Below, in pieces: positions 1-36,192 of a DNA stretch of 36,192 nucleotides. Every line of letters begins with the position of its first letter. Position 1 is the stretch's first letter. The notes beneath the pieces were generated by a model. The model searched no databases, was not told the origin of the DNA, and saw only the letters and a list, made by a program, of their open reading frames with translations. Origin of the DNA: Acidimicrobiales bacterium (lineage in GTDB: Bacteria; Actinomycetota; Acidimicrobiia; Acidimicrobiales; SZUA-35); the NCBI GenBank assembly GCA_024644005.1, contig JAHELU010000017.1, positions 1 through 36,192 on the forward strand. The letters are read 5' to 3'. The position numbers and the translations under genes were made by a program.

Positions 1-80
1 CCGCCAGATCGCGCCGTCGGTTCCTGGCGGGGTGGACGACCGCCCCCTCCGGGACGGGATCCGACGGCGCGATCTGGCGG
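1..80. repeat. Perfect 20-bp inverted repeat at window edge
   Basis: Bases 1-20 (ccgccagatcgcgccgtcgg) are the exact reverse complement of bases 61-80, separated by 40 bp. One arm begins at the very first base of the window and both lie inside an open frame. It could be a real hairpin. Arms flush with a sequence end are also typical of assembly or chimera artefacts. Confidence 0.85.
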
Positions 81-254
81 CGGGACGACACGGGCTGGAT
101 CCGGCTGCCCGTCGACGGGCTGGCGAGTGACCCCTTCGCCAACTCGATCACCGTCCACGGCCTGGCGGCGAGAGACGGGCTCGTGGTGGCGATCGGCCGC
201 GATCGCGGTCGAGCCGGAGCCTGGGTGGCCACGGTCGACGCGCTGACCGGCTAG
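3..254 (+). CDS. Hypothetical protein, C-terminal fragment
   Basis: An open frame runs in from the left edge and stops at TAG 252-254, leaving 83 codons. The readable part contains short tryptophan/glycine strands (SDGAIWRRDDTGWIRLP, then DGLVVAIGRDR and GAWVATVDALTG). That spacing recalls beta-propeller or sialidase-like repeat blades, but one or two blades are not enough to name a family. The first 20 bases are an exact inverted copy of 61-80, so the extreme N-terminal residues here may not be genuine. It converges on the lipoprotein gene at 268 with a 13-bp gap. Function unknown. Confidence 0.5.
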   Translation, partial: ARSRRRFLAGWTTAPSGTGSDGAIWRRDDTGWIRLPVDGLASDPFANSITVHGLAARDGLVVAIGRDRGRAGAWVATVDALTG

Positions 255-267
255 CCGGCGTGGGACG

Positions 268-756
268 CTACTCCACCTGATCGAGCTCGGCGCAGTGGAG
301 CACGTCCGGCCGGCCGCCACAGCTCAGACCGAACGCCTCGTAGTCGCTGCCCACCGGGGACCGGTCGAACAGCTCGTCGCAGGCCGCGCCGCTGCCGTCT
401 TCGCAGGCCTGCCACAGCCGATCGAGCGCCGGATCGTCGCCGACGGTCCAGCGCACGTCGATCAGGGCCAGGGCGGCTCCCAGTTGGTCGTCGCCGCCGG
501 TGCGCTCGATCACCACTCGGGCCCTGCGGCAACTCGCCACCAGCTCCTCGGTGGCCAGCTCGCCGAGCGGCCCTCGTTCGAGATCGTCAGCCGCCACGTC
601 CAGGACGCAGTCGATCACCCCGTCGGTGAGCCCGTCGGCCGAGAGCTGCTCTGCCGCCAGCTCGGCCCATGCGTCGGCCATCTCGTCCGGTTCCGCGGCG
701 CAACTGCCGAGCAGCAGGGACGCCACCGCCATCGCCAGCATCGCCGGCCGGGCCAT
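268..756 (-). CDS. Small secreted lipoprotein, unknown function
   Basis: With the ATG at 756 the product is 162 aa and starts MARPAMLAMAVASLLLGSC: a short signal peptide ending in a lipobox (LGS-C) with Cys19 as the lipidated residue. The mature part is acidic. Near the C-terminus it has ACEDGSGAACDELFDRSP then GSDYEAFGLSCGGR, a cysteine-containing pattern I associate with actinobacterial putative lipoproteins of no known function. An alternative GTG at 786 adds ten residues; an AGGAAGG sits only one base before it, which is too close to work well. It faces away from the DUF3048 genes' stop side and converges with the fragment at 254. Confidence 0.7.
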   Translation of the reverse strand: MARPAMLAMAVASLLLGSCAAEPDEMADAWAELAAEQLSADGLTDGVIDCVLDVAADDLERGPLGELATEELVASCRRARVVIERTGGDDQLGAALALIDVRWTVGDDPALDRLWQACEDGSGAACDELFDRSPVGSDYEAFGLSCGGRPDVLHCAELDQVE

Positions 757-862
757 CGGTATCAGGTACTGATTCGAAAGGACCACGCCTTCCTGTCGGC
801 CCGACCCGGCCGGATGAAAGCTGTTGCCATCGCAACCCCACGAGCCGGCCGGTGGAGACCGA

Positions 863-2215
863 TCAGCGGAGGATGCCGCTGCCGGCCCGGATCAGCTCGA
901 TCCAGGTACGACCGGGCGTCAGCTCGATGACCGAGCCGTCGGCGGTGGTCAGGGTGGCGACACTGGCCAGGGTCGGCCGGGTCCAGACCCCGCTGATCCG
1001 CTTGCCGGCGGTGAAGACCGTGGCCGGCCCCGTCCCCACGAAGACGAACTCCGGCACGTTGCTCCCCGAGCTGTCGACCATGCCGGTCGCCACCTCCTCG
1101 GCCTCGATCACCACGACGTTCGCCGCAGTGACCCGCTGGCCCGATGCGGTGGTGTGGTTGCGGCCCCCCTGGCTGCGGAGCCAAGCCGAGCCGTCCCATG
1201 ACCAGGCCGCCTTCGAAGCCCGGTAGGCCACCGTGAAGGAGCTCACGTCGGTACCGGGAACGGGATCGCCCGGGCTGCGGTAGGCGAACTGCGGTGGCGG
1301 CGGACCCCCTGCGGCGGATGCCCAATGGGGCGCCGTGTCGCTGTAGAGGTTCGACGGGGCCCGCCTCGACCGGCTCCGCCAGTATCCGGACGACGTGCCG
1401 GCATTGCGGTTCTGGACCCGGGGCTGGGACCGGATCAGGGCGTCGGTGACCTGATTGGCCCCGGAGTAGAGCAGGAGTGGCGAGCCGAGACCGTTGAGGA
1501 TCCCGATGTCGGTGGTCCTGGCCGAGCGGATGGGACCGACGATCGTGGGGGTGCTGTGGAAGACTGCGGCGAAGCGCGTGATGCCGCCCTCCACCTCCTC
1601 CTCGATCACGAGGTCGGCCGCGTTGAGCCCCGTCTGGGGCCGGGCCCGGCTGCCGTTGTCGATCTTGACCACCGCGGCTGGCCGGTTCGGCGGGTCTCCT
1701 GGCAGGCCCGTCAGCGGGTACGTGCCGGGGATCACCGCAGGTGGCGGTGCAACCGCTGGACTGACCGGATCGTCCTGGCCGAGCGAGCCGAGCACGCCCC
1801 GGTAGATCGAGACGTCGCCGCCCCCGCCACCACCGGTGGTCGTGACCGGTCCGGCTCCGCTGCCGCCGGTGGTGACCGGGCTGTCCGCGCCACCGTCGGC
1901 GCCGCCGCCGTCAGCCGGCTCGGCGGTCGATGGGGGCGTCGTCGTTGCCGGGACGGTCGTCGGCAGCTCGCCGGCGGTGAACGCCAGTTCGTCGACGTCG
2001 ATGACGTGGTGTCGCTTGATCGGCGCGGTCGAGGTGTCGCCGGCGACGGTCGTGGCGACGGTCGTCGACGGTCGCAGGCTCGTCGACGAGCTCGGCCCGG
2101 CCTGGCCGGTGTCGGCGGTCCCGCACCCGGCTGCGAGCAGCAGGGCCGCTGCGGTCAGCACTGCGCTGGCCCGGTGGGGGCGGGACGGCGTCGGCCCATG
2201 GCGGTGGCCGGTCAA
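863..2215 (-). CDS. DUF3048 (YerB-like) lipoprotein, paralog 2
   Basis: A 450-aa secreted lipoprotein. The N-terminus has basic residues, a hydrophobic stretch and the lipobox LAAGC (Cys31), then a Thr/Ser/Gly-rich linker to about residue 140. The globular part matches the DUF3048 N-terminal domain (PLTGLPGDPPNRPAAVVKID, then ADLVIEEEVEGGITRFAAVF and GPIRSARTTD). The C-terminal DUF3048_C ends in GRTWIEL. The family is exported and its biochemical role is unknown. I chose the TTG at 2215 because it overlaps the TGA of the upstream paralog (TTGA), has a GGGG about 8 bases before it, and leaves a sensible signal peptide; a GTG at 2161 would give a shorter one. The frame continues upstream only as antisense to nothing useful. 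It is the second gene of a tandem pair with 2212-3456. Confidence 0.85.
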   Translation of the reverse strand: MTGHRHGPTPSRPHRASAVLTAAALLLAAGCGTADTGQAGPSSSTSLRPSTTVATTVAGDTSTAPIKRHHVIDVDELAFTAGELPTTVPATTTPPSTAEPADGGGADGGADSPVTTGGSGAGPVTTTGGGGGGDVSIYRGVLGSLGQDDPVSPAVAPPPAVIPGTYPLTGLPGDPPNRPAAVVKIDNGSRARPQTGLNAADLVIEEEVEGGITRFAAVFHSTPTIVGPIRSARTTDIGILNGLGSPLLLYSGANQVTDALIRSQPRVQNRNAGTSSGYWRSRSRRAPSNLYSDTAPHWASAAGGPPPPQFAYRSPGDPVPGTDVSSFTVAYRASKAAWSWDGSAWLRSQGGRNHTTASGQRVTAANVVVIEAEEVATGMVDSSGSNVPEFVFVGTGPATVFTAGKRISGVWTRPTLASVATLTTADGSVIELTPGRTWIELIRAGSGILR

Positions 2216-3456
2216 CGGAGCATCCCCGATCCCGTCTCGGTGAGCTGGATCCAGGTCCGCCCCGGTGCCAGCTCGATTGCCACGCCGGGGCTGTGGGTCA
2301 GGGTGGCGACGCTGCGGAGCGTCGGCCGGGTCCAGGTGCCCTCGATCCGCTTGCCGCCGGTGAAGACGGTGGCCCGCCCGGTGCCGACGAACACGAACTC
2401 CGGGACCGCCCCGCCGGATGCGTCGACCATGCCGGTATCGACCCGCTCGGCCTCGATGACCACCACGTTGGCGGCGCTGACCTGCTCGCCGGACACCAGT
2501 CGGTGCTCGGCCCCCCGCTGCCATCGCAACCACCGCTCGCCGTCCCACTTCCAGCGGGCGGTCGACGACGGGTAGGCCACGGTCAGCTCGCTTGCGGTGG
2601 CGCCGGGAACGGTGTCGCCGGGGTCCCGGTAGACGAACTGCGGCGGTGGTGGACCGCCGGTGGCCGAGGCCCAATGGGGTGCGGTGTCGGTGTAGAGATC
2701 GGATGGTGCGCGACGGGTCCGGTCACGCCAGTAGCCGGACGAGCTGCCGTGGCTGCGGTTCTGGATGCCAGGCTGGCTCCTCAGGATGCCCTCGGTGATC
2801 CGGTTGGCGCCCGAGTAGAGCAGCAACGGCCGGCCGAGCCCACTGACGAGGGCCACGTCCGTGGTCCGCCCGGACCGGACCGGACCGACGATGGAGGGCC
2901 TGCTGTGGAAGATGGCGGCGAACCGGGTGACCCCGCCCTCCACCTCCTCCTCGATGACGAGGTCGGCGGCATTGAGCCCCGTCTGGGGAGCGGCGGCCCG
3001 GCCGTTGTCGATCTTCACCGCCGCCGCCGGCCGGTCGGGGACCGTCCCGGCCTCTCCGGTCAGGGGCAGCACGCCCGGCTCGGCCCGGGGCGGGATCAAG
3101 GCGCCGGCAACCACCCGCTCGTCGGGGTCGAACGTGCCGATCACCCCGCGGTAGATGCCCTCTGGATCGCCGCCGGGGTCCACCGCGATCGTGGTGACGG
3201 GGGCGAGGCCGCTTCCGGCGGTCGTCGGCGTCGTCGAGCTGGCCGTCGAGCGGCCGTCAGCGGGGATCGGGATGGTGGTGGTGACCTCGTCGGGCTCCGG
3301 CTCGATCTCACCGTCGCGCAGCGTCGGGACGGAGCTGACGGCGAACGCCAGATCATCAGCGCCGTCTCCTTGATCGGCGGCGGTGCCGTCCTCGCCGGAA
3401 CAGGCGCTGAGCAGCAGTGCCACGACGGCCACGAGGACCGGGAATCGAGTGGTCAT
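2212..3456 (-). CDS. DUF3048 (YerB-like) lipoprotein, paralog 1
   Basis: A 414-aa protein starting MTTRFPVLVAVVALLLSAC, a clear lipoprotein signal with Cys19. After a low-complexity Thr/Pro linker comes the same two-domain body as its neighbour: PLTGEAGTVPDRPAAAVKID, ADLVIEEEVEGGVTRFAAIF, LLYSGAN, GSSSGYWRDRTRRAPSDLYT, and a C-terminal TWTRPTLRSVATL...GRTWIQL. GGAGGAGA lies just before the ATG at 3456, a strong ribosome binding site. Its TGA overlaps the TTG of the downstream paralog, so the pair is probably one translationally coupled unit produced by tandem duplication. The GntR gene ends 67 bp upstream on the same strand and could be co-transcribed. Localisation is from the lipobox; function is not known for the family. 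Confidence 0.9.
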   Translation of the reverse strand: MTTRFPVLVAVVALLLSACSGEDGTAADQGDGADDLAFAVSSVPTLRDGEIEPEPDEVTTTIPIPADGRSTASSTTPTTAGSGLAPVTTIAVDPGGDPEGIYRGVIGTFDPDERVVAGALIPPRAEPGVLPLTGEAGTVPDRPAAAVKIDNGRAAAPQTGLNAADLVIEEEVEGGVTRFAAIFHSRPSIVGPVRSGRTTDVALVSGLGRPLLLYSGANRITEGILRSQPGIQNRSHGSSSGYWRDRTRRAPSDLYTDTAPHWASATGGPPPPQFVYRDPGDTVPGATASELTVAYPSSTARWKWDGERWLRWQRGAEHRLVSGEQVSAANVVVIEAERVDTGMVDASGGAVPEFVFVGTGRATVFTGGKRIEGTWTRPTLRSVATLTHSPGVAIELAPGRTWIQLTETGSGMLR

Positions 3457-3523
3457 GATCGGTCTCCTCCGACCACCTCCATCGACCGCCGAGCCGAGCG
3501 ATTGAGAGAATGCGACCGGCGGA

Positions 3524-4264
3524 CTAGCCCCCGCCCACGAGCCGGAGCCCCGATCCGGCGCCTGCGTCGTCGGCCTTGGCCTTCGAGAGCTCGACGACGA
3601 ACTCGGTGAGGTGGCCGGGGAACCGGTGCTCGGACATCAGGATGGCCCGCTCCCCCTCCCCGAACGTGGTCCGTCGTACCACGAGAGCGGCGCTGCCGGG
3701 CGGCACCTGCAACAGATCGGCGTCGGCCTCCGACATCGGCTCCGCGCCAATGGTCTGCGTGGCCCGGAACGGCCCGACCGGCAACAGGTCGTGGAAGCTC
3801 GACTCGGCCACCTGGGCTCTCGACAGGTCGGCGCCGAGATCTTCCCTGCACCAGACGGTGACCCGTGCGAACGGCCGCCCGTCGGCGAGGTCGACCCGGC
3901 TGACCTCGAGCACACGAGGGCCGAGAACCGGCGCCACCTCCGCCGGGGAGACGACGAAGGCGAAGTCGATGATCTCCCGCTCCGACGTTCGGCCGGAGGC
4001 GGCGAGCTGCCGCTCGATCGAGACCAGGGCGTCGAGCGACTGCGGAAACGGCTCGGCCGCCACCATCCAGCCGAATCCCTGGCGGGACGCGACGAGCCCC
4101 TCGGAACGCAGCACCTCCAGGGCCTTGCGGATGGTCACCCGGCTGGCCCCGTGCAGCGCGCCGAGCGAGGCCTCGCTGGGGAGGACCTGGCCGGCCCCGT
4201 ACTCGCCGGAGGTGATCTTGCGCCGCAGTGACTCGGCGATGTCCAGGTAGATTACTTTCCTCAC
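3524..4264 (-). CDS. GntR/HutC-family transcriptional regulator
   Basis: A 246-aa one-component regulator. Residues 5-70 form the winged helix-turn-helix of the GntR family ([33 protein letters not shown], then the [19 protein letters not shown] wing). Residues about 85-240 form a UTRA effector domain of the HutC subfamily ([40 protein letters not shown]). UTRA domains bind small sugars, amino acids or related ligands; the ligand here cannot be read. The GTG at 4264 is the only start that fits the domain edge; the frame upstream has no other sensible start before running under aconitase. A consensus TATAAT ends four bases before it. It is divergent from aconitase across about 130 bp, so regulation of aconitase, itself, or the DUF3048 pair is an inference from position. 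Confidence 0.9.
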
Positions 4265-4300
4265 TTGTATTATAGTTGTATCAGAGTTTGCGGATAGTTT
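4252..4300. promoter_or_regulatory. AT-rich divergent control region, GntR/aconitase
   Basis: This stretch is conspicuously AT-rich against its surroundings. On the minus strand it has a perfect TATAAT (4274-4269) just before the GntR GTG. On the plus strand it has two direct copies of the half-site a[cg]ttgtat (4263-4270 and 4274-4281), 11 bp apart, about one helical turn. This is a plausible operator for the adjacent HutC-type regulator and could serve both directions. I find no good -35. TATAAT sits only 4 bases from the GTG, nearer than usual for a leaderless start, so the transcription start is unclear. Confidence 0.45.
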
Positions 4301-4394
4301 CGAGTCGGCCGATCTGGGGACAACGGACGCACTCGCCGTACCAGCGGAACCAAGTCGCCGACCCGACCCGGCGAGACGAACGGAAGGCATCGCC

Positions 4395-6683
4395 ATGGCA
4401 GAACGAGGTCCAGAGACGCCCATCGAGCTCATCGAGGGGGTGTACCGAACCCTCGACGAGCGGGTGGGTGCCTTCCGCGAACGGCTCGGCCGACCGCTCA
4501 CCCTGTCGGAGAAGATCCTGGCGAACCACCTCGACGATCCGGACACCGAGGTCGAGCGGGGGGTCAGCTACGTCGACTTCCGCCCCGATCGGGTGGCCAT
4601 GCAGGACGCAACGGCCCAGATGGCGTGGCTCCAGTTCCAGACCGCAGGGTTGAGCGAGGTCGCGGTGCCCACCACCACCCACTGCGACCACCTGATCCAG
4701 GCCAGGGAGGACGGCAAGAAGGACCTGCTGGCCGCCCTGGACAACAACGAGGAGGTCTACGAGTTCCTCGAGTCGGTGAGTGCCCGCTACGGCGCCGGCT
4801 TCTGGAAGCCGGGGAGCGGCATCATCCACCAGGTCGTGCTCGAGAACTACGCGTTCCCCGGGGGGATGATGATCGGGACCGACAGCCACACGCCGAACGG
4901 CGGTGGGCTCGGCATGATCGCCATCGGTGTCGGCGGCGCCGATGCGGTCGACGTGATGACCGGCTTCCCGTGGAACGTCCGGTGGCCGAAGCTGATCGGC
5001 ATCCACCTGACCGGTGCGCTGTCCGGCTGGTCGGCCCCGAAGGACGTGATCCTCAAGGTCGCCGAGATCCTGACCGTCAAGGGCGGGACGGGGGCGATCG
5101 TGGAGTACTTCGGTCCGGGAGCGAACAGCCTCAGCGCCACGGGCAAGGCCACGATCTGCAACATGGGAGCCGAGATCGGCGCCACCACCTCGGTGTTCGG
5201 TTACGACGACGCCATGGCACGCTACCTCAAGTCGACCGGCCGCGAGGCGACCGCGGACGCGGCGAACCAGGTGGCCCACCACCTCCGGTCGGACGACGAG
5301 GTCCTCGAAGATCCCGGGCGGTTCTTCGACCAGGTCATCGAGATCGACCTGTCGACCCTCCGGCCCCACATCAACGGGCCCCACACCCCCGACCTGGCCC
5401 GGGAGGTGTCGGCCCTCGGCGCAGAGGCCGAGGCCAACGGCTGGCCACTGGAGATCAGCGCCGCCCTCATCGGCAGCTGCACCAACTCGTCCTACGAGGA
5501 CATCACCCGGGCAGCTTCGATCGCCCGCCAGGCCGCAGCGGAGGGGCTGCGGGCCAGGACGAAGCTGATGATCACGCCCGGTTCCGAACAGGTGCGGGCC
5601 ACCATCGAGCGGGACGGGCTCCTCGCGGACTTCGAGGCCCTCGGGGCCACGGTGCTGGCCAACGCCTGCGGCCCCTGCATCGGACAGTGGGACCGCTCGG
5701 AAGAGGAGGGCCACACCCCGGGAGAGACCAACGTCATCGTCACCTCCTACAACCGGAACTTCCCGAAGCGCAACGACGGCGACGGGGCGACCCTGGCATT
5801 CGTGACCTCACCGGAGACCGTGATGGCCCTGGCGCTGTCCGGCCGGGTCGACTTCGATCCGTTGAGCGACTCCCTCACCACCGACGACGGCCGGGAGGTC
5901 CGGCTCGATGTGCCGGTCGGCATCGAGTTGCCGCCCCAGGGGTTCGACGAGGGCGAGAGCGGCTTCGTCGCTCCCCCGGAGGACGGATCGGATGTCGAGG
6001 TGATCGTCTCCCCCACCTCCGATCGGCTGCAGCTCCTCGAGCCGTTTCCCGCCTGGGACGGCAAGGACTTCGAGAACCTGCCGATCCTGGTCAAGGCCCA
6101 GGGCAAGTTCACCACCGACCACATCTCGATGGCCGGACCGTGGTTGCGGTACCGGGGTCACCTCGAGAACATCTCCGGCAACCTCTACCTCGGCGCGGTC
6201 AGCGCCTTCAACGAGGGCATCGTCGGCATGGGCAAGAACCAGCTGACCGGGGAGCGCCAGAGCTTCCCCGACATCGCCAAGGCCTACCACGAGGCGGGCG
6301 TGCCGTGGGCTGCCATCGGCGACGAGAACATGGGCGAGGGCTCGTCGCGCGAGCATGCGGCCATGGAGCCCCGGTTCCGGGGCTGCGTGCTCATCCTGGC
6401 CCGGTCGTTCGCCAGGATCCACGAGACCAACCTCAAGAAGCAGGGCATCGTGCCGCTGACCTTCGCCGATCCTGCGGACTACGACAGGATCGGCGAGGAC
6501 GACCGGCTGGGGACCGAGGGCCTCGCCGACCTCGCCCCCGGTCAGCCGGTCACGGTCACGGTGACCACCCCGGACGGCGAGCAGTGGAGCTTCGAGGGCA
6601 ACCACACCTTCAGCGACGACCAGATCGGCTGGTTCAAGGCCGGGTCCGCCCTCGCCGTCATTCGCCGCCAAGTCGAGCGCTGA
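4395..6683 (+). CDS. acn: Aconitate hydratase, mitochondrial type
   Basis: A 762-aa aconitase that interconverts citrate and isocitrate in the TCA cycle. The [4Fe-4S] ligands are Cys362 ([10 protein letters not shown]), Cys425 and Cys428 ([13 protein letters not shown]). The C-terminal swivel domain carries [25 protein letters not shown], and the substrate-binding [17 protein letters not shown]. The length and these motifs match the mitochondrial/Cytophaga-type family rather than the roughly 900-aa bacterial AcnA or AcnB. ATG 4395 has GGAAGG about eight bases upstream. The HAD-PlsC gene converges on it with only a 6-bp gap. It is divergent from a GntR regulator, an arrangement that makes local control of aconitase likely but unproven. 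Confidence 0.97.
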
Positions 6684-6689
6684 CGGCGC

Positions 6690-8177
6690 TCAACCAGTGG
6701 CCGGCCCCGGGGGGACGGTGCTGGCCAGCTGATCCGGGGTCGGCTCCCGGCGCTCCCGGCGCTCCCGGGCCTCCGCTGGCAACAGGTCGACGATCCTGGC
6801 CATGAGCTCGACCGTGGCCAGGCCGATGTCGTCGGTGCGGGGCCGATAGGGCTGGCCGACGGTCACGGTGACCGTCGGCGGGTCGGCGACGTTCAACACG
6901 TACGGCACCCGGGAGCTCCGCGGCCAGGCGCGCTCGGTGCCCCACAGCCCGACGGGGGCGATCGGTGCGCCGGTCTCGATGGCCATGCGGACCGCACCGT
7001 GGCGGCCTTCGAGGACGGGCTCGAAGAACTGCTCGCCTCGGGGGATCGTGCCCTGGGGGAACACGGCGAGCAGCTCACCGGCCCGAATGGCCCGTGCGGC
7101 CTCGATCATCGGGGCATCGCTCCCACTGCGCCGGTCGACTCGGATCGCCCCGAGCGACCTCGTGAGCGAGCCGACGACGGGGGCGTCGGTGACCTCCTTC
7201 TTGGCGAGGAAGCGCACCGGCCGACCGGCCCTGGCCGAAGCGTGGGCGACGACGAGCGGATCGAGGTAGCTGCGGTGATTGGCTGCGAGCACCACTCCGC
7301 CGCTGGTCGGCAGGTTGGACAGCCCGTCGATCGTGATGTCGACCCAGGGGAGCAGCTCGGGGCGGAGCAGCTTCGCTAGCACGGCCTGCGGTTCGATACC
7401 GCTCGGTTTCGGCACCCCCGGCGGGGCGTTGAACCAGACTCGCGGCCACCGTTTCAGCGTGGCGTAGGCGAGGAGACGAGGATCGGGATTGACCGCCACC
7501 GGGTGGCCGACGCTCGACAGCATCGGCAGATCGAAGATGCTGTCGGAATAGGCGTAGCTGTCTGCCAGGTCGATGCGGTTGGCGCCGGCCCAGACCGCAA
7601 CCGATCGGGCCTTGCCCCGCGACCAGACGAACTCACCGTCGATCGTGCCGTCATAGACCTTGTCGTCAACTCGGTCGTCAACTCGGTCGTCAACTCGGTC
7701 GTCAACTCGGTCGTCAACTCGATCGTCAACTCGGCCGTCACCGTCACCGTCACCGGCGATCCGGTAGCGGGTGGCGAGCACGTCGTCGAACCCCAGGCGC
7801 GCCGCGAAGGGAGCGACGAGATCGAACGGCGTCGTGGTGGCGAGCACGAGCTTGCGCCCTGCGTTGCGGTGGTCGGCCATCGTCTCCCGGGCGAACGGCT
7901 CGACCAGCTCCGAGAGGCCGATCGCCACGTCGGCGGCCACACGGCGGACCGTCGTCACCGGCCAGCCCCTGGCCGCCCGCGGCGCCGCCTGCCGGGTGAG
8001 CAGCATCGCAGGCAGGGTCTCGCCGAACGCATCGAAGATCCCGATGACCAGGCGCTCACCGGGGACCGGCCGGCGGGCCAGCAGGCCGTGTCGGCGCAAC
8101 GCCTCCGAGATCACCGGTCCGCTGGCGCCGGGGAGCAATGTGCGATCGAGATCGAAGAACGCTGCGGCCCGTGGCAT
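6690..8177 (-). CDS. HAD-IB phosphatase / PlsC acyltransferase fusion
   Basis: A 495-aa two-domain protein of the type annotated in mycobacteria as Rv2483c-like. Residues 1-240 are a HAD-IB phosphatase: motif I FFDLDRT (Asp9, Asp11), a Thr-rich motif II near 113-116, and the acidic motif DSYAYSDSIFDLPML (206-220). Residues 275-470 are a PlsC/LPLAT acyltransferase with NHRSYLD (His301-x4-Asp306) and FPQGT (373-377). The latter motif is usually FPEGT, so Gln375 is unusual. Expected role is acylation of lysophosphatidate or a similar lysophospholipid at the membrane; the phosphatase substrate is unknown. Residues 149-172 are six RVDD units coded by a 12-bp tandem repeat in the HAD domain. A TANNNT hexamer (TACCGT) lies 8 bases before the ATG and no ribosome site is visible. 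Confidence 0.9.
   Translation of the reverse strand: MPRAAAFFDLDRTLLPGASGPVISEALRRHGLLARRPVPGERLVIGIFDAFGETLPAMLLTRQAAPRAARGWPVTTVRRVAADVAIGLSELVEPFARETMADHRNAGRKLVLATTTPFDLVAPFAARLGFDDVLATRYRIAGDGDGDGRVDDRVDDRVDDRVDDRVDDRVDDKVYDGTIDGEFVWSRGKARSVAVWAGANRIDLADSYAYSDSIFDLPMLSSVGHPVAVNPDPRLLAYATLKRWPRVWFNAPPGVPKPSGIEPQAVLAKLLRPELLPWVDITIDGLSNLPTSGGVVLAANHRSYLDPLVVAHASARAGRPVRFLAKKEVTDAPVVGSLTRSLGAIRVDRRSGSDAPMIEAARAIRAGELLAVFPQGTIPRGEQFFEPVLEGRHGAVRMAIETGAPIAPVGLWGTERAWPRSSRVPYVLNVADPPTVTVTVGQPYRPRTDDIGLATVELMARIVDLLPAEARERRERREPTPDQLASTVPPGPATG
7662..7752 (+). repeat. 12-bp tandem repeat inside HAD-PlsC gene
   Basis: The unit gtcgtcaactcg occurs five times perfectly and once with a single mismatch at 7662-7733. 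It is followed by three copies of ccgtca (7735-7752). On the coding strand the 12-mer gives RVDD repeats and the 6-mer gives GD repeats, so copy-number change would keep the frame. It falls between conserved HAD motifs, where a surface insert would sit. Confidence 0.95.
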
Positions 8178-8255
8178 GACGGTCGACGGTATCGGCTGAT
8201 CAGGACCGTCGCCGCCGTGTCGGCCACGCCCCGGACCGGGCGACCGGGAAAACGA

Positions 8256-8285
8256 CGAAACCGGCCGCAGGAGCGACCGGTTTCG
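8256..8285. other. 9-bp perfect stem-loop in divergent spacer
   Basis: The sequence cgaaaccgg (8256-8264) pairs with ccggtttcg (8277-8285) around a 12-base loop. It lies between the HAD-PlsC start (8177) and the LysR gene, not after any gene, and has no T tract. An ordinary terminator is therefore unlikely, and a regulatory or leader structure is possible. The rest of 8178-8485 holds the elements listed separately; I see no further gene there. Confidence 0.5.
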
Positions 8286-8354
8286 GATGAACGAAGGGAC
8301 AGAAGGGGGGTTTGTCCGCTTCGATTGAGTCGAATCAGACTGGAGGGGGAACCA

Positions 8355-8417
8355 GTGCTGTTCGAACCTCGATCACCCTACCGGCGGGCCCGACATCTGT
8401 CTACCTGGTCAAGGTGA
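8355..8417 (+). CDS. Possible 20-aa leader peptide upstream of LysR
   Basis: A GTG at 8355 follows GGAGGGGG at ideal spacing and opens a 20-codon frame ending TGA at 8415-8417. The product (MLFEPRSPYRRARHLSTWSR) is arginine-rich and resembles nothing I know. It ends inside the CAAG-N7-CTTG dyad in front of LysR. A good ribosome site is the only real support; it could be chance. Confidence 0.2.
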   Translation: MLFEPRSPYRRARHLSTWSR

Positions 8418-8441
8418 TATCTTGCATCTGTTGAGTAGATT
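8410..8441 (+). promoter_or_regulatory. Candidate LysR operator and -10 element
   Basis: CAAG (8410-8413) and CTTG (8421-8424) form a 15-bp dyad of the size LysR-type regulators bind. TAGATT (8436-8441), a TANNNT -10 hexamer, follows, and the dyad occupies the -35 region about 65 bp before the LysR ATG. That is the usual position for autoregulation by this family. No -35 consensus is visible. Confidence 0.35.
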
Positions 8442-8485
8442 GCTCCAGCGACAAGACGGTTCGATATGTGCCATCATCCATAGCG

Positions 8486-9412
8486 ATGGACCTGCGACAG
8501 CTCCAAGCATTCCTGGCCGTGGTCGAGCACGGAGGCTTCACCGCTGCGGCCAGGGCCACCCACACCGTGCAGTCCAACATCTCCACCCACGTCGCCCGGC
8601 TGGAGCGGGAGCTGGAGGCCACCCTGATCGACCGCTCGACCGGCCGCCCGACCGAGGAGGGCGAGGCGGTCCTCACCAGGGTTCGCCGGATCCAGACCGA
8701 GCTGGCCTCGCTCCAGGCCGACGTGTCGTCGCTGCGCGGTTCGCCGCGGGGCACGGTGCGGCTCGGTGTCATCGGCACCACCGCCCGGTGGCTCACGCCG
8801 ATACTCGTCGAGACGCTGGCCGAGGAGTCGCCGGACATCCAGCTCGTGGTCGCCGAGGGAACCACCCGATCACTGGAGCTGCGACTGCTCGACGGCGAGC
8901 TCGACGTCGGGCTGCTCAGCCTGCCGGTGGAGGATCCGGAGATCCGCACGACGGCCCTGTTCGACGAGGACCACGTCGTCGTCGGACCTGACGATCACCC
9001 GCTGGCCAAGATCGAGGGCCCGGTCGACCTCGCAGAGCTGGCGAAGCACAAGCTGCTGCTGGCTGCTCCTGGCACGCCGTTCCGCCAGGAGGTCGACGAG
9101 ACCTTCCGGGCCAGGGGACTGCGACCCCAGGCCAAGCTGGAGGTCGACGGCCTCCGCCTGCTGGCATCGCTGGCCTTCCAGGGCTTCGGGGTCGCGATCG
9201 TACCGGCCACCGCCGCCCCTGGCTGGGTCGGCGGGCCGTGGACGAGGATCCAGGTCGAGGGGTTGTCCCGCCGGACGGTCGGCCTGGCCGCCCGAAGACG
9301 TGGCATGCCCACGGTGGCGGCCCAGGCCACCGTCAGTGTGCTCCGCAAGGTCGTCGCCGCCCATGCCCCCGATGTCCCGGGGCTGCACGTGGCCGGCGCC
9401 GTCGCGAAGTGA
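8486..9412 (+). CDS. LysR-family transcriptional regulator
   Basis: A 308-aa LysR-type regulator. Residues 1-60 are the winged helix-turn-helix (MDLRQLQAFLAVVEHGGFTA, then THTVQSNISTHVARLERELE and LIDRSTGRPTEEG). From about residue 88 the periplasmic-binding-protein-like effector domain begins (GTVRLGVIGTTARWLTPIL) and ends with the AFQGFGVAIVPATAA region. The family conserves MDLRQL at the very start, so I prefer ATG 8486 over GTG 8468; neither has a clear ribosome site. The next gene downstream on the same strand is a carboxyltransferase, a possible but unproven target. The ligand is unknown. Confidence 0.93.
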   Translation: MDLRQLQAFLAVVEHGGFTAAARATHTVQSNISTHVARLERELEATLIDRSTGRPTEEGEAVLTRVRRIQTELASLQADVSSLRGSPRGTVRLGVIGTTARWLTPILVETLAEESPDIQLVVAEGTTRSLELRLLDGELDVGLLSLPVEDPEIRTTALFDEDHVVVGPDDHPLAKIEGPVDLAELAKHKLLLAAPGTPFRQEVDETFRARGLRPQAKLEVDGLRLLASLAFQGFGVAIVPATAAPGWVGGPWTRIQVEGLSRRTVGLAARRRGMPTVAAQATVSVLRKVVAAHAPDVPGLHVAGAVAK

Positions 9413-9565
9413 CCGCCGGCCGCCGCCGGTCGGTCGGCGCGAAGCTCCAACCGAGCTTGTAGCGTTCCAGAGATTCCTCGAGTCACGCCCCCTGCGACCG
9501 TACCGATCCGCGCCCAGTCGGGAGCGCTGCTCTCGGCCGGTACCACCCAGCTGGGTGATCGGACC

Positions 9566-10840
9566 GTGGTCCTGGCCACCACGGCAACCGGAGACCAGAC
9601 GGCCGAGCCGGCGCTGACCACGGCCGACGGTGCGACCCTGGCCGCGGCGGTCCGGTCGGCCCGCCGCCAGCGGCTGCCCTTCGCGGCCGTCCTGCAGACC
9701 ACGGGCGTTCCGTTCGAGGAGGGCATCGGCGGTTCCGATGCCTGGGGTCGGGCGGCCCGGGAGCTGGCCCTGGCCAGCGGGGTCGTGCCGACGATGATCG
9801 TCGTCTGCGGGCCCCTCGTCTCCGGCCCGGCGCTCCTGCTCGGCCTGGCCGACGTGTCGATATTCACCGAGAACGCCTACGCCTACGTGACCGGGCCGAA
9901 GAGCGTCGAGGCCTATACGGGGGTACCGATCAACGGTGTCGAGCTCGGAGGGGCCGGCGCCCATGCCCGCTCGACTGGCTTGGCGGCGCTGGTCACCCCC
10001 GGTGTCGACGAAGCGCTCCAGGCGATTGCCGACATCCTGACCTACCTGCCCGACAGCGTCGACACCCTCCCTGCCGCGCTGGCCACCGACGATCCCGCCG
10101 ACCGGCAGACCCCGGAGGCCGGAGCACTGCTGCCGACGACGGCCTCGGGATCCTACGACGTCCGGTCGATCATCCGAGCCGTCTGTGACGACGGCGAGCT
10201 CCTCGAGCTACGGGCCAGCTGGGCGCCGAACCTCGTGACCGGGTTCGCCGCCATCGGCGGCCACCCGATCGGTGTCGTCGCCAACCAGACCCAGGCCCTG
10301 GCCGGGAGCATCGACATCCCGGCGTCGCAGAAGGGGGCCCGGTTCGTGGCCATGTGCGACGCCTTCGGACTGCCGATCATCACCATGGTCGACACGTCGG
10401 GGTTCCTGCCCGGCAAGGACCTGGAGTGGCGGGGCATGATCCGCCACGGGGCCCAGATGGCCTTCGCCTATGCCAGGGCCACCGTCCCCAGAATCGGACT
10501 GATACTCCGGAAGTCCTATGGCGGGGCCTACATCGTGATGGACTCGAAGAACATGGGCAACGACCTCATGCTGGCCTGGCCGACGGCCGAGGTGGCGGTG
10601 ATGGGAGCGAAGGGAGCCGTGGAGATCCTCCATCGCGAGGAGCCACCGGAGAAGCGGGCCCAGCTGCAGGAGCAGTACGAGGCGCAATACCTCACCCCAT
10701 ACCCCGCCGCCGAGCGCCTGTCGATCACCGCCGTCATCGACCCGGCCGACACCAGGCACGCCCTGGCCGCCGGTCTCGACCTGCTCCGAACGAAGCGGGA
10801 GCGCCTCCGGGTCAGGCAGCACGACAACGGCCCGCTGTAG
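9566..10840 (+). CDS. Acyl-CoA carboxylase carboxyltransferase subunit
   Basis: A crotonase-fold carboxyltransferase (pfam01039 type) that moves a carboxyl group from biotin to an acyl-CoA such as acetyl- or propionyl-CoA. The C-terminal half is convincing: ELLELRASWAPNLVTGFAAI, the oxyanion-hole-type segment around LAGSIDIPASQKGARF, SYGGAYIVMDSKNMGNDLML and AWPTAEVAVMGAKGAVEIL. From GTG 9566 it is 424 aa, shorter than typical PccB/AccD (about 450-530). The same frame continues upstream (QSGALLSAGTTQLGDRT) with family-like sequence back to a TGA at 9410, but has no ATG, GTG or TTG before 9566. Either the start is non-canonical (ATT, CTG), the domain is trimmed, or there is an error. No biotin carboxylase or carrier gene is nearby, so the partner lies elsewhere. 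Confidence 0.88.
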   Translation: MVLATTATGDQTAEPALTTADGATLAAAVRSARRQRLPFAAVLQTTGVPFEEGIGGSDAWGRAARELALASGVVPTMIVVCGPLVSGPALLLGLADVSIFTENAYAYVTGPKSVEAYTGVPINGVELGGAGAHARSTGLAALVTPGVDEALQAIADILTYLPDSVDTLPAALATDDPADRQTPEAGALLPTTASGSYDVRSIIRAVCDDGELLELRASWAPNLVTGFAAIGGHPIGVVANQTQALAGSIDIPASQKGARFVAMCDAFGLPIITMVDTSGFLPGKDLEWRGMIRHGAQMAFAYARATVPRIGLILRKSYGGAYIVMDSKNMGNDLMLAWPTAEVAVMGAKGAVEILHREEPPEKRAQLQEQYEAQYLTPYPAAERLSITAVIDPADTRHALAAGLDLLRTKRERLRVRQHDNGPL

Positions 10841-10851
10841 TACGGTCATCC

Positions 10852-10882
10852 GGCACAATTGGACCTGCCTGGACAATGTGCC
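10852..10882 (+). terminator. Stem-loop after carboxyltransferase
   Basis: Eleven bases after the TAG, ggcaca (10852-10857) pairs with tgtgcc (10877-10882). The stem extends by ttg/caa past a single bulged A, with a 12-base loop. No T tract follows, so this is a candidate 3' end structure rather than a classical intrinsic terminator. Confidence 0.35.
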
Positions 10883-10890
10883 GCACAAGT

Positions 10891-10920
10891 ATGACTCGGC
10901 CCGGTCCGTACCGCTAGATT
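10891..10920 (+). promoter_or_regulatory. Candidate citrate synthase promoter
   Basis: ATGACT (10891-10896, four of six matches to TTGACA) is followed after 18 bp by TAGATT (10915-10920), a TANNNT -10. Transcription would start near 10927, giving a leader of about 135 nt before the GTG at 11063. I see no riboswitch or clear structure in that leader. Confidence 0.4.
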
Positions 10921-11062
10921 CGGAGGTGCTGATCACCGATTCCGGCCGACGCAGTCGCCGTAAGTCCCGGACCGCTTCAGCCGACAAGAAGAGCGACGAT
11001 CCTCCGGCACAGCGCGGTGCCCGAGATCATGTCACCACACTCACGTTGAGAGAGGATTTGTT

Positions 11063-12331
11063 GTGCCAGACAGCGTCACAATCACTGACAACCGGACCGG
11101 TGAGTCAGTTGAAGTTCCGATCGTGAACGGCGGCATCGACGCCGACCACTGGAACAAGTTGCTCCCGGGGATCTGGTTCCTCGATCCCGGGTTCGGCTCG
11201 ACCGCCTCCACCGAGAGCGCCATCACCGAGCTGGACGGCGCCAACGGCATCCTGCGGTACCGGGGCTATCCGATCGAGCAGCTGGCGGAGCAGTCGACGT
11301 TCCTCGAGGTCTGCTACCTGCTGCTGAACGGCGAGCTGCCGGACAAGTCCCAGCTGGATCAGTGGACGCACGACATCACCCATCACACCTTCATCCACGA
11401 GAACATGCGGAAGCGGTTCTACGAGGGCTTCCACTACGACGCCCACCCGATGGGGATGCTGGTCTCGGCCATCGCCGCACTGTCGACCTTCTACCCCGAG
11501 GCCAAGGACATCGAGGACCGGGAGAACCGGTTCATCCAGATCAACCGCCTGATCTCGAAGGTGCCGACCCTGGCCGCCATGGCCTACCGGGCCAGCATCG
11601 GCATGCCGTTCGTCTTCCCGGACAACAACCTGACCTACGCCGAGAATTTCCTGTCGATGATGTGGCGGGTGGCCGAGCCGTCCTACGAGCCCGACCCAGT
11701 GCTGGCCCGGGCCATGGACGTGCTGTTCATGCTCCACGCCGACCACGAGCAGAACTGCTCCACCACGGCGATGCGGGTCATCGGGTCGGCCCACGCCGAC
11801 CCCTACAGTGCCGCCGCCGGCGCCACCGCCGGCCTGTACGGGCCCCGCCACGGCGGGGCCAACGAGGCCGTCATACAGATGCTCCGCGACATCGGCTCCT
11901 ACGACGACATCCCGGCGTTCATCGAGTCGGTCAAGGCCGGCGAGGGCCGGCTGATGGGGTTCGGTCACCGGGTCTACAAGGCCTACGACCCCCGGGCCAG
12001 GATCGTCAAGAACCAGGCCGACGAGGTCTTCAAGATCACCGGCCGCAATCCGCTGCTCGACATCGCATTGAAGCTCGAGGAGATCGCCCTCAGCGACGAC
12101 TACTTCAAGAGCCGGAACCTGTATCCCAACGTCGACTTCTACACCGGGCTGATCTACCAGGCGATGAACTTCCCGATGGACATGTTCACCGTCCTGTTCG
12201 CCATCGGCCGCATGCCGGGCTGGCTCAGCCACTGGAACGAGGCCGTCGACCAGGGGGTGCGAATCAGCAGACCCCGCCAGGTCTACACCGGCCCCGCCGA
12301 GCGTAACTACGTACCGATCTCGGAGAGGTGA
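11063..12331 (+). CDS. gltA: Citrate synthase (type II, GltA-like)
   Basis: A 422-aa citrate synthase condensing acetyl-CoA with oxaloacetate at the entry to the TCA cycle. The three catalytic residues are present: His263 in YGPRHGGANEAV, His302 in MGFGHRVYKAYDPRAR, and Asp358 in NVDFYTG, equivalent to His264, His305 and Asp362 of E. coli GltA. The N-terminal beta domain (ITELDGANGILRYRGYPIEQ) and overall length fit the hexameric type II family. The GTG at 11063 follows GAGAGAGGA with about six bases between, which fixes the start. It is monocistronic by position: the preceding carboxyltransferase ends 222 bp upstream and the next gene converges. With the aconitase 4.4 kb away it supplies the first two TCA steps from this window. 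Confidence 0.97.
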   Translation: MPDSVTITDNRTGESVEVPIVNGGIDADHWNKLLPGIWFLDPGFGSTASTESAITELDGANGILRYRGYPIEQLAEQSTFLEVCYLLLNGELPDKSQLDQWTHDITHHTFIHENMRKRFYEGFHYDAHPMGMLVSAIAALSTFYPEAKDIEDRENRFIQINRLISKVPTLAAMAYRASIGMPFVFPDNNLTYAENFLSMMWRVAEPSYEPDPVLARAMDVLFMLHADHEQNCSTTAMRVIGSAHADPYSAAAGATAGLYGPRHGGANEAVIQMLRDIGSYDDIPAFIESVKAGEGRLMGFGHRVYKAYDPRARIVKNQADEVFKITGRNPLLDIALKLEEIALSDDYFKSRNLYPNVDFYTGLIYQAMNFPMDMFTVLFAIGRMPGWLSHWNEAVDQGVRISRPRQVYTGPAERNYVPISER

Positions 12332-12392
12332 AGCGGCCGACCGGGCCAGCTGAGGTGCGCCGGCACGCCCACCCCGGCTGACCAGCGATCCG

Positions 12393-13370
12393 TCAGGCGA
12401 CGTCGACGAGGATCTTGCCGACGTTGGCGTTGCTCTCCATGTAGACGTGGGCGTCCGCGATGTCGTCGAGGCGGAAGCGGCAGTCGATGACCGGTTCCAG
12501 CCGCCCACTGTCGAAGAGCGGCAACAGCTCACGCTCCACCCGCTGGGTCAGCGCGATCTTCTCCTCGAGCGGTCTGGCCCGCAGGACCGTTCCGATGAGG
12601 GCCGCCCGCTTCGGTAGGAGCATGCCGAGCGGGAGCTCGACGGTCTGGCGGCCCATCACGCCGACCTGGATCAATCGCCCGGTGACCCGCAGGGCCTTGA
12701 TGTTGTCGATGGTGTACTCACCGCCGATGACGTCGAGCACCACGTCGACACCGACACCGTCGGTGGCTGCCGCGGTCTCGGCGACGAAGTCACCGCTGCG
12801 ATAGTCGACCGCGACGTCGGCCCCGAGCTCGAGGCATCGCTGGAGCTTGCCCGCCGATGCCGTGACGGCGACCCTGGCACCGATGGCCTTGGCGATCTGG
12901 ATGGCGGCCGTGCCGACCCCGGAGGCGCCGGCATGAACGAGCGCCCACCGGCCAGACGTGAGGCCACCCTGGACGACGAGCGCGTCGAAGGCGGTCAGGA
13001 ACACCTCGGGTATGGCTGCGGCGTCGGCCACCGGGACCGCGGGCGGCACCGGCATCGCCTGGCGCTCGTGAATCACCAGCTTCTCGGCGTATGCCCCGCC
13101 ACCGACGATGCCCATCACCTCGTCGCCGACCTGCCAGCGCGTGACGGCCGGGCCGACCGATGCAACCGAACCGGAGAACTCCATGCCGGGGATCTCGTGC
13201 TCCATCGCCGGCCCGGGGTACAGCCCCTGCCGCTGCAGCAGATCCGCTCGGTTCAGCGCGGTTGTCGAGACGACCACCTCGACATCCTCTCGGCCGGCCA
13301 CCGGTTCGGGGACCTCACGAATCGTCAGGACCTCTGGACCGCCGTAGCTCTCCAACACCACTGCTCGCAT
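12393..13370 (-). CDS. Quinone oxidoreductase (PIG3-like, MDR family)
   Basis: A 325-aa zinc-free medium-chain dehydrogenase/reductase of the quinone oxidoreductase group. The N-terminal catalytic domain has MRAVVLESYGGPEVLTIREVPEP, LNRADLLQRQGLYP and GMEFSGSVASVG. The Rossmann domain has VHAGASGVGTAAIQIAKAIGA (nucleotide-binding AxxGVG) followed by DVVLDVIGGEYTIDNI. The NRADLLQRxGxYPPP-like pattern fits the TP53I3/PIG3 branch, which reduces quinones with NADPH. I chose the ATG at 13370 over 13376: TAGCGT stands exactly six bases before it, the spacing of a leaderless transcript, and no ribosome site is visible. It converges with citrate synthase and has no operon partner. Confidence 0.9.
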   Translation of the reverse strand: MRAVVLESYGGPEVLTIREVPEPVAGREDVEVVVSTTALNRADLLQRQGLYPGPAMEHEIPGMEFSGSVASVGPAVTRWQVGDEVMGIVGGGAYAEKLVIHERQAMPVPPAVPVADAAAIPEVFLTAFDALVVQGGLTSGRWALVHAGASGVGTAAIQIAKAIGARVAVTASAGKLQRCLELGADVAVDYRSGDFVAETAAATDGVGVDVVLDVIGGEYTIDNIKALRVTGRLIQVGVMGRQTVELPLGMLLPKRAALIGTVLRARPLEEKIALTQRVERELLPLFDSGRLEPVIDCRFRLDDIADAHVYMESNANVGKILVDVA

Positions 13371-13376
13371 CGCCAT

Positions 13377-13382
13377 ACGCTA
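13377..13382 (-). promoter_or_regulatory. -10 element, likely leaderless quinone oxidoreductase
   Basis: On the minus strand TAGCGT is followed by six bases (ATGGCG) and then the in-frame ATG at 13370, so transcription would start at or next to that codon. The -35 region shows no consensus, as is common for such actinobacterial promoters. There is no Shine-Dalgarno sequence. Confidence 0.4.
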
Positions 13383-13439
13383 CAGCGATCCCGGCCTGGT
13401 GCTCCGATTCGTCGCGGGTGATGGCGGGTGGCCCGTTCG

Positions 13440-14702
13440 CTACGCGAAGCGGGCGGCGGCCGGCAGCTTGGCCGCGAGCTCGACCGCCAGCGAGTGGGCG
13501 AAGCCGACCGGCGTCGCCCTGTCGATGCGACCGGCTCCGTCGCCGCCGAAGACGGACAACGTCGCCTCGTCGATCACGGCGATGGTGTCGGCGGAGCCGG
13601 CCAGCGCCTCTTCGAGCAGCACCGGGGCCGACTCGTCGGCCAGGACCAACACCGACGTTCGGTCGCTGCCGCCGGCCGGGTGGGCCCACCGGCCCCGTTG
13701 ATCCGACCGGTCGATCACGAGCAGGGTGCTGCGGTCCGGGCGGCCGGCGTCGACCCGTGCGACCTCGTCGATCCCGTGGGGCAGTCGACGAGCGAAGTCG
13801 AGGTCGTCGCGATCGGACAGCAGCCCGATCTGCAGGTGCTCGGGACCGGTTGCGGCGGCCAGCGCCAACAGGACGTGCCTGACGACGGCGAGCTGTAGCC
13901 GTCGCGACCCCCGGATGACGGTGGGTGAGGCGAGCAGGTCCACCGAGACCGGTACCGGTGCCGCCACCTCCAAGCCGTCGCCCCGCAGCGGCACGTCGGC
14001 CAGGCCGACCACGGCGGTCCCGAACAGCGGATGGTTCGGGTGACGATCCCACAGCAGTGCCCCGCCCCCGCTGATCCGGTGGCGAATCTCGTCCGGTCCG
14101 TAGTGCAGCCGCCGGCGCTGGGAGACCAGAGCCTCCGCCTCTCGACCCATCGCCACCGATCGGGGAATCGGCTCCAGCACCCAGGGATCGACGGCATCGA
14201 GTCGGATCTCCCTCGCCTGACCGCCCCGCTTCCTGGGCGGTCGGGGGCGGGCCACCACGAAGCGGGCCGTGCCGGCGTCTATCACCTTGCCGGCGAGGTC
14301 GATCGGCTCCAGCACGGGTATCCCGTCGACGAGCACCGGGGCGTCACCGGGACCGATCCTGGGCGCCATGTCGTCGCCGAGGGTCAGGGTGAATCCGACC
14401 GTATCCGGCTCGCCGTCCCCCAAGCGGCCCGATCCTCGCCGAACGGGACCGAAGTCGTAGCACCCCGGACGCAGCTCCAGGCTCCCGCCGGCACTGATCC
14501 CGGCGATCTGGCGAAGCTCGAGGCGATCGGTGGCCAACTCCTCGCAGTGGAGCACCGGCTGCCGGTCCGGCAGGATGTCGTCGAAACTGCCACCCAGTCG
14601 ATCGGCGAGGGCGGCTGCGGCACGCAGCGATTCGGTCATCTGGTCCAAGCGGCACCGAACCTCGAGAATTGAGCGCTTCGATCGACGGCCCGCATGCGGC
14701 AC
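13440..14702 (-). CDS. FtsK/EssC-like N-terminal domain protein, motorless
   Basis: A 420-aa cytosolic protein with no membrane segment. Residues about 70-155 look like a forkhead-associated (FHA)-type beta sandwich (VGFTLTLGDDMAPRIGPGDA, VLVDGIPVLEPIDLAGKVID, ARFVVARPRP). The middle (SQRRRLHYGPDE, then LLWDRHPNHPLFGTAVVGLADVP, VSVDLLASPTVIRGSRRLQL, HLQIGLLSDRDDL) resembles the region before the ATPase cores in actinobacterial FtsK/SpoIIIE-EssC proteins. The product then ends; there is no Walker A or B motor. The GTG at 14702 begins six bases after the upstream stop; ATG 14639 is an alternative that starts at the conserved helix MTESLRAAAALADRLGG. It probably shares a transcript with the Pat-like gene. 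Role unknown; family assignment is by motif memory. Confidence 0.6.
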   Translation of the reverse strand: MPHAGRRSKRSILEVRCRLDQMTESLRAAAALADRLGGSFDDILPDRQPVLHCEELATDRLELRQIAGISAGGSLELRPGCYDFGPVRRGSGRLGDGEPDTVGFTLTLGDDMAPRIGPGDAPVLVDGIPVLEPIDLAGKVIDAGTARFVVARPRPPRKRGGQAREIRLDAVDPWVLEPIPRSVAMGREAEALVSQRRRLHYGPDEIRHRISGGGALLWDRHPNHPLFGTAVVGLADVPLRGDGLEVAAPVPVSVDLLASPTVIRGSRRLQLAVVRHVLLALAAATGPEHLQIGLLSDRDDLDFARRLPHGIDEVARVDAGRPDRSTLLVIDRSDQRGRWAHPAGGSDRTSVLVLADESAPVLLEEALAGSADTIAVIDEATLSVFGGDGAGRIDRATPVGFAHSLAVELAAKLPAAARFA

Positions 14703-14707
14703 GCCGC

Positions 14708-17416
14708 TCAGATGTGGCGGACCTCGGCCAGCACGTGGGATGTCGGCCGCTTCAGCACCACGGTCACGTCGGTCGGTACCGTTCCCGGGCCGGCCAGCAT
14801 CACCGGGTTCAGCACCAGAGAGGCCAGCCGATCGGTGGTCCTCGCCGCATCGCCGACGGCCATCGCCAGCTCGACCAGGGCCTCGGCGCTGGCTCGGTCG
14901 GCAGCCACCAGAGCATCCGCCGCCACCATGGCATCCACGAGCTCCCTGGCGGCCGACCGATCGAAGGGCAGGAACCGTCTGGCCTCGGGCGCCGTTCCCG
15001 CGTACCGGGAACCGCCGAGCCCGATGGACAGCATGGCCCCGATGGATGGCTCCTGCAGCAGCTCGAGCCGCACCGCACCCGTGGACGGGATCATCTGCTG
15101 GACGACCGATGTCTTCATGCCCACCCCGAGCTTGGCGGTCATGCGATCGTAGGCCGCAACGAGCGCACCTCGGTCGTGGAGGTCGATCGCTGCGCCGCCC
15201 GCCTCGCCCACCGACCGCATCGGCAGGTTGGCGGCCTTGAGCACCACCGGGTAGCCGATCCGCTCGGCCAGCGCCTCCACCTCGCCCAGATCGTTGGCGA
15301 TCCCGTAGGCGGCGATCGGGACGGCCAGCTCATCGAGCAGTCGGCCGAGGTCGGGGCTCGCCATGTTCAGCCTGCACGTCTCCCGCCCGGCCAGCAGCTC
15401 GTCGACCACCGTCGTCGACCGTCCGGAGCGTCGAGCGGTCGACGCCGGGCCACCATCGGTCCTGGCGGCGCGCCACTGCCCGTAGCTGGCGTGCCGGCCA
15501 AGCACCTGGGCCGCCTCCTCGGGGAACGTGAAGACCGGCAGGCCGTCGACCTTCAGGTGCTCCGACCCGACGAGGCCGATGGCTGCCATCGGCTTGTCGA
15601 TCGAGCGGTTGACCCGATCGAGCAGCGCGGCCAGGGCGGACGTCGGCAGGTAGGCGGTGGGTGCGACGGCGATCAGGACCAGGTCCACCTCGTCCGAGAC
15701 CGCAGCGGCGACGATGTACCGCTCGTACTCCTCTGGATCCCCGGGCGGGATCAGCGCGACCGTGTCGAGATCACCGATCAGCACCGAGTCGGCCGTTGCC
15801 AGGTCGGCGACCGAGCCCGGGACGACGACCTGGAGGCCGTGACGGCGGCAGGCCTCCGTGGCCAGGCGGGCCAGGGACGCGGTGTTGCTGACGATCGTCA
15901 CCCTGTTGCCCTTGGCCGGCGGCTGGCTGACCGCCAAAAGAGCCTGGTCGGCCAGCCGGCCGACGTCGTCGACCAGGATGACCCCCGCCTGGCGGAGCAG
16001 CTCGGTCAGCTCCGGAGCCGACGGTCGCATGGTGATGATCGGCTTCTCGGTGCCCGTCCGCCTGGCCACGGTCGACAGGTTCTGCAGGTTCCCGAAGTTC
16101 TCGACGTACAGCACGATCGCCCGGGTCGTCGGGTCGAGGCTCCAGTAGTCGATCAGGTCGTTGACCGAGACGTCCGCCCGGTTGCCGAACCCGACGAAGG
16201 AGGAGATACCGACCCCGGTGGCACGCATCCGCTCCAGCAACGCGACCCCCAGCGGTCCCGACTGGGACGCGAGGGCCACCTGGCCCGGGCTGACCGCCAT
16301 CGGGTGGAAGACCGCGCTGAGCTGCACTGCCGGGTTGGTGTTCACCAGCCCGAAGGCGTTCGGCCCGATGAGGCGCATGCCGTTGTCCCTGGCGAGGTCG
16401 ACCAATCGCCGCTCCCGATCGAGGCCCGGGCCGTCGAGCTCGGAGAACCCCGCCGATATCACCAGGAGGCCCCGAACACCCGCTTCGGCACACTCGGCGA
16501 CGACGTCCTCCACGAGCTCGGCCCGAACGGCGACCACGGCCAGATCGATGGCGGCCCGAGCATCCGTCGACCGCCCGCCGTCGTCGGATCCGGTCCCGGA
16601 TGCGCCGACCACGGCACTGCGGGCAGCCAGCGCCTCGGTCGCCGCCGCAATGGTTCCGAACGCCGGGATGCCGGCCACCTCTGAGGCGTTCGGGTTCACG
16701 GGATAGACCCGTTGCTGCGGATCGAGCGGCCCCACCCCCGCCACCAGGTTCCGTACCAGCTCGTGGCCCACCGACCCGGGGGTCCGGCTGGCGCCTATCA
16801 CGGCGACACTGGTCGGTTCGAGGATCCTGGCCACCGACCGCGCCGTTGCCCGCCGCTGACGATCGGCGATGGCCGACGAGGTCTCGTCGGTGACGTCGAT
16901 CCCCAGCTCGACCTCGATCACGCCGTCGTCGAAGCGGGTCGACACCTCGAAGCCGGCGCTGCGGAAGACTGCCAGCATCCGGTAGTTCTCGGGCAGCACG
17001 GTGGCGGTGAAACCGCTCAGGCCCCGGTCGCGGCCAGCCGCTGCGAGGTACTCGAGCATGAGCGTCCCGAGGCCCTTGCCGTGATGGGCGTCGTCGACGA
17101 AGAACGCAACCTCGGCCCCCGGTCGATCGTCCCACTTCTCGTAGCGGGCCACCGCCACCAGCTCGTTGCCGAGCAGCGCCACGAACGCCATCCTGTCCCG
17201 GTAGTCGACCTGGGTGAAGTAGTCCAGCTCCTGGTCGCTGAGCTCCGGTCGGTACCGGAAGAACCGGAAGTAGATGCTCTCCTGAGACTGCCTGCGGTGG
17301 AAGCCCTCCAGGGCGGCTCGATCATCGGCCCTGATCGGCCTGACCTCGACGGTGGACCCGTCCTTCAGCACGGCATGGGTCTCCCAGTCGGCCGGGTAGT
17401 CAGCGGAGCGAGTCAC
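14708..17416 (-). CDS. GNAT / ADP-forming acyl-CoA synthetase-like fusion (Pat type)
   Basis: A 902-aa fusion. Residues 20-170 are a GCN5-related N-acetyltransferase with acetyl-CoA motif HHGKGLGTLML (111-121). From 198 there is a CoA-binding Rossmann domain (PTSVAVIGASRTPGSVGHEL), then a succinyl-CoA-ligase-like domain (VALASQSGPLGVALLERM, SSFVGFGNRADVSVNDLIDY). The C-terminal 230 residues are an ATP-grasp domain (IGYPVVLKAANLPMRS, SIGAMLSIGLGGSRYAGTAP). This domain set is that of protein lysine acetyltransferases of the Pat family, which acetylate and inactivate AMP-forming acyl-CoA synthetases. In the Salmonella enzyme GNAT is C-terminal; here it is N-terminal, the order I recall for streptomycete PatA. 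It may instead be catalytically active as an acyl-CoA synthetase. It lies just upstream of the FtsK-like gene. Confidence 0.85.
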   Translation of the reverse strand: MTRSADYPADWETHAVLKDGSTVEVRPIRADDRAALEGFHRRQSQESIYFRFFRYRPELSDQELDYFTQVDYRDRMAFVALLGNELVAVARYEKWDDRPGAEVAFFVDDAHHGKGLGTLMLEYLAAAGRDRGLSGFTATVLPENYRMLAVFRSAGFEVSTRFDDGVIEVELGIDVTDETSSAIADRQRRATARSVARILEPTSVAVIGASRTPGSVGHELVRNLVAGVGPLDPQQRVYPVNPNASEVAGIPAFGTIAAATEALAARSAVVGASGTGSDDGGRSTDARAAIDLAVVAVRAELVEDVVAECAEAGVRGLLVISAGFSELDGPGLDRERRLVDLARDNGMRLIGPNAFGLVNTNPAVQLSAVFHPMAVSPGQVALASQSGPLGVALLERMRATGVGISSFVGFGNRADVSVNDLIDYWSLDPTTRAIVLYVENFGNLQNLSTVARRTGTEKPIITMRPSAPELTELLRQAGVILVDDVGRLADQALLAVSQPPAKGNRVTIVSNTASLARLATEACRRHGLQVVVPGSVADLATADSVLIGDLDTVALIPPGDPEEYERYIVAAAVSDEVDLVLIAVAPTAYLPTSALAALLDRVNRSIDKPMAAIGLVGSEHLKVDGLPVFTFPEEAAQVLGRHASYGQWRAARTDGGPASTARRSGRSTTVVDELLAGRETCRLNMASPDLGRLLDELAVPIAAYGIANDLGEVEALAERIGYPVVLKAANLPMRSVGEAGGAAIDLHDRGALVAAYDRMTAKLGVGMKTSVVQQMIPSTGAVRLELLQEPSIGAMLSIGLGGSRYAGTAPEARRFLPFDRSAARELVDAMVAADALVAADRASAEALVELAMAVGDAARTTDRLASLVLNPVMLAGPGTVPTDVTVVLKRPTSHVLAEVRHI

Positions 17417-17484
17417 GCCTCGATCGTAGATCGAGCGGCCGGCCTCCCCTCAACACCGTTCGGCCGGTCCCCGGTTCGGATGGG

Positions 17485-19566
17485 CTATCGGGCCAGCAGA
17501 TCGAGGAACACGCCGGCGATGGGCGCGGCGGTCGAGCCACCGAACTCGCCGCCCTCGACGAACACCGCAAAGGCGATGTCGCCCTGGTACCCGATGAACC
17601 AGGCGTGGGCCTGGGGCGGGTTCTGATCGCCGAACTCCGCCGTGCCGGTCTTGCCGGCCACCGGTCCCCCGGCGACGCCGGCCACAGCTCGACCGGTGCC
17701 GTTCGTCACCACCGCCCGCATGATCTCCTGGAGGTTGGCGGCCAGAGTCGGATCCAGCGGTTGGTCGGACTGGGGCGGCGCCTGCGGATCGAGCACCAGC
17801 GTCGGGGGACGATAGCTGCCGGATGCCGCAGTGGCGGCCATCACCGCGCCGGCGAGCGGGCTCATCAGCACCCGGGACTGGCCGAACGACGTGGCCGCCT
17901 TCTCCACCGGACCGCCCGGGGTCGGCACGCTGCCGGGGAAGGCCGGCGTGCCGAGGTCGAACGGTGCCCCGATGCCGAACTTGGCTGCCACCCGGGCGAA
18001 GTCCGACGGATCGAGCACCCCGGCGAGGTTGATGAACGCCGTGTTGCAGGAGAGCACGAAGGCCCGCCGCATCGGCACCGTGCCCAGCACCTCGCCCTCG
18101 GCGTTGGTGAACTCACGGCCGTTGACCTCGAGCGTCAACGGGCAGTCGATCGGATCGGTGAGGCCGACCCCCTTCTCCATGGCGGCATAGGCGGTGACGA
18201 CCTTGAAGACAGAGCCGGGCGGGTACTGGCCGGTCAGGGCGAAGTTGTCGACCGCCGCTCCGGGCCCATTGGCGACGGCCAGCACGTGGCCCGTCGAGAC
18301 CTCGACGGCGACGAGGGCACTTCGGAGGTCGGTTCTGGCCAGGGCGTCCTCGGCTGCGGTCTGGACCCGCTGGTCGATCGTGAGGCTCAGCGGCGTGCCC
18401 TGGACCGGGGCCGAGAGGTAGACCACGTCCGGATCGACCGGTAGCGGAGGCTGGCCAGCCTCGCCGCCGTCGGACTGGGACTCCGCTGAGGCGGGAGTCC
18501 TCCCGGTGGTCGAGGTGGCAGTGGGAGCGAGGCTCGGGGTCGGGAATCGCCGCTCGACCCGGACCTGGAAACCGGGCAGGCCGGCCAGCTGGGCGTTGTA
18601 ACGACGCTGCAGGCCAGACCGGCCGGCGACGTCGCCGGGGAGGAACACGTCCGGTAGCTCGTCGATGATCTCCCTTGTCACCTCGGCCGACCGACCGAGC
18701 AGGGCTCGACCGAAGCGCTCGCTCGGCGGTAATGGGAACGTCGAGTCCACCAGCACGACACCGGGCAGCCCTGTCAACTGTTGCTGGACCGCCGCCAGGT
18801 CCTCGGCCCGGCGACTGGCGACGATCACGACCGAGTCCGACGGCGAGGGGGCGATCGTGGCCACGATCTCGGCCGGGTCGCTGCCGAGCAGCTGACCGAG
18901 TCGCTCAGCGAGGGTGGCGATGTCGTCGACCTGGCGAGGGACGACCCCGACACCGGTCACGGGTCGGTTGTCTATCAGGGCGATGCCGTCGCGGCCGAGA
19001 ATCGGCGCCCGAGGGGCCACGACCCGCTCCCGGACCAGGACGTCGCCGGGATCGAGGCTGGACTCGAGGATCGACGGCTCCCAATCGACCTGCCACTCGG
19101 TGCCGACCAGCACCAGGTCGACCTCGCCCTCGGTGGTGAAGACCACCCCGTCGGCGAGTGTCCAGGTCACCGTCAGCGGTGCCGTTGCGTTGGCCGGGTC
19201 GACGACGGTCAGCGGGCCGGGGACGGGGACGATCGTGAAGTCGCCGAGTCCCGCAGTGATGTCGCCGTACTCGGCGGCGACCTCGCTCGGCTCGGCGAAC
19301 GCGAAGGTCTGGCCGGCGAAGCGGGCTTGCTCCAACCGGGCCACGAAGTCCTGGAGGGTGAGCTCGGCCCTGGTCTTCGGATCGGCGACGACCCCCGCCA
19401 CCGCTGCCTGCTCGGCGTCCCCGGCCGGGGTGGAGCCGAGCTGGGGCTCGGGACCGAACGCCAGGAAGGCCAGGACACCGCCAGCGCCGATCGCCAGCAA
19501 CGCCGCAACGGTCGGCACCACGATCCGCAGGGCGCTCCAATCGGCGTATACGGTCTCGTCGTCCAT
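17485..19566 (-). CDS. Class B penicillin-binding protein transpeptidase
   Basis: A 693-aa membrane-anchored peptidoglycan D,D-transpeptidase. One transmembrane helix (about 14-37) precedes an NTF2-like MecA_N-type domain (65-165, LQDFVARLEQARFAG), a dimerisation domain (VLVRERVVAPRAPILGRDG), a low-complexity linker at 345-375, and the transpeptidase domain. The catalytic motifs are intact: SxxK at Ser452-Lys455 (PPGSVFKV), SxN at 506-508 (SCN), and KTG at 639-641 (AGKTGTAEF). This architecture fits elongation or sporulation-type PBPs of actinobacteria. ATG 19566 follows GCAGGGAGA. Minus-strand TAGACT at 19599-19594 is a possible -10. It is divergent from the lipoprotein gene at 19693. No cell-division gene is adjacent. 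Confidence 0.95.
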   Translation of the reverse strand: MDDETVYADWSALRIVVPTVAALLAIGAGGVLAFLAFGPEPQLGSTPAGDAEQAAVAGVVADPKTRAELTLQDFVARLEQARFAGQTFAFAEPSEVAAEYGDITAGLGDFTIVPVPGPLTVVDPANATAPLTVTWTLADGVVFTTEGEVDLVLVGTEWQVDWEPSILESSLDPGDVLVRERVVAPRAPILGRDGIALIDNRPVTGVGVVPRQVDDIATLAERLGQLLGSDPAEIVATIAPSPSDSVVIVASRRAEDLAAVQQQLTGLPGVVLVDSTFPLPPSERFGRALLGRSAEVTREIIDELPDVFLPGDVAGRSGLQRRYNAQLAGLPGFQVRVERRFPTPSLAPTATSTTGRTPASAESQSDGGEAGQPPLPVDPDVVYLSAPVQGTPLSLTIDQRVQTAAEDALARTDLRSALVAVEVSTGHVLAVANGPGAAVDNFALTGQYPPGSVFKVVTAYAAMEKGVGLTDPIDCPLTLEVNGREFTNAEGEVLGTVPMRRAFVLSCNTAFINLAGVLDPSDFARVAAKFGIGAPFDLGTPAFPGSVPTPGGPVEKAATSFGQSRVLMSPLAGAVMAATAASGSYRPPTLVLDPQAPPQSDQPLDPTLAANLQEIMRAVVTNGTGRAVAGVAGGPVAGKTGTAEFGDQNPPQAHAWFIGYQGDIAFAVFVEGGEFGGSTAAPIAGVFLDLLAR

Positions 19567-19692
19567 CGTCTCCCTGCCCCCGCTCTCGCCACGAGTCTAG
19601 ATACCCGCTCCGGGCCCGTGCCCGCACCGCGCCGATCGGCCCGACCGAGGGGCGGGCGACCGGACCGGTACCGTTGGCCACGGAGGTACCCG

Positions 19693-20490
19693 ATGCGAGC
19701 ACCACGAGCGGTCCTGCGCCCGATGCTGGTTGCTGGTCTGCTCGCCGCCGCCTGCGGGTCGTCCGAGTCGGCGGGACCCAGCGACCCGACCGGGTCCGCG
19801 ACGCAGACGTCGGCCCCCGCATCCACGTCCTCGACGGCGTCCACGGCCTCGACGGCGTCCACGGCCTCGACGCCGTCCACCTCCGGGTCCTCGACGTCCT
19901 CGACGTCGGCGGATACCGCGACCGGTGATCGGTCGGATGCCGTGGTCGACCAGCTGCAGGACACGCTCGACAGCGCCGAGTCCTCGCAGCGGGCCATCGC
20001 CACGAACGAGTCACCGGTAGCGGTCTTCGACAGCTTCCGTGTCCGGTCGGCCGGAACCGTCACTGCGATCCACTGGGAGGGCATCTACTGCCAGGTCGTC
20101 GACAACGCCCCGGAGCCGGCCCCGACCGCAACCGGTTTCGCCATCACCGTCTACGGCGATGGGGGCGACGGTCCCGGTCTGGACGACGAGGTGGCGTTCT
20201 ACGCCTACGACATCTCGGAGGTCACCCGGTCGCTGACCAGGACCAGCAGACAGGCCTGTGGTCCGGTGACGAGTACCGGGGCCCACTACCGGTACGAGGC
20301 CGAGCTCATCGATCCGCTCCGGTTGGACGAGAGCCGGACCTACTGGCTCTCGATCCAGGCGTTGACGCCGAACTTCGGGACGATCTGGGGCTGGAGCGGC
20401 TCGACGTCGGGCGATGGCACCTCGAGGCGGCTAGCCGACGGGACGATGACGGAGCTCGACGCCGATCGGGCATTCGCGCTGTACCCGTAA
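19693..20490 (+). CDS. Ser/Thr-rich lipoprotein, unknown function
   Basis: A 265-aa exported lipoprotein. MRAPRAVLRPMLVAGLLAAAC gives a basic n-region, hydrophobic core and lipobox with Cys21. Residues about 25-75 are almost pure Ser/Thr/Ala/Pro, partly encoded by an 18-bp tandem repeat, and would act as a wall-spanning, possibly glycosylated linker. The rest is a beta-rich domain with two cysteines (DSFRVRSAGTVTAIHWEGIYC, FAITVYGDGGDGPG, then YRYEAELIDPLRLDESRTYW and IWGWSGSTSGDGTS). It resembles an unnamed extracellular domain seen in many secreted bacterial proteins, but I cannot name it. GGAGG six bases before ATG 19693 fixes the start. It stands alone between two divergent or separate units. 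Confidence 0.8.
   Translation: MRAPRAVLRPMLVAGLLAAACGSSESAGPSDPTGSATQTSAPASTSSTASTASTASTASTPSTSGSSTSSTSADTATGDRSDAVVDQLQDTLDSAESSQRAIATNESPVAVFDSFRVRSAGTVTAIHWEGIYCQVVDNAPEPAPTATGFAITVYGDGGDGPGLDDEVAFYAYDISEVTRSLTRTSRQACGPVTSTGAHYRYEAELIDPLRLDESRTYWLSIQALTPNFGTIWGWSGSTSGDGTSRRLADGTMTELDADRAFALYP
19831..19884 (+). repeat. 18-bp tandem repeat in lipoprotein linker
   Basis: tcgacggcgtccacggcc occurs twice perfectly (19831-19848 and 19849-19866), followed by a diverged third copy to 19884. It codes for in-frame STASTA units of the Ser/Thr linker. Confidence 0.85.
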
Positions 20491-20506
20491 CCACCTCGGC
20501 GATGTC

Positions 20507-20538
20507 GGCCGGGGCCGGGATCGGCCGGAGCCGGGATC
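20507..20538 (+). repeat. 16-bp direct repeat after lipoprotein gene
   Basis: ggccggggccgggatc (20507-20522) is followed at once by ggccggagccgggatc (20523-20538), one mismatch apart. It lies 17 bp after the lipoprotein stop. I see no clean hairpin in it, and nothing else recognisable in the gap to 20724. Confidence 0.7.
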
Positions 20539-20724
20539 GACTGCGATTCGTCACATCGGAGCGGGAACCGCCCACGGACCCCGGACGTCGATACCAGTGA
20601 CGGCCCACCCGGTCCGACCAGCTGGGCGAGCCGGCAGATCCCGACGTTCCCCGTCGCGTGTACGTACCGGCCCCCCTGCGGGCTCTATGTCGTGACGGCA
20701 AGCATCCCGGAAGAGGCCCCTGAC

Positions 20725-21015
20725 ATGACCATCGACCACGACATTCGAGTGGCCAGCCAGTACGACTGCGGAGACGGTGTGCCGACGCTGAGCATCCTCA
20801 CCGGGGACCGAGAGGAGGATCGTCCGGCGCCCGGCGGGCTCGAGCCCCGGATCACGTTGCGGACCTTCGCCATCGCCATGACGGTCCTCGGCCAGCTGGC
20901 GATCGCTCTGGCCATCGCGGCCGGCGGGAACCCGGTCGTCGGTGCGCTGGCGGCCGCCACCATGCTGGGCTGCGGGCTCGTGCTGGTGCGGGCCGGCGGA
21001 CGATCGGAGCGATGA
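20725..21015 (+). CDS. Small two-helix membrane protein, unknown
   Basis: A 96-aa protein. About 45 polar N-terminal residues are followed by two hydrophobic segments (RTFAIAMTVLGQLAIALAIA and NPVVGALAAATMLGCGLVLV) separated by GGNP, so a helical hairpin in the membrane with both ends on the same side. ATG 20725 has GAAGAGG about ten bases upstream; an in-frame GTG at 20692 would add 11 residues but has no ribosome site. A strong stem-loop follows 43 bp after the stop, which supports a real transcript end here. I do not recognise the family. Confidence 0.6.
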   Translation: MTIDHDIRVASQYDCGDGVPTLSILTGDREEDRPAPGGLEPRITLRTFAIAMTVLGQLAIALAIAAGGNPVVGALAAATMLGCGLVLVRAGGRSER

Positions 21016-21019
21016 CACC

Positions 21020-21090
21020 CGTCACGGCGGACCGCTGATCCCTCCCGTGACGACGATCGCCCCCTCGTTGCGTGACCCGAGGGGGCTTCG
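21020..21090 (+). terminator. Double stem-loop terminator
   Basis: Two hairpins follow the small membrane gene. The first is cgtcacgg (21020-21027) with ccgtgacg (21045-21052). The second, stronger, is gccccctcg (21059-21067) with cgagggggc (21078-21086), 9 bp perfect with a 10-base loop and followed by ttcg. The second is a good intrinsic-type terminator apart from the short T run. Confidence 0.7.
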
Positions 21091-21189
21091 TGGCGACCGC
21101 TCCGCCGTCTGGTGGTGGCCGCGACCAGACAGTAGCTTGAGGCCACCGGCCGCAGGCCGTACCGAGCAGAAGCCAGGAAGGAGCGCACC

Positions 21190-22443
21190 ATGGCCGAACG
21201 GCCGCCGGCTACCGACCGGAGCGATCCCGGGACGGCCGGAGAGCCCTACCTCGACGGGGTGACCGTCCTCGACTTCACCCAGTACCTGGCGGGGCCATCG
21301 TGCACGAAGTGGCTCGCCGAGCTGGGGGCCGACGTGATCAAGGTGGAGATGGCGCCGTGGGGCGATCCCCAGCGAGGCGGGGTGCCGAGGCGGAACAAGC
21401 GGGCCGGTGGCTTCGTGCAGCAGAACCGGGGGAAGCGCAGCCTGTGCCTCGACCTCCGCAGGCCGGAGGGCATCGCCCTCGTCAAGGCACTGGTGCCCCA
21501 CGTCGACGTCGTCGTCGAGAACTACAGCGTCGGGGTGATGGACCGGCGCGGTCTCGGCTACGAGGCGCTGGCCGCCGTCAATCCCGGGGTGATCATGGCC
21601 TCGATCTCCGGCTTCGGCCAGACCGGGCCGCTGACCCACAAGACCGCGTTCGACTACATCGCCCAGGCCTACTCCGGTCTCATGCACATCACCGGCGACC
21701 CCGACGGCCCCCCGATGCCGACCGGGGTGGCGCTGGCCGACAACACGGCCGGCTTCCACGCCTTCGCCGGTCTCGGCTACGCGCTCTACCGCCGAACCAG
21801 GACGGGGGTCGGCTGCCACATCGACATCTCGATGGTCGAGGCGCTGTTCCACATGCAGGAGCACGCCGTCCATGCGGCGTCGATGGATCCCGACTACCGA
21901 CCGATGCGAGAGGGCCCGCACTACGGGCCGCTGTCACCGGCGGGCGTGTTCAGGGGGCCCGACACCTGGATCGTGATCCTCTGCACCCAGCTGCAGATCG
22001 AGGCGCTCTGGGACGCCATGGACCGACCCGACTTCGCCACCGACGAGCGGTTCGCAACACCGAAGGCACGGTTGGAGAACCGCCAGGCCCTCACCGACGA
22101 GATCGAGACCTGGATGGCGACCTTCCCCGACGATCAGGCCGTCCTCGACCGGCTCGAGGCAGCACGGGTCCCGTGTGGGCCCGTGCTCGATCCGGCCGAC
22201 GCGGTCAACCATCCGTTCTTCGTCGAGCGACGGGCGGTCCGCCAGGTGACGGATCCCCTGGTCGGCACGATCGACATCCCCGGGTTCCCGATCAAGTTCT
22301 CCGACGCGCCGCCGGAACCCGAGCTCCCGGTCCATGCCCTCGGCCAAGACAACGAAGCCGTGCTGCGGGACCTGCTCGGCTATGACAGCGAGCGGATCGC
22401 CGAGCTGGAGGCCACAGGAGTGATCGCCAGCAAGGCCCACTGA
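21190..22443 (+). CDS. CaiB/BaiF family (class III) CoA-transferase
   Basis: A 417-aa family III CoA-transferase, which moves CoA between carboxylic acids through a mixed anhydride on an aspartate. Recognisable segments are GVTVLDFTQYLAGPSCTKWL, GADVIKVEMAPWGDP, RGKRSLCLDLRRPEG, VVENYSVGVMDRRGLGYE, and IMASISGFGQTGPL followed by AFDYIAQAYSGLM. Asp155 in AFDYIAQ fits the catalytic aspartate position. AGGAAGGAG six bases before ATG 21190 fixes the start. TAGCTT at 21133-21138 is a possible -10. The gene converges on a thiolase with a 23-bp gap, and both act on acyl-CoA, but they are on opposite strands. The substrate cannot be read from sequence. Confidence 0.93.
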   Translation: MAERPPATDRSDPGTAGEPYLDGVTVLDFTQYLAGPSCTKWLAELGADVIKVEMAPWGDPQRGGVPRRNKRAGGFVQQNRGKRSLCLDLRRPEGIALVKALVPHVDVVVENYSVGVMDRRGLGYEALAAVNPGVIMASISGFGQTGPLTHKTAFDYIAQAYSGLMHITGDPDGPPMPTGVALADNTAGFHAFAGLGYALYRRTRTGVGCHIDISMVEALFHMQEHAVHAASMDPDYRPMREGPHYGPLSPAGVFRGPDTWIVILCTQLQIEALWDAMDRPDFATDERFATPKARLENRQALTDEIETWMATFPDDQAVLDRLEAARVPCGPVLDPADAVNHPFFVERRAVRQVTDPLVGTIDIPGFPIKFSDAPPEPELPVHALGQDNEAVLRDLLGYDSERIAELEATGVIASKAH

Positions 22444-22466
22444 CCGGCCCGGTCCACCGGGACCGA

Positions 22467-23624
22467 TCAGCTCAGCCGCTCGACGATCATCGCCATGCCC
22501 TGACCGCCGCCGACGCACATCGTCTCGATCCCGAACTGGGCGTCGAGGGTCTGCAGGTCGTTGATCAAGGTGGTCATGATCCTGGCCCCGGTCATCCCGA
22601 ACGGATGCCCCAGTGCGATCGCCCCTCCGTGGGGGTTGAGCTGCTCGTCGATCGAGATGCCGACTTCGTCGCAGATCGGCAGGACCTGGGCGGCGAAGGC
22701 CTCGTTCAGCTCGACGACGTCGATGTCGCCGATCTTCATCCCGGCCCGATCGAGCGCCCGGGTCACCGCCTCGATCGGGCCGACCCCCATGATCTTGGGG
22801 TCGAGTCCGGACACCGCAGATGCCACCACCCGGACCAGCGGCTTCACACCGAGCTCGTCGGCCTTCGATGCCGACATCACCAGCACCGCCGCCGCACCGT
22901 CGTTGAGCGGGCAGGCGTTGCCGGCGGTGACCCGCCCGTCCTCCTTGAACGCCGGCTTCAGCTTGGCCAGCCCTTCCAGAGTGGTGCCCTCCCGTGGACC
23001 GTCGTCCTTGGTCACCATCGTGCCGTCGGCCACGGGGTACGGGGTGACCTCGCGCTCGAAGAACCCGTTGTGTTGCGCCTCGACCGCCCGGTCCTGGCTG
23101 AGCTTGGCGTAGGCGTCCATCCGCTCCCGTGACACGTCGTAGGTCTCGGCGACGTTCTCGGCCGTCAGGCCCATCGGGATGTAGAAGTCGTCCAGGTAGT
23201 CGGCCCGACTGTCGTCCATGAACCGCGGGTTGCCCGGATCCTGGGCCTCGTAGAACTGGCTGACCGCCTCGACTCCGGCCGACACGAAGATGTCACCCTC
23301 GCCGGCCCGGATGGCGTGAGCCGCCACCCGGATGGCCTGGAGCGAGGAGGCGCAGGCCCGCTGCACCGTGGTGCCGGGAACGGTGTTCGGCAGGCCGCCG
23401 AGCTGGCCCGCCAGGCGGCCGAGATTCCGGCTCTGCTGGCCGGTGGCGTTGGCCACCCCGCAGATCACGTCCTCGACGTCCTCCCCTCGGACCTCAGGGA
23501 CCTTGCTCATCAGATCGGCGATGATGAACCCGACGAGATCGTCGGCGCGCTCGTCCTTGAGCGACCCCTTCACCGCCCGGCCGATCGGGGTTCGGGCGGT
23601 GGCCACGATCACTGCGTCTTCCAC
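22467..23624 (-). CDS. Acetyl-CoA acyltransferase (thiolase)
   Basis: A 385-aa thiolase performing thiolytic cleavage of 3-ketoacyl-CoA or the reverse condensation. Nucleophile Cys91 is in TTVQRACASSLQAI; the second catalytic site is His340 in GGAIALGHPFGMTGAR, and Cys370 in ETMCVGGGQGMAM. The usual context of the nucleophile is Cys-Ala/Ser-Ser-Gly; here it is CASS, a conservative deviation. The N-terminus DAVIVATARTPIGRAVKGSL is typical. GTG 23624 has GAGGGG about eight bases upstream. It starts downstream of the terminator of the TIGR03086 gene, so it should have its own promoter. No hydroxyacyl-CoA dehydrogenase partner is in the window, so its pathway (beta-oxidation or other) is open. 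Confidence 0.94.
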   Translation of the reverse strand: MEDAVIVATARTPIGRAVKGSLKDERADDLVGFIIADLMSKVPEVRGEDVEDVICGVANATGQQSRNLGRLAGQLGGLPNTVPGTTVQRACASSLQAIRVAAHAIRAGEGDIFVSAGVEAVSQFYEAQDPGNPRFMDDSRADYLDDFYIPMGLTAENVAETYDVSRERMDAYAKLSQDRAVEAQHNGFFEREVTPYPVADGTMVTKDDGPREGTTLEGLAKLKPAFKEDGRVTAGNACPLNDGAAAVLVMSASKADELGVKPLVRVVASAVSGLDPKIMGVGPIEAVTRALDRAGMKIGDIDVVELNEAFAAQVLPICDEVGISIDEQLNPHGGAIALGHPFGMTGARIMTTLINDLQTLDAQFGIETMCVGGGQGMAMIVERLS

Positions 23625-23681
23625 GGGTCAGTCCCCTCGTCGAGATCACGCCATTGTGCCCCACCGGTCTCGGAACGCCAA

Positions 23682-23709
23682 AGAGGCCAGGCCAGGTTGC
23701 CTGGCCTCT
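23682..23709 (-). terminator. Intrinsic terminator of TIGR03086 gene
   Basis: agaggccaggc (23682-23692) pairs perfectly over 11 bp with gcctggcctct (23699-23709) around a 6-base loop. Read on the minus strand the stem is followed by TTT. It lies 28 bp after the TGA-side end of the TIGR03086 gene and separates it from the thiolase. Confidence 0.85.
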
Positions 23710-23737
23710 GCGACTCGAAGGGGCTGGCAGGGGATCC

Positions 23738-24289
23738 CTAGGGTTGGCGGCCGGTGTACGCCACGAGCCGGTCGACGGCGGAGGCGTCGTCGGACACGGG
23801 GACCGCAGCCTTGAATCCGTCGCCGGTCCGGCCCTCGGCCGGCACCAACGGCTTCCAGGTCTCGAGGGCGAACTGCGCCAGGTCGTCGCTCAAGGACAGA
23901 TCCTGCCCAGTGGCCCGCGCCAGATCCCAGGCGTGGGTCACATGGTCGGCGGTGATCACAGCCACCGCCATCTCCCCCGAAGTCTCGCCGAACGGCATCT
24001 GATGGGTGGCGGCCAGCGCCTCCGGCGTCGCGGCCTCGGCCAGGTGGGCGGCCGCGGCGGCCCAACCGGCAGCCGGACCGTCGGCCAGGAAGTCCGGCAT
24101 CTCCTCGGGTGGGGCCTGGCCCTGCATGCCACCGGCCACCATGTGGGCCCCGCCACACATGTGGCCGAGCAGGTCGTGCACGGTCCACTCGTCGCACGGT
24201 GTCGACACCTCCCGGTGCTCCGGTGTCAGCCCGCCGATGAGCCCCGTGACCAGCTGATTCGTCTGTTCCATTGCGGTTTTGGCATCCAT
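23738..24289 (-). CDS. TIGR03086-family metal-binding protein (DinB-like)
   Basis: A 183-aa DinB/mycothiol-dependent-maleylpyruvate-isomerase-like four-helix protein. The diagnostic start is VSTPCDEWTVHDLLGHMCGG (28-47), in which His43 is a metal ligand, and the later ITADHVTHAWDLARATGQ supplies further histidines. The family is abundant in actinobacteria and binds a divalent metal; many members are predicted thiol-dependent transferases or isomerases, few have known substrates. ATG 24289 is chosen; no strong ribosome site is visible, and ATG 24271 would also keep the domain. It is a single-gene unit closed by a strong terminator and divergent from the oligopeptidase. Confidence 0.85.
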   Translation of the reverse strand: MDAKTAMEQTNQLVTGLIGGLTPEHREVSTPCDEWTVHDLLGHMCGGAHMVAGGMQGQAPPEEMPDFLADGPAAGWAAAAAHLAEAATPEALAATHQMPFGETSGEMAVAVITADHVTHAWDLARATGQDLSLSDDLAQFALETWKPLVPAEGRTGDGFKAAVPVSDDASAVDRLVAYTGRQP

Positions 24290-24402
24290 ACCTACACGAC
24301 GTTCGGGCGGGCACCGGATCGACAGCAGGATCCCTTTTTCCCGGCCAGCCGCTCGCCGAGCCGCCCGCCGACTCCGCCCGACGGGCCCGGTACGCTCCGC
24401 TG

Positions 24403-26463
24403 ATGGTCTTCTCCTACCCGGCTGCCCACCGATCGGACCACCGGGACCACGGTGTGACGGTGGCCGACCCGTACCGATGGCTGGAGGATCCGGCGGCCCC
24501 CGAGACCGCAGCGTTCGTCGCCGCCCAGAACGAGATCACCCTGCCCTACCTGCGGAGCCTGCCCCTCCGGGAGCAGCTGGCGGCTCGGATGACCGAGCTG
24601 TGGGACACACCGCGGACCGATCCTCCGGTCCGGCGCAACGGCGTGACGATCTGGACCCACAACGACGGGCTACAGGACCAGTCGGTCTACTACGTGCAGC
24701 GGGGTGACCGCGAGCCGGAGGTCCTCCTCGATCCGAACAGCCTGTCCGAGGACGGGGCGGTGGCGGTGGTGGTGGCGTCGCTGTCGCCGGACGGGCGCCA
24801 TCTGGCCTACACGGTCTCGGAGGCCGGCAGCGATCGCCAGCGGCTCCACGTGCGCGCCACCGACACCGGTTTCGATCTCGACGATCGACTGGATCACCTC
24901 CGCTTCACATCGGTGGCGTGGTACGGGGATGGCTTCTTCTACACCCGGTGGCCGGCGACCGACCCCGACTCGACCGAGCCGGTTCGGGATCCGTCCGTTC
25001 ACTACCACCGGATCGGGGATCCCCAGTCGGCCGATCCCCTGGTCTTCCACAACGACGACGACCCGGAGCCCGGGTATGCCGCCGAGGTGAGCCACGACGA
25101 TCGCTATCTGGTCCTGACCGAGTACCTGGGGACGTCACAGCGCAACGGCCTGCTGTATCTCGACCTGGCCGCGGCCGGCTCGACGATCACCGACCGGTCC
25201 GCCCCGCAGCGCCCCGTGCCGCCCGATACCTGGGTCCGGTTGGTCGACCACGGCGTGGCGCTCCACGCGTTCCTCGTCCACGACGACGGCGAGTTCCTCG
25301 TCCACACCGACCGCGACGCACCGAACGGCACCGTGGTCCGGATCCCGCTGACCGATCCCGGACACGCTGCCACCGTGATCCCCGAGGGCGTCGCCCCCAT
25401 CGAGTCGGTGGCCCCGGTGAGCGGCGAGCTCGTCGTGCTCCGCCTCGACGACGCCTCCCATCGACTCGAGCGACATCGACCGGACGGTTCGATCCTCGGC
25501 GAGATCGACCTGCCCGGCCTCGGATCGGTCTCCGGGATCTCGGGCCGCTATGTCGATCCCGACGTGTTCATCGGCTACCAGTCGTTCGTCGAGCCACCGG
25601 CGGTCCTCCACTGGCGGCAGGACCTGCTGGGTGTCTTCGCGTCGTCGAGGGCACCGATCGATCCCGACCGGACCGTGATCGAGCGCCGCTACGCCACCTC
25701 GAGCGACGGCCGGCAGGTGGGGATGTTCGTGATCCGCATGGTGGACGCCGAGTTGCCGGGACCGGTCGAGCTGTACGGCTACGGCGGCTTCTCGATCAAC
25801 CTGACCCCCGTCTACAGTCCGGCTCGGCTCGCCTTCATCGAGGCTGGCGGCGTGGTCGTCGTCGCCAACCTGCGGGGCGGCACCGAGCTCGGCGAGGAGT
25901 GGCACGAGCAGGGCATGCTGGCCAACAAGCAGCAGGTGTTCGACGACTTCATCGCCTGCGGCGAGCGGCTGATCGAGGACGGGATCGCCACCACCAGCAG
26001 CCTCGGGATACGGGGCGGGTCGAACGGCGGGCTCCTCACCGCAGCAGCCATGGTGCAGCGGCCGGACCTGTTCGGAGCCGTGGTGTGCCAGGTTCCGGTC
26101 ACCGACATGTTGCGCTACCAGCACTTCACCGCCGGCCGGTTCTGGACCGTGGAGTACGGCGTCGCTGCCGACCGGGAGGCGTTCGGGTGGCTGATCGGCT
26201 ACTCACCGCTGCACAACGTCGGCGACGCCGCCAGCTATCCCCCGCTGCTGATAACCACCGCCGAGTCGGACGACCGGGTGGTCCCGATGCACGCCCACAA
26301 GTTCGCGGCGGAGGTCCAGCACGCTGCGGGCGGGCGATCCGACCAGCCGCTGCTGCTGCGGGTCGAGACCCGAGCGGGACACGGGCTCGGGAAGCCGACG
26401 GCCAAGCTGATCGAGGAGTCCGCCGACATCTACGCCTTCCTGCTCCACCACCTGCAGCCCTGA
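24403..26463 (+). CDS. Prolyl oligopeptidase family serine peptidase (S9A)
   Basis: A 686-aa cytosolic prolyl oligopeptidase cleaving short peptides after proline. The N-terminal signature YPAAHRSDHRDHGVTVADPY followed by WLEDPAAPETAAFV is typical. A seven-bladed propeller follows (about 80-420), then the alpha/beta hydrolase domain (VELYGYGGFSINLTPVYS, ANLRGGTELGEEWHEQGM). The catalytic triad is Ser540 in RGGSNGGLL, an aspartate in SDDRVVP (623/624), and His660 in AGHGLGKP. I use ATG 24403; the frame is open further upstream but the family begins here. It has no signal peptide. It is divergent from the TIGR03086 gene and converges on the short-chain dehydrogenase. Confidence 0.96.
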   Translation: MVFSYPAAHRSDHRDHGVTVADPYRWLEDPAAPETAAFVAAQNEITLPYLRSLPLREQLAARMTELWDTPRTDPPVRRNGVTIWTHNDGLQDQSVYYVQRGDREPEVLLDPNSLSEDGAVAVVVASLSPDGRHLAYTVSEAGSDRQRLHVRATDTGFDLDDRLDHLRFTSVAWYGDGFFYTRWPATDPDSTEPVRDPSVHYHRIGDPQSADPLVFHNDDDPEPGYAAEVSHDDRYLVLTEYLGTSQRNGLLYLDLAAAGSTITDRSAPQRPVPPDTWVRLVDHGVALHAFLVHDDGEFLVHTDRDAPNGTVVRIPLTDPGHAATVIPEGVAPIESVAPVSGELVVLRLDDASHRLERHRPDGSILGEIDLPGLGSVSGISGRYVDPDVFIGYQSFVEPPAVLHWRQDLLGVFASSRAPIDPDRTVIERRYATSSDGRQVGMFVIRMVDAELPGPVELYGYGGFSINLTPVYSPARLAFIEAGGVVVVANLRGGTELGEEWHEQGMLANKQQVFDDFIACGERLIEDGIATTSSLGIRGGSNGGLLTAAAMVQRPDLFGAVVCQVPVTDMLRYQHFTAGRFWTVEYGVAADREAFGWLIGYSPLHNVGDAASYPPLLITTAESDDRVVPMHAHKFAAEVQHAAGGRSDQPLLLRVETRAGHGLGKPTAKLIEESADIYAFLLHHLQP

Positions 26464-26495
26464 GCCGGTCGGCCAGGCCCCGGCGAGCCCGAGAC

Positions 26496-27293
26496 TCAAC
26501 GCGGGTAGGTGGACCGGTCGATCCAGTGGGCGCTGATCCCTGCGGTGAAGCCCCCGTCGACGACGAGGTGCTGCCCGTTGAGCCAGTCGTGCTCGCCGAT
26601 GGCCAGCCAGACCAGGACCTGGGCGATGTCATCCGGTTGGGCCGGCCGACCGACCTGGTCGTTCGTCCAGGCCATTTGCGCCTCCCCCACCTGCTCGGTG
26701 AAGTCCGGGTAGATCGGCGTCTCCACCGGCCCGGGCCCGACGTCGTTGACCTGGATGCCCCGATCGAGACCCCGTCCGGCCAGCTGCATCGTGTACACCA
26801 CGACCGCCTCCTTGGAGAACGTGTAGGGGTCGGTGCCACAGGTCTCGCCGTTGGCGGCCCACCAGTCGGCCCCGGCTGCGAAATCCGGGGTCTCGAGGAG
26901 CTCGCGATGGAGGTCGAAGCGCTTCTTCCACTGGTTGCCGGCGATCGATGCCACGTTCACCACCGTTCCGCCGCTGGCGATGCGGTCCCACAGGCGCTCG
27001 GTCAGATGACGCAACCCGAGCGTGTTGACGGCGAGCACCATCTCGGACGGGACCGTGCCCGGCACCCCGGCGATGTTCAGCAGGGACGCATAGCTGCCGT
27101 CGAGCCCCTCGACCACCTCGTCGATCGACGCCGGGTTCGACAGATCGCAGTGATGGTGGGCCGACGCCTCGGCCGGTGGGTCCTTGATGTCGAGGCTGAT
27201 GACTTCTCGCCCGGCGTCGACGAGTCGGCGGGTGGTGGCGTTGCCGATGCCGGTGGAGGCGCCGGTGACGATGACGGGTCCGTTCGCAACCAT
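26496..27293 (-). CDS. Short-chain dehydrogenase/reductase
   Basis: A 265-aa classical SDR. Cofactor motif GASTGIG (11-17), acidic Asp35 after the second strand (suggests NAD rather than NADP), NIAG (73-76), catalytic Ser116 and the Tyr157-x3-Lys161 pair (YTFSK). The C-terminus DGGFTAG fits the family. Overall pattern recalls the hydroxysteroid or coniferyl alcohol dehydrogenase branch, but the substrate cannot be assigned. The roughly 30-residue stretch around KKRFDLHRELLETPDFAAGA before the active Tyr is a longer insertion, also seen in that branch. TAAGCT exactly six bases before ATG 27293 and absence of a ribosome site suggest a leaderless transcript. It converges with the oligopeptidase. 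Confidence 0.92.
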   Translation of the reverse strand: MVANGPVIVTGASTGIGNATTRRLVDAGREVISLDIKDPPAEASAHHHCDLSNPASIDEVVEGLDGSYASLLNIAGVPGTVPSEMVLAVNTLGLRHLTERLWDRIASGGTVVNVASIAGNQWKKRFDLHRELLETPDFAAGADWWAANGETCGTDPYTFSKEAVVVYTMQLAGRGLDRGIQVNDVGPGPVETPIYPDFTEQVGEAQMAWTNDQVGRPAQPDDIAQVLVWLAIGEHDWLNGQHLVVDGGFTAGISAHWIDRSTYPR

Positions 27294-27299
27294 TGGCCG

Positions 27300-27305
27300 A
27301 GCTTA
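27300..27305 (-). promoter_or_regulatory. -10 element, likely leaderless SDR
   Basis: TAAGCT on the minus strand is followed by cggcca and then ATG 27293, the TANNNT-N6-start geometry of leaderless actinobacterial genes. No clear -35 is visible. Confidence 0.45.
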
Positions 27306-27331
27306 ACGACGAGCCGTCGCAGAGCGAAACC

Positions 27332-27423
27332 GGATCCGCCGCGCCTCCGCTCGATAGGGAGCGACACGGGATCGGCCGCGCCTCCGCTCGATAGGGAGCG
27401 ACACGGGATCGGCCGCGCCTCCG
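27332..27423. repeat. 37-bp tandem repeat, 2.5 copies
   Basis: Two perfect 37-bp copies (27341-27377 and 27378-27414) are flanked by a partial upstream copy (to 27340) and a 9-base downstream start (27415-27423). Each unit contains CGCTC and GAGCG that can pair. It lies in the spacer between the divergent SDR and CHAD-CYTH genes and upstream of both. There are no spacers between copies, so it is not a CRISPR array. Confidence 0.95.
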
Positions 27424-27538
27424 TCGGTCGCCGTGACCTTCGACCCTGGTCAGCCATGGCGAATTGTGTTGACATGGATTTGGGGAAATAGCGGAGCGTG
27501 TGCCCGGACCGGCACCGTCCAAGCAACACGGAGATCTC

Positions 27539-28996
27539 ATGGCGTACAGGCTCGAGCCCGCTCCCTCGATGGAGCGTGACGTCCGTAGGGTGGCCTACGA
27601 GCGGATCGACGAGGCCCTGACCGGCCTGCGGGAGATCGAGGATGGCACGACAGCCGATCTCGCGAAGGAGATCCACGAGGTACGGAAGCGCTGCAAGGAG
27701 CTCCGAGGGCTCGCACGGCTCGTCAGGCCGTCCATCGGCGCCGAGTACGGGCGATTCAACGAGCTGGTGCGGGAGGCGGCGAGCGAGCTGTCGTCGATCC
27801 GGGACGCCCAGGCGGTGCTCGCCACGATCGACGAGTTGCTTGTCTCCTCCGGCAAGGAGGCCGAGAGTCGGCTCCTCGCCATCCGAGGCGGACAGCAGGA
27901 GTCGGCCAGGGCGGCCACCCGGTCGCTGCAACCGGGCGATCGCCGGATCCGACGAGCCCGTCGATTGCTGACGAGGGCTCGCAAGCGGATTCGCCACTGG
28001 CGCCTCGACGACGGATTCGAGCCGATCGCCGATGGGTTGGCAGTGACCTACCGCCGGGGCCGCCAAGCAATGAAGCTCGCCAGACGGGAACCGAGCGACG
28101 AGCACGTCCACGAGTGGCGCAAGGCCGTGAAGAACCTGTGGTACCAGATGAGACTCCTGGAGCTCGCAGCGCCGAGCATGCTGACCCCGCTGGTTGCCAG
28201 ACTCGACGACCTCGCCGAATCCCTGGGCGATGACCACGACCTGGCGGTCCTCGTGGAGCACATGGAGGCCGCGCCCCGCAGCTATGGAGGGAAGCGATCG
28301 GTCCAACGGGCCGTGGAGCTTGCCCGACAGCAACAGGACGAGCTGCGTCTACGAGCCTTCCGCCTGGGCGCCACCATCTACGCCGAGCCGGCCCCATCGC
28401 TGGTCGGTCGGGTGGCCACCTATTGGGAACAGACCATCGAGTACGGGCCGGAGATGCGAACCGGTGGCATCGCCGACATCGCCGACATCGCCGACACCGA
28501 CGACAGGACCAGCTCGGGCCCGTGCTCCAACGTCGTGGAGCGGGAGCGCAAGTTCCTCGTCACCACGATGCCCGATCTGGATTCGAGCGGCATCGAGATG
28601 CGCCAGGGGTATGTGGCGATCGACGGCTCGGTGTCGGTCAGGGTACGCGACGCCGGCGGATCGAATCGCACCTTGACCGTGAAGGGGGGCCGAGGCGCGA
28701 TCAGGACCGAGCTGGAGTGGCCGATCAGCGCAGAGCAGTTCGAGGCGGCTTGGGCGGTCACCGGTGATCGCCGGGTCGACAAGACTCGCTACCGATGCGA
28801 CATCGACGGCCACACCGCAGAGATCGACGTGTTCTCCGGCCAGCTCCGGGGCCTGGTGATCGTCGAGGTGGAGTTCGACTCGGACGAGGCACTCGAGATG
28901 TTCCGGCCCCCGAGCTGGCTGGGGATCGAGGTCACCGACGATGATCGCTACACCAATGCCTCGCTCGCGGTGAACGGTCTGCCGAGCCGGTCCTGA
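27539..28996 (+). CDS. CHAD-CYTH domain protein (polyphosphate-related)
   Basis: A 485-aa protein. Residues 10-310 are a CHAD domain: two helical repeats rich in Arg/Lys/His (IHEVRKRCKELRGLARLV; VHEWRKAVKNLWYQMRLLEL; DDLAESLGDDHDLAVL), which bind polyphosphate. A short linker (IADIADIAD) follows. Residues 333-480 are a CYTH triphosphate-tunnel domain with Glu334-x-Glu336-x-Lys338 (VERERKFLV), VSVRVRDA, TLTVKGG, RTELEWP, KTRYRCDID, IVEVEF and VTDDDRYTNASLA, so its active site looks intact. Likely a polyphosphate-associated triphosphatase. The common order is CYTH then CHAD; here it is reversed. ATG 27539 follows CGGAGATCTC. It sits downstream of the 37-bp repeats. Confidence 0.92.
   Translation: MAYRLEPAPSMERDVRRVAYERIDEALTGLREIEDGTTADLAKEIHEVRKRCKELRGLARLVRPSIGAEYGRFNELVREAASELSSIRDAQAVLATIDELLVSSGKEAESRLLAIRGGQQESARAATRSLQPGDRRIRRARRLLTRARKRIRHWRLDDGFEPIADGLAVTYRRGRQAMKLARREPSDEHVHEWRKAVKNLWYQMRLLELAAPSMLTPLVARLDDLAESLGDDHDLAVLVEHMEAAPRSYGGKRSVQRAVELARQQQDELRLRAFRLGATIYAEPAPSLVGRVATYWEQTIEYGPEMRTGGIADIADIADTDDRTSSGPCSNVVERERKFLVTTMPDLDSSGIEMRQGYVAIDGSVSVRVRDAGGSNRTLTVKGGRGAIRTELEWPISAEQFEAAWAVTGDRRVDKTRYRCDIDGHTAEIDVFSGQLRGLVIVEVEFDSDEALEMFRPPSWLGIEVTDDDRYTNASLAVNGLPSRS
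28469..28495 (+). repeat. 9-bp triple repeat in CHAD-CYTH linker
   Basis: atcgccgac occurs three times in a row and encodes IADIADIAD, the linker between the CHAD and CYTH domains. Copy change would keep the frame. Confidence 0.9.
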
Positions 28997-29105
28997 GGGC
29001 CATTGCGGTCACGACCGTGGTGCCTGGACAGGCGGCGGCGAAGCAACCGATACTTGTCTGGGCGCCAACAGCGAATGGATCGGAGCTGGACCCAGGGATG
29101 AATCC

Positions 29106-30542
29106 GTGACAGCGAGCGAGCCTCCATCGAGCGCCGCGAGTCGGCCGTTGGCCGAGCTCTCCGTCGGCGACGAGCTCGTCTGGGCCGTCGTCGACGCGGC
29201 GCCGGACGCCCTGGTCATGGTGGACGAGCTCGGCACCATCGAGTTGGTCAACTGCCGGACCGAGGAGCTCTTCGGCTACGACAGGACCGAGCTCCTCGGT
29301 CGCCCCGTCGAGCTGCTGGTCCCGGAGGGCGCTCGCGGCGTCCACCGCGCCCATCGGACCCGTTACCGGGCGGATCCGACCCCTCGTGAGATGGGAGCCG
29401 GGTCGGTGTTGCAGGGCCGCCGGGCCGACGGCTCGACGTTCCCGGTGGAGGTGAGCCTCAGCCCGGTGTCAGCCGGCGACGGTCGCAGGATCCTTGCCGC
29501 CGTGCGGGACGTGTCGCATCGACTGGCCGCGGAGCGCGACACCCGGATGATCCTCCATGCGCTCGATACGGCGCTCGACGGCCTGTTCGTCCTCGATCCG
29601 TCGACGCTGCAGTTCATCTACGTGAACAATGCCGGTTGCGGGATGCACGGGTATGCGCCGGAAGAGATGATCGGCATGACCCCGCTGCACATCGCACCGG
29701 AGCTCGACGAGGCGGGGCTCAGAGGCGAGCTCGAGGCGCTGCTGGCCGGCAGGATCGACACGGTCACCTTCCGGACCACCGGTCTGCGCCGCAACGGCGA
29801 GGAGTTCCCCGTCGAGGTGCTGGTCAACCATCCCGAAGCCGAACCGCCACAGACCGAGCGAACCATCGTGGCCGTCGTCCGGGACATGACCGAACGGGTC
29901 AGGATGGAGCAGGCCCTGGCCGACAGCCGGGCCACCGAGGAGGTGCTCAACGACCGCGAGCGGATGGCTCGGAACCTCCACGACATGGTCATCGGCGATC
30001 TGTTCGGGGTCGGTCTCGGCCTTCAGGCGACCGCCGGGATCCTGCAGGACGACGACGCCCGGCGGCGGGTGCTGGATGCCGTGTCCTCGCTCGACGAGAT
30101 CATCGGCAAGCTCAGAGAGACGATCCTCGGCGTTCGTCTCGGGCACCGGCCGGCCGCTGGGGTCGAGGAGATGGTGCGGGACCAGCTGGCCGGGTTCGGC
30201 GAGCGGCTCGCCAGCGAACCGGCGCTGACGATCGAGGGCGACATCGAGGCGGTCGAGTGGGGGATCGTCGAACAGCTCCTCCCGACGATCCGGGAGGCAC
30301 TGACCAACGTGACGAAACACGCCGGGGCGACCCGGACCACGGTCGACATCACCGTCACCGACGACGAGCTCGTGCTGCGGATCGCCGACGACGGCATCGG
30401 CTCGCTCGGCTCCGGGCCAGCCAATCGTGGCTTCGGTCAAGCGAACATGCGAGAGCGAGCCGAGGTTCTCGGCGGCCTCTGCCTCATCGGGCCCGGAGAG
30501 GACCGGGGGCTCGTCGTGTCGTGGAGCGTGCCACGGAGTTGA
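29106..30542 (+). CDS. PAS-PAS sensor histidine kinase (HisKA_3)
   Basis: A 478-aa soluble sensor kinase with no transmembrane segment. Residues 22-135 and about 148-260 are two PAS domains (AAPDALVMVDELGTIELVNC, then DGSTFPVEVSLSP; second LDGLFVLDPSTLQFIYVNNA, GEEFPVEVLVN). Residues 282-345 are a HisKA_3 dimerisation domain with the phospho-accepting His292 in ERMARNLHDMVIGDLFG. The HATPase has Asn401 (REALTNVTKHA) and DDGIG (428-432). This is the NarL/DevS-type class, normally paired with LuxR-type regulators, but none is adjacent. No heme or flavin-binding signature is obvious. GTG 29106 is the start I see; the nearby ATG 29098 ends after three codons. Its TGA overlaps the TTG of the E2-like gene. 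Confidence 0.93.
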   Translation: MTASEPPSSAASRPLAELSVGDELVWAVVDAAPDALVMVDELGTIELVNCRTEELFGYDRTELLGRPVELLVPEGARGVHRAHRTRYRADPTPREMGAGSVLQGRRADGSTFPVEVSLSPVSAGDGRRILAAVRDVSHRLAAERDTRMILHALDTALDGLFVLDPSTLQFIYVNNAGCGMHGYAPEEMIGMTPLHIAPELDEAGLRGELEALLAGRIDTVTFRTTGLRRNGEEFPVEVLVNHPEAEPPQTERTIVAVVRDMTERVRMEQALADSRATEEVLNDRERMARNLHDMVIGDLFGVGLGLQATAGILQDDDARRRVLDAVSSLDEIIGKLRETILGVRLGHRPAAGVEEMVRDQLAGFGERLASEPALTIEGDIEAVEWGIVEQLLPTIREALTNVTKHAGATRTTVDITVTDDELVLRIADDGIGSLGSGPANRGFGQANMRERAEVLGGLCLIGPGEDRGLVVSWSVPRS

Positions 30543-31348
30543 CCGGTCCACGGCCCGTTCCCCGCTCCCGGCGTGTGGTCATGGCATCGCTGGCCGCTGG
30601 TCGGGCCGCCGTGCCTGTCCACGGCCTCATCGAGATCGACGTCACCGACACCCGCCGCCGGCTTCGGGAGCTCGACCGGGACCTGTCGTTCACTGCGTTC
30701 GTCATCGCATCGGTCGCCCGCACGGCAGCCCGCCACCCCGAGGTTCACGCCTACCGGGACTGGCGGGGCCGACTGGTCACCGTGGCCGGCGTCGATGCGA
30801 CCGTGATCGTCGAGGTCCGGGACGGCGACGAGCTGTTCCCGCTGGCCGCCCTCGTCACCGACGCCCACTCCCGGTCCGTTGCCGACATCACCCGCCAGAT
30901 ACGGGGGCTGCAGGCCGAGTCGTCCGGGACGAGCTCGATGCGGCACCTCGATCGCGTACCCCGGCCGTTCTTCGCCATCCCGGGCCTGCTCCGGACCATG
31001 TTCTGGCTCCTCGGCCATACGGCCTGGGGACGGGACCGGACGGGAACGGTCGGGGTCAGCGCAGTCGGGATGTTCGGCGATCGAGGGGGCTTCGGGCTGG
31101 CCGCTCCGACGCTCTACTCGCTGGGCGTCCTGGTCGGTGGGATGAGCCGCAAGCCCCGTGTGATCGACGGCCACATCGTCGAGAGGGAGGTGCTCGACCT
31201 GACGATCATGGTCGATCACAACCTCGTCGACGGCGCTCCGACAGCTCGATTCGTCACCGAGCTGGCCAACGCCATCGAGTCCGGTGCCGTATTGGCGACG
31301 GAGCACGAGGCGAGGAGCTCGGACCGCAAGGGCCAGTCGCCTGAGTGA
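30539..31348 (+). CDS. Lipoyl-less E2 acyltransferase catalytic domain protein
   Basis: A 269-aa protein made of the catalytic domain of 2-oxoacid dehydrogenase E2 subunits (chloramphenicol acetyltransferase-like fold) without lipoyl or peripheral-binding domains. Signs are VPRSRRVVMASL (the usual R.R..ia..m), GLIEIDVTDTRRRLREL, TVGVSAVGMFGDRGGF and the catalytic HxxxDG (His227-Asp231-Gly232, DHNLVDG). Without a lipoyl domain it cannot be the E2 of a normal complex and may acylate or sense a different partner. The TTG at 30539 overlaps the kinase's TGA as TTGA, and including it restores the conserved N-terminus; ATG 30581 would cut into it. Coupling to a histidine kinase is unusual. A 10-bp hairpin follows 50 bp downstream. 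Confidence 0.8.
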   Translation: MTGPRPVPRSRRVVMASLAAGRAAVPVHGLIEIDVTDTRRRLRELDRDLSFTAFVIASVARTAARHPEVHAYRDWRGRLVTVAGVDATVIVEVRDGDELFPLAALVTDAHSRSVADITRQIRGLQAESSGTSSMRHLDRVPRPFFAIPGLLRTMFWLLGHTAWGRDRTGTVGVSAVGMFGDRGGFGLAAPTLYSLGVLVGGMSRKPRVIDGHIVEREVLDLTIMVDHNLVDGAPTARFVTELANAIESGAVLATEHEARSSDRKGQSPE

Positions 31349-31397
31349 GGCGGTCGACGCCACTCGCCGCGTGGGGGAAGGCCACGGGGCGGCCAAG

Positions 31398-31420
31398 TCG
31401 GCGCTGACCGTCAGCGCCGA
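31398..31420 (+). terminator. 10-bp stem-loop after E2-like gene
   Basis: tcggcgctga (31398-31407) pairs perfectly with tcagcgccga (31411-31420) around a 3-base loop, 50 bp after the stop of the E2-like gene. Very stable, no T run, and symmetrical enough to stop transcripts from either direction between these convergent genes. Confidence 0.6.
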
Positions 31421-31695
31421 GAGCGGTGCCGACCGCCACACCCGTCACTGGGCCGCCGGGCAACGAGCTGGGGTGATGGACCACGTGGCCGACGGGGGCG
31501 TCGGCACGGTCGAACCGGGTGGTGCGGGCACCGACACGCCGACTGCGACGGGGAGGGTGGCGGTGGCGGGTGGTCCCATGTTCACGTGCTGCTTCCTTCC
31601 TTTCGGAGATTCCTCGAATCTCTGGCGTACCCGAGTGTCGGCACGGCGCAGCCCGAACTTGAGTCGTTCGGCCCACCATCGGGGGCCGGAGGTCC

Positions 31696-31725
31696 CAGCC
31701 CTGGTAGGCCGAACGGCCAGGGCTG
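31696..31725 (-). terminator. 9-bp stem-loop after baeRF-like gene
   Basis: cagccctgg (31696-31704) pairs with ccagggctg (31717-31725) around a 12-base loop, 28 bp beyond the stop of the minus-strand gene at 31754. Probably its transcript end. Between this and the hairpin at 31398, the 405-bp gap 31349-31753 holds only a doubtful 44-codon proline-rich frame (minus strand, 31445-31579). Confidence 0.6.
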
Positions 31726-31753
31726 ATCGGCGATGGCTGGCCTGGACCGGATG

Positions 31754-32902
31754 TCAATAGCGGAAGAGGGCGGCCAGCTCTTCGCCGCCCGGGACCTCGG
31801 CCCTGCTCACCACGTAGACGACGCCACCATGGGTGAGCGTATCGATGGCCGCTCTGTCGAGGAGATCATGGTCACCCGGCTGACGCGTGTCGTGCACGTC
31901 GACCCGCTGCCGGTTGGCATCGTGGCTTCCCCAACTGTGGGCGTCCACCGGCACGAACAACGTGTCGACCCGGCCCGAGAAGGCGGCCGGAAGGATCTCC
32001 TCCAGTGACGAGCTGGCTGGGGTCGTGTTGGCCAGGAAGGTCTCGGTGGCGGCGCTCCGGCCCTCGGCCAGAAGGGGCTCGACCAGCGGCCAGGCCCTGC
32101 GATGGAGCTCATCGGCGCCCAGCTTGTCCGGGTTGCCCTCGATGGCGGCACCGGCGATCCGGGGGTACGTGCTGATGCCTCGGTACGCGGCCAGCAGGGA
32201 GTTGACCCCGGCCAGCACCAGTGGCGTGGCCGGGTCGTCGAAGAGATGGCGGATGCCTGCGTCGACGATGCGGAAGAAGCGGGCGAGATCGGACTTCGTC
32301 GAGTCCTTCGTTCCCCCGTGGCCGTGAAAGGTCGCAGCCACCCGTCCCCGCCCGACCCGGTCGGCGCCGTGGCTCTGGATCTGTCGCTCGCGGTCGTCGT
32401 ACCGCAGGACGTCGGCCAGACTGTGGGGAACGTCTCCCAAGCCGATCTCCGAGAGGTGGAGCGGATCGCCGCGGAGCAGCCGAACGCGATTCTGGCTGAG
32501 CGCCAGGACGTGGAAGGTCTTTCCGGTGGCCAGTGCAGCGATGAGAGGCTTGAGGTGGAAGCGATCGGCTATGACGACGAGCTCCTCCATCGGCTCCGAC
32601 AGCCGGTAGGCGACCGTCGAGTCCGGCCCGACGTACAACGCGAGGCCACGGGCCTGGTGGGCCCAGAACTCCTGATCGTCGAGCAGGGCCGTTGCGGGTG
32701 CGAGCAGCGCAGCTGCCTCGGGAGACCGGAGACCGAGCGAGACCAGGTCGGCGGTGGCCTGGGTCAGCAGGTTCCTGAACCTGATCGGATCCTGCGCCTG
32801 CTCGGGCCCGACGGGGTGGGTCGGCAGGAGCATCGAAACGCAATGATCGGCAGTGATGTCAGCCAACTCGCGGAGGTCGTCGCTCGTGACGAAATCGATC
32901 AT
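31754..32902 (-). CDS. baeRF-like (bacterial archaeo-eukaryotic release factor) protein
   Basis: A 382-aa cytosolic protein. Characteristic segments: CVSMLLPTHPVGPEQAQDPI, FRNLLTQATADL, LLDDQEFWAHQARGLALYVG, MEELVVIADRFHLKPLIAAL, FHVLALSQNRVRLLRGD, then TFHGHGGTKDSTKSDLARFF and HRRAWPLVEPLL. These match the widespread bacterial family related to eukaryotic/archaeal class I release factors (baeRF, family 3-like), thought to act at the ribosome or in stress, without proven function. I use ATG 32902 because GAGGTGG precedes it; the open frame upstream to 33022 is not family-like. Followed by a stem-loop at 31696. The HTH gene ends 150 bp upstream on the same strand, so co-transcription is possible. 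Confidence 0.8.
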   Translation of the reverse strand: MIDFVTSDDLRELADITADHCVSMLLPTHPVGPEQAQDPIRFRNLLTQATADLVSLGLRSPEAAALLAPATALLDDQEFWAHQARGLALYVGPDSTVAYRLSEPMEELVVIADRFHLKPLIAALATGKTFHVLALSQNRVRLLRGDPLHLSEIGLGDVPHSLADVLRYDDRERQIQSHGADRVGRGRVAATFHGHGGTKDSTKSDLARFFRIVDAGIRHLFDDPATPLVLAGVNSLLAAYRGISTYPRIAGAAIEGNPDKLGADELHRRAWPLVEPLLAEGRSAATETFLANTTPASSSLEEILPAAFSGRVDTLFVPVDAHSWGSHDANRQRVDVHDTRQPGDHDLLDRAAIDTLTHGGVVYVVSRAEVPGGEELAALFRY

Positions 32903-33052
32903 CTGGCCACCTCGTGGGGCGTGTTCCACTCGACCGTGCCGGTCGGCATCGGACGCTCCAGGATAGAGCCGAACACACTCGCCCACCGGGAACAGTATTC
33001 GGTCTGTGCCATGGCCGCTCACCGAGGGCGATCACGGCCGACCTCGGTCCGA

Positions 33053-33424
33053 TCAGTGCTCGAGGGCGGCCTTCTGTCGCAGGAGCGCCGAGATGCGCTG
33101 GCGGGTGACGCCGAACAGCTCGGCGATGGCCTCGATGGTGAGACCCTCTGCCCTGAGGGCGAGAGCCACGGCCGCTCTGAGCTCGGCGCCGACGGTCTCG
33201 AGCGTCGCCATGTTGGTGGAGAGCAGTTCGACCACGCGCGGCCGTTCCTCGCGGCGCACGATGTCGACCAGCGCCTCGCCCCGCTCGAGGCTCTCGCGGA
33301 GATCCCGGACGCGTCGCTGGATCTCGAGGCTCCGCTCGACGTTCTCGGCCGCCCCGGCCTCGATGCCCTCCACCGCTGCCAGCAGTCGGGTCAGTGTTTG
33401 TTCCTTGGCTGCCACGAGATTCAA
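33053..33424 (-). CDS. Small HTH transcriptional regulator, coiled-coil N-terminus
   Basis: A 123-aa protein. Residues 1-85 are a helical, charged, coiled-coil-like segment (ENVERSLEIQRRVRDLRESL). Residues 88-118 are a helix-turn-helix (ALRAEGLTIEAIAELFGVTR then QRISALLRQK) similar to homeodomain-like or sigma-4-like DNA-binding helices. I do not know the family. TTG 33424 and GTG 33415 are the possible starts, neither with a clear ribosome site. It lies 60 bp after kup on the same strand and a near-perfect copy of the GCAATAGCTAT palindrome (33449-33462) lies 25 bp upstream. It is the obvious candidate to bind that motif and to control the kup region, which is inference from position. Confidence 0.75.
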   Translation of the reverse strand: MNLVAAKEQTLTRLLAAVEGIEAGAAENVERSLEIQRRVRDLRESLERGEALVDIVRREERPRVVELLSTNMATLETVGAELRAAVALALRAEGLTIEAIAELFGVTRQRISALLRQKAALEH

Positions 33425-33448
33425 GTCAAACAGCTGAGGGCCGCCTCC

Positions 33449-33462
33449 GCAATAGCTATAGC
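33449..33462. promoter_or_regulatory. Palindromic operator candidate, copy 1 (imperfect)
   Basis: GCAATAGCTATAGC differs at one base from the perfect palindrome GCAATAGCTATTGC at 35886, and shares the following C-A-G. It sits in the short gap between kup and the small HTH gene, just upstream of the latter. I found ATAGCTAT nowhere else in the window. Confidence 0.6.
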
Positions 33463-33484
33463 CAGCCGACGTCGAGAATTCTTC

Positions 33485-35359
33485 TCACAGATCGACGTGG
33501 GTGCCGATGTCGATGCTCCGTTCGGGCGGCAACCCGAAGTGGACGCTCGGGTCACCGGCGTTGCGACTCATGAAGATGAAGAGCCGTTCTCGCCACGGAG
33601 CCATGCCCGGTCGGCTCGTCGCTCGGAGTCGCTCCCGCCCGAGGAAGTACGTCGTGTGCTCCGGGTCGAAGCTGATCTCCTCGAACAGCAGCTCCTGGAG
33701 GTCCTTGGCCAGATCGGTGCGGTCGGTGAACCCGTAGTGCAGCTCCAGCTCGAAGAAGCCGAGGCCGATCGGTCTCAGTCGGTCGCGCTCGGCGGGATGG
33801 ACATGGGGTCGGTCGGCCACGATGACCGAGACGAACACGATCGTCTCGTGGAGGCTGTCGTTGTGTCGCAGGTTCGCCAGCAACGCCGGGGGCACGACGC
33901 CCGGCTGGCGATGGAGGTAGACGCCGGTTCCGGGGTGTCGATGGGGCGGATGGGCGGACAGACCGCTGACGAAGCTGTCGACGGTCAGCGCCCGCCGCTC
34001 GATGCGTTGGCCGAGCAGCCACCGCCCCTTCCACCATGTGGTGAAGATGGTGAAGCCAGCAATGCCTATCACCAGGGGGAACCAGCCGCCGGACGGGATC
34101 TTGAACACGTTGGCGGCGGCGAACGCCAGGTCGACGACGAGCAGCGGGGCGAGGATGGCCGCGGTCCGGGTCGGCGACCAGTGCCATCGCTGGATCACGA
34201 CGGCGGCGATCAGGACGGTCGTGATGACCATCGTCAGCGTCACCGCCACGCCGTATGCCGCAGCGAGCCCCGCCGACGACCGGAAGGCGACCACCAGGCC
34301 GATGCACGAAACGAGGAGGAACCAGTTGACGGCCGGGACATAGATCTGACCCCGATGGGCCGCCGATGTCTGGGCGGTGCGCATCCTCGGCAGGTACCCC
34401 AGGTTGACGGCCTGGACGGTGAGGGAGAACGCACCGGTTATCAACGCCTGGGATGCGATGACCGTTGCTGCCGTTGCCAGGATGGTGAGCGGCCACTGGA
34501 TGATGTCGGGGGCGAGGAGGAAGAACGGATTGGCGATCGCGGCCGGCTGCTCGAGCAGCAGCGCCCCCTGCCCGAAGTAGTTGAGCACGAGGGCGGGGAG
34601 AACCAGGGCGAACCAGCCGGCCTGTATCGGTCGACGACCGAAGTGGCCCATGTCGGCGTAGAGCGCCTCGCCCCCGGTGACGACCAGGAAGACCGAGCCG
34701 AGGACCAGGAAGCCCCGTCCGCCGTTGTCGGCGAAGAACGCAACGGCCCGACTCGGGTCGAGCGCCCGCAGCACCGACGGCTGGCTGGCGATCTGGGCGA
34801 CACCCAGCGCAGCGAGGGTGGCGAACCACACCAGCATGACGGGCCCGAAGAACCGGCCGACGATCTCGGTTCCATGGCGCTGGATCGAGAACAGTCCGAT
34901 CAGGATGACCACCACGATCGGCACGACCCACGCATCCACACTCGGCGCCGCCACTTCGACGCCCTCGACCGCCGAGAGCACCGAGATGGCCGGCGTGATC
35001 ATCCCATCGCCGTACAGGAGAGCGGTACCGAACAGGCCGAGGATGATGAGGTTCCTGCGTGCTCGACCCTCGCCGGTGACGAGCGCGGCGAGAGCCAGGA
35101 TCCCGCCCTCGCCGTGGTTGTCCGCCCGCATCACGATGGCCACGTACTTGATGCTGATCACCACGATGAGCGACCAGAAGATCAACGACAGCACCCCGAG
35201 CACGTTCGCCTCGTCGACGATCAGCTCGTGCTCGCCGCCGAGCGACTCCCGAAACGCATAGAGCGGGCTGGTTCCGATGTCGCCGAACACCACACCGAGC
35301 GCACCGAGCGCCAGCCCTGCCGTGGTGCCTCCGGTGGGGCGGTTCGGGGCGCCGGTCAC
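33485..35359 (-). CDS. kup: Potassium uptake transporter Kup (Trk-type KUP family)
   Basis: A 624-aa potassium/proton symporter of the KUP/HAK/KT family. The N-terminal signature LGVVFGDIGTSPLYAFRESL starts near residue 21. About twelve membrane helices follow (for instance VLGVLSLIFWSLIVVISIKY; NLIILGLFGTALLYGDGMITP; ALYADMGHFGRRPIQ), and a cytosolic C-terminal domain ends in FFELELHYGFTDRTDLAKDL and RLFIFMSRNAGDPSVHFGLP. Length matches the family. GTG 35359 overlaps the TGA of the DUF1003 gene (GTGA), so the two are translationally coupled; the open frame continues upstream but only as the shadow of that gene. Downstream lies the HTH gene. The coupling suggests the DUF1003 protein acts with potassium uptake, an inference. 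Confidence 0.96.
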   Translation of the reverse strand: MTGAPNRPTGGTTAGLALGALGVVFGDIGTSPLYAFRESLGGEHELIVDEANVLGVLSLIFWSLIVVISIKYVAIVMRADNHGEGGILALAALVTGEGRARRNLIILGLFGTALLYGDGMITPAISVLSAVEGVEVAAPSVDAWVVPIVVVILIGLFSIQRHGTEIVGRFFGPVMLVWFATLAALGVAQIASQPSVLRALDPSRAVAFFADNGGRGFLVLGSVFLVVTGGEALYADMGHFGRRPIQAGWFALVLPALVLNYFGQGALLLEQPAAIANPFFLLAPDIIQWPLTILATAATVIASQALITGAFSLTVQAVNLGYLPRMRTAQTSAAHRGQIYVPAVNWFLLVSCIGLVVAFRSSAGLAAAYGVAVTLTMVITTVLIAAVVIQRWHWSPTRTAAILAPLLVVDLAFAAANVFKIPSGGWFPLVIGIAGFTIFTTWWKGRWLLGQRIERRALTVDSFVSGLSAHPPHRHPGTGVYLHRQPGVVPPALLANLRHNDSLHETIVFVSVIVADRPHVHPAERDRLRPIGLGFFELELHYGFTDRTDLAKDLQELLFEEISFDPEHTTYFLGRERLRATSRPGMAPWRERLFIFMSRNAGDPSVHFGLPPERSIDIGTHVDL

Positions 35360-35781
35360 GAGTTGCCGTCGACATCCGTCGTCACGACGGAGCGGTGGAT
35401 CTCTTCGGTCAGTGCCTCGATGGTCTTGATCATCTCGGCTGCATCGAGGTCGGTCTGATAGTCGTGGGTGGCCAGCTCTGCTGCCACCTGGTCGGCGCGA
35501 CGGGCAGCTATGAGCAGGATTGCGCCCTGGAGGGCCGCCACGCACGAGAGGATCAGGTTCGGGAGTATGAACGGATATGGATCGAAGCCGACGTTGCGGT
35601 TTCCGGCCGTCCACCCGGCGAGGAACAGCAGCGCTGCGAAGACGAAGCCCCACGACCCCATCCCGTTCCGCAGCCGGTCGGCCGCCCGCTCCCCGAACGT
35701 CAGCTCGTCGACGGATCGGACCCCGGGGTGGTGACGCCACATGTTGCGACCCGGTCCCACCCGCCACCTGGCGAGAGTCAT
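35356..35781 (-). CDS. DUF1003 family membrane protein
   Basis: A 141-aa inner membrane protein. Two transmembrane helices (about 42-60, SWGFVFAALLFLAGWTAG, and 71-93, FILPNLILSCVAALQGAILL) surround the signature FDPYPFILPNLILS of the DUF1003 family; the N-terminal ERAADRLRNGMGSW fits too. The C-terminal 50 residues are a charged cytosolic helix. AAGGAG seven bases before ATG 35781 makes it the best start; ATG 35787 is too close to that site. It is the first gene of a coupled pair with kup. Function of the family is unknown; the operon suggests a link to ion transport or membrane state. Confidence 0.9.
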   Translation of the reverse strand: MTLARWRVGPGRNMWRHHPGVRSVDELTFGERAADRLRNGMGSWGFVFAALLFLAGWTAGNRNVGFDPYPFILPNLILSCVAALQGAILLIAARRADQVAAELATHDYQTDLDAAEMIKTIEALTEEIHRSVVTTDVDGNS

Positions 35782-35885
35782 CTCCATTCTCCTTCGTTCA
35801 TCGCGCCGGTCGGTTCCCGTGTCGCCGCTCGACGGCAGCACCGACTGGCGATCCTAGCCGCCCTGCTCCGACAATGGCTGTTTCT

Positions 35886-35899
35886 GCAATAGCTATTGC
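35886..35899. promoter_or_regulatory. Palindromic operator candidate, copy 2 (perfect)
   Basis: GCAATAGCTATTGC is a perfect 14-bp palindrome in the spacer between the divergent DUF1003 gene and the membrane gene at 36010. Its right half overlaps the -35 hexamer of the promoter at 35896-35924, a repressor-like placement. A degenerate second site (caatggctgtt, 35872-35882; two mismatches to caatagctatt) lies 15 bp away. Confidence 0.65.
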
Positions 35900-35924
35900 C
35901 AGAACGCCCGCCACCGTCTAGCAT
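35896..35924 (+). promoter_or_regulatory. Promoter of right-edge membrane gene
   Basis: TTGCCA (35896-35901, five of six to TTGACA), a 17-bp spacer, then TAGCAT (35919-35924). It is the best-formed sigma-70-type promoter I see in the window. Start of transcription would be near 35931, about 80 nt before the ATG at 36010. Confidence 0.6.
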
Positions 35925-36009
35925 GAGCCGCAACGCCGTCGACAGGACAGACGCGTGCTCCCAGCGGGCGCCTGGACATCGCTACTCGGTACTCGTAGAA
36001 GGAACACCG

Positions 36010-36192
36010 ATGTCGGTCATCGATCCTCCCCAATCCGTCACCCCGCCACCGTCGCCGTCACCCGAGCGCGACCGCAGCCGGTACGTGCTCTGGCTCGTCC
36101 TCGGCCTGATCGGGATCTTCCTGCTCGGCGCCCTGCTCGCTGTTGCGCTGGTGCTCATCAGCACCTCGGAGGGCGATATCCAGAGCGAGGTC
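36010..36192 (+). CDS. Membrane protein, N-terminal fragment
   Basis: The first 61 residues of a gene that leaves the window. A Pro/Ser-rich cytosolic start (MSVIDPPQSVTPPPSPSPER) is followed by one strongly hydrophobic helix (about 27-50: YVLWLVLGLIGIFLLGALLA) and an acidic exit. AGAAGGAA lies about six bases before ATG 36010. It could be a single-pass anchored protein; the family cannot be named from this part. Its promoter overlaps the perfect palindrome at 35886, so it probably shares regulation with the DUF1003-kup unit. Confidence 0.7.
   Translation, partial: MSVIDPPQSVTPPPSPSPERDRSRYVLWLVLGLIGIFLLGALLAVALVLISTSEGDIQSEV

Follow-up and report, generated by a model that had tools for sequence, protein, structure and literature searches.

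A small helix-turn-helix protein of Acidimicrobiales and its predicted promoter-embedded palindromic operator, GCAA-N6-TTGC

The right-hand end of an Acidimicrobiales contig (JAHELU010000017.1, assembly GCA_024644005.1; the window, 36,192 nucleotides, is the whole contig) raises the question of what a small helix-turn-helix (HTH) protein regulates there, through which DNA site, and whether its neighbours in potassium uptake belong to the system. The HTH gene (33053–33415, minus strand) lies directly downstream of kup, encoding a K+ transporter (33485–35359, minus; Pfam K_trans, E 3.6e-185), which is preceded by a gene for a DUF1003 membrane protein (35356–35787, minus; Pfam DUF1003, E 2.8e-20). 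On the plus strand, a gene that starts at 36010 behind an RBS-like AGAAGGAA (35997–36004) encodes what, judged by eye, is a single-helix transmembrane (TM) protein whose N-terminus is rich in proline; it is cut by the contig end at 36192 and is thus incomplete. The explanation that we favour, and consider likely, is that the HTH protein represents an undescribed family of one-component DNA-binding proteins of Actinomycetota, about 120 residues long, which recognise GCAA-N6-TTGC and most likely act as repressors.

Two predicted operators frame this region. The perfect palindrome GCAATAGCTATTGC, without a mismatch, occupies 35886–35899 and precedes the rightmost gene, while a copy one base off, GCAATAGCTATAGC (GCTATAGCTATTGC when read toward the HTH gene), lies at 33449–33462, and similarly placed sites occur before homologous genes. 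These are the only matches in the window at up to two mismatches, and none of 100 shuffles yielded two. The core ATAGCTAT, expected 0.03 times, was likewise found only at these two sites, both intergenic when judged against the accepted gene models, in agreement with what an earlier note on this DNA had stated. The genome-wide search proposed in that note located three places in the whole assembly at up to one mismatch and four at up to two, and the two further sites look genuine. A reversed control pattern was commoner than the palindrome in this assembly at two mismatches (9 versus 4), which counts against the favoured explanation.

The HTH gene can be read from TTG 33424 (123 residues) or GTG 33415 (120 residues). 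We prefer the latter, which probably corrects the start assigned earlier, because TTG 33424 overlaps the −10 hexamer (TTGACT, 33429–33424) of the predicted HTH promoter (33424–33452, minus; TTGCGG, 17 bp, TTGACT). The 33449–33462 site lies 33 bp before the GTG and 24 bp before the TTG; with the GTG only 8 bp past the hexamer, the mRNA is probably leaderless, given the transcription start that this promoter predicts. The protein consists of a long N-terminal helix, two further helices and a C-terminal HTH (RAEGLTIEAIAELFGVTRQRISALLRQ), and its AlphaFold2 model (pLDDT 96.2) shows an N-terminal helix of 45 residues and HTH helices at 97–104 and 108–122. A DNA-binding domain was recognised by Pfam (HTH_23, E 2.4e-6; 27.6 bits versus a cut-off of 24.6) as homeodomain/sigma-r4-like, and no NCBIfam model scored above its cut-off. 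Membership of the MarR family was not indicated (MarR_2, 20.2 bits versus a cut-off of 27). Foldseek against the PDB gave no match at E ≤ 0.001 (best, 0.18), and a PDB sequence search gave two at that threshold, the repeat protein 8vd6 and the HTH-motif protein 2a6c, both within the HTH part. Homologues are found in Acidimicrobiia and Geodermatophilaceae as well as in some other actinobacteria. We found no paper containing GCAATAGCTATTGC and, among the matches listed, nothing on this small HTH family. A phage origin was also considered and rejected: a viral scan with the single peptide pattern LFGVTRQR gave six loci, which match only 25–28 residues of the HTH.

The pairing of this protein with the palindrome, which the earlier note had proposed, is supported by its homologues. 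Immediately before their genes, GCAA-N6-TTGC shows a 129-fold enrichment (60 matches in 31,506 bp, versus 8 in 541,872 bp elsewhere in the loci) and stands there in 45 of the 78 named loci, or in 56 with the relaxed pattern KCAA-N6-TTGM, although these loci are mutually related and their hits hence not independent. Autoregulation, another of its claims, gains from the same counts, the operator being conserved before the regulator's own gene in evolutionarily distant members of this family. The relaxed pattern was found in 35 of 41 loci assigned to Geodermatophilaceae and in 21 of the 37 others. Control patterns with spacers of 2–5 and 7–12 bp gave 0–3 upstream matches each, as did 14 permuted half-sites, and of the loci from a later search, the four that belonged neither to the source genome nor to the earlier loci and were not near-identical to a member of the set (L206, L207, L209 and L211) each carry a pair of upstream sites, with no site in the rest of the locus. 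Binding of this site by the HTH protein is what such comparative genomics would predict, and in this lineage the predicted site can be refined to G/TCAATAGCTATTGC/A.

The association has exceptions, which count against it. Even by the relaxed pattern, 22 of the 78 named loci, L107 and L116 among them, lack an upstream site; in three more of the 22 (L105, L109 and L112), the site is a variant or precedes the adjacent gene instead. Among the 14 order-level loci L084–L097, an upstream site was found only in L086 (on the same contig as L124, judged by length and match), L093 and, weakly, L097, and L084 has two sites, neither of them upstream of the HTH gene. One G033 site falls within a coding ORF (L081). 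Near-copies of the palindrome are by themselves not specific: the 14-mer occurs within one mismatch in 22 of 99 genomes, and 16 of these 22 lack any homologue of the HTH protein at E ≤ 1e-3. The last observation would suit a chance or dispersed repeat, a reading that we regard as extremely improbable since it is largely refuted by the enrichment of sites next to HTH homologues; moreover, the half-sites and the 6-bp spacer are constant across sites, whereas flanks and central bases vary.

Placement of the sites within promoters suggests how the HTH protein might act. The −35 element TTGCCA (35896–35901) of the predicted promoter of the rightmost gene (35896–35924, plus; 17-bp spacer; TAGCAT, 35919–35924) shares the right half of the perfect palindrome, an overlap that had been noticed before and that our analysis confirms, and this promoter was the sole sigma-70-like one in a mechanical scan of 33380–36192. 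The same register recurs in Acidimicrobiia, where the right half of the operator serves as −35 and most target promoters (17 of 20) have a −10-like hexamer at a distance of exactly 17 bp. In this comparison, made on 20 target and 13 HTH promoters picked by hand, the pattern T....T begins exactly 17 bp past the −35 in 17 of the 20 targets and in 9 of the 13 HTH promoters (the HTH-side peak resting on this looser pattern), and other spacers from 8 to 29 bp never exceeded four; eight of the 13 HTH promoters have TTNACT at 17 bp, or at 18 bp in the case of L099. Across 57 loci, TANNNT showed no 17-bp peak toward the HTH gene (1 of 57, versus 9 on the opposite side), a point against the favoured explanation. 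In 8 of the 57, seven of them from Geodermatophilaceae, a gap of 2 bp separates the last site from a TANNNT that follows it, a placement unlike that in Acidimicrobiia yet again covering core promoter DNA, which we count in favour of repression.

A fixed register could also serve an activator. The same protein on the same sites, centred at about −38.5, would then recruit RNA polymerase, and the constancy of this register in Acidimicrobiia, a site centre suited to activators and the distant likeness of the HTH domain to sigma-70 region 4 all speak for it. We nevertheless judge activation unlikely: 15 of 20 target promoters have the full −35 TTGACA, and in 11 of 20 the −10 has four or more matches, so that they should need little help, the last site sits between the −35 and −10 regions in the 8 of 57 loci described above, and most small autoregulated HTH proteins act as repressors. 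Since the protein, once bound, would occlude the core of the promoter, repression of its own gene and of those for exported proteins is most likely, with some signal freeing the promoters.

The operator in its promoter makes the 36010 gene a likely target, in keeping with the inclusion of a membrane gene in the regulon originally proposed. Its product gave no Pfam hit and no tblastn match in the other loci compared; it resembles the operator-preceded proteins of relatives in layout, not provably in sequence. Of 20 target genes compared, 18 appear to encode membrane-bound or exported proteins, with TM helices, signal peptides and lipoboxes judged by eye and the relatives' gene models taken from a simple codon-score ORF finder. 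Homologous targets, each behind a site, occur in L102 and on C88 of this assembly (E 8e-11). Searching 397 genomes with a profile of the TM protein from G021/G036 gave hits in five, strong only in G021, and the model of a lipoprotein partner (mean pLDDT 57.7) has beta strands of fair confidence at residues 52–124 and low confidence elsewhere. The genes adjoining the HTH gene vary (PLDc_N, lipoprotein, TM-anchored, secreted, HATPase), and they are often divergent rather than co-operonic.

Such variability bears on a toxin–antitoxin or defence module, in which the HTH protein would be an antitoxin-like autorepressor and a small membrane protein the toxin. The small size and autoregulation of the HTH protein would suit that arrangement, as would a small hydrophobic PLDc_N-type gene lying divergently in five loci and a weak resemblance to HicB- and HigA-type HTH models. 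Against it, besides the changing and often divergent neighbours, the window protein scored 15.8 bits with HigA where the cut-off is 47.7, and PADLOC gave no match at E 0.01 among six proteins; we therefore hold this reading to be very improbable.

Potassium uptake is the function that the locus itself suggests, with the perfect site in the spacer between the DUF1003 and TM genes and the HTH gene directly behind kup. A local regulon that places DUF1003-kup under the HTH protein is compatible with the favoured explanation, and the operator, 98 bp before the DUF1003 gene, may influence that gene. On the DUF1003-facing side of the palindrome, however, the hexamer at 17 bp is GCAGGG, not −10-like. 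When all loci fetched by then were compared, minus five repeats of stretches of the source genome, kup or DUF1003 adjoined the HTH gene in none of the others, and matches were confined to the window. We also compared kup homologues at eight loci from seven other genomes, of which two on each side end at a contig edge (L218 and L221 end inside kup and so include no upstream DNA): operator and DUF1003 were absent upstream in all six loci reaching there (six genomes), an HTH homologue was absent in all six reaching 1.5 kb downstream, and in L214 one KCAA-N6-TTGM match is located inside kup. The literature search returned no paper combining DUF1003 and potassium. We thus consider such a regulon very improbable, kup and DUF1003 being neighbours not supported as parts of the system, and the link of the HTH protein to potassium uptake looks accidental. 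The interpretation in the earlier note accordingly stands for the HTH–palindrome pairing, autoregulation and the membrane-gene target; its potassium-uptake part, with DUF1003-kup in the system and the palindrome expected upstream of their orthologs, does not (none of six testable kup loci has an upstream site).

Several known regulators share single traits with the HTH protein. Lambda CII, an activator, reads TTGC half-sites that are separated by six bases around the −35; those half-sites are direct repeats, unlike the inverted ones here. Sigma factors are approached in the HTH part, where Sigma70_r4 matched at E 1.3e-4, below its cut-off, and TIGR02937 at E ≤ 0.1 in eight of eight A1 members; unlike sigma-70/ECF factors, the window protein gave no region 2 hit and reached 17.8 bits with TIGR02937 (residues 36–116) versus a cut-off of 42.9. 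Streptomyces BldC is likewise a small actinobacterial protein without effector domain that uses multiple adjacent sites, but it is MerR-like, has 68 residues and no coiled coil, and binds direct repeats (PMC5859096). The HTH protein differs in its 45-residue N-terminal helix, homeodomain/sigma-r4-like HTH and sites that are inverted repeats, though in tandem, and no MerR model was among its 19 Pfam hits at E 1. NrdR resembles the HTH protein as predicted here in being a repressor, in many cases of its own gene, with boxes whose helix phase matters, but its targets are ribonucleotide reductases and it carries an ATP-cone (PMC12051234, PMC9110341); no ATP-cone was among the Pfam hits of the HTH protein at E 1, which separates it from NrdR.

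It is very probable, as a sequence-based prediction, that a promoter-embedded palindrome lets the HTH protein regulate its own gene together with a handful of others whose products are exported or lie in the membrane; within the window the regulon would comprise the HTH gene itself and the membrane-protein gene that the contig end truncates. It would bind GCAA-N6-TTGC probably as a dimer joined through the helical N-terminal part, and neighbouring dimers on tandem sites may cooperate. Tandem arrangement is frequent, at 15 or 16 bp: the spacing is 15 bp in eight cases, and TTGC-to-TTGC distances across 36 loci are 16 (37 times) and 32 (15 times). More tentatively, in a reading that we hold to be less likely than not, the family would assemble on arrays of sites at intervals near 1.5 turns of the helix (15 bp in one lineage, 16 bp in another), so that consecutive dimers would alternate between the two faces of the DNA. 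Such arrays might wrap promoters and control a fast-changing set of cell-surface proteins, with an RsbW-like HATPase_c_2 protein, a neighbour in Blastococcus, as a possible partner-switching signal input.

For a family to which neither Pfam nor NCBIfam devotes a model, the analysis predicts the DNA code (GCAA-N6-TTGC), the mode of action and a short list of targets. Homologues are present in the cultured genera Blastococcus, Modestobacter and Geodermatophilus, and the family is therefore accessible outside the source organism. In Acidimicrobiia, its targets hint at control of exported and membrane proteins.

The 14-bp palindrome GCAATAGCTATTGC occurs in the window as an exact copy (35886-35899) and as a copy with one mismatch (33449-33462), and a window search confirmed the earlier note's claim that its core, ATAGCTAT, has no further copy there. 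In the organism's own assembly (4,455,969 bases in 314 contigs, 83% complete), GCAATAGCTATTGC was found at three places with at most one mismatch and at four with at most two, against one and nine places, respectively, for the reversed pattern, a control that differs from it in dinucleotides. Two of these four, including the perfect one, flank the gene of the small HTH protein (33053-33415, minus strand). The third, on contig C175 (G000:C175:23501; L029:5502), has a partial tandem copy 15 bp off and a -10 element at 17-bp spacing (ATGCGG-17-TAGGAT), and stands before the gene of a 1062-aa BTAD/AAA regulator, while a site on contig C88 lies upstream of a gene for a TM-anchored protein.

HTH homologues were present in 12 of 99 genomes (own and relatives; E <= 1e-3), in 6 of 39 genomes of the same family, and in at least 19 of 397 genomes of the order (E <= 1e-20) and 8 of 396 of the phylum (E <= 1e-15), the last two being lower bounds because each genome was limited to 11 scored candidates. 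When named genomes were scanned with a single HTH peptide pattern, L[FL]G[VL]TRQR[IV]S, 78 loci (L098-L175) emerged. Many belong to Blastococcus, Modestobacter and Geodermatophilus, others to Acidimicrobiia MAGs, and a few to Pseudonocardia, Kineococcus, Nitriliruptorales or further groups. Among the 99 genomes the exact palindrome occurred only in the organism's own and in G036, 0.95 kb ahead of an HTH homologue, and copies with up to three mismatches lay near the homologues of genomes G002, G007, G021 (contig C39), G033 and G036; the same search at the homologues of seven further loci (L022, L025-L028, L030, L031) found none. The pairing of HTH protein and palindrome proposed in the earlier note was supported in the related genomes, where sites cluster upstream of HTH homologues: across the 78 named loci, GCAA-N6-TTGC matched 60 times in the 410-bp windows at the start of the HTH match (31,506 bp in total) compared to eight times in the remaining 541,872 bp, a 129-fold difference built on counts that are not independent events, since the loci are related. 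Other spacers between the half-sites (2-5 and 7-12) gave 0-3 upstream matches apiece, as did 14 permuted half-sites used as control. The relaxed form KCAA-N6-TTGM had 77 matches upstream, in 56 of the 78 loci, versus 11 outside; the latter include five located 382-468 bp upstream (L126, L139, L148) and three that precede neighbour genes in L102 and L105. It was found upstream in 35/41 Geodermatophilaceae loci versus 21/37 others, a split that follows record titles and counts L157, titled 'UNVERIFIED_ORG: Bacillus', among the 41.

In a later test on loci from the phylum scan, sites were confined to the upstream region in L206, L207, L209 and L211, with two in each; L203, L204 and L210, which are 99-100% identical to loci already in the earlier set, showed no upstream site, and neither did L205, which coincides with L085. 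Upstream sites were seen in L086, L093 and, weakly, L097 among the 14 order-level loci (L084-L097), and in three of the seven loci searched in vain for palindrome copies (L025, L027, L030) when these were re-read, some of these loci being duplicates of named ones. The site is thus common, yet not universal, in the family. Near-copies of the palindrome are not specific by themselves, the 14-mer occurring with at most one mismatch in 22/99 genomes, of which 16 lack any HTH homologue at E <= 1e-3. We call the regulon small because 15 of the 18 genomes reached via loci have just one to three such places; three have none, and the 18 take in some repeats of genomes already examined as well as G038 (81% complete), where no HTH homologue was found. 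Upstream of the HTH homologue, L093 carries two sites just 14 bp apart, and L026 a direct-repeat stretch that includes GCAAGCCATTGC, a variant form whose spacer is 4 bp.

In Acidimicrobiia, the -35 element begins with the right half of the palindrome, and T....T follows exactly 17 bp beyond it in 17/20 target and 9/13 HTH promoters, a hand-picked set that omits the DUF1003 side and G021's second copy; the three target promoters lacking it are those of L099, G002 (L079) and the C88 gene. At the right site of the window, TTGCCA-17-TAGCAT, directed towards the TM gene at 36010-36192, was the sole sigma-70-like promoter found by a mechanical scan, and GCAGGG occupies the -10 position on the DUF1003 side. 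The stricter TANNNT at 17 bp gave no peak towards the HTH gene (1/57 loci) and was present on the opposite side in 9/57, and in 8/57 (seven from Geodermatophilaceae, plus L125) just 2 bp separate the end of the last site from a TANNNT. Where a -10 element is recognisable, therefore, the site moves between lineages yet still covers core promoter DNA, which favours repression.

Sites also occur in tandem. Seven close homologues (L099, L100, L101, L103, L104, L106, L108) have the spacer TGTCAATAGCTATTGC-A/T-GCTATAGCTATTGACA or a near copy, with two sites 15 bp apart and an outward TTGACA in each outer half. Upstream of the HTH gene in 36 Geodermatophilaceae loci, the commonest TTGC-TTGC distances were 16 (37 times), 32 (15), 44 (13) and 60 (10), versus ten pairs in total, none at 16 or 32, in a control stretch (5000-8000) of the same loci. 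In G007, which has the HTH protein, three palindromes with up to two mismatches follow one another in 15-bp steps, with a partial fourth (L083:4930-4990, contig C180), before a gene judged by eye to be probably thrS.

The genes behind the sites mostly encode membrane or secreted-looking proteins. A small PLDc_N-type membrane protein is encoded divergently from the HTH gene in L100, L101, L104, L106 and L108 (by Pfam for L100 and L104, by similarity for the others, L101 being cut by the contig end), followed by a gene with a lipobox-like start in all except L101; the same PLDc_N-type protein also follows a site in G036 and G033, as does, in G038, a TM-anchored protein related to the lipoprotein. 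A TM-anchored protein encoded between site and HTH gene is common to G021 and G036 (51% identity), a secreted-looking one to L099 and L103 (79%), and another to L114 and L141 (68%), while the C88 protein is homologous to one also behind a site in L102 (37% over 104 aa, E 8e-11). In G002 one site precedes a 157-aa gene without Pfam match and one a TM-anchored protein; as a counter-example, one G033 near-copy lies inside a coding ORF (L081). The window gene at 36010 has a similar layout (Pro-rich N-terminus, one TM helix), and its truncated sequence had no match among the loci compared. In Geodermatophilaceae-type loci (among L118-L173), the gene on the divergent side of the HTH gene falls in one cluster in 35 loci; L118, the single cluster member checked with Pfam, is HATPase_c_2 (RsbW-like), and in L102 a HATPase_c_2 gene comes after the TM gene; a functional link to the HTH protein is a guess. 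A large, by eye helicase-like gene follows the HTH gene in 37 of these loci.

The earlier note had placed DUF1003 (35356-35787) and kup (33485-35359) in the same system, as an autoregulated unit around potassium uptake, and this part was not supported. A tblastn comparison with the loci fetched, which omitted five duplicates of stretches from the own genome, matched the two proteins to the window alone. Of 41 genomes, eight, own included, carry a Kup homologue (E <= 1e-80); in the eight loci from the seven others, read with 1.5-kb flanks where the contig permits, neither operator nor DUF1003 was found upstream of kup in the six that reach there (L218 and L221 stop within kup), nor an HTH homologue within 1.5 kb downstream in the six that extend so far (L215 and L220 break off after some 30 bp at most). 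Inside kup itself lie one KCAA-N6-TTGM match (L214) and two three-mismatch copies (L219). The site could conceivably still affect DUF1003-kup in this organism alone.

The HTH ORF (33053-33424) spans 123 aa, and promoter layout suggests a GTG start at 33415 (120 aa). Pfam matched the protein to generic HTH models only (HTH_23, E 2.4e-6, above cut-off; Sigma70_r4 below it), and no NCBIfam model reached its cut-off. An AlphaFold2 model from a 44-sequence alignment is all-helical and confident (pLDDT 96.2; helices 3-47, 52-58, 64-92, 97-104, 108-122), with no Foldseek match in the PDB at E <= 0.001. Beside the HTH gene, at 31754-32902, lies one for a protein of baeRF type (bacterial archaeo-eukaryotic release factor-like; Pfam family 7, E 1.2e-39), and what looks like the remains of another HTH copy is found in the same assembly at G000:C50:42774-42896 (L018, L038, L212; 68% identity over 41 aa), where a longer profile match contains two in-frame TGA codons.

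Site, conservation, register and gene set are direct observations. We infer that the HTH protein dimerises, given its long helix and the palindromic site; as a dimer it would bind the site, with tandem sites cooperating, and when bound would repress until relieved by an inducer. That the HTH gene is autoregulated through the palindrome is very probable, and the fuller statement of an autoregulatory family with its operator, a small regulon and repression is reasonably likely. No paper containing GCAATAGCTATTGC was found, and nothing on the family among the matches listed, in a literature coverage mostly outside subscription papers. Small autoregulatory HTH proteins with tandem operators are a kind already known; this family and its DNA code appear to be new.
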